A stretch of DNA of 47,841 bases, from positions 1 through 47,841 of the forward strand of contig JAADFE010000088.1 in the NCBI GenBank assembly GCA_013153055.1, written 5' to 3'. The notes beneath the pieces were generated by a model that saw nothing but the letters and a program-made list of their open reading frames with translations, was not told the origin of the DNA and searched no databases. This document shows positions 1-47,841 of the stretch, in pieces. A program made the translations under genes and the position numbers. The stretch is from Campylobacterota bacterium. GTDB lineage: Bacteria > Campylobacterota > Campylobacteria > Campylobacterales > Sulfurovaceae. How positions within the stretch are numbered: position 1 is the first letter of the stretch; every line of letters starts with the position of its first letter.

Positions 1-135
1 GATTGGGAATGTAGGTCGCCGCCGCTTTGATTTTTCTTTATTTACTTCTATTTCTTTTTTTATTTCTGGTTTTTTAACTATTGTTTTTATTATTTTTACG
101 ATATCCTTTTATCAATTATTTATTAGGAAAATATA

Positions 136-1395
136 ATGCCAAAGCAAACTACTATTAAATGTCCAAATTGTCAAATAGATATTGATGTAAATGAGATTTT
201 ATATCATCAATTAGAGATGGAATTTAAACAAAAAAACTTACAAGAGCAGAAGAGACTACAAGATGAATATCAAAAAGCATTATTAGACATAAAAGAGAGA
301 GAAGAGTTAATAAAAGAGCAGTTAGATAGTTTTGATAATAAGATAAAAGAGGAGACTCAAAAACAGCTTAAAATAGAGAAGAGAAAACTACAAGAGGTCA
401 TAAAGCAAGAGTTATTAGAAGAACAAAGAGAGTCTATATCTCTATTGGAAAAAGAGCTAGAAGAGAAATCAAATCAAGTTAAAGAGTTAAATAAAAGTAA
501 GGTAGAGATAGCAAAACTAAAAAGAGAAAAAGAGGAGATAGAATCCAGAGTTAAAGTAGAGGCTCAGTTAGCTTTGAGTGAAGAGATAAAAAAAGAGAGA
601 GCTAAAATAGCTAGAGAGATTGAAGAACAAAATGAGCTAAAACTTAAACAAAAAGATGAGCAGTTAGAACAGATAAAACGAGAGCTTGAAAATGCAAGAA
701 GAAAGGCTGAACAGGGAAGTATGCAAACGCAAGGTGAGGCAATGGAGTTGGCTATTGAGTCTTGGTTATCTTCTCAATTTCCTTTTGATACTATTGAAGA
801 GGTTAAAAAAGGGGCATTTGGAGCAGATTGTGTACAGAGGGTTAATACTAGAGAGTTACAAAATTGTGGTGTGATATGTTATGAATCAAAAAATACAAAA
901 TCTTGGAGTGATAACTGGATAACTAAGTTAAAACAAGATATGCTAAAAGTAAATGCAGATATAGGTGTGTTAGTAACCTCTGTATATCCTAAAAATATGA
1001 GTCGTATGGGATTTGTAGATGGTATTTGGGTGTGTAGTCTTGATGAATTCAAAGGTTCATCCTCTTTGCTTAGAGAGTCACTAATTAGAGTACATAAAAC
1101 TATTCAAAAAGAGGAAAACAAAACTGATAAAATGAATCTATTATATAACTATATGACTGGTAGTGAGTTCTCTATGCAGATGAGAGCTATTGTGGATGGA
1201 TTTATGAGAATGCAAGAGGAGTTAGATAAGGAGAAACGCTCACTTATGGCTTCTTGGAAACGGAGACAAAAGACTATTGATGGAGTTTTAGCAAATACTA
1301 CAGAGATGTATGGGGCATTACAAGGGATAGCAGGAAGTTCATCTATTGTTCATATTGATGCTTTGGAGTTAGAGTCTCCTGATAAGCAAGATTGA
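136..1395 (+). CDS. DUF2130 domain-containing coiled-coil protein
   Basis: ORF; N-terminal CPNC zinc-ribbon-like motif, long Glu/Lys coiled coil, C-terminal domain with GVICYESKNTKSWSDNWITKLKQD typical of DUF2130. Confidence 0.8.
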   Translation: MPKQTTIKCPNCQIDIDVNEILYHQLEMEFKQKNLQEQKRLQDEYQKALLDIKEREELIKEQLDSFDNKIKEETQKQLKIEKRKLQEVIKQELLEEQRESISLLEKELEEKSNQVKELNKSKVEIAKLKREKEEIESRVKVEAQLALSEEIKKERAKIAREIEEQNELKLKQKDEQLEQIKRELENARRKAEQGSMQTQGEAMELAIESWLSSQFPFDTIEEVKKGAFGADCVQRVNTRELQNCGVICYESKNTKSWSDNWITKLKQDMLKVNADIGVLVTSVYPKNMSRMGFVDGIWVCSLDEFKGSSSLLRESLIRVHKTIQKEENKTDKMNLLYNYMTGSEFSMQMRAIVDGFMRMQEELDKEKRSLMASWKRRQKTIDGVLANTTEMYGALQGIAGSSSIVHIDALELESPDKQD

Positions 1396-1474
1396 TATGA
1401 ATTTGTTATAGTTATTATTCTAATAGCATAAGATTAAAATGGTACACTTCTAAAAATAAAAAAAGGAACCCAAA

Positions 1475-2368
1475 ATGTCTCCACAAAAACGAGCAACTGT
1501 TGTAGCTAGTAGTGTAGCTACTATTTTGACATTGGTTAAATTTGCTATAGGTGTAGCATCTGGGTCAGTAGCTGTGTTGGCTTCGGCTATTGACTCTTTG
1601 CTTGATACTGTTATATCTATGTTTAACTTTTTTGCTATCAAAAAGTCAGAAGAGAGTGCTGATGATAGATTTCAATATGGAAAAGGTAAAGTACAAGCTA
1701 TTGCGGCTGTGATAGAAGGGACTATTATTACTCTATCTGGATTATATATTATATATGAAGCCGTAAAAAAAGTTATAAATGGAAGTGAGACAACTCTACT
1801 AAATCCTGCTATTATGGTGATGCTACTCTCTATAGCTGTTACATTTTTATTGGTTGAGTATCTAATGGGAGTAGCCAAAAAGACAGATAATATCGTAATA
1901 AAATCGGATGCTTTACACTATAAGACAGACTTGATTAGCAATGGTGTGATTTTACTATCTTTGGTAATTGTTCATTTAACAGGTTGGGATATAATTGATG
2001 CACTATTTGGTTTTGGGATAGGTATTTATATTATCTATTCAGCTTATGAGATTATAGAAGAGGGGATATTTATACTACTTGACCATGCCTTAGATAGTGA
2101 GATAGTAGCAAAAATTGAAGAAGAGATAGAGAAACATCCAAGAGTTAATAGTTACCATTGGCTAAAAACTAGAACAGATGGTACTAATAACTTTGTAGAG
2201 TTTCATCTAGTATTAGAGCCTGATATGACACTACTTGAAGCACACAATATCTCAGACCAAATAGAGGAGAGAATAAAAGCTTTAGATGATAAAAAGAGAT
2301 GGATTATAACTCCTCATTATGACCCATTTGATGATGAAGATATCAATAATGGATTGGTTGAAAAATGA
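1475..2368 (+). CDS. Cation diffusion facilitator family transporter
   Basis: ORF with CDF-type TM segments (ASAIDSLLDTVISMFNF, SDALHYKTDLISNGVILLSL) and C-terminal cytoplasmic domain. Confidence 0.88.
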   Translation: MSPQKRATVVASSVATILTLVKFAIGVASGSVAVLASAIDSLLDTVISMFNFFAIKKSEESADDRFQYGKGKVQAIAAVIEGTIITLSGLYIIYEAVKKVINGSETTLLNPAIMVMLLSIAVTFLLVEYLMGVAKKTDNIVIKSDALHYKTDLISNGVILLSLVIVHLTGWDIIDALFGFGIGIYIIYSAYEIIEEGIFILLDHALDSEIVAKIEEEIEKHPRVNSYHWLKTRTDGTNNFVEFHLVLEPDMTLLEAHNISDQIEERIKALDDKKRWIITPHYDPFDDEDINNGLVEK

Positions 2369-3006
2369 TATATCTACTCTCTCCACTAAAAAAAGAGAAA
2401 ACTATATCTCTACCTATGATTTCATTTGAGATTACTGCTAATAGTATAGATTTTAGTAACTGTGATACTCTGATGTTTACATCCAAACAGGCTGTAGTAA
2501 GTGCTGATAGTATAGATAAAAGTTGGAAAGATTATCCATCTATCGCTATAGGAGGAGCTACAAAAAATAAAATAGAAGAGCTAGGTGGAGAGGTTATATA
2601 CTATCCCAAAAAGTTTTATGGAGAGGTTTTGGCAAATGATATAAAAGAGCAGTTTTCAAATAGAAAAATACTATATCTCAGACCTCAGATTGTCTCTTTT
2701 GATAGTAGAGGTTTTCTAGCCAAAGAGGGTATAATACTGGATGAACAGATTATTTATAAAACATCTTGTCAAAAATATGATATCTCTCAAAAGCCAAAAA
2801 AAGGGGCTATAATTATATTTACATCGCCATCTACTATTAAATGTTTTTTTGAAAACTTCTCTTGGGATAGTAGTTATAGAGCTATTCTTATAGGAAATGC
2901 AACAAAAGAGCATCTACCAAAAGAGTGCAAATATGCTATTGCAGATGAGCCTTTAATAGACTCTTGTATAAAAAAAGCTAAAGAAATATTATTTCGAGAT
3001 AGATGA
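2365..3006 (+). CDS. hemD: Uroporphyrinogen-III synthase (C-terminus altered, see findings)
   Basis: FTSKQAV..., AIGGATKNKIEELGGEVIYYP, FTSPSTIKCF typical of HemD; overlaps the upstream stop by 4 nt. Confidence 0.8.
   Translation: MIYLLSPLKKEKTISLPMISFEITANSIDFSNCDTLMFTSKQAVVSADSIDKSWKDYPSIAIGGATKNKIEELGGEVIYYPKKFYGEVLANDIKEQFSNRKILYLRPQIVSFDSRGFLAKEGIILDEQIIYKTSCQKYDISQKPKKGAIIIFTSPSTIKCFFENFSWDSSYRAILIGNATKEHLPKECKYAIADEPLIDSCIKKAKEILFRDR
2945..2988 (+). repeat. Left copy of a 44-nt direct repeat (3' part of hemD)
   Basis: atgagcctttaatagactcttgtataaaaaaag[c]taaagaaata; identical at 43/44 positions to 5900..5943. Confidence 0.92.
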
Positions 3007-3777
3007 AGACCGTAAAATAAACTCCTCTTGAAATCTCTTTAAAATCTCTCTAAACTCATCACTTAAATAGTTCCAAATTCTCTTTTCTATCTCCTCAGGA
3101 ATACCATAATAGGCTTCGGCAATTCCACTAGCTATTGCTCCCATAGTATCAGCGTCACCTCCCAAAGAGACACAGTTTCTTATACAATCTTCAAATGAAT
3201 TAGAGTCTAAAAAACATATAATTGACTCAGGAACCGACTTTTGACATGAAACTTCAAATTTATAATCAGGTCGTATTTCGTCAACAGTTCTTTTTAAATC
3301 ATACCCAAACTGTGTAGAGATTTGTTCTCGTATTGCCTCTTTTGTTGCTCCATTTCGTGCCATAAAAATTGCTAATGCTGTAGCCTCTGCTCCTTTAATT
3401 CCCTCAGGATGGTTGTGTGTTATTTCAGCAGATTTTCTAGCCTCTTCCAAAACCTTCTCTTCTGTATCAAATGCCCATGCTATAGGATTAACTCTCATAG
3501 CCGAACCATTACCCCATGAGTTATATGGTTCATGATTTTCTGATTTTAACCATCTCTTAAATGACCCACCATATCCCACCTCAAAATAACGCAGACCAAA
3601 ATCAACCACATTATCTAAGTAGGGTTCATTATCTAAAAGTGATTTGGCTATTGCCATACTCAGCGTAGTATCATCAGTAAACTTACTTTTGGGATGAAAT
3701 AGTTTAAACTCTTTTGTTTTTATCTTATGAAACTCATAGTATGACCCTATAATATCTCCTGCTATAGCTCCTAGCAT
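2989..3777 (-). CDS. ADP-ribosylglycohydrolase (DraG/ARH-like) family protein
   Basis: GAIAGDIIGSYYEF, FTDDTTLSMAIA, SLGGDADTMGAIASGIAEAYYG are hallmark DraG-family motifs. Confidence 0.9.
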   Translation of the reverse strand: MLGAIAGDIIGSYYEFHKIKTKEFKLFHPKSKFTDDTTLSMAIAKSLLDNEPYLDNVVDFGLRYFEVGYGGSFKRWLKSENHEPYNSWGNGSAMRVNPIAWAFDTEEKVLEEARKSAEITHNHPEGIKGAEATALAIFMARNGATKEAIREQISTQFGYDLKRTVDEIRPDYKFEVSCQKSVPESIICFLDSNSFEDCIRNCVSLGGDADTMGAIASGIAEAYYGIPEEIEKRIWNYLSDEFREILKRFQEEFILRSSSISK

Positions 3778-3779
3778 AC

Positions 3780-4160
3780 TTACTCCTTTATTCTAATATG
3801 ACTAAAATCAACATTTGCACAATTACTACCTATATTACAGAGCATTAATAGACCTAAAATTATCACATTTTCACCAGTATCTAGCAAAATACCTTTTGAA
3901 GTTTCATAAAGTTTCGATGACCAATCATCAACTTTTTTCGCTGAATCTTTAGTTACATAGCATTTTTTTGTATAACCTTCTGAAGAATAAATCAAATCAA
4001 CACATCTGTATTCTACCTTTTTTGCTTCTAACTGAGAGGGTAAATCCTCTTTTCCATACACTTCAAGGTACTCTTTTACGGGTGTACTATTCCATGCTCT
4101 AGTAGTATGACTACAAGCACTATAAAATAAAATTATAAGTATTAAGAGTGTTTTCTTCAT
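3780..4160 (-). CDS. Small putative lipoprotein, unknown function
   Basis: N-terminal lipobox-like MKKTLLILIILFYSACS. Confidence 0.6.
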   Translation of the reverse strand: MKKTLLILIILFYSACSHTTRAWNSTPVKEYLEVYGKEDLPSQLEAKKVEYRCVDLIYSSEGYTKKCYVTKDSAKKVDDWSSKLYETSKGILLDTGENVIILGLLMLCNIGSNCANVDFSHIRIKE

Positions 4161-4732
4161 ACATTTTCCTTTATAAACTTTACCATAGTCTCAAAGTGTC
4201 GCTCTATCCCCTCAAAAGGGTGTGTCCCACCCTCTTCTATAATGGTCTCTGCATTTGGCAATTTAACAACAGCTTCTCGATAATCAAGTACATCATCACC
4301 TGTCTGCAACAAAAGAAGATACTTACCATGCTTAACCTCATTAACTTGATACTTCTTTAGCATCTCTACATGATTACTATTCCATGTATATTGACTACCA
4401 TCATGATAGTTTGTTGCCATTCCATTTAGTTCTACTACTAGTTTTTTTAGTGTTATTGCAGAGTCAACGGCTGGGTTAATTAGTACAGCTTTGAGTCCAT
4501 ATTTTTCTGCTAAATAGATAGCATAATATCCTCCTAAAGATGAACCAATAAGTGTTACTTCTTCATCACTACAAGACTCTACTAACTGTTCTAATGTATC
4601 CATTGCTAACTCTGGTACATAAGAGAGTGATGGAGCAATAATTGCTTCTCCTCTGTTTTTAAAATATTTTCGAAAAAGCATAGCCTTTCCACCTTTTCCT
4701 GCACTTCCAAAACCGTGTATAACTATAACCAT
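4157..4732 (-). CDS. YqiA-like esterase (alpha/beta hydrolase, UPF0227-like)
   Basis: MVIVIHGFGSAGKGGKA, nucleophile elbow LIGSSLGGYYA, GGTHPFEGIERH. Confidence 0.8.
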   Translation of the reverse strand: MVIVIHGFGSAGKGGKAMLFRKYFKNRGEAIIAPSLSYVPELAMDTLEQLVESCSDEEVTLIGSSLGGYYAIYLAEKYGLKAVLINPAVDSAITLKKLVVELNGMATNYHDGSQYTWNSNHVEMLKKYQVNEVKHGKYLLLLQTGDDVLDYREAVVKLPNAETIIEEGGTHPFEGIERHFETMVKFIKENV

Positions 4733-4735
4733 ATC

Positions 4736-4900
4736 TTACTCCTCTCTATCTCCAAATTTTTTAATCAATTTCAATACTTTACCTAATATTGATGAATAGA
4801 TAGTGTTTACTTTGGAGGTTAAAACTCTGTCTTTTACTGTAATATTTTTATAGATGGCTTCTTTGGATTCATCGAAACCTATTAGATTTTTTAGCCACAT
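4736..4900 (-). pseudogene. 54-aa ORF beginning MWLKNLIGFDESKEAIYKNITVKDRVLTSKVN; likely N-terminal remnant of a longer protein
   Basis: Manual translation of the minus strand; in line with esterase start; short, and composition changes after residue ~32. Confidence 0.4.
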
Positions 4901-4905
4901 GGGTG

Positions 4906-5253
4906 TTATTCCTTTATATAACCCTTATGATGAACTATTTTACCATTAGGTAATTTTATATAACTGTCATCATTACAATGAAAATGTGCAGTAATATACT
5001 GCTTATTGTTTTGCAATTCAAAATACAAATCGGCTAACTCTTCACTCATTTCAATAAGCCATCCCTCCAGAGGTTCTGGTGTCATAAAATAAGGGTCAAC
5101 AGACTCTAAATTTTCCCACCACTCTAGTAATTTTTCTTCATTCATATTTGGAAACCAAAACCACTCTCTGAAGCCATACTCTTCAGTTAATAGAATTAAA
5201 AAATCTGTTTCTATTTTTTCTTTTAATGCTTCTAATGTTAATTCTTTCTTCAT
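4906..5253 (-). CDS. Hypothetical protein (115 aa)
   Basis: Intact ORF; C-terminus HFHCNDDSYIKLPNGKIVHHKGYIKE looks like a conserved family, name not recognised. Confidence 0.5.
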   Translation of the reverse strand: MKKELTLEALKEKIETDFLILLTEEYGFREWFWFPNMNEEKLLEWWENLESVDPYFMTPEPLEGWLIEMSEELADLYFELQNNKQYITAHFHCNDDSYIKLPNGKIVHHKGYIKE

Positions 5254-5287
5254 ATACTACTCTTTTACTTAATATTCCGACCTTCTC

Positions 5288-5392
5288 TCCACCTCTTGCT
5301 TCTATACATGATGAAACATACTCACTTTTTGGTGGATATTGTAGATAGTGGCTTGATTTGTAGCTGTCTGTGTTTAATATTATATTTTTCAT
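5288..5392 (-). pseudogene. N-terminal remnant of nicotinamide phosphoribosyltransferase (NadV/NAMPT-like)
   Basis: MKNIILNTDSYKSSHYLQYPPKSEYVSSCIEARGG matches the NadV/NAMPT N-terminal signature (N-x-TDSYK-x-SH-x-QYPP); rest of the gene absent. Confidence 0.75.
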
Positions 5393-5488
5393 CGAAAATC
5401 CTTTACCGTCTATCGGTTTGGAATTTGTAGGTCGAACTGCCCTCTGTCCGACACCTATTTGTATAAAATAAACGACCTCTATTCTATA

Positions 5489-5775
<287 letters not shown>

Positions 5776-5899
5776 ATATCATATATAAAATTAAATTTTA
5801 AAATTGAGAGTATTATAGTGAAATATATAATGTTTGAAAATTTAAATAGGTTTTTCTTTTTATAAAAATGAGTTAAAAGAATAAAAAATAATATCTCAT

Positions 5900-5943
5900 A
5901 TGAGCCTTTAATAGACTCTTGTATAAAAAAAGTTAAAGAAATA
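5900..5943 (+). repeat. Right copy of the hemD 3'-end direct repeat
   Basis: 43/44 identity with 2945..2988; in frame continues EPLIDSCIKKVKEIAKNSDF* as a plausible native HemD tail. Confidence 0.92.
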
Positions 5944-5985
5944 GCTAAAAATAGTGACTTTTGATTATAAATAGTGTATAATTAC

Positions 5986-6231
5986 TTCGAGGAAACATTC
6001 AAGTGTTTACCTTGTTAACCTGAGTGATTCGACGACTGTAATATGTGGTCCAACATTATATTTTGTGGGACATGTAGTTGAACAGGGTGTGGATGGTTTC
6101 GTTTGAGTAGCTAATCCCTACGAGAAATTGTCCCCAAATGTTCACTCTCTCCTACATCGTTGGCTTTTTAGGGCCGATTTAATGCAGAACGGTCACTCGG
6201 GATTTTTCCCAATAGTATAAATCCTCTGGAA
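5986..6231 (+). ncRNA. ssrS: Structured non-coding RNA, probable 6S RNA (SsrS) upstream of purD
   Basis: TATAAT at 5977-5982; closing helix TTCGAGG (5986-5992)/CCTC-TG-GAA (6223-6231); inner helix CCTGAGTGA (6019-6027)/TCACTCGGG (6193-6201); no ORF; location upstream of purD fits my recollection of epsilonproteobacterial 6S RNA. Confidence 0.55.
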
Positions 6232-6294
6232 CCTGACTTAATGTTATAAAATATTTAATTGTGTATAATATGATTATATAGTCTTAACTATTTT

Positions 6295-7578
6295 ATGGAG
6301 ATGTTACAGGTGAATATATTAATAATTGGTGCAGGTGGTAGAGAGTACTCTATTGGTATGGCATTGAAAAAAGACAAAAGCGTTGAGAAGTTATATTTTG
6401 CCCCAGGTAATGGTGCAACAGATAATTTAGGAGAGAATTTATCTATTAGTGATTTTGATGAGTTGGCTGATTTTTGTGAAGCTAATAGTGTGGATTTGAC
6501 AATAGTAGGACCTGAAGCTCCATTAGTAGATGGGATTGTAGATACTTTTGAGAGTAGGGGGCTTAATATATTTGGTCCAACTGCAAAAGCTGCTCAGCTT
6601 GAAGGTTCTAAAATATTTATGAAAAACTTTTTGGCTAGACATAATATTCCAACAGCTAAATATATAGAGACAGATTCAATAGAGGATGCTTATAAGTTTA
6701 TAAACTCACTAGAGGCTCCTATTGTTGTAAAAGCTGATGGGCTTTGTGGTGGCAAGGGTGTAATTATCGCTCAAACTCATGATGAGGCTAAAAAAGCAGC
6801 TGGAGATATGTTGTCTGGAAACTCATTTGGTGAGGCTGGAACCTCTATTGTTGTTGAAGAGTTTTTAGATGGTTATGAGCTTTCTGTATTTGCTATTTGT
6901 GATGGAGAGGATTTTGTAGTTTTACCAGCAGCTCAAGACCATAAGAGATTGCTCAATGGAGACAAAGGTCCAAATACAGGAGGTATGGGTGCATATGCTC
7001 CAACTCCATTAGTAAATGATGAGATATATCGTAAACTTGATGAGAAGGTTATAGTTCCAACTCTAAAAGGTATGAAAGAGGAGGGCAACCCATTTAAAGG
7101 TGTGCTATTTATGGGTGTAATGGTAGTTGATGGAGAGCCTATAATATTGGAGTACAATGTAAGATTTGGTGATCCTGAGTGTGAAGAGATTATGCCACTA
7201 CTTAAGACCCCTGCTAGTGAGCTTTTTTATAATGCAGCTACAGGTAAGTTAAAAGATATCAATATAGAGTTTCATGATAAGTATGCAGTGGGTGTAGTTA
7301 TGGCCAGTAGAGACTATCCATATAGTAGTAGTGAACCAGCTGAGATTATTATAGATGATATTGTTCATGATGATTTAGAGGCAAATTCTCATATCTCTTT
7401 TGCTGGAGTTAGTAGAGGAGAAGATGGTAAACTATATGCTACAGGTGGTAGAGTGCTTGTTTGTGTTGGTATGGGTGATAGTATTGCACAAGCACAAGAG
7501 AGAGCTTATATGTTAGTAGGTCAAGTTCACTTTGCAGGAAAACAGTGTAGAACGGATATTGCTTATCAAGCACTTTAG
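6295..7578 (+). CDS. purD: Phosphoribosylamine--glycine ligase
   Basis: NILIIGAGGREYSIGMAL, GPNTGGMGAYAPTPLV, ATP-grasp motifs; true start may be the GTG at ~6310. Confidence 0.95.
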   Translation: MEMLQVNILIIGAGGREYSIGMALKKDKSVEKLYFAPGNGATDNLGENLSISDFDELADFCEANSVDLTIVGPEAPLVDGIVDTFESRGLNIFGPTAKAAQLEGSKIFMKNFLARHNIPTAKYIETDSIEDAYKFINSLEAPIVVKADGLCGGKGVIIAQTHDEAKKAAGDMLSGNSFGEAGTSIVVEEFLDGYELSVFAICDGEDFVVLPAAQDHKRLLNGDKGPNTGGMGAYAPTPLVNDEIYRKLDEKVIVPTLKGMKEEGNPFKGVLFMGVMVVDGEPIILEYNVRFGDPECEEIMPLLKTPASELFYNAATGKLKDINIEFHDKYAVGVVMASRDYPYSSSEPAEIIIDDIVHDDLEANSHISFAGVSRGEDGKLYATGGRVLVCVGMGDSIAQAQERAYMLVGQVHFAGKQCRTDIAYQAL

Positions 7579-7586
7579 GAGTATAT

Positions 7587-8042
7587 GTGGATGAATCTAA
7601 TTTAAATGAGTATCAAATTGCTACTCTAGGAAAGAGAGCAATGGCATATTTTATAGATGATATTATTGTCTCTATATTTCTATTTATAATTTTTTATGAG
7701 AAGTTGATAGTTATCTATCAGGAGGTACAAAGTAGTGCAGACTATACATCCCTAGTAGTATATCTACAAGAGAATACACTGATATTTATATTGCTTAGAA
7801 TAGTATATCAGACATTTTTTGTATGGCAAAATGGTATGACTCCTGGAAAGATGTTGGTAAAGATAAAGGTAGTAGATATAGATACAGGGCGAACACCTAA
7901 TTTTGGTACAGCACTTTTGCGTGCATCTATTAGAATAATTAGTGAGAGTGTTTTTTATATAGGGTATATTATGGCATTTTTTAACCCCCTAGTTCAAACA
8001 CTTCATGATAAATTGGCAAAAACTGTTGTAGTGGATGCGTAA
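7587..8042 (+). CDS. RDD family membrane protein
   Basis: LGKRAMAYFIDDIIVSIFLFI...WQNGMTPGKMLVKIKVVD. Confidence 0.88.
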   Translation: MDESNLNEYQIATLGKRAMAYFIDDIIVSIFLFIIFYEKLIVIYQEVQSSADYTSLVVYLQENTLIFILLRIVYQTFFVWQNGMTPGKMLVKIKVVDIDTGRTPNFGTALLRASIRIISESVFYIGYIMAFFNPLVQTLHDKLAKTVVVDA

Positions 8043-10119
8043 GTTATTATTAATACTATTGATATTGACTGTCTCTATTTTTTCAAAAGAGATGATAGAG
8101 GTGTATGCTAAAAAGGTTTCGGCTAAGGGTAAATCTTTTGTTGCAGAAGATAGTGTTGTGATATTATATGATAATGCTATGATAAAAGCAGACAGAGCAA
8201 CTTATGATAAAAATACATCTCTACTTACTCTTGAGGGAAAAGTAGAGATGATAAGCTCAGATAATGATGTTTTGGCTTCTGATAAGTTAGTAATCAATAC
8301 TACAGATAAATCTGTAAAAATCCAAAAGATATTTATAGGTGGAGAAGAGAACTTATGGATGGATGCCTCAGGTGCAGATAAATTAAATGAAAAATATGTA
8401 ATTCATAATAGTAAAATATCAAGTTGTGATGTCTCTAATCCTGATTGGACTATAGAGTTTGAGAGGGCTGATTATTATAGAGATAAAAACTTTGTAACTA
8501 TGAAAGATGCAAAAGTTAGATTTTATGATACGACTATATTTTATCTACCATATTTAGCATTTCCTACTTTGACCAAGAGAACAACGGGACTTTTGTATCC
8601 TAGATTTCAGCTTTCAAAAAGAGAAGGTTTTTTATATGAACAACCATTTTTTTATGTACCAAGTGAGAATTGGGATGTAGAGATAGACCCACAAATCCGT
8701 ACGAATAGGGGATTTGGGTCTTATGTTACTACTCGTTTTGTGGATTCAAATCACTCTGATGGATATTTTAGAACGGGATATTTTAGAAATTTTGATAGTT
8801 ATGCTGATAGTAATAATTTAAACAAGGAGCATTTAGGTGCTGAGTTATTTTATCAATCAAAAGATATTTTGTCAAATAGTGATTACTCTTCTAAATATAA
8901 GAGTGGTTTCTATTTCAATGGTACATATCTCAATGATAGAGAGTATCTAAATTTACAAAAAAGCTCAGTTTCTGCTTTAGTAAGTAGTAATCTTATTGAA
9001 TCTAGGTTAAATAGTTTTGTTTATAATACAGAGGACTATTATGCTCTATATGGTAGATATAATATTGATATATCTCAGGAGAATAATGACCGTACTATAC
9101 AGAATTTTCCATCTTTTCAATATCATCATTATATGGATAGAGTTATGAAGAGTAAGGTTTTTTACACAGTAGATGTAAAATTAGATAACTATACTAGAGT
9201 CAAAGGGAGTCAAGCTTCTCAAGCACAGGTTGATTTACCAATTACATATTATGACTCATTTTTTGATGATTATCTCAATTTTTCTATGTCTGAAAATTTA
9301 TATTTGAGTAGAGTAAAATTTAGAAATTTGGAGGTTGATGATGATAAATCTTACTATTATTATAGAAACTACCACACTATTGAGTTCTCTACGGATTTAA
9401 CAAAACAGTATAAAAACTCTTGGCATACTATTCATCCATCTATAACTTATATTTTACCCAGTGTAGAAAAAGAGTCTTCGGTGGGCTATGATGATTTATC
9501 TGATGAGAAAAAAGAGCTTTTTGTAACAGAAACTCAGGAAGAGCAGTTATCTTTTGCACTTTCTCAATATTATCGTAATACTCTTTCAGATATGAAATTT
9601 TTTCATACTATGGGGTATAGTCATTATCCAAATCGTATAGAGTCTAAAGGTGATTTGATAAATGAAATAGGCTATAGTGATAGTAATTTGAACCTTTATA
9701 ATAATCTAAAATATGCTTGGAATGAGCAAGAAATTCACTCTATAACCTCTAGGATTGGTTATAATCAAAGCAACTATGATATAATGTTAACACATTTTTA
9801 TAATAATGACTTTTTATTTAATGATAAGAAAACAAGTTTTATTCAAGCTGAATTTAATTTGCATTATCAAGATAAAAATAGTTGGTTTGCCAAGGTTGAT
9901 TATGACTTAAAACAGGGATATAATCATGAATGGGAAGTAGGATTGAGACATAAACAGAAGTGTTGGAGTGGAGTAGTGAGTGTGGGGCAAGAGGTTGTTC
10001 CTAATGTTGATAACTCATTTAGAAATACAGCACTCTATTTTGAACTCAATCTAAATCCAATAGGTGGAATACAACAAAGTATAGAAGATGATTTCTCATC
10101 ACAAGGAGCTAATAATTAG
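8035..10119 (+). CDS. lptD: LPS assembly outer-membrane protein LptD
   Basis: Signal peptide, OstA-like N-terminal domain (VEMISSDNDVLASDKLVINTTDKSV), beta-barrel with PYLAFPTLTKRTTGLLYPRFQLS. Confidence 0.9.
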   Translation: MRKLLLILLILTVSIFSKEMIEVYAKKVSAKGKSFVAEDSVVILYDNAMIKADRATYDKNTSLLTLEGKVEMISSDNDVLASDKLVINTTDKSVKIQKIFIGGEENLWMDASGADKLNEKYVIHNSKISSCDVSNPDWTIEFERADYYRDKNFVTMKDAKVRFYDTTIFYLPYLAFPTLTKRTTGLLYPRFQLSKREGFLYEQPFFYVPSENWDVEIDPQIRTNRGFGSYVTTRFVDSNHSDGYFRTGYFRNFDSYADSNNLNKEHLGAELFYQSKDILSNSDYSSKYKSGFYFNGTYLNDREYLNLQKSSVSALVSSNLIESRLNSFVYNTEDYYALYGRYNIDISQENNDRTIQNFPSFQYHHYMDRVMKSKVFYTVDVKLDNYTRVKGSQASQAQVDLPITYYDSFFDDYLNFSMSENLYLSRVKFRNLEVDDDKSYYYYRNYHTIEFSTDLTKQYKNSWHTIHPSITYILPSVEKESSVGYDDLSDEKKELFVTETQEEQLSFALSQYYRNTLSDMKFFHTMGYSHYPNRIESKGDLINEIGYSDSNLNLYNNLKYAWNEQEIHSITSRIGYNQSNYDIMLTHFYNNDFLFNDKKTSFIQAEFNLHYQDKNSWFAKVDYDLKQGYNHEWEVGLRHKQKCWSGVVSVGQEVVPNVDNSFRNTALYFELNLNPIGGIQQSIEDDFSSQGANN

Positions 10120-11628
10120 ATGAAAACAGAAGCAAAGGTCGGTCTTTTTATAACTATATCACTATTTTTTCTTTTTGGATTGTTATCACAGCTTAGTAGT
10201 TTTGATAATCTGTTCAAAAAGAGTTATCCTCTTATAGCAAAAATAGATGATGGTTCAGGGTTAAAAGCAAAAGCGAAAGTTAAACTCAAGGGAGTTGATA
10301 TAGGTTATGTTGAGAAAATTACATTAGAAAACAATGATGTTATTACTCATTTGAAAATTGATGAAGGGGTTAAAATCCCTAGTGACTCTATTATTACCGT
10401 TTCTCAAGACTCACTACTAGGTGGGAAGTTTTTGGATATAAAACCTGGTAAATCCCCAGAGCCTTTGAAACCAAATATGATTTTGGAAAAGCAGGAGAAA
10501 CAGTCAAGCATAGCAGATGCTTCAACTTCTGCTGATGAGGCATTTAAACAGATAGGTCTTTTGGTTCAAGAGATAAGAGATATATTTAATAAAGGTGGTA
10601 AGAGTGATATTCAAAAATCTTTAGCAAATATAGAGAAGTTTACAGAGCTATTGGCATCTATTAGTGAAGATGATAATAAAACTATTCATGAGATAATTGC
10701 TAATCTAAATAATACTATCAAAAAGTTTGATAAGATGGGTGGAGATATAAGTAGTGCAGCTGATAATTTTAGTGCTATGAGTAAAGATATAAGTAAAACA
10801 GCAAATGATTACTCAAAAGTAGCTAACAATATAAACAAAGATTTACCAGCAATAATGAAAAGAATTGATAGTATAACTGCATATTTAAATAATGTTAGTG
10901 CTACACTTGATAAAAAACTTCCACCAGCGATGGATAAGTTTACACACTTAGAGGATAATCTAAATAAAACTATAGAAGATAATAAAAGTAATCTGAATAA
11001 GGCATTAACTTCTGTAGATGGTTTTTTTGCTAATGGTACAGAGACTATGGAAAAGATAGATAAATATTTAGATAGTATGGTTAAGAGTGAACTACATGTA
11101 GAGATGAGAAGTGATGAGGTTTATGATGATGGTGGATACTCTAAATCACAATTTAATTTAGCATTAAAACCAGATGCTACTAGATACTATATGATAGGTT
11201 TGGCATCTGCTCCTAGTTTCAAAAAAGATGATAGTTTTGATAGAGGTTATGCAGGTAATAAAAAGCATGAGAGTGGAGAGTTTTTTATATCTGCACAGTA
11301 TGGTAAGAGATTTGATGATTTGTTATTTCGTATAGGTATTATAGAGAGTACAGGTGGTTTTGGAGTTGACTATTTTTCATGGAATGATACTTTGAAATTT
11401 AGTGCTGATTTGTATGACTTTAATGCTGTAAATGATATTAGAGGTAAAAACCCAAATCTAACTATGACTATGAGATATCAGTTCTTTAAACATATCAACG
11501 CCTATGTTAGTGCCAATAATGTTATGAATAGCAAAGCAAATAGTATGTCAGCTGGACTTGGTGTAAGTTTTGTGGATGATGATTTGAAAAATCTTTTAGG
11601 TTCAGCAGCATCAGTAGCAGGAAACTAG
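10120..11628 (+). CDS. MlaD/MCE family protein (phospholipid transport)
   Basis: TM anchor then MCE domain: DDGSGLKAKAKVKLKGVDIGYVEKITLENNDV..., long helical C-terminal region. Confidence 0.88.
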   Translation: MKTEAKVGLFITISLFFLFGLLSQLSSFDNLFKKSYPLIAKIDDGSGLKAKAKVKLKGVDIGYVEKITLENNDVITHLKIDEGVKIPSDSIITVSQDSLLGGKFLDIKPGKSPEPLKPNMILEKQEKQSSIADASTSADEAFKQIGLLVQEIRDIFNKGGKSDIQKSLANIEKFTELLASISEDDNKTIHEIIANLNNTIKKFDKMGGDISSAADNFSAMSKDISKTANDYSKVANNINKDLPAIMKRIDSITAYLNNVSATLDKKLPPAMDKFTHLEDNLNKTIEDNKSNLNKALTSVDGFFANGTETMEKIDKYLDSMVKSELHVEMRSDEVYDDGGYSKSQFNLALKPDATRYYMIGLASAPSFKKDDSFDRGYAGNKKHESGEFFISAQYGKRFDDLLFRIGIIESTGGFGVDYFSWNDTLKFSADLYDFNAVNDIRGKNPNLTMTMRYQFFKHINAYVSANNVMNSKANSMSAGLGVSFVDDDLKNLLGSAASVAGN

Positions 11629-12303
11629 ATGAAGAGTAGCCCTATTTTTTTAAATAGAGAAGATGCTACTGTTAAGCTTATAGATAGTTTGCCTATTGAT
11701 ATTTTAAAGTCTCATGAGACAGTAGTTTTGGCTACAAGTGCAGAGGGGGTCTATTTTGCAGATAAGGTAGCAGATAGACTTAGCTGTAGAATGGATATTC
11801 TATTTACGGAACCTATCTATTCAGATATAAATCCATCTTTGGCTATAGCCATGGTAGGTGAAACTGAAGAGATAGTTATGCACAAAGCTCTGATTGATGC
11901 TTTTGATATATCCAAAGATTATATATATAGCGAGGCAAAGAGAAGATATAACGAGGATATTTTAGGTTATATGACTAGATATAGAGACGGTAGAGTATTA
12001 GACGGTTTGAATAAAAAGTTTGTACTATTAGTAGATGAGTGTGTAGAGACAGGACTAACAATAATGACAGCTATAAAAACTGTAATAGCACTTGGTGCTA
12101 AAAATGTTTTTATAGCTGTTCCTATTTTAGATAATGTTGTCTATAAAAGTTTGATTAATATATGTGATGATTTGTTTTGTCCATATAAAATTGATGATTA
12201 TATATCTATTGAGTACTATTATGAGAATTTGGAAGAGTTCACATCTCAAGAGGTAGAAAAAATAGTAAAAAATAGGAAAATAATAAAGGAAGAAAATGAG
12301 TGA
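11629..12303 (+). CDS. Phosphoribosyltransferase family protein
   Basis: PRTase-like LLVDECVETGLTIMTAIKTV (PRPP loop variant). Confidence 0.8.
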   Translation: MKSSPIFLNREDATVKLIDSLPIDILKSHETVVLATSAEGVYFADKVADRLSCRMDILFTEPIYSDINPSLAIAMVGETEEIVMHKALIDAFDISKDYIYSEAKRRYNEDILGYMTRYRDGRVLDGLNKKFVLLVDECVETGLTIMTAIKTVIALGAKNVFIAVPILDNVVYKSLINICDDLFCPYKIDDYISIEYYYENLEEFTSQEVEKIVKNRKIIKEENE

Positions 12304-14428
12304 ACAGATTATAGAGATTAGTTGTAATAATTTAGATGAGATATATTCATTTAACAAAGTAGCCAAACAAGCAAGTGGAGCTGTACTGTATAAATGTGGT
12401 GATGCTGTACTTTTAGCAGCTGTTGCTATTGAGCTTAAACCTGTAGAGGAGGATTTTCTGCCTCTAACTGTGCAGTATATAGAAAAATCATACGCAGCAG
12501 CAAAAATCCCAGGTGGATTTGTAAAGAGAGAGACAAAGCCTGGTGATTTTGAGACATTGACATCTAGAATTGTTGACCGTTCATTGCGTCCACTCTTTCC
12601 AAAAGGTTTTCACTACCCTGTAGTATTGACTGTTATGGTGCTTAGTACAGACTCCAAAGTTGATATGCAGTTAGCAGCACTACATTCGGCATCTGCTGCA
12701 CTATATACCTCAGATATCCCTGTGAGCAAAGCTATAGCTGCTGTTCGTATTGGTAAAGTTGATAATGAGGTCTTGATAAATCCTACACTACAAGAGCAGG
12801 AAAACTCAACTCTTGATTTGCTTGTTGTCGGTAGTGGTGAAGATGTATTGATGATAGAGATGTGTGTCAATGCCTCTAATGAAGATAATCAACAAAGAGT
12901 AAATGAACTAGATGAAGATGAGCTTTTAGATATCATAGAGATGTCTCAACACTCAATCGCTACAGCAACCAAAGATTATGAAAATGGTTTTCAGAGTGTC
13001 AAAAAAGATGAGATGGATTTGGTACTAACTGATGAAAAATCAGATGAGAAACTCTATAATTATATAGCAGATAACTATAAAACAGAGGTAGAGAGTGCAA
13101 TCCAATCTATGGCAAAGAGTGAGAGAAATAGTGAATTAAAATCTATAGAAGAGAGAATTATAGCCGATTTGGAAGCAAAAGGTGAAGAGGTTGATAGAGA
13201 GCTAGTATCAGAGATGTTACATGCTTACAAAAAATCTATTGTTAGGTCTCTGATTTTGGATAAAAATATTAGAGCAGATGGTAGAGCATTGAATGAGGTA
13301 CGACCTATATCAATAGAGACCAATATATTACCATCAGTTCATGGTTCATGTTTATTTACTAGAGGTCAAACTCAAGCATTAGTTACAGCTACTCTAGGGG
13401 ATAGCAAAGAGGCACAATCATATGAACTAATAGGCTCAAAGACATCTCTATATGAGACTTTTATGGTGCATTATAACTTTCCAGGTTTCTCTGTAGGTGA
13501 AGCAAAAAGACAAGGACCTCCAGGTAGAAGAGAACTAGGACATGGAAACTTAGCTAAAAGAGCATTGGAGCCTACTCTTGAACTTAGTAGAGACTATACT
13601 GTTAGATTGGTCTCAGAGATTCTAGAATCAAATGGTTCCTCATCTATGGCTACAGTTTGTGGTGGAGCTTTGGCACTAAGAGCGGCTGAGGTCAAGACCG
13701 AGAAACTAGTAGCTGGAATTGCTATGGGACTGGTAACAGAGGGTGATAAATATGCAGTACTTAGTGATATTATGGGATTAGAAGACCATGATGGAGATAT
13801 GGATTTCAAAATCACAGGAACTACTGATGGTATAACAGCCCTACAGATGGATATAAAACTAGGTGGTATAGATATAGGTGTATTAAAGGATGCACTACAT
13901 CAGGCAAAAGATGGACGGTTGCATATATTGGAGATTATGGAAGAGGCACTAGAGAATATGACTCCAAGTCAAGCACTACCAAGCAGTATAGTATTTAGTA
14001 TAGACTCATCTCATATTCCTGCTATCATTGGAAAAGGTGGTGGAACTATTCGTGAGATTATTGAGAAATATGGTGTGAGTATAGATATAGATAGAGAAGC
14101 AAATAGTGTCAAGATAACAGGTAGTTCAAAAGAGGGTGTAGCTAGTGCAAAAGAGTATATAGATAATATCACATCTACCCCTACAAAAAGGCAGATGGAT
14201 TATGAGATAAACAAACAGTATAGAGGTAAAATCAAAAAGATTTTGGATTTTGGAATGTTTGTAGAGATGCCTGATGGATATGATGCACTATTACATATAT
14301 CAAAAGTATCAAAAGATAGAATAGAGTCTCTTGAGGGTATGTATAAAGTCGGAGATGAGATAGATGTTATCGTACTAGAACAAAAAGGTAAAAAAGTAGA
14401 ACTCTGTACTCCTGATTATCTATTTTAG
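12296..14428 (+). CDS. pnp: Polyribonucleotide nucleotidyltransferase
   Basis: PNPase motifs: FVKRETKPGDFETLTSRIVDRSLRPLFPKGF, GEAKRQGPPGRRELGHGNLAKRAL, C-terminal KH and S1 domains. Confidence 0.97.
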   Translation: MSEQIIEISCNNLDEIYSFNKVAKQASGAVLYKCGDAVLLAAVAIELKPVEEDFLPLTVQYIEKSYAAAKIPGGFVKRETKPGDFETLTSRIVDRSLRPLFPKGFHYPVVLTVMVLSTDSKVDMQLAALHSASAALYTSDIPVSKAIAAVRIGKVDNEVLINPTLQEQENSTLDLLVVGSGEDVLMIEMCVNASNEDNQQRVNELDEDELLDIIEMSQHSIATATKDYENGFQSVKKDEMDLVLTDEKSDEKLYNYIADNYKTEVESAIQSMAKSERNSELKSIEERIIADLEAKGEEVDRELVSEMLHAYKKSIVRSLILDKNIRADGRALNEVRPISIETNILPSVHGSCLFTRGQTQALVTATLGDSKEAQSYELIGSKTSLYETFMVHYNFPGFSVGEAKRQGPPGRRELGHGNLAKRALEPTLELSRDYTVRLVSEILESNGSSSMATVCGGALALRAAEVKTEKLVAGIAMGLVTEGDKYAVLSDIMGLEDHDGDMDFKITGTTDGITALQMDIKLGGIDIGVLKDALHQAKDGRLHILEIMEEALENMTPSQALPSSIVFSIDSSHIPAIIGKGGGTIREIIEKYGVSIDIDREANSVKITGSSKEGVASAKEYIDNITSTPTKRQMDYEINKQYRGKIKKILDFGMFVEMPDGYDALLHISKVSKDRIESLEGMYKVGDEIDVIVLEQKGKKVELCTPDYLF

Positions 14429-14437
14429 AGCTATCAG

Positions 14438-15469
14438 ATGAGAAAGTTGTTATCTCTATCTTTAATACTATATGTACTAATATTTACAGGGTGCCCATTC
14501 ACCGAAGATAATGATATTTGGTATGATGGATATAAGATATGTAACCTCTCATCTGTTATCAAAGATGAGAATGGTTCACTCTATATAAATGGTGAAAATA
14601 GCTTATATGAGATTAGAGATAACAATATCACAAAAAGCAATAAAGATTTCAGAGATATCTTTTTAGATATAGAACAAAACCGTACAGATTTGCCATCAGC
14701 TAGTGAGATAGTTGACCTAATTACATCAAATCACTATAGTAACCTAGATGAGGTTAGATACTATAATCTATTTGGTTTATCAGCAGATGATTTATCATAT
14801 ATTTTTGCAGTAGTATCATATAACACTCACAACAACTCATTTATAGATGAACTAGTACTACTCCAAGAGACAAATGGTAGCTTGTATCTAAAAGACCATA
14901 TAGTAATCAGTAGAGCCTCATACTCAGATGATAGTGGCTTCTCTCCTATAGATGATTTTGAAGATATAGTATATCCTACGCCTATATTTCCAAAAACTAC
15001 TGAAAATAAAGACTTTAGTAGTATGATAAAAGAGATAATCGTAAACAGTAGATACTATCTACTCGTATCAGAGAGTAATAGCTCATCATCACTATATGAT
15101 AATATGCCAAAGCTAATAACTCTCGATATCCAAAATCAAAAACTAAAACCTATAGAGTTATCAGAGTTTATAGATAGTTACTATCATCAGAATATAGATT
15201 TTATAGAGATATTTGATTATCTAAAGAGTAGTGTTACAGAGGAGTCAGGGATATTTGATGGTATCAATTATTCAATATACCCAGAGGGATTATATATCAC
15301 CTATTCATCAAATATCAAAATCAAAAATAGTAATCTAAATGAAAAAATGGGACCAAAACCAGAGGGTATCTATAAAGCAATGTATAGATTTTATCCAAAA
15401 GATGAGTATCCAAACTTTATAGAGTTACAAATTCCTATAGATAGGAACTGTAGTGAGGAGTTTTTTTAG
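14438..15469 (+). CDS. Putative lipoprotein, unknown function
   Basis: Lipobox LILYVLIFTGC; long intact ORF. Confidence 0.65.
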   Translation: MRKLLSLSLILYVLIFTGCPFTEDNDIWYDGYKICNLSSVIKDENGSLYINGENSLYEIRDNNITKSNKDFRDIFLDIEQNRTDLPSASEIVDLITSNHYSNLDEVRYYNLFGLSADDLSYIFAVVSYNTHNNSFIDELVLLQETNGSLYLKDHIVISRASYSDDSGFSPIDDFEDIVYPTPIFPKTTENKDFSSMIKEIIVNSRYYLLVSESNSSSSLYDNMPKLITLDIQNQKLKPIELSEFIDSYYHQNIDFIEIFDYLKSSVTEESGIFDGINYSIYPEGLYITYSSNIKIKNSNLNEKMGPKPEGIYKAMYRFYPKDEYPNFIELQIPIDRNCSEEFF

Positions 15470-15485
15470 TTTTTAAAGGGAAAAA

Positions 15486-15683
15486 ATGAAACAAATAATA
15501 ATATTAAGTCTAAGTTTAATACTTTTGAATGGATGTATCCAGCATTATGACAGAGATAAATATACAGAGTGGTATAACCAAAAAGAGACTCAAGATGCAA
15601 AAAATCATGGAAGAGAACCAAAACTTATTAAAAGAGATGATGCACCTATAAATTCTCTTATAAAATCTATTGATACGAAATAG
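15486..15683 (+). CDS. Small putative lipoprotein
   Basis: MKQIIILSLSLILLNGC lipobox; SD-like aaaggg upstream. Confidence 0.55.
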   Translation: MKQIIILSLSLILLNGCIQHYDRDKYTEWYNQKETQDAKNHGREPKLIKRDDAPINSLIKSIDTK

Positions 15684-15805
15684 GTATCAACTTCTGCGTT
15701 TATAATTAGGTTATTTTTTGTTTTAAAATTTATACTCTGAATTATTGTTGACATATCCTATTCCTTTTTAATCTCTATATATTTTATTGTTATAATTTGT
15801 AACGC

Positions 15806-16135
15806 TTAGTAATTAACCTGTTGAACTGAAGTACTATCAAGCAAAGCAGGATATAACTTTACTTCTCTATCAATATCTTCAAATAATTTATCTCTTGCTA
15901 CCTCTAACTCATATCTGTTTTGAAGATTCATCCAAAACTCTGCACTGTTTCCAAAAAACTTAGATAAGCGTAAAGCAGTATCTGCTGTAATGGCTCTTTT
16001 TTTATTTACAATCTCATTGATTCTACGAGGAGTAACATTTAGTGCTTTAGCCAAAGCATTTTGACTAATATTAAAAGGTTGCATAAACTCCTCTAAAAGT
16101 ATCTCTCCTGCATGTATTGGTTTTATTTTATTCAT
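15806..16135 (-). CDS. higA: HigA-type antitoxin (XRE HTH)
   Basis: HAGEILLEEFMQPFNISQNALAKALNVTPRRINEIVNKKRAITADTALRLSKFFGNSAEFWMNLQ. Confidence 0.92.
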   Translation of the reverse strand: MNKIKPIHAGEILLEEFMQPFNISQNALAKALNVTPRRINEIVNKKRAITADTALRLSKFFGNSAEFWMNLQNRYELEVARDKLFEDIDREVKLYPALLDSTSVQQVNY

Positions 16136-16144
16136 TTTTTACTC

Positions 16145-16426
16145 CTAATGATAATCTACTATTTCAACATCCAATGCAAAACCATTTTCCCATGTAAAAC
16201 AGATTCTAAATTGTTTGTTCACTCTAATGCTATATTGCCCCTCTCTATCCCCTGATAATTTTTCTAATCTATTGGCAGGAGGAATCCTAAGGTCATCTAT
16301 ATTTATTGCCGAATCTATCATCAAAAGTTTTCGATAAGCCATTCTTTGAATATCATGAGGTAACTTTTTTGAAAATTTTCGTTCATAGACTTTATGCGTC
16401 TCTTTACATCTAAATGTTTTAATCAT
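16145..16426 (-). CDS. higB: HigB-type toxin (RelE/HigB family mRNA interferase)
   Basis: IPPANRLEKLSGDREGQYSIRVNKQFRICFTWENGFALDVEIVDYH; located directly upstream of higA. Confidence 0.93.
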   Translation of the reverse strand: MIKTFRCKETHKVYERKFSKKLPHDIQRMAYRKLLMIDSAINIDDLRIPPANRLEKLSGDREGQYSIRVNKQFRICFTWENGFALDVEIVDYH

Positions 16427-16473
16427 TTGTTATTATAGCACTTATATCGTTATATGTAAAGTTTTTTTATATT

Positions 16474-16623
16474 CTACCCAAAAATCCTTTTCAACTCATC
16501 TTTATCCAACTGACTAAGCCAATTCTCCCCAATAGAAACACTCAAATCGGAAAGTTCTTGTTTGGCTTTTATCATCTTGTCAATTTTCTCTTCAAAACTA
16601 TTTTTGGTAATAAATCGATAGAC
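16474..16623 (-). pseudogene. C-terminal remnant of SNF2-family DEAD/DEAH helicase
   Basis: Manual minus-strand translation VYRFITKNSFEEKIDKMIKAKQELSDLSVSIGENWLSQLDKDELKRIFG* matches the conserved SNF2 helicase C-terminus; upstream in-frame stop. Confidence 0.65.
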
Positions 16624-16698
16624 CTAGACATTGCATCTATTATGATTTTTTGTGGTAAATCAGGGGCGATACTATTCCCAAATATTTTAGGAATAGCT

Positions 16699-17547
16699 TT
16701 AAATTTCCTCTTTCTTATTTTTCATATACTCTAAGAGTTCTTCTTTTTTAATATTTAGTTTTTGAACTACATCATCAATGGCTAATTGAAACTCTCTTAT
16801 CATAATAACAGCATTTTTAAAAGCAGTCTCTTTTGCCCCTTTTTCAATACCTTTTTGTATTCCTACTCTTAAACCATCTTGAAAAAATGGTATCTTTTCA
16901 ATATCTACTGTTAACATTTCAACTCCTTTTTTTACATTTTCTTCTAACCCTCTATTGGTTGAATAGAGTGTGACTATCTCTAAATATTTCTCAAAAGCAT
17001 TATCATCATTTAGCTCTCGTAGCTTTCTCAAAATTTTGTTTATAACTGTCTGTTTATCTTGTCCTTTAAAGTCACAAAGGATAGACAATGCTATAGCTGA
17101 TGGGTCATTACTCTCCAACAACTCCTCACAAGCTATATCTCTCATATCTATTATATCATAAGAATAATTCATTTTATCCCGTTTGATTTGAGATTTCATA
17201 TTGCACTTATTTTTGCCGATATAAACCATATATTGTGAGACTTTGTACTCTTCATACAAAAAGAGTATATCCGTATAATATCTACACATTCTTAAGTGCA
17301 TCTGTTTATGGTTATTGTTTTGTATCTCAATATGCACAATCTCATCTCCATTTTGAAAGAGCAAATCACTCTCTCGTGACTCAACTCGTGTAAACTCTTG
17401 GTTGATAATTTCCATATTCTCTTTTATATCAATATGCAAGATATGTTTAGATATATCTCGTGCTATATTTTTGAGTATCTCTTTGCTTATGACATCTTTT
17501 TTACCCATACTCAAAGCCTTTGTTTTGGATTTTTTGTATTTTAACAT
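16699..17547 (-). CDS. Rpn-like / PD-(D/E)XK nuclease family putative transposase
   Basis: ESRESDLLFQNGDEIVHIEIQNNNHKQMHLRMCRYYTDI and C-terminal GIQKGIEKGAKE...REFQLAIDDVVQKLNIKKEEL. Confidence 0.78.
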   Translation of the reverse strand: MLKYKKSKTKALSMGKKDVISKEILKNIARDISKHILHIDIKENMEIINQEFTRVESRESDLLFQNGDEIVHIEIQNNNHKQMHLRMCRYYTDILFLYEEYKVSQYMVYIGKNKCNMKSQIKRDKMNYSYDIIDMRDIACEELLESNDPSAIALSILCDFKGQDKQTVINKILRKLRELNDDNAFEKYLEIVTLYSTNRGLEENVKKGVEMLTVDIEKIPFFQDGLRVGIQKGIEKGAKETAFKNAVIMIREFQLAIDDVVQKLNIKKEELLEYMKNKKEEI

Positions 17548-17585
17548 AAAAAATTATGAAGCATTGAAAATGTGGCGAATTATTT

Positions 17586-17614
17586 CTAGTTCCCAAATCA
17601 AATTTGGGAACTAG
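17586..17614. repeat. Perfect 13-bp inverted repeat
   Basis: CTAGTTCCCAAAT-caa-ATTTGGGAACTAG. Confidence 0.85.
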
Positions 17615-17688
17615 GGATTGGTACTATCTTCTTTTTCAGACCCTGTATGTTGTATAGCACTTTTGATGTTTGTGTAACTTCAGTTATT

Positions 17689-18144
17689 TTAAATAAAAAT
17701 AAAAGAAATTATAAATAAAATAGCTATTTTACTTAGATAAAGAATAGAAACATTAAAGGTAAGCATTCTTTCTGAAAGAAGATAAATTTTCTCTAAACTT
17801 TTTATCTTATTTTTATTTTTAAATGAGTGACTTATGTAAGCTATTTTTATATTTGTTTTTTCTTTATTAAAAAAATTTTCTATTTCTAAAAGTCTTTCAA
17901 TAAATATCTTTTGATACATTTTATATAAACCCTCTATAACCCAGAATAGAAGACTGGTGATTAATGGGATAAACAGTAAAATAGGTTTATTATTTAAAAT
18001 TGATAATCCAATAATTGCAGAAAAAATACTTATAGACCAGCTTTTTATTTGAAAAATTCTTGTATCTAAATCTTTTATTATAGAATTTAGTAATTCAAAT
18101 TCTTTTAATAAAACTTGAAATTCTCTATCTGTTAATTCTTTCAT
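17689..18144 (-). CDS. Two-TM membrane protein, unknown function
   Basis: Hydrophobic segments IFSAIIGLSIL... and IAILFIISFIFI; intact ORF. Confidence 0.55.
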   Translation of the reverse strand: MKELTDREFQVLLKEFELLNSIIKDLDTRIFQIKSWSISIFSAIIGLSILNNKPILLFIPLITSLLFWVIEGLYKMYQKIFIERLLEIENFFNKEKTNIKIAYISHSFKNKNKIKSLEKIYLLSERMLTFNVSILYLSKIAILFIISFIFI

Positions 18145-18255
18145 TTATTTCCTTGAAAATATCAATTTAATATTATAACTTATTTTATATTAATAGTTAA
18201 TCTCATATTTGTTCTTGTATCGGATATAGTAATCCAACCTATAAACATCCACTAT

Positions 18256-18402
18256 TCACCCCTCAAAGCGTATCTCTCCAATGGTAATAACAGATAGATA
18301 AATATCATTTTCATCAAGTGAGCTTACATAGTCTAAAACTTTTTGATTTGGTTTCTTGGAGATAAATTCAGAGATTATATTGGTATCTAATAGATATCTC
18401 AA
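18256..18402 (-). pseudogene. Truncated VapC-type PIN-domain toxin
   Basis: Manual translation (L/M)RYLLDTNIISEFISKKPNQKVLDYVSSLDENDIYLSVITIGEIRFEG*; PIN N-terminus stops after ~48 aa. Confidence 0.75.
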
Positions 18403-18520
18403 AACTCTATCCTACCTTGATAAACCTCTGAATTTCTACTTAAATCAAGCCCAACCAAAGGAGAGGATTGAAAAAAATCTACTAATGACTGTTTGTGAGG
18501 TTGAGTTTTTTTTTCGTTCC
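18399..18520 (-). pseudogene. Remnant of cognate VapB/Phd-type antitoxin
   Basis: ...NEKKTQPHKQSLVDFFQSSPLVGLDLSRNSEVYQGRIEF* resembles the C-terminus of VapB/Phd antitoxins (SLVDFF..SPL.G..LDL.R); no intact N-terminus. Confidence 0.6.
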
Positions 18521-18592
18521 AAAACTCTTAACAGTTCTGCTCCCCAAATGGTTGTGCCATATATTTTTCTTGCCATTTTTTTACTCTGTTAT

Positions 18593-18708
18593 TAGACTTC
18601 TTGTAAAACTCTTTGGAATCGGAGACTTTAGTCCCGAAAAAAGCGAGGCTCTTGTGCTTTGCACTCTCTTCTAGAAAGCCGTCGGTTCCTAATTTTCTAA
18701 GAAGTCTA
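18593..18708. mobile_element. MITE-like element with terminal inverted repeats
   Basis: TAGACTTCTT...AAGAAGTCTA termini, imperfect homology extending ~36 nt into each arm; non-coding; TA at both ends. Confidence 0.55.
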
Positions 18709-18790
18709 TTGTTTTTTGTTATTTTAGCGTGTTTTTTATGAAGAGGTATTTTTAAATAAACTGAATAGTTAAATCATTGATGCTCTTAGG

Positions 18791-18821
18791 TAACATTTAT
18801 TTAACAATTTTATTATAAAAT
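18791..18821 (+). promoter_or_regulatory. Predicted RR operator + -10: TAACA-TTTATT-TAACA-N9-TAAAAT
   Basis: GGTAACATTTATTTAACAATTTTATTATAAAAT upstream of the two-component operon; same layout at four other promoters. Confidence 0.7.
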
Positions 18822-18850
18822 AGCCCATACAGGTTAAAGGAGTATATCTT

Positions 18851-19162
18851 ATGAGAAAATATATGATAATATATCTGTTTTTTGTTCTATTCTCTTTTAC
18901 TCTTTTCGCAGAAGATAATGCAGAGGTCTCTATCAAAGCTCTTATTGAGAGAATAAAAGAGGCAGGAGTTGAAGATAAGAGAGTGTTGATAAATCAACTT
19001 AAACTTGAATTACGAAAAATGAATAAAGAGAGTCGCAAAAAAACTGTTATGGAGTTGAAAAACTCTCTCAATCAAAAAAAAGTTAATATAGGTCATCAAA
19101 ATAGAACCAATAGAGTACATAGGTTGATGAGACATAGACATTTTGGAGGAGGTCATAGGTAG
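18851..19162 (+). CDS. Small exported protein with His/Arg/Gly-rich C-terminus, upstream of TCS
   Basis: Signal peptide MRKYMIIYLFFVLFSFTLFA; tail RVHRLMRHRHFGGGHR. Confidence 0.7.
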   Translation: MRKYMIIYLFFVLFSFTLFAEDNAEVSIKALIERIKEAGVEDKRVLINQLKLELRKMNKESRKKTVMELKNSLNQKKVNIGHQNRTNRVHRLMRHRHFGGGHR

Positions 19163-19791
19163 TGCATAGATTGCTTTTATTGGAAGATGACCCAAATCTC
19201 TCCAAAACTCTTATCAAATATCTCAAGCTCAATGGATATGAAGTTGATTGGGCAAAAAATGGTGAAGAGGCAGTAGAGCTTAGCTATCAAAATAGTTATG
19301 ATTTGTATCTATTTGATATAAATGTTCCTCTGTTAGATGGTATAGATTTGTTAACTCAACTAAGAAATGCAGAGGATTTTACACCAACTATTATTATATC
19401 TGCCATGGTTGATATAGAGTCGATAACCAAAGGTTTTATAGCAGGGGCTGATGATTATGTCAAAAAACCTTTTGACCCAGAAGAGTTATTGATTAGAATA
19501 AAAGCAAAAACAGCCTCATTAAAACAGAAGTTGGTTTTTAGAGATTTTGAGATAGATTTAGACTCTCATGAGATTAGATATAAAAAAGAGCTACTACATT
19601 TAGGTGTAGTCCAAAAAAATCTATTGATTGCTCTAATCCAAAACTATCCAAACCCTGTAACAAAAGATGAACTACTACTTTTGCTTGATAAGCCAACCGA
19701 TTTAGCCCTTCGAGTCAATATAGCCAAGCTCAAAAAAAACCTAGATATAAAAATACAAAGTATAAGAGGAGTTGGATATAAAATTATTTGA
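19162..19791 (+). CDS. OmpR-family response regulator
   Basis: LLLEDDPNLSKTLIKYL, LYLFDINVPLLDG, KKPFDPEELLIRIKA, winged-helix ending IQSIRGVGYKI. Confidence 0.93.
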   Translation: MHRLLLLEDDPNLSKTLIKYLKLNGYEVDWAKNGEEAVELSYQNSYDLYLFDINVPLLDGIDLLTQLRNAEDFTPTIIISAMVDIESITKGFIAGADDYVKKPFDPEELLIRIKAKTASLKQKLVFRDFEIDLDSHEIRYKKELLHLGVVQKNLLIALIQNYPNPVTKDELLLLLDKPTDLALRVNIAKLKKNLDIKIQSIRGVGYKII

Positions 19792-20803
19792 AAAAGAGTC
19801 TCTAATCAAGGGATTTAGCCTTTTTTTTATTGTTATTGAACTCTTTTTATCTTTTATCTTTTATAACTACTATAGATTAGAAGAGGAGCATCTAAGCGAA
19901 GAGATATTTTTGCAGATGAAAAACTATAGCTTCTTTTTTGATGATAGTAGGTTTGATATGGATATAGTTCCAAAAGTAAAAGAGAGTCAGCTATATGAGC
20001 TCTATTTTGATGATAAAAACCTATATATATTTGTCCCACTACTTGATGATAAGGAGAACTCACTAGAGATAATATATCCACTATCAAAGTACAAAGCTCA
20101 ACTAAAAGAGATTCAATACAGCCTTTTGTGGCAGTTTTTATCTTTGAGTATTGTTGCTATTTTGATATCTCTGCTTTTTGCTTTTTATGCATTGCATCCA
20201 CTTAGAAAAGCTCTAAATCTTTTAGAGGAGTTTATCAAAGATATTATCCATGACCTCAATACCCCTATCACATCTATACTCATAAACCTAAAAATGATGA
20301 AACAGAATGAAGAGGTAGAGAGTATAGCCCAAAGTGCAAATGCTATTGCTATGTTGCATAAAAATTTAGCGATATATCTAAAAGATAGCAATTTCCAGAT
20401 GGAAAATGTCTCCATAAAAGAGGTAGTAGATGAACAGGTTAAGTTTTTTCAGCCTCTATATGATTATCTAGTTTGGAGGATTGATATCAAAGATAAGGTG
20501 GTATTGTCAAATAGAAATGCTCTAAGTAGAATAGTATATAATCTAGTAAGTAACGCATGTAAATATAACACCTCAAATGGTTTTATAGAGATAAAGATGC
20601 AAGATAGCAAAACTCTAACAATCAAAAATAGTAGCTATGGTATAAAAAATCCATCAAAAGTTTTTGATAGATTTTACAAAGAGAGTGATAGAGGGTTAGG
20701 TATAGGACTCCACATAGTAGATAAACTTTGCAAAGAGCTAAATATAGATAAAAAGTTAGAAGTAGTTAACGATGAGGTTATGGTAACACTTGTATTTAGT
20801 TAA
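19772..20803 (+). CDS. Sensor histidine kinase
   Basis: Two TMs, H-box IIHDLNTPITSILINLKMM, N-box NLVSNACKYN, G-box GLGIGLHIVDKLCK; start codon uncertain. Confidence 0.92.
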   Translation: MDIKLFEKESLIKGFSLFFIVIELFLSFIFYNYYRLEEEHLSEEIFLQMKNYSFFFDDSRFDMDIVPKVKESQLYELYFDDKNLYIFVPLLDDKENSLEIIYPLSKYKAQLKEIQYSLLWQFLSLSIVAILISLLFAFYALHPLRKALNLLEEFIKDIIHDLNTPITSILINLKMMKQNEEVESIAQSANAIAMLHKNLAIYLKDSNFQMENVSIKEVVDEQVKFFQPLYDYLVWRIDIKDKVVLSNRNALSRIVYNLVSNACKYNTSNGFIEIKMQDSKTLTIKNSSYGIKNPSKVFDRFYKESDRGLGIGLHIVDKLCKELNIDKKLEVVNDEVMVTLVFS

Positions 20804-20881
20804 GATAAAATGCAACTATTGTAGCAAAGATTGAACATTTTTTAATATATAATTACAAAATAATTAAAAAAAGGATAAATA

Positions 20882-21301
20882 ATGAAAAAGAATAGATTGA
20901 TAGTAGGAGCTCTTTTGACAAGCTTGTTTTTTATAGGTGGTTGTAGTCAAAAAGAGGCATCTCTAAAAGTTGATAAAAAAAAGAGTGAAGTTGTAGAAAA
21001 AGCAAAGAGTGATATAGCTGTCGAGGTTAAACCAGTTGTAGATAAAAAATTAGAGGTTGTTACAAAGGTAAAACCAGAGGTCGCTATAGTTGAAGTAGAT
21101 AAAGTAGATAAGGGGGAAGTTCCTGTTGTTGTAGTTGACCCAGTTCCTGAAAAAGCACCAGTAAAAGAGGTGGAAGTTTTGCCAGTAGTTGATGATACAG
21201 TAGGTGTAGTCACCAAAGTAGAACCAACAGTAGAAGTAGTAGAAGAGGTGCCTGTAGAGGGAGATGACGCAGCAGTTGTGATAGACCCTGTTGTTGAATA
21301 A
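20882..21301 (+). CDS. Val/Lys/Glu/Pro-rich putative lipoprotein
   Basis: Lipobox LLTSLFFIGGC; low-complexity repeats (VEVKPVVDKKLEVVTKVKPEV). Confidence 0.6.
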   Translation: MKKNRLIVGALLTSLFFIGGCSQKEASLKVDKKKSEVVEKAKSDIAVEVKPVVDKKLEVVTKVKPEVAIVEVDKVDKGEVPVVVVDPVPEKAPVKEVEVLPVVDDTVGVVTKVEPTVEVVEEVPVEGDDAAVVIDPVVE

Positions 21302-21331
21302 ATTTTTGGTGTATTTATTACACCAAAAATT
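21301..21331 (+). terminator. Stem-loop terminator after lipoprotein
   Basis: AATTTTTGGTGT-loop-ACACCAAAAATTTTAT. Confidence 0.6.
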
Positions 21332-21366
21332 TTATGGGAAATAGTTATTTAAATTTATATTTTTCC

Positions 21367-23208
21367 TTAAAAATTTGTATTTAATCCTATATAGAAAGCT
21401 CTAGGGCTAGTAGAGTATCCATCTACTACTTGATAGTATCTATCAAATATATTATTAACTTTTAGATAAATATTGGAGTTATTATTGAATTCATAGTTTG
21501 TTACTATATTTCCAACAAAATACTCTCCTGTCTGACGACCTTTTGTTTTTGTTGGGTCTTTTATACTAAGCATATCGTCATATCTTCTTCCAATATATTC
21601 TCCATTGAAATTTAGATTGACTTTTTCATTAAAATAATAATCCATAGAAATTTTGTATGTATCTTTTACTCTTCTTCTTAGGTCTATGCCATTTTTGTCT
21701 TTTGCTAAAAGGTAGGTATAACTCAAATCATAATAAAAATCATTTCCTACTGCAGAGGAGTATTTTGCTTCTATCCCTTTGAAAGTTGAGGTTCCATCTA
21801 TATTTATATGTTGTTGTTCTTTCTTGTCATAAGAGATAAGATTATCTACAGTATTATAAAAATATGTTAGAGATGCTCCTTTATACTCTCCTGTGATATC
21901 AAAACTTTTAGTATTTTCTGCCTCCAAATTATCATTTGGTTTACCATTTGGATTGAGTATCATAAGTAAACTAGGAGCATTATAGCCTGTTCCATAGTTG
22001 GCTTTTATGGAACTTTCTTTTGTGATATTATATTTCAATCCTAATTTTCCTGTGATTTCATCTCCAAAGTTGGAGTAGTCATCTCTTCTTAAACTTTCTG
22101 TAATAATAAGTTTATCAATAAAATTATTATTGGTGATGAATAAGGCATTTGAGTCTATATCATGTTTTGAATGATTTTTATCAACTTTAGTTATTTCTAT
22201 ATTGTCTCCTTTATAGGATGCACCTACTAACACATAGTTTTTCTCTCCATATTGAATAGTATCATGAAGTTCTACTTCATCTGTTGTACCTTCATAATTT
22301 TTAATACCTTTTTTGGCATCAAGTTCATCTTTTTTAAATTCTGCTCTATTGTAACGAAGATTAATTTGATTGTTTTGAATTTTTTTATTATAAGTTACAT
22401 TGTATAGATGGGTTTTTGTTCTTACTTCCATATCAACATTTTCTGTTCCATTGCCTACGCTATAAGTATCATTGTTGTTTTTAGTCAAAATATCTATAGC
22501 TTGAACTGAAATTTTGTCATTTTTTGTAAAGTTATAACCTAAAGATATATCTATAGTTCTATTTTTATAATTATCATCTTCATAATCATCTATATCACTA
22601 CCATATGGAGATTGAGATGAATATCCATCAGTTTTGTATTGATTAACTGATAATTTAGCACTATATTTTTCATCTTTATAAGAGCTATAAGCACCTATCT
22701 CTTGCGTATTATAACTACCATATTGGAGATTAATTCCATTATGGAAGCCTTTATCATGAGCTTTAGTAGTTATGATATTAATAACTCCTGCACTAGCATC
22801 GGCACCCCAAACACCACTTTGAGCTCCTGAAATAAGTTCAATTCTCTCGACATTTGAAAGCATGAGACGAGAAAAATCAGCTCCATATTTACTAGATGGG
22901 TCTTGAAATCTAATGCCATCTACTAGTACTAAAACACGACCACCTCCGACACCTCTTATATAAACTTTGGTTAATCCTCCCATTCCTCCTTCTTGTGTAA
23001 ATCCAACTCCTGCAAATGAGTTTATTGCATCTACAACAGAGATATAGCCTCTTTGGCGTATCTCTTCTTTGGTGATAACTTGTGCTGATGCTGTAGTATC
23101 TTCTATTGTTTGTGATACTTTTGTTGCACTTACAACTATATCATCCAATTTTATATTTTCTGCTAATAGTGCAGAGGTAACAAAACTTAGTATTACGATT
23201 TTTTGCAT
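21367..23208 (-). CDS. TonB-dependent outer-membrane receptor (BtuB/CirA-like)
   Basis: Signal peptide, TonB box-like DDIVVSATK, plug VYIRGVGGGRVLVLVDGIRFQDPSS, C-terminal barrel ending in F. Confidence 0.88.
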   Translation of the reverse strand: MQKIVILSFVTSALLAENIKLDDIVVSATKVSQTIEDTTASAQVITKEEIRQRGYISVVDAINSFAGVGFTQEGGMGGLTKVYIRGVGGGRVLVLVDGIRFQDPSSKYGADFSRLMLSNVERIELISGAQSGVWGADASAGVINIITTKAHDKGFHNGINLQYGSYNTQEIGAYSSYKDEKYSAKLSVNQYKTDGYSSQSPYGSDIDDYEDDNYKNRTIDISLGYNFTKNDKISVQAIDILTKNNNDTYSVGNGTENVDMEVRTKTHLYNVTYNKKIQNNQINLRYNRAEFKKDELDAKKGIKNYEGTTDEVELHDTIQYGEKNYVLVGASYKGDNIEITKVDKNHSKHDIDSNALFITNNNFIDKLIITESLRRDDYSNFGDEITGKLGLKYNITKESSIKANYGTGYNAPSLLMILNPNGKPNDNLEAENTKSFDITGEYKGASLTYFYNTVDNLISYDKKEQQHINIDGTSTFKGIEAKYSSAVGNDFYYDLSYTYLLAKDKNGIDLRRRVKDTYKISMDYYFNEKVNLNFNGEYIGRRYDDMLSIKDPTKTKGRQTGEYFVGNIVTNYEFNNNSNIYLKVNNIFDRYYQVVDGYSTSPRAFYIGLNTNF

Positions 23209-23838
23209 TATTTATCCCTTGATATTTTTTATTGAAATTTTAGTCTGTTTTTAAAATATCAAGTAGATGGTGGAGAGTTGATTTTGAGATTTAAAGGGCG
23301 TCCATCACATGTTGAGATAGTACTAAATAGAGCAATTAGCTTTATAGTAGAAACATTAGCCATAATTGCCTTTAGAGAGAAGTAATTTCTCCCAAAACCT
23401 CTAATTCTCACCTATTTTCCTTTTTATAAAAAGTATAATTAAAATTAATCAAAAAAAGGCTTAAATTTTGAGATAACGAAGATATAGAGTACAGAAAATT
23501 TTAAAATAAATGACAAATCTACATATTGTTTATATTATTTTTTAAATTTTTATTTTTAATTTTTTATACATAATGTCAAATTTACTATCTATTCTCTTTT
23601 AATTAATATAGGTTTATTTACTTTTATAATAAATAGAATATTGATTATTAATTGTAGCTTATAAAAAAGATAACTATGTCTCTAAAAAAGTTATATTTCA
23701 AATGTAAAACTTAATTATAAAAATACAATAAAATTGATTATATTTATCAATTTTATTGTTCTAATTAAGTTCTATCTTTAGTTGTTGCTATATAATTTTA
23801 AACATATTTAAATATATAAAAACAAAAAAGGAAAAATT

Positions 23839-25956
23839 ATGAGTTATATGATGAAGATGTCTTTTCTGCTATTGCTTAACACAGCTATGGTTTTAGCAGG
23901 TACAATAGAGATAAAAAGTAAAATATCTAATCGTTTAGATGATGCTGAAGAGAATCGTGCTTCTGGGAAAATGTATCTTTATAGTCAGGGATTAGATTTG
24001 GTTGAAGATAAGGGAAATAATCATTTTGTAGGATTGAGATTTAAAAATATTAAAATTCCTAAAGGAGCTAATATAATAAATGCTTATTTACAATTTACAT
24101 CAGAAGAGATAAATAGCGAACCTACTAATTTGATAATTTATGGTGAAGCATCTAAAAAAGTTAGAAAATTCAAAGGAAAGAGTTATAATATTAGCAGTAG
24201 AGTAAAAACATATCTATCAGTAGAGTGGAGTAATGTTCCTGCTTGGAATTCTCGTAGAGAAAGAGGTGATGCACAGAGGAGTCCTAATATATCTTCAATT
24301 GTTCAAGAGATTGTAGATATGGATAGTTGGAAAAAGGGCAATGCTATGGGATTTATCATTACAGGGGATGGAAAAAGAGTAGCTAAATCTTATGATAGTA
24401 GTCGTACTTATGCACCTATTTTATATATAGAATATATGTCTGCTTTACCAGAAAAAAATCATATACCAATAGCTAATGCTGGTGATGACCAAATTTTATC
24501 ATTCAAAGATGAAGGTCGTTTTGTCTATCTTCATGGAGATAAAAGTAGTGATTTGGATAATGATGAGTTATTTTATAAGTGGCGTTTTTTATCTGTACCA
24601 GAAGGGAGTTCTTTGGCTTCTGATATATTTACTACACCCAATCCAAAATTTTATACAGAGTTAGCAGGTAATTATGTTTTAGAATTGGTTGTTAGTGATG
24701 GGGAGAGTAGTAGTGTTGCTGATACTGTAAAAATATTGATTACTAAACCATTTAATATAGAAGATAGTCTCAATAAAGATTTTCAGCCTAGTTCTCAAAA
24801 GAGTGCTTATTTTGTTGGTTCTAAGCGTTGTGAGAGTTGTCATAAAGAAGATTATACTCATTGGCATAATTCAAGACATGCTAAGATGATTCACAATTTA
24901 AAGACAAATCAATCTTCTGTAGTTGGGGACTTTTCTAACCTTCCTCCAAATGCTGATTTTACTCTAAAAGATATTCTTTATACTATGGGTGGTAAATTTA
25001 AACAGAGATATATGATACCAGCTATTATTAATGGTAAAAAAGATTTTAGACTTGGAAATTATCAATGGAATAGCGAGACTCATATGTGGCAGAGTTTTAA
25101 ACCATATAAATCTTGGTATTATGATAGTTATCCTCATGATAATAAACAATTTTCTGTTGCCAACACTTGTGATGGATGTCATTTTACAGGATATATGAGT
25201 CGAGAAAAACATATAGAATCTACTATTGGATGTGAAACTTGTCATGGACCAGGTAGTGAGCATGTTAAAAATCCTGCTAATCCTATCTATAAAGAAGCGA
25301 TAAATAATCCTGTTCGTAGTAATGATGTGTGTATTCAATGTCATATAAGAAATAGAGATAAGAGATTAGAAACTAATGAAACATTAAGTAGCTTATGGAT
25401 GAAAGCCAAAGATTATCCAAGTGGATATGAAGCAGGAAGACCATTGAGTCAATATAAATTGGATGCTCCTTTTACTCTTGGTGTAGAGACCTCAGAGTTT
25501 TGGGCAAATGGTGCAGCAAAAAAGAATAGAACACAAGGAAATGAGTATGTTCATGATGCTATGTATATCCATGGTGTGACATGTATGAATTGTCATAATC
25601 CACATAAGTTAACTAATGTTGCTGATAATTCCAATGGTAATGAGTCATGTATTCAATGTCACTCTTTGGGGGATGAAAGTGATGGTTCAATGGAAGAGAG
25701 AATTGAAGCACATACTCATCATAAAGCTAATTCAAAAGGCTCTTTATGTATTGAATGTCATATGCCTAAGACTGGTAAACATACAAGTCAATCACCTTTG
25801 ACTGTTCGTTCACATCAATTTAAATTTACCTCTCCTTTAGAGACAAAAAAATTTAATATGCCAAAAGAGACAAATGCTTGTTATAGTTGTCATAAAGATA
25901 AAAGTTTAGATAGTTTACAAGATAGTTTAGATAGATGGTTAAAAAATAGTAATTGA
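23839..25956 (+). CDS. Octaheme c-type cytochrome with N-terminal adhesion-like domain and PKD-like domain
   Basis: Signal peptide; residues ~205-300 PKD-like (PIANAGDDQILSF...DLDNDELFYKWRF...YVLELVVSDGESSSVADTV); eight CXXCH motifs: CESCH, CDGCH, CETCH, CIQCH, CMNCH, CIQCH, CIECH, CYSCH. Confidence 0.85.
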   Translation: MSYMMKMSFLLLLNTAMVLAGTIEIKSKISNRLDDAEENRASGKMYLYSQGLDLVEDKGNNHFVGLRFKNIKIPKGANIINAYLQFTSEEINSEPTNLIIYGEASKKVRKFKGKSYNISSRVKTYLSVEWSNVPAWNSRRERGDAQRSPNISSIVQEIVDMDSWKKGNAMGFIITGDGKRVAKSYDSSRTYAPILYIEYMSALPEKNHIPIANAGDDQILSFKDEGRFVYLHGDKSSDLDNDELFYKWRFLSVPEGSSLASDIFTTPNPKFYTELAGNYVLELVVSDGESSSVADTVKILITKPFNIEDSLNKDFQPSSQKSAYFVGSKRCESCHKEDYTHWHNSRHAKMIHNLKTNQSSVVGDFSNLPPNADFTLKDILYTMGGKFKQRYMIPAIINGKKDFRLGNYQWNSETHMWQSFKPYKSWYYDSYPHDNKQFSVANTCDGCHFTGYMSREKHIESTIGCETCHGPGSEHVKNPANPIYKEAINNPVRSNDVCIQCHIRNRDKRLETNETLSSLWMKAKDYPSGYEAGRPLSQYKLDAPFTLGVETSEFWANGAAKKNRTQGNEYVHDAMYIHGVTCMNCHNPHKLTNVADNSNGNESCIQCHSLGDESDGSMEERIEAHTHHKANSKGSLCIECHMPKTGKHTSQSPLTVRSHQFKFTSPLETKKFNMPKETNACYSCHKDKSLDSLQDSLDRWLKNSN

Positions 25957-25975
25957 TGCTATGGCTCTTTTTAGG

Positions 25976-26006
25976 TAACATTTGAGTAACAAAAATAGTT
26001 TATAAT
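25976..26006 (+). promoter_or_regulatory. Predicted RR operator + -10: TAACA-TTTGAG-TAACA-N9-TATAAT
   Basis: GGTAACATTTGAGTAACAAAAATAGTTTATAAT upstream of DUF2202 gene. Confidence 0.75.
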
Positions 26007-26035
26007 TGTGATGTAAAAAATAAAAAGGATAAATT

Positions 26036-26635
26036 ATGTTAAAAAGAACAATTTTAATTTCGACTGTAGTTGCTATGATTAGTGTAACTGCAATGGCTAG
26101 AGGTCATTATAGTGATAATGTAAATAGAGGTCAAAGTACTACTGCTACTTCTTCATATAGCCGTACTACTAGTATCTCTTCTCTTCCTTTAAGTGATTTG
26201 ACAGATGCTCAAAAAAGTGATTTGTTATTTATGATAGAAGAAGAAAAATTAGCGAGAGATGTATATACATATCTCTATAACTTATGGGGTAATTATGTTT
26301 TTAATAGTATTGCCCGTTCTGAACAAAAACATATAGATGCAATAGAGTTTCTTATAAATAGATATGGCTTAGATACACCTTCAACATTAAATACTCAAGG
26401 TGTATTTGAAAATGAAGAGCTTCAATCTTTATATAATACATTGATTGAAAAAGGTCAATCATCATTAATTGATGCTTTAGAAGTTGGAGTTATGGTTGAA
26501 GAGACAGATATATCAGATTTAGAAGATATTTTAGATGTAGGAGTTCCTAGTGATTTTGAAACTATTTATCAAAATTTATTAAAAGGAAGTTATAGTCATC
26601 TTAATGCTTTTAACAGACAATTATCAATACAATAA
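26036..26635 (+). CDS. DUF2202 (ferritin-like) exported protein, copy A
   Basis: Signal peptide; MIEEEKLARDVYTYLYNLWG...SEQKHIDAIEFLINRYGL...ALEVGVMVEETDISDLEDIL. Confidence 0.88.
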   Translation: MLKRTILISTVVAMISVTAMARGHYSDNVNRGQSTTATSSYSRTTSISSLPLSDLTDAQKSDLLFMIEEEKLARDVYTYLYNLWGNYVFNSIARSEQKHIDAIEFLINRYGLDTPSTLNTQGVFENEELQSLYNTLIEKGQSSLIDALEVGVMVEETDISDLEDILDVGVPSDFETIYQNLLKGSYSHLNAFNRQLSIQ

Positions 26636-26640
26636 TAAAA

Positions 26641-26662
26641 TTGGAGCAAAAAATTGCTCCAA
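26641..26662 (+). terminator. Stem-loop between DUF2202-A and the next gene
   Basis: TTGGAGCAA-aaaa-TTGCTCCAA. Confidence 0.55.
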
Positions 26663-26677
26663 TCAAAAGGATAAATT

Positions 26678-27559
26678 GTGAAACAGTCAAAAACAATAAT
26701 ATTTTCTCTGCTTTTATTATCTAATCTAGCTTTATCTTATCAAGATGTCGATATTGATGGTGTGGATGATTCTATAGACAACTGTTTAGATACACCATTT
26801 GATGAGCTAGTAGATAAAAATGGTTGTTCAAAAACTCAAAAAACAACTAAATACTATGGTCACTTGACATTAAAAATTGGTACAGATATTTTTACAGATA
26901 AATACTATGATGATGATAGTTCATTAAATTTATATGCAAATTATCAATATAATAATTGGGATATTTCTATTTCAAATTCTCGTTCTAATAGTAATAGTGC
27001 TTATAATGAAGATAACTCATATAGTGATAATGATGTCTATATATCATTAGGATATACATTTAATCATCCTAAAAATATAGTTAAATTATCAGTAGGTACG
27101 AAATTGGCTGGTGATGTAGATGATACTACTCAAATAGAAAATATATCTAATAGGTATGGTAGATGGAATAGTAGTAGTACTAGCATTCAAACTGTAGATG
27201 AAAGTAGAGATGATGACTATTTTGCTTCTGTTAATTATAGTTATTTGATTAATACAAAACAGAATATATTTGCATATTATAGTTATACACTTAGTGGTGA
27301 TAGCAAAAGTGTAGATTATGAGGACTATTCATCCTTTTCATTAGGCTCTGGATACTCTTTTACTCCAAAATGGTATAGTGCATTATCATATAATTATACA
27401 GGGTCAATATACAAAGATGTAGATGCTTCACAAAGTATAGATTGGTTTAATAGTTATAGTTTTACAAAAAATATTTTTGCTACAGCAGGATATAGTTATG
27501 CTCTTGATGATTTATCTTATGATAATACTTTTTCTATAGCTTTAGGCGTTACATTTTAA
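26678..27559 (+). CDS. Outer-membrane beta-barrel-like protein with thrombospondin type 3-like Ca repeat
   Basis: DVDIDGVDDSIDNCLDTPFDELVDKNGC near N-terminus; alternating beta-strand C-terminus ending in F; GTG-type start. Confidence 0.65.
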   Translation: MKQSKTIIFSLLLLSNLALSYQDVDIDGVDDSIDNCLDTPFDELVDKNGCSKTQKTTKYYGHLTLKIGTDIFTDKYYDDDSSLNLYANYQYNNWDISISNSRSNSNSAYNEDNSYSDNDVYISLGYTFNHPKNIVKLSVGTKLAGDVDDTTQIENISNRYGRWNSSSTSIQTVDESRDDDYFASVNYSYLINTKQNIFAYYSYTLSGDSKSVDYEDYSSFSLGSGYSFTPKWYSALSYNYTGSIYKDVDASQSIDWFNSYSFTKNIFATAGYSYALDDLSYDNTFSIALGVTF

Positions 27560-27579
27560 TTTTGTTTGCTTAGCATAAG

Positions 27580-27610
27580 TAACATTAAAGTAACAAAAGG
27601 TTGTTATAAT
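27580..27610 (+). promoter_or_regulatory. Predicted RR operator + -10: TAACA-TTAAAG-TAACA-N9-TATAAT
   Basis: AAGTAACATTAAAGTAACAAAAGGTTGTTATAAT upstream of EF-hand gene. Confidence 0.75.
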
Positions 27611-27668
27611 TTGAGTATCTAAAGGTTAATTATATAACCTTTGGAAACATTTTAAAAAAGGATATATC

Positions 27669-28220
27669 ATGAAAAAGATAATTTTAGCAATCAGTTTAGT
27701 AACAGTTGGTTTATTAGCAACAACAGATTTTTCTCAAATGACAACAGATGAGCTTATAGCTATGAGAGGAACAGTAGCAGTAGAAGATAGAGATGCTTTT
27801 AGAACAGAACTACAAAGTAGACTATCTACAATGACAGCTCAAGAGAGAGATGCTCTGAAAGCTTCAAGACAAACTACTGGGCGTGGTACAGCTCAGGGAG
27901 CAAAAGGTGGTAAAGCTAATGCTCCAACATTTGAATCAATTGATGCTGATGGTGATGGTAAAATTACACAAGCAGAACTTGATGCTATTAGAGAGAGTAG
28001 AATGGAAGCAAACTCTGCTGATGGTAAACTATTGAAAAATGTAGGAACTGCACCTGATTTAAGTACTATAGATACAAATGGTGATGGAGTGATTGATTCT
28101 ACAGAGTTTCAGACATATCAAACATCAAATATGAATAATAACGCTTCTCAAAGAGGACAACACGCTCAAAGTATAAAAGGAAATATCTCTCAAAGAATGG
28201 GAGGACATGGACGACATTAA
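27669..28220 (+). CDS. Exported EF-hand protein with Gly/His-rich C-terminus
   Basis: Signal peptide; DADGDGKITQAELDAI and DTNGDGVIDSTEFQTY EF-hand loops; tail SQRMGGHGRH; N-terminal domain resembles the small protein at 18851. Confidence 0.82.
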   Translation: MKKIILAISLVTVGLLATTDFSQMTTDELIAMRGTVAVEDRDAFRTELQSRLSTMTAQERDALKASRQTTGRGTAQGAKGGKANAPTFESIDADGDGKITQAELDAIRESRMEANSADGKLLKNVGTAPDLSTIDTNGDGVIDSTEFQTYQTSNMNNNASQRGQHAQSIKGNISQRMGGHGRH

Positions 28221-28222
28221 AT

Positions 28223-28251
28223 AGAGGTTTGGTGTTTTAACACCAAACTCT
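28223..28251. terminator. Bidirectional stem-loop between convergent genes
   Basis: AGAGGTTTGGTGTTTTAACACCAAACTCT. Confidence 0.7.
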
Positions 28252-28258
28252 ATTTGTT

Positions 28259-29077
28259 TTAAAATTTCCAAGACAAATCTATAGAAACGCTTTGAACCTT
28301 GACATTATCATTATTTATAGGTACCTCTTTTGCCTTTTGATATATATATCTTAGATGAGAGGATAAATCCTTGTTAAATGAGTAACCTACTCCAACCATA
28401 TAGGTCTCTTTAAACTCCATAGAATGGTGTTGGACTTTAAATCCATCCTGCATAACAGCAAAAATTCTTTTTCCAAAAAAAGCTCCAGCACCAAGATGGA
28501 TTTTGTTGTAGTGTTTGTGTAGTTTTAATCCTGTTGTAAAGTAGTTATTTTTGGCATTTTTACTAAAGTTATTGCTATTTTTATCCTCCAGATGAATATA
28601 TTTTCCTATAAAAGTGGTTTGAATTTTATCTTTTATGGTGTATTTTAGGTCACTCTGATAGACATTAAAATGTGGATAATCACTAAAGTATTGAGTAAAT
28701 CCAAAGTTATCTTTATTGTATCCAACTCCATAAATATCTCCTCCATTTGTCTCTTTCATAAGATTATCATCTATAGTTGAGTATGAGAGGCTTAATCTCT
28801 CTTTTGGATTGATTTTATACTGATATTTTAGAGTATATTTTTTGACTTTTAAATCCTTTGGAATATTGGGAGTTGTATGGGTATTTGTTTTTTCATAATA
28901 GGCTTGAATATGATTGATTTTATCACTATGTTCAATCATTACTCCATATCTTTTTCCATCTTCTTTCTTTTTAGAATTTTTAAAATCCAAAGTATCATAG
29001 TTAAATTTTATGCTATCTTTTGCATAGATTGATATTGGAACTATCAAAAACAGAACTATCCTGTTTATATTTTTCAT
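28259..29077 (-). CDS. Putative outer-membrane beta-barrel protein, unknown function
   Basis: Signal peptide (MKNINRIVLFLIVPISIYAKD), amphipathic strand pattern, C-terminal aromatic (SIDLSWKF). Confidence 0.55.
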   Translation of the reverse strand: MKNINRIVLFLIVPISIYAKDSIKFNYDTLDFKNSKKKEDGKRYGVMIEHSDKINHIQAYYEKTNTHTTPNIPKDLKVKKYTLKYQYKINPKERLSLSYSTIDDNLMKETNGGDIYGVGYNKDNFGFTQYFSDYPHFNVYQSDLKYTIKDKIQTTFIGKYIHLEDKNSNNFSKNAKNNYFTTGLKLHKHYNKIHLGAGAFFGKRIFAVMQDGFKVQHHSMEFKETYMVGVGYSFNKDLSSHLRYIYQKAKEVPINNDNVKVQSVSIDLSWKF

Positions 29078-29118
29078 ATTTTTCTCCTGATAATATATTT
29101 TTGTTTTTTTATTTGATT

Positions 29119-29391
29119 TTAGGAGATGGTAGGTGGTGCTTGAGAGTTAAAACCTTTTTGAATAAAGAGAACTAAAAAGGTATCAATTGGATATATATAT
29201 CTATAAGAGTCATTATATACTAGAGGTATGTTATCTAAAGTCGGGATATTTCCAGTATTTAGATTTTTGATTAGTATATGAACCTTGCAATCATTGAATG
29301 ATTTTATCGGTTTAGTGTGAAAGTGAGTTGCTCCAATATATGAAGAGAAGATATAAAAAAGAAGAAGAGTTTTAATTATAATACTATTCAA
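29119..29391 (-). CDS. Small exported hypothetical protein
   Basis: N-terminal hydrophobic signal; C-terminus FNSQAPPTIS; apparently co-transcribed with 28259..29077. Confidence 0.5.
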   Translation of the reverse strand: MNSIIIKTLLLFYIFSSYIGATHFHTKPIKSFNDCKVHILIKNLNTGNIPTLDNIPLVYNDSYRYIYPIDTFLVLFIQKGFNSQAPPTIS

Positions 29392-29476
29392 AAGTCACTC
29401 CTCCTTTTTTGATGGAATTATATCAATTTATTTTGCTATCAAAGTATTTCAAATTTTTACTTAATTAGATATTAAA

Positions 29477-29490
29477 ATAACAATCGTTAT
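29477..29490. promoter_or_regulatory. Fur-box-like palindrome ATAACAATCGTTAT in divergent intergenic region
   Basis: Reverse strand reads TTGATAACGATTGTTATTTTA, resembling GATAATGATAATCATTATC. Confidence 0.4.
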
Positions 29491-29500
29491 CAATATAGAC

Positions 29501-29547
29501 TTGACAATAGAATATTTTTTTGCTACAATACGAACATATGTGCATAT
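29501..29547 (+). promoter_or_regulatory. Consensus sigma-70 promoter plus palindromic operator candidate upstream of DUF134 gene
   Basis: TTGACA (29501-29506), 17-nt spacer, TACAAT (29524-29529); ATATG-TG-CATAT at 29536-29547 over the expected +1. Confidence 0.65.
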
Positions 29548-29559
29548 ATAGGATTAAAA

Positions 29560-29853
29560 ATGAATGGTTTTGGAAGAAAAAGAAAAAAGAGAAATATAGA
29601 GATTGACCACTCAAAGGTCTGTTTTAAACCTTGTGGAGTAAGAGCCAATCAGCTTGAACATATCATACTTTATGAAGATGAGATGGAAGCGATACGATTG
29701 GCAGATTTCAAATCTCTATATCAACAAGAGTCAGCTGATAAAATGGAAATTTCAAGAACCACATTTTCAAGGTTAGTAGAGTCAGCAAGAAAAAAAATAG
29801 CTGATGCTCTACTTCATCAAAAAGCTATTAAAATAGAACAAAGAAACAATTAA
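29560..29853 (+). CDS. DUF134 family HTH DNA-binding protein
   Basis: RKRKKRNIE...CFKPCGVRANQLEHIILYEDEMEAIRLADFKSLYQQESADKMEISRTTFSRLVESARKKIADAL. Confidence 0.88.
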   Translation: MNGFGRKRKKRNIEIDHSKVCFKPCGVRANQLEHIILYEDEMEAIRLADFKSLYQQESADKMEISRTTFSRLVESARKKIADALLHQKAIKIEQRNN

Positions 29854-29865
29854 AAGGATATAAAA

Positions 29866-30081
29866 ATGAGAAATCAAGGAAATGGAAGAGGACGAGGTCA
29901 TGGACTTAGAGATGGTCATGGTGCAGGAAATGGCATGGGAAGAGGCAGAGGTCTCAGAGATGGAACTGGTCAAGGAAGAGGTAAAGGTGGTGTAAATAGA
30001 AACACTCAAAGTTGTCAAGGAAATGGTCAAGGTCGTGGATTGGGAGCAGGAAGAGGAAAGGGTCAAAATAGAAATTTTTAA
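29866..30081 (+). CDS. Gly/Arg-rich low-complexity protein downstream of DUF134
   Basis: GNGRGRGHGLRDGHGAGNGMGRGRGLRDGTGQGRGKGG...; tight linkage after DUF134 with SD-like aaaagga. Confidence 0.65.
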   Translation: MRNQGNGRGRGHGLRDGHGAGNGMGRGRGLRDGTGQGRGKGGVNRNTQSCQGNGQGRGLGAGRGKGQNRNF

Positions 30082-30087
30082 AATATT

Positions 30088-30118
30088 TAACACTAAATTA
30101 ACACTACTCGTATATTAT
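30088..30118 (+). promoter_or_regulatory. Predicted RR operator + -10: TAACA-CTAAAT-TAACA-N9-TATTAT
   Basis: TTTAACACTAAATTAACACTACTCGTATATTAT upstream of TonB receptor. Confidence 0.7.
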
Positions 30119-30154
30119 AAGCTTATGATTATAATATAGAAGGAGTGAAACTAA

Positions 30155-32182
30155 ATGAGAAAGACAATCTATCTATCATTAGTGTGTGTTGGATTTTTAA
30201 ATGCAGCAGAGCAATTAGAGGATATTGATATTGTAGAACAGGCTACAAGTGAAGTGGTTGAGAATGTTAGCAATGAGGAGATAAAGAGTGCTGACTTAGC
30301 AGAGGCTTTACAGAGAAATATCCCTAGTGTATCGATGATAAGGAGAAGTGGAATTGCCAATGATATTATCCTAAGAGGACAGACTAGAGATAATATCAAT
30401 GTTGTTATTGATGGTGCAAAAGTTTGTGGTGCTTGTGTAAATAGAATGGACCCTCCTACATCACATGTAGTTACAAGCGTTATTGATGAGGTAGAGGTCA
30501 CAGAGGGACCTTTTGATGTTGAGGATTTTGGAACACTCAGTGGTGCTGTTAAAGTGACAACCAAAAAGCCAAGCAAAAAGCTAAGTGGAGAGATTGGAGC
30601 AAATGTAGGTTCATTTGGTTATCAAAAGTTCTTTGGTACTCTAAGTGGTGGAACTGATAAAGTTAGAGTTTTATTTACAGCTTCTAATGAAAAGAGTGAA
30701 CAGTATGAAGATGGTGATGGTAATGATTTGGCTACTCAGCTAAAAAACTATACAGCCACTAGAGGTTTGAGTGCTTATAATTATGCCCCAAAATATGAGG
30801 ATATGGATGCCTTTGAAAAGAGTACTATGATGGGTAAAGTCTTTATAGATGTAGCTGATAATCAAGAGCTTAGATTTAGCTATACAGCCAATAGAAGTGA
30901 TGATGTACTATACCCATCAAGTAAAATGGATGCTATATATGATGATAGTGATATAGCCAACTTTGAATATATTGCTAAAGATTTAGGGAAATTTTCTAAA
31001 AAATTATATTTTCAAGTATATAACTCTCAAGTAGAACATCCTATGAGTACAGAGTACAGAAATATAGGGCAAGAGAAGTATATGACTCATAAGCTAACAA
31101 CAGAGATGACAGGTATTAAGCTAAAAAACAGTGTTGATATTTTTGGTGACAGAGAGATTACTTATGGTATCGATAGTGGCAAAAGAAATTGGGATGGTCA
31201 CTATTATACAACAACAGTAGCCAATGGTGCTACAAAAGAGACTGGAACAAGTATTGATGATGTTGATACCGATAATGTTGGTGTTTTTGTAAAATGTAAA
31301 AGACAAATAGGTGATATAGATGTAGCATGGGGAGCTAGATATGATGATACTTCTATAGATACAAAATCTCAAACAGAGAGAGATAGAGACTATAATGCTT
31401 TTTCTGCAAATATTTTTACTACATATAAATTAGATAATGATACAAATATATTTGGTGGATTTGGAAAATCTAGTAGAGTTCCAGATGCAAGAGAGCTTTA
31501 TAATACTAAGTATAAAAAGTTAGATGATGGAACTATGCAGAGAATAGTCAATGGTAATCCAAATTTAAAACAGACAAAAAATTACGAAGTTGATTTAGGA
31601 GTAGAGAAGTTTTTTGCAAATGGAAAGATAAAAGCAAAAACATTCTATTCCAAACTAGAGGATTATATATATTATAACAGTAGCAAGATGATGAATAATT
31701 TTGAAAATATTGATGCTCATATATATGGTGCAGAGATTAATGGAAACTATTTAATTAGTGATGATATAAGTTTTGATGCAGGAGTAGCATATAAAAAAGG
31801 TAAAAAGGATACATTACCTACAAATCAAACCGATAAAGATTTAGCAAATATATCACCAATTAAACTAAATGCTTCATTAAATTATGATTATGATGACCAA
31901 GGTTCTGTTCAATTCTCAGTCGTATCAGCAGGAAAATGGGATGATATAGATAGTCAAAATGGTGAACAAGAGTTAGATGGATATACTGTTTTGAATTTTA
32001 AAACAAGTAGAGAGTTTAATAACGGTGTAGTATTGACAGCAGGAGTTGATAATATAACAGATGAGACTTATGCTATAACCAATACATACAAAGATTTGAT
32101 TTTAATGACAGATAACACTGATACCATGCTTATAAATGAACCTGGTAGATACTTTTATCTCAATGCTAAATATCAGTTTTAG
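30155..32182 (+). CDS. TonB-dependent receptor, copper-receptor (OprC/NosA)-like
   Basis: Plug: IILRGQTRDNINVVIDGAKVCGACVNRMDPPTSHV...VEVTEGPFDVEDFGTLSGAVKVTTKKP; NRMDPPTSH signature as I recall for OprC-type receptors. Confidence 0.78.
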   Translation: MRKTIYLSLVCVGFLNAAEQLEDIDIVEQATSEVVENVSNEEIKSADLAEALQRNIPSVSMIRRSGIANDIILRGQTRDNINVVIDGAKVCGACVNRMDPPTSHVVTSVIDEVEVTEGPFDVEDFGTLSGAVKVTTKKPSKKLSGEIGANVGSFGYQKFFGTLSGGTDKVRVLFTASNEKSEQYEDGDGNDLATQLKNYTATRGLSAYNYAPKYEDMDAFEKSTMMGKVFIDVADNQELRFSYTANRSDDVLYPSSKMDAIYDDSDIANFEYIAKDLGKFSKKLYFQVYNSQVEHPMSTEYRNIGQEKYMTHKLTTEMTGIKLKNSVDIFGDREITYGIDSGKRNWDGHYYTTTVANGATKETGTSIDDVDTDNVGVFVKCKRQIGDIDVAWGARYDDTSIDTKSQTERDRDYNAFSANIFTTYKLDNDTNIFGGFGKSSRVPDARELYNTKYKKLDDGTMQRIVNGNPNLKQTKNYEVDLGVEKFFANGKIKAKTFYSKLEDYIYYNSSKMMNNFENIDAHIYGAEINGNYLISDDISFDAGVAYKKGKKDTLPTNQTDKDLANISPIKLNASLNYDYDDQGSVQFSVVSAGKWDDIDSQNGEQELDGYTVLNFKTSREFNNGVVLTAGVDNITDETYAITNTYKDLILMTDNTDTMLINEPGRYFYLNAKYQF

Positions 32183-32195
32183 TAATCCACTTAAA

Positions 32196-32221
32196 TTAGA
32201 CTAGTTTTGAAACTAGTCTAA
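32196..32221. terminator. Bidirectional stem-loop between convergent genes
   Basis: TTAGACTAGTTTTGAAACTAGTCTAA. Confidence 0.7.
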
Positions 32222-32225
32222 TGAT

Positions 32226-33572
32226 TTAATTTCTACCGTATCTTCTTCCTTGTCCCTGTTCTTGACCTTGTTCTTGATTTTGTGAAGAATCGTTTTCATG
32301 TTCATTTTGAGGATATTCTGTATGACAATAATTTACTCCATTGATTTCTCCTAATGAACAGCAACCATTTTCTATTCCTATATTTTGAAGACCTTTGTCA
32401 AATGCCCAATAGTGATTATAACTAGCATCTCTTAAGACGGTGAACGCATCTAATATATCAGTCGCATTAGACTCTTGTGCCATAGTTATTCTCTCATTTA
32501 AATCATTGATATCAGTAACTTCTACCATACAACCAACTTCTAAGGCATCTTTTTCAGATTGAATGCCTTTTTCATATAGTACATTATATAGATTTTGAAT
32601 TGCTGGTATGTCATAAACGCCTATTGGCAAATCTTCAAATGCTGTATTACTACTTGCAACAGGATTAATTACATTTGTTAGGTTTTCTTCTGATAAATTA
32701 TATTTTTTTACTATTGATTGAACAGTTTGAACATGTGTTGTTTCAGACCTTTCAGCAATATTTTTTAGTTGATTAATATTCAAAGCACTATTTTCTGAAT
32801 GATAGTTATATAAATTTATATATACATCATGAGCTAGTCTCTCTTCATTACCCATATATGATATAGCATCTTTTAAATCTTGTGTTAATGTTGATAGAGG
32901 ATAGCTATTTATATCAAAAGTTCCATTTTGCCCATGTTCATCATTTGAAGAGTTCTGGTTACAAGTACTGTTTTCATCATATTCATATCGATAACTATTA
33001 TCTTCCCATGTATTTAAACTATATTCATAATGTTGTTCTGCTGTAGTAGTTGTTACATCAATTGAACCATCATAATCTTCATCTAATTCGTTAGCTAAAT
33101 CTGGGTTAATAGCTAAAATTTCATTATCACTTTCTAAGCTACTTATATTTATTTCACTATTTAGAGAAGTTAACTCTTCTATAATTTCATCAGGTATTGT
33201 TATTCCATTTGATGGGTCATTATCAACATCTAAAGATTGTAAAACTCTTAGTATAAGAACTTTTGTATCTTCATCTCCATTGGCTAAGCTATCAGGTGTT
33301 ATCAATCCTTTATCATCAGGTGCAGCTTCTCCAAGATTTAGTTTACCTATATAAAACTTTACATTATCCCCTGTTTTAAAGTTAAATCTTCCATAGTTAT
33401 CAGTAGTTCCAGTTTCTCCACTACTAGTTTTATACTCAGCACCTGCAACTGGTGAATCTATAAAATATCCCGTTTGTACAGAAGAATCATCACTATCACT
33501 ACTACTTCCACATCCAATTAATAGTACTGATACAACTGTAGATATCGTTCCTAAAGTTAATATTTTTTTCAT
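32226..33572 (-). CDS. DUF2202 lipoprotein copy B with extra N-terminal domain and Cys/RG-rich tail
   Basis: Lipobox VSVLLIGCGSS; MGNEERLAHDVYINLYNYH...ALEVGCMVEVTDINDL; C-term NGCCSLGEINGVNYCHTEYPQNE...QEQGQGRRYGRN. Confidence 0.85.
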   Translation of the reverse strand: MKKILTLGTISTVVSVLLIGCGSSSDSDDSSVQTGYFIDSPVAGAEYKTSSGETGTTDNYGRFNFKTGDNVKFYIGKLNLGEAAPDDKGLITPDSLANGDEDTKVLILRVLQSLDVDNDPSNGITIPDEIIEELTSLNSEINISSLESDNEILAINPDLANELDEDYDGSIDVTTTTAEQHYEYSLNTWEDNSYRYEYDENSTCNQNSSNDEHGQNGTFDINSYPLSTLTQDLKDAISYMGNEERLAHDVYINLYNYHSENSALNINQLKNIAERSETTHVQTVQSIVKKYNLSEENLTNVINPVASSNTAFEDLPIGVYDIPAIQNLYNVLYEKGIQSEKDALEVGCMVEVTDINDLNERITMAQESNATDILDAFTVLRDASYNHYWAFDKGLQNIGIENGCCSLGEINGVNYCHTEYPQNEHENDSSQNQEQGQEQGQGRRYGRN

Positions 33573-33600
33573 CTCTTTATCCTTTTGTAGTTTTGGTAAA

Positions 33601-33631
33601 AGTTTAATATAATTTTGTTAATTAAATGTTA
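33601..33631 (-). promoter_or_regulatory. Predicted RR operator: TAACA-TTTAAT-TAACA (minus strand), weak -10 TAAACT at N9
   Basis: Reverse complement reads GGTAACATTTAATTAACAAAATTATATTAAACT upstream of DUF2202-B. Confidence 0.6.
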
Positions 33632-33720
33632 CCTGATTTTTAAAGTATTATTTTATAATTGTTTTATTCATATTTGATTAATATATAGATGATAGAATAC
33701 ATCTTAAAAAAGGATAGTTA

Positions 33721-34629
33721 ATGAAAAAAATAGCAATAGCAACAACTTTATCGTTTATGTTGACATCTATATTAGTAGCTCAACCAAATATGCAAAAGAA
33801 TCCAGAGGGTATGAAAAAATTAGCTCAAATGGCAGGAGAAAAGAGTCCATATTATAGAACAAAAAAAGAGGCTTTTCCAAAAGATTATTTTTTAGTTAGT
33901 CAAAACTTACCATTTCTAGTAGGTGTTGCACTATTTCATCCTAATAGTGATGAACTAAATTTGACAAAAGAGCAATTATCTAAATTAGCTGAGATGAAAA
34001 AAACTATAGTTCCTGTATCAGCTAAAAATGCAAAAGCAGTTAAAAGTATGGAACTAGAGTTAGCAAAAGCTATAGTAGAAGAGAAAAAAACTCCAGAGAG
34101 TCAATATGAATTGGTAGATAAAATAGCAAAAGCAAAAGCAGATATGACAAAAGCACATTTAAAATGTATCAATACAGTTCAAAATCTACTTTCAGATGAA
34201 CAGTTCAAAACTCTTTTAAAACTAGCTACTCAAAAAGGAAAATCAAAAAATAATTTAGTAGCTAAAAAAAGTAATCCAGAAGCTGAAAATTTATTCAAAA
34301 CAAAATGTGCATCATGTCATACAATGACAAAACCAACTGATATGTCAAATTTAGTAGCACCTGCGATTATGGGTGTAATGCGTCATGTAAAAATGAGTTA
34401 TCCAGCCAAAGATAAAGCAGTAGCATTTATGAAAGATTATGTATTGAATCCATCAGAGAGTAAAGCTATATGTATGCCTAAAAAAATTAAAAAATTTGGA
34501 GTTATGCCATCTCAAAAAGGTGTTGTATCTGAAGCTGAACTAGATGTTATACTTCCATGGTTATATGATAATTTCCCTCCAAAAGGATTTAAAGGAATGG
34601 GGCATGGGAATGGCATGAAAATGAGATAA
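33721..34629 (+). CDS. Periplasmic protein: Spy/CpxP-like helical region fused to c-type cytochrome domain
   Basis: Signal peptide; LNLTKEQLSKLAEMKK...LLSDEQFKTLLKL (LTXXQ-like); CASCHTM heme site; tail GMGHGNGMKMR. Confidence 0.7.
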   Translation: MKKIAIATTLSFMLTSILVAQPNMQKNPEGMKKLAQMAGEKSPYYRTKKEAFPKDYFLVSQNLPFLVGVALFHPNSDELNLTKEQLSKLAEMKKTIVPVSAKNAKAVKSMELELAKAIVEEKKTPESQYELVDKIAKAKADMTKAHLKCINTVQNLLSDEQFKTLLKLATQKGKSKNNLVAKKSNPEAENLFKTKCASCHTMTKPTDMSNLVAPAIMGVMRHVKMSYPAKDKAVAFMKDYVLNPSESKAICMPKKIKKFGVMPSQKGVVSEAELDVILPWLYDNFPPKGFKGMGHGNGMKMR

Positions 34630-34649
34630 TAAAAATATTATCTCATTTT
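34618..34649. terminator. Perfect 14-bp stem-loop overlapping the cytochrome stop, between convergent genes
   Basis: AAAATGAGATAATA-aaaa-TATTATCTCATTTT. Confidence 0.75.
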
Positions 34650-34658
34650 GGGTAGTGG

Positions 34659-35453
34659 TTATCTCCAACCACCACCTCCCATTCCTCTACCGTGACCTTG
34701 TCCCCGTCCTTGTCCTTGTCCTTGTCCTCGTCCACCACCTTTTTCATTTTGTGGATATTCAGGATGACAATACTCTTGTCCTATAGAACAACAACCGTTA
34801 GAGACTCCTAGCTGTTTTAATCCTTTATCAAAAGCCCAATAGTGGTTATAACTTCCTTTTCTTAGAAAATCATAAGTTTGTAAAACATCTTGAGCATTAG
34901 CTCTTTGAGCTTGAGAAATATATTTGTTCAAATCATTAATATCTGTAACTTCTACCATACAACCTACCTCTAGGGCATCTCTTTGAGAACGGATACCTTT
35001 GTTATATAGTTGATTAAATAGAGACTGTATATGGCTATTTTGATAACGACCTACTTGTTGGTTAGGAGTTGGTACACCATATTTTTGAGCTAAATCTTTT
35101 ACAGCGTCGATATGTCTACTCTCTGAACGAGTTGCAATTTGAGATAGTTGATTAAGAGGTTGTTTTTGATATATAGATAGATATACCTCTTTTGCTAGAC
35201 GCTCCTCTTCGTACATATAAGATAAAGATTCTTTGACATCATTTGTAATTGAATTTCTATTATATGAACTAGTTGATGGTGCTTGTTGATTAGTAGTTCT
35301 TGTTTGTCCAAAACTTTGATTACTATTGTAACCATTACCATTGTTTCCCATACATCCTGTTGCAAATATTGCTACAACAGCTATTGTAGATAGCATTTTT
35401 GTATATTTCATCATTGAAAATCCTTTATAGTTTTTCAAATTATAACTTTTCAA
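34659..35453 (-). CDS. DUF2202 lipoprotein copy C with Cys motif and RG/GQ-rich tail
   Basis: MYEEERLAKEVYLSIYQKQ...ALEVGCMVEVTDINDLNKY; NGCCSIGQEYCHPEYPQNEKGGGRGQGQGQGRGQGHGRGMGGGGWR; lipobox AVVAIFATGCMGN. Confidence 0.87.
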   Translation of the reverse strand: MKSYNLKNYKGFSMMKYTKMLSTIAVVAIFATGCMGNNGNGYNSNQSFGQTRTTNQQAPSTSSYNRNSITNDVKESLSYMYEEERLAKEVYLSIYQKQPLNQLSQIATRSESRHIDAVKDLAQKYGVPTPNQQVGRYQNSHIQSLFNQLYNKGIRSQRDALEVGCMVEVTDINDLNKYISQAQRANAQDVLQTYDFLRKGSYNHYWAFDKGLKQLGVSNGCCSIGQEYCHPEYPQNEKGGGRGQGQGQGRGQGHGRGMGGGGWR

Positions 35454-35577
35454 TGTGAACTGTAGATAAAATGGTAAAAAAATATATTTTAAACTTTAAA
35501 TTAAATCTTTTAACAATTTTCGGTATAATCTGCGTCATTACTTCGGGGCTTAGTGTAGCCCTATCCAAGGATAAAAA

Positions 35578-36378
35578 ATGATACTAATTGCAGGGCCTTG
35601 TGTGTTAGAGAGCCGTGATAATGTAATGAGAATTGCTGAGTCTCTTATGCCTTATCATGAAGATTGTACAAAAGATTTTTATTTTAAAGCTAGTTTTGAT
35701 AAAGCAAACAGAACAAGCCTAGACTCATTTAGAGGACCTGGGCTTGATGAGGGTCTAAAACTACTCCAAGAGGTCAAAGAGCAGTTTGGATATAAGCTTT
35801 TGACTGATGTGCATGACTATACCCAACCAAAAGCAGTAGCAGAGGTGGTTGATGTACTTCAAATTCCTGCTTTTTTATGTCGCCAGACAGACCTTTTGGT
35901 AGCTTCAGCCAAGACTGATGCTATAGTCAATATCAAAAAAGGTCAATTCCTAGCACCTCAGGCTATGGAACACTCTGTAGCCAAAGTTCTTAAAACTAGA
36001 GGATTTGATGGAGAGGTCAACTATGAAAACTCTAAAAAATATGGTGTGTGGCTAACGGAGAGAGGTAGTACATTTGGTTATGGAAACTTGGTTGTTGATA
36101 TGAGAGGACTCAAAGTTATGAGAGAGTTTGCACCTGTAATATTTGATGCAACTCACTCAGTACAACAACCAGCCTCTGGTGGGGCAACAAGTGGTGGAGA
36201 TAGTTCACTAGTACCATATCTAGCTAGAGGAGCTAGTGCTGTGGGTGTTGATGGGTTCTTTTTTGAGACACACTTTGACCCATCTATTGCTCTAAGTGAT
36301 GGACCAAATATGATAAAACTTGATGAGTTAGAGAAGCTAATAGAGCAAATTGATGCTATTAGGGCTATTGTGGAGTAA
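35578..36378 (+). CDS. kdsA: 3-deoxy-8-phosphooctulonate synthase
   Basis: [61 protein letters not shown]. Confidence 0.95.
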
Positions 36379-36381
36379 CAC

Positions 36382-36412
36382 TTTTTCGGGGCTAAAGCCT
36401 CCGATTCTAAAA
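36382..36412 (+). repeat. Dispersed palindromic element, copy between kdsA and ribH
   Basis: TTTTTCGGGGCTAAAGCCTCCGATTCTAAAA; reverse complement matches 18611-18641 at 27/31 positions. Confidence 0.6.
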
Positions 36413-36433
36413 TATAAATAAAAAAGGAAAACA

Positions 36434-36910
36434 ATGAATATAGTAGAGGGACAGTTAACAGTTAACAAAAACAAAAAAGTAGCAATTATAAACGCTAGAT
36501 TTAACCATTTTATTACTGATAGATTGGTAGAAGGTGCAAAAGATGCCTATATCAGACATGGTGGAGATGAGAGTGATTTGGATTTAATCTTAGTACCAGG
36601 TGCTTTTGAGGTTCCATTTGCACTTGATAGAGCATTAGCTAGTGGAAAATATGATGCTATCTGTTGTCTAGGTGCTGTAATTCGTGGGGCTACTCCACAT
36701 TTTGATTATGTATCTGCTGAGGCTACAAAAGGTGTGGCAAATATGGCACTAAAGTATGGCAAACCTGTAACTTTTGGAGTTTTGACAGTTGATAGTATAG
36801 AACAAGCGATAGAGAGAGCTGGTACAAAAGCAGGAAACAAAGGTGCTGAGGCTATGGTGAGTCTGATAGAGATTATAAATCTATACGAGAGAATTGATAA
36901 TGGCAACTAG
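36434..36910 (+). CDS. ribH: 6,7-dimethyl-8-ribityllumazine synthase
   Basis: [48 protein letters not shown]. Confidence 0.95.
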
Positions 36911-37295
36911 ACACCAAGCAAGAACGGCAGTTGTAGGACTACTCTATGCTTATGATTTGGGTAATGAGAACATCTCAAAATTTTCAGATGAGATACTAGA
37001 AGAGGATAAAATCAGAAACAGACAAAGAGAGTTTTCGCACAATCTTTTTGATGGTACTATCAAAAACCTAGAGAGTATAGATACAGAGATACAAAAACAT
37101 CTAAAAGATTGGGACTACAAATCTATCGGAAAAGTGGAAAAAGCTATCCTGAGATTGGCTACTTATGAGATTATGATAGAGGGAACTGACAAGAGGATTA
37201 TTATCAATGAGGCTATAGAGTTGGCAAAGGCTTTAGCTGATGAGAAAGCCCCAAGATTTATCAATGCTGTATTAGATGCTATTGGCAAAAAATAA
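36894..37295 (+). CDS. nusB: Transcription antitermination factor NusB
   Basis: [20 protein letters not shown]...[29 protein letters not shown]-like C-terminus. Confidence 0.93.
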
Positions 37296-37304
37296 AGGAT
37301 AAAA

Positions 37305-38366
37305 ATGGGTGCTTTGCAAAGTAGCAGAATGAGTATAGATGAAGCTGTTGATTTAATTGAAAATGGAGACCTCAAAACTCTAGGAGAGATGGCTTATGCT
37401 AGAAAAAAAGAGCTTCACCCAAAGGGTGTAACCACATTTGTAGTAGATAGAAATATCAACTATACCAATATCTGTTGGGTTGATTGTAAATTTTGTGCAT
37501 TTTATACTCATGAGAAGAAAGAGGATGCCTATATCCTAAGCTTTGATGAGATAGACAAAAAGATAGATGAACTAATCGAAATTGGTGGCACACAGATACT
37601 ATTTCAAGGTGGAGTACACCCAAAACTAGAGATTGAGTGGTATGAAGATTTAGTAGAGCATATTCATAAAAAGTATCCAACAGTTACTATTCATGGCTTT
37701 TCAGCAATAGAGATAGACTATATAGCCAACCGTTCACACCTATCAGTAAGAGAGGTTCTAGCTAGACTCAAAGCAAAAGGTCTCAGCTCAATCCCTGGTG
37801 CTGGTGCAGAGATACTTAGTGATAGAGTCAGAGATATTATAGCTCCTAAAAAACTCAACAAAGACAAGTGGCTAGAGGTACATGAAGAGGCACACAAACT
37901 AGGTATAAAATCGACTGCTACTATGATGTATGGAACTGTTGAGAGTGTAAAAGAGATAGTAGAACATTGGGATTTAATCAGAGAACTCCAAGATAGAACA
38001 GGTGGGTTTAGAGCCTTTATTATGTGGTCGTATCAAAGCGATAATACAGAGCTAAAAAGAGAACTTCCAACCCTAACTAAAACCACCTCAAATCAGTATC
38101 TCAGATACCTAGCAGTAGCTAGACTATTTTTAGATAACTTTAAAAATATACAAAGCTCATGGGTCACACAAGGAAGCTATATAGGTCAACTAGCTCTACT
38201 TTTTGGAGCTAATGATTTAGGTTCTACTATGATGGAAGAGAATGTGGTCTCATCTGCTGGAGTTACCAATAGTATGAACCAAGAGGAGATGATTTCTCTC
38301 ATTAAAGATGTGGGAGAAAATCCAGCCAAGCGAAATACTGCTTATGAGATTTTAGAGAGGTTCTAA
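37305..38366 (+). CDS. mqnC: Cyclic dehypoxanthinyl futalosine synthase (radical SAM)
   Basis: NYTNICWVDCKFCAFYTHEKKEDAYILS radical SAM CxxxCxxC; FQGGVHPKLEIEWYEDL. Confidence 0.9.
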   Translation: MGALQSSRMSIDEAVDLIENGDLKTLGEMAYARKKELHPKGVTTFVVDRNINYTNICWVDCKFCAFYTHEKKEDAYILSFDEIDKKIDELIEIGGTQILFQGGVHPKLEIEWYEDLVEHIHKKYPTVTIHGFSAIEIDYIANRSHLSVREVLARLKAKGLSSIPGAGAEILSDRVRDIIAPKKLNKDKWLEVHEEAHKLGIKSTATMMYGTVESVKEIVEHWDLIRELQDRTGGFRAFIMWSYQSDNTELKRELPTLTKTTSNQYLRYLAVARLFLDNFKNIQSSWVTQGSYIGQLALLFGANDLGSTMMEENVVSSAGVTNSMNQEEMISLIKDVGENPAKRNTAYEILERF

Positions 38367-38367
38367 C

Positions 38368-39219
38368 ATGAGAGAGGTAGAGACAGAGAAATCAATAAGA
38401 CAGATAGTTAGAAGTTCTGTTGAAGCATATGCAAATGGTTTTGAAGCTAGACATATTGGAGAAGTTAACAATCCAAATGGAACAATAAATATGAAAATAC
38501 ATAATGTATTTATCTCTGCATTAGGTGAAGAGCTACAATACTATACAGCTTTGGTTCGTTCATTAGATAGTTCTCTTGGGAATATGCTTGAGAAGATGGC
38601 TATTAATATAGCTAAACTATTTTACAGAGTAGAAAAGAGTGTTGAGGGGAACTTATATCCAGAACAGACAGCTAAAATAGCAGAATTTTTAGAAGCTTAT
38701 AAAAATAGTAAAAATGATTTAAAACCATCTGTCTCTCACTATAAGGTTATTAGAGATATAAAAACTAGCTCTAAACTTATAACTAAAAGACATGTAAGTG
38801 ACTACTACTTATATGATGAAAAGAGTGATACACACTATTTAATAGAGTTAAAAATAGGTGGAGATTTAGATAATAAAAAAGCTAGAAGTGAAAAAGAAGC
38901 CCTTTTTGAACAGTATGCCATTTTATCAAATTCACTAGGTAAAGATGCTAAAATAAAATGTTATTTTGCTACTGCTTATAATAGATTTGGTGAAGATAGA
39001 GAGTGGAAACAGACAAGAGTTTTACAATTTTTTTCCAAAGAGGAGCTACTAATTGGAAAAGATTTTTGGAACTTTGTATGTTGTAGTAGTAGAGGGTATG
39101 AGATAGTTATTGATGAGTATAGACAATCTGCTTATTTAATTAATGATGCTTTAGAAAATAATTTCACAAATAGAGCATTATACGAAGCTTTTTATAAATC
39201 TTTGGAAAAAGTTGCATAA
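38368..39219 (+). CDS. TdeIII-like type II restriction endonuclease
   Basis: IHNVFISALGEELQYYTALVRSLDSSLGNMLEKMA; HYLIELKIGGDLDNKKARSEKEALFEQYA (PD-(D/E)XK-like). Confidence 0.75.
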   Translation: MREVETEKSIRQIVRSSVEAYANGFEARHIGEVNNPNGTINMKIHNVFISALGEELQYYTALVRSLDSSLGNMLEKMAINIAKLFYRVEKSVEGNLYPEQTAKIAEFLEAYKNSKNDLKPSVSHYKVIRDIKTSSKLITKRHVSDYYLYDEKSDTHYLIELKIGGDLDNKKARSEKEALFEQYAILSNSLGKDAKIKCYFATAYNRFGEDREWKQTRVLQFFSKEELLIGKDFWNFVCCSSRGYEIVIDEYRQSAYLINDALENNFTNRALYEAFYKSLEKVA

Positions 39220-39863
39220 TGACAAAAGTTGAAGCAATAAAACAACTTATGAAAGATAATGAAGGTCTTGCTAGTTGGAGCTTAATTTATAAAGATATTG
39301 AAAAGTACTATCCTAAAGCAAAAATATCAAAAGAGTGGAAAGCAGGAATAAGAGGTGTACTATATAGAGATTTAGGTAAAAGCTTCAAAAAAATCGATGA
39401 TGCTTTATATGCTCTTATTGGTTTTGATGAAGAGGAGTATTTAAAAGATAAAGATGATAATATCATACAAAAAACAGAAAAAATATCAGAAATAAAAGTA
39501 AGAATAGGACAACAATTTTTTAAAAAATCGTTACTAAAAGAGTTAAAAGAGTGTCCTTTTACAAATATAGAATTTGAATATCTATTAATTGCTAGTCATA
39601 TTAAACCATGGTCAAAAAGTAATGATATAGAGAAGTTAGATACCTATAATGGTTTTATATTTACCCCAACATATGATAAACTATTTGATAACGGCTTTAT
39701 CACTTTTAAAAATAATAAAACTTTAATCATATCCAATAGATTAGATAATAAAACAAAATCAAAGTTACATATTAAAAATAATATGTATATCCCTAGCTTA
39801 CCAATAAAAGGTAGAGAAATTTACCTAGAGTATCATAGAGATGTTATTTTTAAAAGTGAATAA
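39219..39863 (+). CDS. HNH endonuclease domain protein
   Basis: CPFTNIEFEYLLIASHIKPWSKSNDIEKLDTYNGFIFTPTYDKLFDNGFITF. Confidence 0.82.
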   Translation: MTKVEAIKQLMKDNEGLASWSLIYKDIEKYYPKAKISKEWKAGIRGVLYRDLGKSFKKIDDALYALIGFDEEEYLKDKDDNIIQKTEKISEIKVRIGQQFFKKSLLKELKECPFTNIEFEYLLIASHIKPWSKSNDIEKLDTYNGFIFTPTYDKLFDNGFITFKNNKTLIISNRLDNKTKSKLHIKNNMYIPSLPIKGREIYLEYHRDVIFKSE

Positions 39864-39942
39864 TCATTACTAATTATTTTGATATTTAAAAGTATATATT
39901 ATCTCAAATTTAAATTAATTAAAATAAAAAAAGGATAAAGTT

Positions 39943-41229
39943 ATGAAAAAATTTATAATTTTAATAACACTATTACAAGGAATATTAATGAGTGCTACAC
40001 TTAGCCATATAGATATAAACGGTACAAAGGTACCTATGATTTTTGAGGAGGACAAAAACCTACCGATAGTATCAATGCAACTAGTCTTTCAAAACTCTGG
40101 ATATTTAACAGATACAAAAAAAGGGTTAGTAAAACTAACAGCCAAACTCCTAAATGAGGGAACCCAAAAAGATGGAAGTGTAGGATTTGCTACAAAACTA
40201 GAAGATAGAGCTATATCTCTAAGCTCACACTCTGGAGCTGAGACTTTTGTAATAGAGCTAAACTCACTAAAAGAGCAGTTTGATTACGGTATAGAGCTAC
40301 TAGATGAACTACTATCAGACCCAAATTATACACCAAAAACGCTAGAGAAGATAAAAACTCAAACTCTAGGAGAGCTAAAACAAAAAGAGAGTAACTTTGA
40401 TTATATATCATCACTTAAACTCAAAGGGTTACTATTTCCAAACACTCCATTAGCAACCCCACCATTAGGTACTGTTGATAGTATAAAAGATATATCTATA
40501 GATGATATCAAATCTCATATAGATAACCATTTGGCATTGGGTAATCTCATAGTTGTAATGGGTGGTGATATAAAGCAAGATGAAGCTACTAAACTATTAT
40601 CTGATATACTAAAAAAACTACCAAAGAGAAAAAGTGAACCGATAAAATATATGAAAGCTCAAGCAAAAGAGCAGATAGAAAAAACTATAGTTCAGAGTAA
40701 ACAAGCTTATGTGTATTTTGGAAGTCCACTTGATATTAGATATGACTCTTCACAGAGATATTTGGGTAAAGTCGCTTCATTTATACTTGGAAGTAGTGGA
40801 TTTGGTTCAAGACTTATGGAAGAGATTAGAGTCAAAAGAGGTTTGGCATACTCTGCATATAGCCGTTTTAGTATCAATAAATCTCACTCATACTTCTGGG
40901 GTTATCTACAGACAAAAGTAGCAAGTGGAGATGAAGCTGTTACTAGAGTAAAAGAGCTTATCAAAACTTTTATAGATAAAGGTGTAACCCAAGAGGAGTT
41001 AACCTCAGCAAAAGAGTTTCTGTTAGGTTCAGAACCACTTAGAAATGAGACACTATCTCAAAGATTAAACCGTGCATTTATGGAGTACTATCACAACAGA
41101 CCACTTGGGGCTACTGTTGAGGATTTGAAAAAGATAAAAGCTATGAGTTTAGATGAGCTAAATAGCTTTATCAAAAAGCATAATGAGATTGGAGTTCTCT
41201 CTTTTTCTGTGGTTACTGGGAAAGAGTAG
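39943..41229 (+). CDS. M16-family (insulinase-like) peptidase
   Basis: Signal peptide; SMQLVFQNSGYLTDTKKGLVKLTAKLLNEGT; GFGSRLMEEIRVKRGLAYSAYS. Confidence 0.88.
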   Translation: MKKFIILITLLQGILMSATLSHIDINGTKVPMIFEEDKNLPIVSMQLVFQNSGYLTDTKKGLVKLTAKLLNEGTQKDGSVGFATKLEDRAISLSSHSGAETFVIELNSLKEQFDYGIELLDELLSDPNYTPKTLEKIKTQTLGELKQKESNFDYISSLKLKGLLFPNTPLATPPLGTVDSIKDISIDDIKSHIDNHLALGNLIVVMGGDIKQDEATKLLSDILKKLPKRKSEPIKYMKAQAKEQIEKTIVQSKQAYVYFGSPLDIRYDSSQRYLGKVASFILGSSGFGSRLMEEIRVKRGLAYSAYSRFSINKSHSYFWGYLQTKVASGDEAVTRVKELIKTFIDKGVTQEELTSAKEFLLGSEPLRNETLSQRLNRAFMEYYHNRPLGATVEDLKKIKAMSLDELNSFIKKHNEIGVLSFSVVTGKE

Positions 41230-41297
41230 AATAGATTAATATGTTTTCCCTTAATTAGTAAAATACCATAATATTTAATAGAAAAAATTATATAATA

Positions 41298-41543
41298 ATG
41301 AAAAATATTAAAAAAGGGAAAATAAGGATGGAAACTTTAACAAAAGTAAATTCTAGTATGGTATATGCTGTGGGATATGACTATATTAATAAAGAATTGG
41401 AAGTAGTATTTAATACAGGTAAAATATGGATATATAAAGATGTTTCTCAAAATGTATATGAAAAATTAATCAATTCTTCATCTATAGGTTCATTTATGAT
41501 AAATAACATCATTGACTTTTATAAAGAAGAAAGAATTAATTAA
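41298..41543 (+). CDS. KTSC domain protein
   Basis: SSMVYAVGYDYINKELEVVFNTGKIWIYKDVSQNVYEKLINSSSIGSFMINNI. Confidence 0.75.
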   Translation: MKNIKKGKIRMETLTKVNSSMVYAVGYDYINKELEVVFNTGKIWIYKDVSQNVYEKLINSSSIGSFMINNIIDFYKEERIN

Positions 41544-41675
41544 AAATATCAGTTAAATGTATAATCAAGTTTATCATCATATAAATTTCTTTTATCCTGA
41601 GGAATTAGAAAGTAAGAATAATTTTACTATATATGGGTTATTATAATAGACAAATTACCCAAAATAAGGATAACA

Positions 41676-42905
41676 ATGCGTTTAATACTATTTTTTTTAT
41701 TAACATTTAATCTCTTTGCTGTTGATGCAGAGCTTACTATTGAAAAGGATGTAGATTCTAAAGCATCTATCTCTGTTATAGAGGATGAGAACAGTGCTGG
41801 TAGTAGTAGATTTCATCAAAAGATGTTCAACCTACTAATTAACGATTTAAAAATGAGTGGTCACTTTAATATTGATACCAACTACCACAAAGGTAGCTTT
41901 GATGATGTGATGATAGCTCCAGAGCTACATGATAGAGAGTATCTATTAAAATATAACTACTCTCCATCAGGAGATAAGTTAGATATCAAACTAGTACAAG
42001 TATATGATAATAGTGTTTTGCTTCAAAAGGGATATAGTGTCAATAGTGCAAAAAGATATCCATTTCTAGCACATAATGCTATAGTAGATATCAATAATGC
42101 CCTAAACTATGAAGATATCTCATGGATGAAGAGACATCTAATCTTTTCTAAATATATAGCCCCTAGAAAAAGTGAGATATGGGTGGCTGATTATACTCTA
42201 TCATTTGCTAATGTAATTGTAAGAGGTGGTCTCAATCTATTTCCTAAATGGGCAAATCAAAATCAAACAGCTTTTTATTATACATCATATAATAGCCTAT
42301 TACCTACACTATATCGTATTGATATGAGTACAGGAAATAGAAAAAAGATTATATCCTCTGAGGGTATGCTAGTATGTTCAGATGTTAGCCGTGATGGAAC
42401 TAGACTTCTTTTGACTATGGCTCCACATGGGCAGACTGATATATATGAATATACTATAGGTGGTGGTACAAAACGATTAACAAAATTTGGTGGTATTGAT
42501 GTAAATGGAAAATATATAGGAGATGAGAGTAAAATAGTATTTGTATCTAATAGAATGGGCAGACCTAATATATATACAAAAGCTATAGGTTCTAGCTCTG
42601 TATCAAAAGTACCACAATATGGTAACTACAACAGCTCATGCGATGCGTTTGACCAATATATTCTATACTCAGTCAAAGAGGGTAAATCTGTTAATATCTA
42701 TCTAGGTTCTGTATATAGTTCATATGTTAGACCACTAACTAGTAATGGAATAAATCAACTACCAAGATTTTCAAGTAATGGTAGAGTAGTACTATATATC
42801 AAAAAAATAGGTGGAAAAAATAGTATAGGATATATGAATTTAGCCACAAAAGATACAGCCTTGTATCCTATGATTAGTGGTAAAATCCAATCAATTGATT
42901 GGTAA
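41676..42905 (+). CDS. tolB: Tol-Pal system protein TolB
   Basis: Signal peptide; beta-propeller repeats (DVSRDGTRLLLTMAPHGQTDIYEYTIGGGTKRLTKFGGIDVNGKY); upstream of pal. Confidence 0.88.
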   Translation: MRLILFFLLTFNLFAVDAELTIEKDVDSKASISVIEDENSAGSSRFHQKMFNLLINDLKMSGHFNIDTNYHKGSFDDVMIAPELHDREYLLKYNYSPSGDKLDIKLVQVYDNSVLLQKGYSVNSAKRYPFLAHNAIVDINNALNYEDISWMKRHLIFSKYIAPRKSEIWVADYTLSFANVIVRGGLNLFPKWANQNQTAFYYTSYNSLLPTLYRIDMSTGNRKKIISSEGMLVCSDVSRDGTRLLLTMAPHGQTDIYEYTIGGGTKRLTKFGGIDVNGKYIGDESKIVFVSNRMGRPNIYTKAIGSSSVSKVPQYGNYNSSCDAFDQYILYSVKEGKSVNIYLGSVYSSYVRPLTSNGINQLPRFSSNGRVVLYIKKIGGKNSIGYMNLATKDTALYPMISGKIQSIDW

Positions 42906-42951
42906 ATTTTTATGGTATAATTAAAGATAGTTCAATTTTAAAAGGAAAAAT

Positions 42952-43518
42952 ATGAAAAAACGGTTATATATTATGGCTATATTATTTACTTTGCTAATGT
43001 CTGGATGTGCTCAGAAAGAGATTGGAGATATAGAGGTGGATGATAAGGGAGCTTTACCCGCTACAACAGTCTCAGCAACTACTACTAATGCAACAAATGG
43101 GTATGAGAATGTTGACTTATATGGTCAAAATAGTGGAGGGTATACACAAGATGATTCTTATGATGCTATGGCAAATAGTGGTATTGAAAACATATATTTT
43201 GATGTTGACCAGTATATTATTACACCTGATAAACTACCTATTATTATTAATAATGCTAGAATATTAAGCAAAGCAGTTCAAGCAGGTTCTAGGGTTAAAA
43301 TAGAGGGACATTGTGATGCGACAGGAACGGATGAGTATAACTATGCTTTGGGTTTGAGAAGAGCAAAAGCAGCAAAAGAGGCTCTAGTTAGTCGAGGTAT
43401 TAATCCATCAGCTATTACTATAGTGAGTATGGGAGAGAGTTCACCTTTGTGTACAACAGACTATTCTAGTGCATGTTATGCAAAAAATAGAAGAGTTGAG
43501 TTTAAAATTATTCAATAA
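42952..43518 (+). CDS. pal: Peptidoglycan-associated lipoprotein (OmpA domain)
   Basis: Lipobox LLMSGC; KIEGHCDATGTDEYNYALGLRRAKAAKEALVSRGI. Confidence 0.92.
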   Translation: MKKRLYIMAILFTLLMSGCAQKEIGDIEVDDKGALPATTVSATTTNATNGYENVDLYGQNSGGYTQDDSYDAMANSGIENIYFDVDQYIITPDKLPIIINNARILSKAVQAGSRVKIEGHCDATGTDEYNYALGLRRAKAAKEALVSRGINPSAITIVSMGESSPLCTTDYSSACYAKNRRVEFKIIQ

Positions 43519-43533
43519 TTATTAGGTATAGAA

Positions 43534-44337
43534 ATGAAAAAAATAGTTTTAATTGGTTCTTTATGTTTTTTGGCTTTATATGCAAATGAACCATCTGTAT
43601 ATGGTGCAGGAGATATAGATAGTCCAAACCCTTATGGTTTGAGTAAAACAGAAAGAGGTGTTTTGGAAAATAGAAGAGCTGTTCAAAATCTAAAAAATAG
43701 AGTAGCAGAACAGCAAAATCGTATAGATGGTCTTATAACTATTATTGATGGATTAAACAAAGAGATTTTGGCTCTAAAAGAGCAAATCCGTATCAACAAT
43801 AATAGAATTAATCAATCTAATGATAATAATAGAACTTACAATATGTTACTTGAATTAGGAACTATGATTGACCAGATAAACAAGACTTATGTAACCAAAG
43901 AAGAGCTAAAGGAAGCCTTGGCAGGAAGTAGAACAGTACAAAGTAGTACCGTTTCCTCTAATACAAATATGGGTAACTCTGCCGATGATATATCCACTAC
44001 ATATAGAAGAGCTGTTCAGCTATTTGGTCAAAAAAGTTACAATGCAGCAAGAGAAAAGTTCCAAGAGGCAATAGCTCAAAATTATAAACCAGCATCATCT
44101 AGTTACTATCTTGGTGAGATTGCTTATTATACAAAAGATTATAACCAAGCGATTAGATACTATAAAAAGAGTGCATCTCTCTATGACAATGCTAGTTATA
44201 TGAAAGTGTTATATCTACATACAGCTATAGCTTTAGCTAGAACTGGTCAAGAGGAACAGGCAAAAAACTTTTTTCAGTTTGTTGTTGACAACTATCCTGG
44301 TACAAAAGCAGCTGATATAGCCAAAAAAAATCTATAA
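43534..44337 (+). CDS. cpoB: Tol-Pal system TPR protein (CpoB/YbgF)
   Basis: Coiled coil then TPR (AVQLFGQKSYNAAREKFQEAIAQNYKPASSSYYLGEIAYYTKDYNQA...); after pal. Confidence 0.87.
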   Translation: MKKIVLIGSLCFLALYANEPSVYGAGDIDSPNPYGLSKTERGVLENRRAVQNLKNRVAEQQNRIDGLITIIDGLNKEILALKEQIRINNNRINQSNDNNRTYNMLLELGTMIDQINKTYVTKEELKEALAGSRTVQSSTVSSNTNMGNSADDISTTYRRAVQLFGQKSYNAAREKFQEAIAQNYKPASSSYYLGEIAYYTKDYNQAIRYYKKSASLYDNASYMKVLYLHTAIALARTGQEEQAKNFFQFVVDNYPGTKAADIAKKNL

Positions 44338-44357
44338 ATAAGTTTGCTTTGCTATCA

Positions 44358-44375
44358 TGTTAAAAATTTTTAACA
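44358..44375. repeat. Perfect 18-bp palindrome upstream of slyD
   Basis: TGTTAAAAATTTTTAACA. Confidence 0.8.
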
Positions 44376-44387
44376 ATAGGACATTTT

Positions 44388-44894
44388 ATGACAGTAACAG
44401 ATAAAGATTGTGTTGTAGGTATAGAATACGAAGTAAAAGAAGCAGGTAAAGACGAGGTTGTAGATAGCAATAAAGGTTCTCAGCCACTTGAATTTATTAT
44501 GGGTACTGGTCAAATTATCCCAGGTCTTGAAAAAGGTCTAACAGGTATGCAAGAGGGTGAGAGTGGAGATATTTTAGTACCAGCAAGTGAAGCTTATGGT
44601 GAATATAATAATGAAGCTGTTCAAACTCTACCAATAGAGCAGTTTGAGGGAATTGAACTTAAAGAGGGTTTAACTCTATATGGTCAAGGTGAAAATGGTC
44701 AAACAGTACAAGTAACTGTAAAATCATTTAACGACAAAGAGGTTGTTGTTGACTTTAATCATCCATTAGCTGGAAAAGATTTAATGTTTTCAGTAAAAGT
44801 ATTAAGTGCAAGAGAAGCTACAGACGAAGAGAAAGCAACAGGTCAAGTTGGTGGCGAACATTGTAATGATGGTTCTTGTGGTTGTGGTCACTAA
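44388..44894 (+). CDS. slyD: SlyD-type FKBP peptidyl-prolyl isomerase
   Basis: KDCVVGIEYEVKEAGKDEVVDSNKGSQPLEFIMGTGQIIPGLEKGL...DFNHPLAGKDLMFSVKV; metal-binding tail GGEHCNDGSCGCGH. Confidence 0.92.
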   Translation: MTVTDKDCVVGIEYEVKEAGKDEVVDSNKGSQPLEFIMGTGQIIPGLEKGLTGMQEGESGDILVPASEAYGEYNNEAVQTLPIEQFEGIELKEGLTLYGQGENGQTVQVTVKSFNDKEVVVDFNHPLAGKDLMFSVKVLSAREATDEEKATGQVGGEHCNDGSCGCGH

Positions 44895-44899
44895 TCTAT

Positions 44900-44924
44900 T
44901 AGTGTGAGTTATTTACTCACACTA
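44900..44924 (+). terminator. Stem-loop after slyD
   Basis: TAGTGTGAGT-tattt... ACTCACACTA. Confidence 0.65.
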
Positions 44925-45120
44925 CTTTCTCTCTTTTAAATCTTATTCAGTTTTATACAATTTTAAGCAATAATAGTACCATATCAACCCAAATAAAATA
45001 TAATAAAATATTAATTAATACTTAAGAAAAAATAATTAATTTTTACTTTTAAAAAAAATAAAGTCTTAACCCAAATAGTGTATAATAAAAGCAAAAAACT
45101 ACAAAAGGTCAAAAATATAT

Positions 45121-45792
45121 ATGCAATGGGATACTTTAGGTTACATAACTGTACTAATTGTTGATGATGATGCGTTTAATAGACAGTTAATCATATCCCT
45201 TCTATCCAAAATACCTACCATAGACTATATAGAGGCTCAAAATGGTATCGAAGCATTAGAGATTTTGGCAAGTAATAATATTGATATAATACTACTCGAT
45301 TTGCATATGCCAAAGCTCAATGGAATTGATACTATCAAAGAGATAAAAAAAAATATCATAGATTCACTAATTCCAATCATAATAATAACTACTGATGAGA
45401 TGATTGCAAAAGAGGTTTATGAACTAGGAGCCGATGATTTTCTATCTAAACCTTTTAAGTTAAATAATTTGGCTCAAAAGATTTATAAACAGATTAGTAG
45501 TTCAGCAAAAGATAAAGATATAGAGATAGTCTCATATCTAGTTGAGGCTTTTTTAGAGATACTGCACTACATCAAAGAGGATAATGATACAAATTTTGAC
45601 AAACAACATATAGTTCATCTCATCGAGACTTTTAATATCCTACTCTCTCAAAAAAACTCAAAAGAGGATGTATATCACTTCTTTGAAAAAGAGAGTAAAA
45701 AACTATTTGACCATAAACTAATCTGCTATTTTTTGGACTATTTTGACTATTTTGTTGAGATGAGAGATAAATATATCAACCTAAAATTATAG
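45121..45792 (+). CDS. Response regulator receiver protein
   Basis: VLIVDDDAFNRQLIISLL, ILLDLHMPKLNGIDTIKEI, LSKPFKLNNLAQKI; no recognised DNA-binding output domain. Confidence 0.85.
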   Translation: MQWDTLGYITVLIVDDDAFNRQLIISLLSKIPTIDYIEAQNGIEALEILASNNIDIILLDLHMPKLNGIDTIKEIKKNIIDSLIPIIIITTDEMIAKEVYELGADDFLSKPFKLNNLAQKIYKQISSSAKDKDIEIVSYLVEAFLEILHYIKEDNDTNFDKQHIVHLIETFNILLSQKNSKEDVYHFFEKESKKLFDHKLICYFLDYFDYFVEMRDKYINLKL

Positions 45793-45804
45793 GAGTAATA
45801 AAAG

Positions 45805-46959
45805 GTGAAAAATATAATTATAAATGCCTACTCTATAGAGAGCCTATTAACAAAAATAAAAACCACAATCAAAAATGGATTTAATCCATCTCTTGCATTT
45901 ATCTATAGCTCCTCAAAACATAATATTAAAAAACTAGTCTTGGGGTTAGAGGATTATGACTTTATAGTAGTAGGAGCCTCAACAGCAGGAGAGATTTTTG
46001 CAGATAAAAAACTAGGGGTGCATGAGGTAGATAGAACTATTGTAGCTATGCTAATAGAGATAAATCCTATGGCTATCGCTTTTAAATCTATCTCGTTTGA
46101 GACTGAGGAGAACTATTTTAATATAGGAAAAAATATCGGTATATGGGCAAAGAGTGAATTTGAAAATCCAGCACTCATTACTATTACATCAGGATTAGAT
46201 TTTGATAATGATGTTTATACCCAAGGTATTGTAAATGAGAGAGTTGAGTATATCTTTGGAGGTAGTGCAGGGGATGATATGCAACTCAAAGAGACATTTG
46301 TATTCTCCAAAGATAACTTTTATAATCACGGTATAGTAGCATTGGCTCTGGATAGAGATAAGATTGATGTCGTAGGTGCTAGAGCTTTTGGGTGGATAGG
46401 AATAGGCAAAGAGAGGATTGTCACAAAAGCTGAGCAGAATATTGTATATGAGGTTGATGGAAAACCTGCTATTGATTTTTATAAAGATTATCTAAATATA
46501 TCTGCTGATGAGTCTATCCCAAATATAGGAATTGAGTATCCACTCGAGGTGACAATGAAGAGTGGGTTAGTGGTATATAGAGCTGTATTAGGATTAGATG
46601 AAGATAAAAAAGCTCTAATCTTTGCAGGACATGTAGAGGAGAAATCAAAAGTCAGAATATCAGCTCCCCAAGGAGAAAATATTATAAAGTATGTAGGTGA
46701 TAGTATAGAGTATTCACTATCTCAAAAGCCTGATTTTAAGCCTCAAATTGCTCTTGTATTTCCATGTTGTTCGAGAAAACAAGTTCTAGGAGATTTGGCT
46801 ATAAAAGAGATAGAACTAGCTTATAAAAAAGCCAAAGCCCCTATAATTGGTTTTTATGCTTATGGGGAGATAGGAGCATATCCTGGTGGATATCCTTTTC
46901 ATAATGAGACATTTATGACTACTATGTTAAGTGAAAGAGGCACTCAATATGCAGACTAA
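45805..46959 (+). CDS. FIST sensory domain protein
   Basis: GASTAGEIF, FGGSAGDDMQLKETFVF, FPCCSRKQVLG, GFYAYGEIGAYPGGYPFHNETFMTTML: FIST_N/FIST_C hallmarks. Confidence 0.9.
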   Translation: MKNIIINAYSIESLLTKIKTTIKNGFNPSLAFIYSSSKHNIKKLVLGLEDYDFIVVGASTAGEIFADKKLGVHEVDRTIVAMLIEINPMAIAFKSISFETEENYFNIGKNIGIWAKSEFENPALITITSGLDFDNDVYTQGIVNERVEYIFGGSAGDDMQLKETFVFSKDNFYNHGIVALALDRDKIDVVGARAFGWIGIGKERIVTKAEQNIVYEVDGKPAIDFYKDYLNISADESIPNIGIEYPLEVTMKSGLVVYRAVLGLDEDKKALIFAGHVEEKSKVRISAPQGENIIKYVGDSIEYSLSQKPDFKPQIALVFPCCSRKQVLGDLAIKEIELAYKKAKAPIIGFYAYGEIGAYPGGYPFHNETFMTTMLSERGTQYAD

Positions 46960-47841
46960 TCAGGTTAGCAAAAAAAAGCAAAGAGATATAGAGTATGATA
47001 TCCTAGAGCAGAGATACAAAAAAGCCACAAAAGATAAACTAAAACTAGCTCACCTATTAACACAAGTAAACAAAGAGCTAGAGGAGTCACTCAACAATGA
47101 AAAGAGATTTATAGCCTCAGTTAGCCATGAGCTTAGAACACCTCTTACTGCTATATTAGGATATACAGAACTAATGGGTGATACACCTTTAGATAATAGA
47201 CAAAAAAGATATATAGATAATATCATCCAAAGCTCAAACCATCTATTAGCACTTGTTAGTGACCTATTGGATGTAGCAAAGATTGGAGATAATCGTATAG
47301 ATTTAGTTCCAAAAGAGGTTGATTTGGATGATATACTAAATGATTGTGCAAACCTTATCCGTTCAAAAGTTCATAAAGGAGTTGAGCTAATTACAGATAT
47401 ACCTATGCCAGAGTATAAAGTCAAAGTAGATGACAAAAGGGTAAAACAAATTTTTATAAATCTACTATCCAATGCCTCCAAATTTACCCAAAAAGGCTCT
47501 ATTAGGTTTTATATCAAATCACTAGAACCTATAGAGAATAATCAGCTAAAACTTATTGTAAAAGTTGATGATACAGGCAATGGTATCCCAAAAGAGATAT
47601 TAGATACTCTATTTGAACCATTTCAATCAACAGATAAAACCCAAGGAACAGGACTAGGTCTATATATCTCTCAAAAGTTAGCCCAAATGATGGGAGGAGA
47701 TATTACCGTAGAGTCAAAAGAGGGTGTAGGAAGTAGCTTTACTGTCACACTAATTATAGAGAGAACTAGAAAAAAAGAGATAGGCAAAGCACTCAATAGT
47801 AGCAGTATTATGATGTTCTCTAAAAAATCATCATTTCTTGA
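46949..47841 (+). CDS. Sensor histidine kinase (may extend past window end)
   Basis: Manual translation MQTNQVSKKKQRDIEYD...FIASVSHELRTPLTAILGYTEL...FINLLSNASKFTQKG...GTGLGLYISQKLAQMMGG; no stop before the window end; overlaps FIST stop by 11 nt. Confidence 0.9.
   Translation, partial: MQTNQVSKKKQRDIEYDILEQRYKKATKDKLKLAHLLTQVNKELEESLNNEKRFIASVSHELRTPLTAILGYTELMGDTPLDNRQKRYIDNIIQSSNHLLALVSDLLDVAKIGDNRIDLVPKEVDLDDILNDCANLIRSKVHKGVELITDIPMPEYKVKVDDKRVKQIFINLLSNASKFTQKGSIRFYIKSLEPIENNQLKLIVKVDDTGNGIPKEILDTLFEPFQSTDKTQGTGLGLYISQKLAQMMGGDITVESKEGVGSSFTVTLIIERTRKKEIGKALNSSSIMMFSKKSSFL

Follow-up and report, generated by a model that had tools for sequence, protein, structure and literature searches.

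Among solved structures, the heme half of the protein presented here is closest to OcwA, a nonaheme protein of the Gram-positive cell wall of Thermincola potens (PDB 6I5B) that has nitrite/hydroxylamine activity. Hemes 2 and 5 of OcwA are penta-coordinate, its hemes 1-4 can be overlaid on cytochrome c554, heme 2 being the active site, and its hemes 1-4 plus 6-9 on MccA (PMC6703420). The undecaheme cytochrome of Carboxydothermus ferrireducens (PDB 6QVM) is an S-layer protein, also located at the surface. Regarding carbohydrate binding, the CBM96 module is related to the DNRLRE domain and binds alginate through a basic groove (PMC9971899). Its known members are carried by polysaccharide lyases or archaeal surface proteins. 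Fusions of carbohydrate-binding modules to cytochromes are already known. Cbp2D of Cellvibrio japonicus (PMC8981238) combines in one chain a CBM2, an Ig-like (FN3) spacer, YceI and two mono-heme cytochrome c domains, and the cytochrome reduces LPMOs. Within our incomplete coverage of the literature, no description of a multiheme cytochrome bearing PKD or CBM96 domains was found. To our knowledge, no extracellular electron transfer machinery native to the phylum Campylobacterota has been well described.

We have analyzed a stretch of 47,841 nucleotides (the window from here on) from an uncultured Campylobacterota bacterium of the family Sulfurovaceae. One of its genes (23839..25956, + strand, 705 aa) codes for a signal peptide, a CBM96-like module, a PKD-like domain and an octaheme domain. 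As in Cbp2D, a carbohydrate-binding-type module, an Ig-like spacer and a cytochrome c part are found in a single chain, although the octaheme core has no equivalent in Cbp2D. Our preferred reading, to which we give a probability of roughly 0.55, is that a membrane-anchored octaheme oxidoreductase was converted here to a soluble, glycan- or matrix-docked one that is probably exported.

The heme half and its solved relatives

The ORF starts with ATG and has an AAGGA-type ribosome-binding site just 5' of it. It codes for exactly eight CXXCH motifs, the number claimed in the original prediction; in 20,000 shuffled versions of the protein the mean was 0.0125 and the maximum 2. All located in the octaheme domain (aa 310-705, 24766..25953, + strand), they are CESCH (24829..24843, aa 331), CDGCH (25168..25182, aa 444), CETCH (25231..25245, aa 465), CIQCH (25330..25344, aa 498), CMNCH (25582..25596, aa 582), CIQCH (25648..25662, aa 604), CIECH (25747..25761, aa 637) and CYSCH (25879..25893, aa 681), and they contain the 16 Cys of the protein without exception. 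A domain search and a structure prediction had been proposed together with the original claims. The former matched this half to Cytochrome_C554, Cytochrome_C7 and Paired_CXXCH, with PF13435 (Cytochrome_C554) at the first heme well above threshold (45.4 bits vs a cut-off of 20.8), while the PKD and CBM96 matches described below fell under theirs. The AF2 prediction was confident for the N-terminal domain (see below) and poor for the heme half, modelled without hemes (mean pLDDT 56).

In the PDB the best sequence match was OcwA (phmmer E 4.9e-20, profile E 6.7e-31), ahead of 6QVM and then cytochrome c554. OcwA and 6QVM were also the sole significant fold matches of the heme-half model. At an identity of ~22%, eight of the nine heme motifs of OcwA are in register with the window protein, motifs 1-4 with OcwA 1-4 and motifs 5-8 with OcwA 6-9, so that OcwA heme 5, the second open heme, is absent here. 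This rules out an OcwA proper (nonaheme), and OcwA also lacks the N-terminal modules. The 6QVM cytochrome, for its part, differs in having eleven hemes and S-layer anchoring. With its eight CXXCH in the conserved register of the OcwA/c554 type, the heme half belongs to a widespread octaheme family known from sequence, for which we found no assigned function in the literature. Because the register of the CDGCH at aa 444 is that of heme 2 in OcwA, the penta-coordinate heme of the active site, heme 2 would be, by analogy, the best candidate for the catalytic heme.

Other multiheme families were considered as well. MccA sulfite reductases are characterized by a CX15CH-type heme and extra Cys ligands. 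A weak match to MccA was indeed seen at the first heme, although with every Cys placed within a CXXCH neither feature is possible and an MccA-type identity is ruled out. No HAO match appeared in Pfam or NCBIfam. A weak PF22113 match (27.7 bits, under the cut-off of 30) points instead to the outer-membrane terminal reductases of the MtrC/OmcA type, against which stand the missing lipobox and the lack of porin-cytochrome partners in the window. That the protein is one of these reductases or an octaheme enzyme of the HAO/MccA type is thus hardly credible.

N-terminal modules and the fusion junction

A signal peptide, a beta-rich domain and a PKD-like domain do precede the first heme, as had been claimed. 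The signal peptide (aa 1-20, 23839..23898, + strand), read from the sequence, is of the Sec/SPase I type, with a predicted cut after VLA (MSYMMKMSFLLLLNTAMVLA/G) and neither a lipobox nor any Cys in the signal region. The two halves of the protein were folded apart, since the full-length alignment misaligned N-module fragments. The N-domain (aa 21-205, 23899..24453, + strand) was modelled as a beta-sandwich (pLDDT ~92), and its best Foldseek match in the PDB was a chondroitin-sulfate CBM (8WAB, E 2.8e-5, probability 1.00); the founding CBM96 alginate CBM was also matched (7VBO, E 3.6e-4, probability 1.00). The model thus has the beta-sandwich fold of CBM96. We call the domain CBM96-like, and not CBM96, because the Pfam profile (E 0.002, 18.4 bits) stays under the curated 26-bit cut-off. 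A conserved acidic DDAEE motif, which could hold Ca2+, is common to the window domain and CBM96/DNRLRE. The window copy differs from the known members in being part of a cytochrome. The domain had been described as adhesion-like; its beta-rich character was correct, and the reading that suits the predicted structure best is a carbohydrate-binding fold of the CBM96-like (DNRLRE) type.

The PKD-like domain (aa 207-303, 24457..24747, + strand) matched PF22352 with an E of 2.5e-5 and 24.7 bits vs a cut-off of 27. A PKD protein of the same genus matches this stretch (E 1.2e-16), and a same-genus homologue is over the PF22352 cut-off with 47.7 bits. In the AF2 model this part shows strands with low confidence.

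The same genome has a single other gene with the N-domain, coding for a paralogue of 429 aa that is 55% identical. Relatives that are 40-51% identical were found in proteins of ~670 to 2,730 aa from the same family, where Calx-beta, laminin-G, GEVED, CotH or beta-helix domains accompany them in long surface-type proteins. Among the 14 N-domains compared, that of the window is the single basic one (net charge +6, pI 9.4), the 13 relatives being acidic without exception (net -1 to -17, pI 4.3-5.9). This is only suggestive of a module re-tuned to an acidic polysaccharide. A CBM-like fold on a cytochrome also brings to mind a protein that supplies a polysaccharide-active enzyme with electrons, the role suggested for Cbp2D/E of Cellvibrio japonicus. 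The precedent of Cbp2D and the predicted fold speak for such a partner; the mono-heme domains of Cbp2D, where the window has an octaheme core, and the absence of polysaccharide-active genes among the neighbours examined speak against it, as does the fact that the relatives of this bacterium are typically sulfur/hydrogen chemolithoautotrophs. We consider it very improbable.

The junction between the two halves lies at aa ~304-318 (24748..24792, + strand). At this place a hydrophobic anchor and ~20 further aa are found in the orthologues, before the shared LQPxxQK.A.FVGS stretch. The join falls at the exact start of orthologue conservation, aa ~313 ('KDFQPSSQKSAYFVGS' vs 'KDLQPQAQKDAHFVGS'). The fusion is known from one species, represented by a draft genome that is 84% complete, and no second fused sequence was found in 175 genomes of the family and 34 of the genus. 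Such rarity in a single draft genome is what an assembly chimera, between a gene for a DNRLRE-type surface protein and an octaheme gene, would also produce. Nevertheless, the join is in frame and exactly at a domain boundary, and G+C (0.31-0.32) and GC3 (0.14-0.18) are even across it. Furthermore, there is no obvious shared sequence for a false join, because the genome contains the heme domain just once, and the protein of its one other N-domain gene shares only 55% identity. We therefore regard mis-assembly as an unlikely source of the fusion and such a chimera as very improbable. The domain swap and its rarity are seen directly in the sequences, and a real, lineage-specific fusion, limited to the species of the window among the Campylobacterota inspected, is well supported. 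An apparent second case, a 678-aa "fusion" in another genome (G489), turned out to be an artefact, a run of N that links a DedA-like gene to an octaheme gene.

Octaheme orthologues in Campylobacterota and distant kin

The heme domain was present in 54 of the 175 genomes of the family, its own included, and the orthologous octaheme family is common in Sulfurovum-like vent bacteria. Either half of the full protein found matches in 30 of the 399 genomes of the order, and a phylum-wide sample added only weak partial matches. We inspected 46 orthologues with all eight motifs (the window and the G489 artefact not counted). All of them are stand-alone proteins of about 415-490 aa, ~52-68% identical in the heme domain (one example is from the complete genome G206), and none has the N-terminal modules. 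Where the window has a signal peptide with CBM-like and PKD-like domains, all 46 have a hydrophobic stretch that falls roughly in residues 1-25 (or beyond, if the start was probably called too early), mostly without an AXA site, and the heme domain begins at residue 37-64. The hydrophobic helix appears to be an inner-membrane anchor, and the orthologues are presumably periplasmic and anchored by their N-terminus; an extracellular location is unlikely for them. At the sequence level, the putative anchor has thus been lost in the window protein and a cleavable-type signal and surface-type modules have been gained, while the heme motifs and most of the conserved His have been kept. The anchored form, presumably the ancestral one, is still present in dozens of relatives, which provides a natural before/after pair for how a domain swap could move a periplasmic multiheme enzyme towards the cell exterior.

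The eight CXXCH motifs are invariant in 48 Campylobacterota sequences, and so are the spare His 347, 475, 578, 589, 625, 628, 648 and 659, candidates for distal ligands. Of the positions with at least 95% constancy in the others, 18 are changed in the window. One of these is His 618, invariant in the Campylobacterota relatives and Met in the window (H618M). A changed heme ligand was considered here and set aside, since distant relatives do not keep His 618 either. Two further changes of the window, T440V and S441A, immediately precede heme motif 2. A maximum-likelihood tree placed the window among the orthologues of its own genus (support 92/85) and gave it the longest of all end branches (0.84 vs a median of 0.14). 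This would be expected of vertical descent followed by fast divergence, the placement of so long a branch not being certain.

More distant kin were found in Granulicella, Rhizobium and Aureibacter, in which all eight CXXCH align with those of the window at 25-35% identity. The Granulicella relative is a shorter protein. Those of Rhizobium and Aureibacter, annotated as "cytochrome c3 family" or "tetratricopeptide repeat protein", carry C-terminal repeat domains rather than N-terminal surface modules. Both are encoded on plasmids near sulfatase genes, a possible clue to the function of the family, and the Aureibacter gene also adjoins cytochrome b and Rieske genes.

Location, export and gene neighbourhood

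From the combination of multiple hemes and extracellular-type modules, the original prediction had suggested a surface-exposed or outer-membrane-associated role. The octaheme domain and the surface-type modules are there, and surface exposure is plausible, though not proven, as the sequence is also compatible with a soluble periplasmic protein. Association with the outer membrane was not borne out: the protein showed no lipobox, barrel or C-terminal sorting signal and does not belong to MtrC/OmcA. The window contains no porin-cytochrome conduit, and PF13435/PF09699 searches of the genome gave no other large multiheme protein, only a smaller C554-type one adjoining a nirS-like gene. The same genome does code for type II secretion, with GspC, D, E and G genes on one contig (C78) and a GspF-like gene on another (C46). 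GspD and GspG were over curated cut-offs and GspC, GspE and GspF below theirs; K, L, M and N were assigned on C78 by size and position only. Export of multiheme cytochromes by this type of system is known from Shewanella. Directly beside the type II secretion genes there is a small exosortase-family protein (L112 10830-11309, TIGR04178 over cut-off).

A soluble periplasmic enzyme is the main alternative. The octaheme domain would have been freed into the periplasm, where the modules would bind a periplasmic glycan or protein and the reaction would be that of the anchored orthologues. It would agree with a cleavable Sec signal unaccompanied by any outer-membrane signal and with the presumed periplasmic location of the orthologues. 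In addition, conserved basic residues and the heme-2 register may indicate a small-anion enzyme, by analogy with the nitrite/hydroxylamine activity of OcwA (PMC6703420). On the other hand, the kin that the N-module has within the genus are long proteins of the surface type, and it is hard to see what use a basic, glycan-binding-like module would be in the periplasm. Those relatives of the heme half whose location is known are also surface proteins. We take the periplasmic enzyme to be possible rather than probable. The surface reading is favoured because the N-module has its relatives in long surface-type proteins and the nearest solved kin of the heme half are cell-surface and S-layer proteins, which suggests, and does not prove, an extracellular or matrix location.

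According to our preferred reading of a docked and probably exported protein, an ancestral-type octaheme oxidoreductase (OcwA/cytochrome c554 type) would have been kept at the inner membrane by an N-terminal helix that is not cleaved off. At the domain boundary this helix would then have given way to a signal peptide that can be cleaved, with a CBM96-like module and a PKD-like spacer behind it. After Sec export, signal cleavage and attachment of the eight hemes in the periplasm, the protein would be released from the membrane and would cross the outer membrane, most likely via the type II secretion system that the genome encodes. Its basic N-module might dock the heme wire on acidic polysaccharide, either of the cell's own matrix, of the cell surface or of a biofilm neighbour, and the docked protein would pass electrons to acceptors, or take them from donors, in soluble or particulate form. 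In this scheme we infer the membrane topology of the relatives, the export route, the ligand, the substrate and the direction of electron flow. A bolder version of it, an inner-membrane octaheme enzyme turned into a matrix-bound extracellular electron carrier by exchanging the anchor for a basic glycan-binding module, seems to us rather doubtful; if true, this would be a cytochrome wired to biofilm polysaccharide.

The neighbourhood of the octaheme genes is only loosely linked to them and contains no conserved redox partner. In genus g6 (L094-L099) the plain octaheme gene is preceded by aroE and followed by an ArsRS-like two-component pair. In three genomes of genus g1 FlgRS-like genes are found by it, and in two of these a copper-type TonB receptor is nearby. 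The window itself has a TonB receptor (30155-32182) that resembles the copper type most (TIGR01778, E 5e-57, below cut-off); in one congener (L087) an orthologue with 68% identity is encoded ~2 kb away from the plain octaheme gene, and a partial one occurs in another (L086).

The TAACA operator was correctly said to be missing from the cytochrome gene: the 630-bp intergenic region upstream of it has no TAACA half-site, nor were any RNA motifs found there. Elsewhere in the window, exact TAACA-N6-TAACA direct repeats occur five times (18791, 25976, 27580 and 30088 on the + strand, 33616 on the - strand), compared with 0.31 expected, and none of 300 simulations reached five. Each lies ~40-75 bp before an ORF start, and the one at 25976, just downstream of the cytochrome gene, is in front of a DUF2202 gene. 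An OmpR-type response regulator and a histidine kinase are encoded at 19162-20803, and together with the five sites they look like one regulon. Three DUF2202 genes are located within a 10-kb stretch (26036-26635, 32226-33572 and 34659-35453). Besides, the window has a purD RNA motif at 6074-6202 (RF01069, 92 bits) and, at 15806-16426, on the edge of what had been described as a metal island, a HigB-like toxin gene with an adjoining HTH (antitoxin-like) gene.
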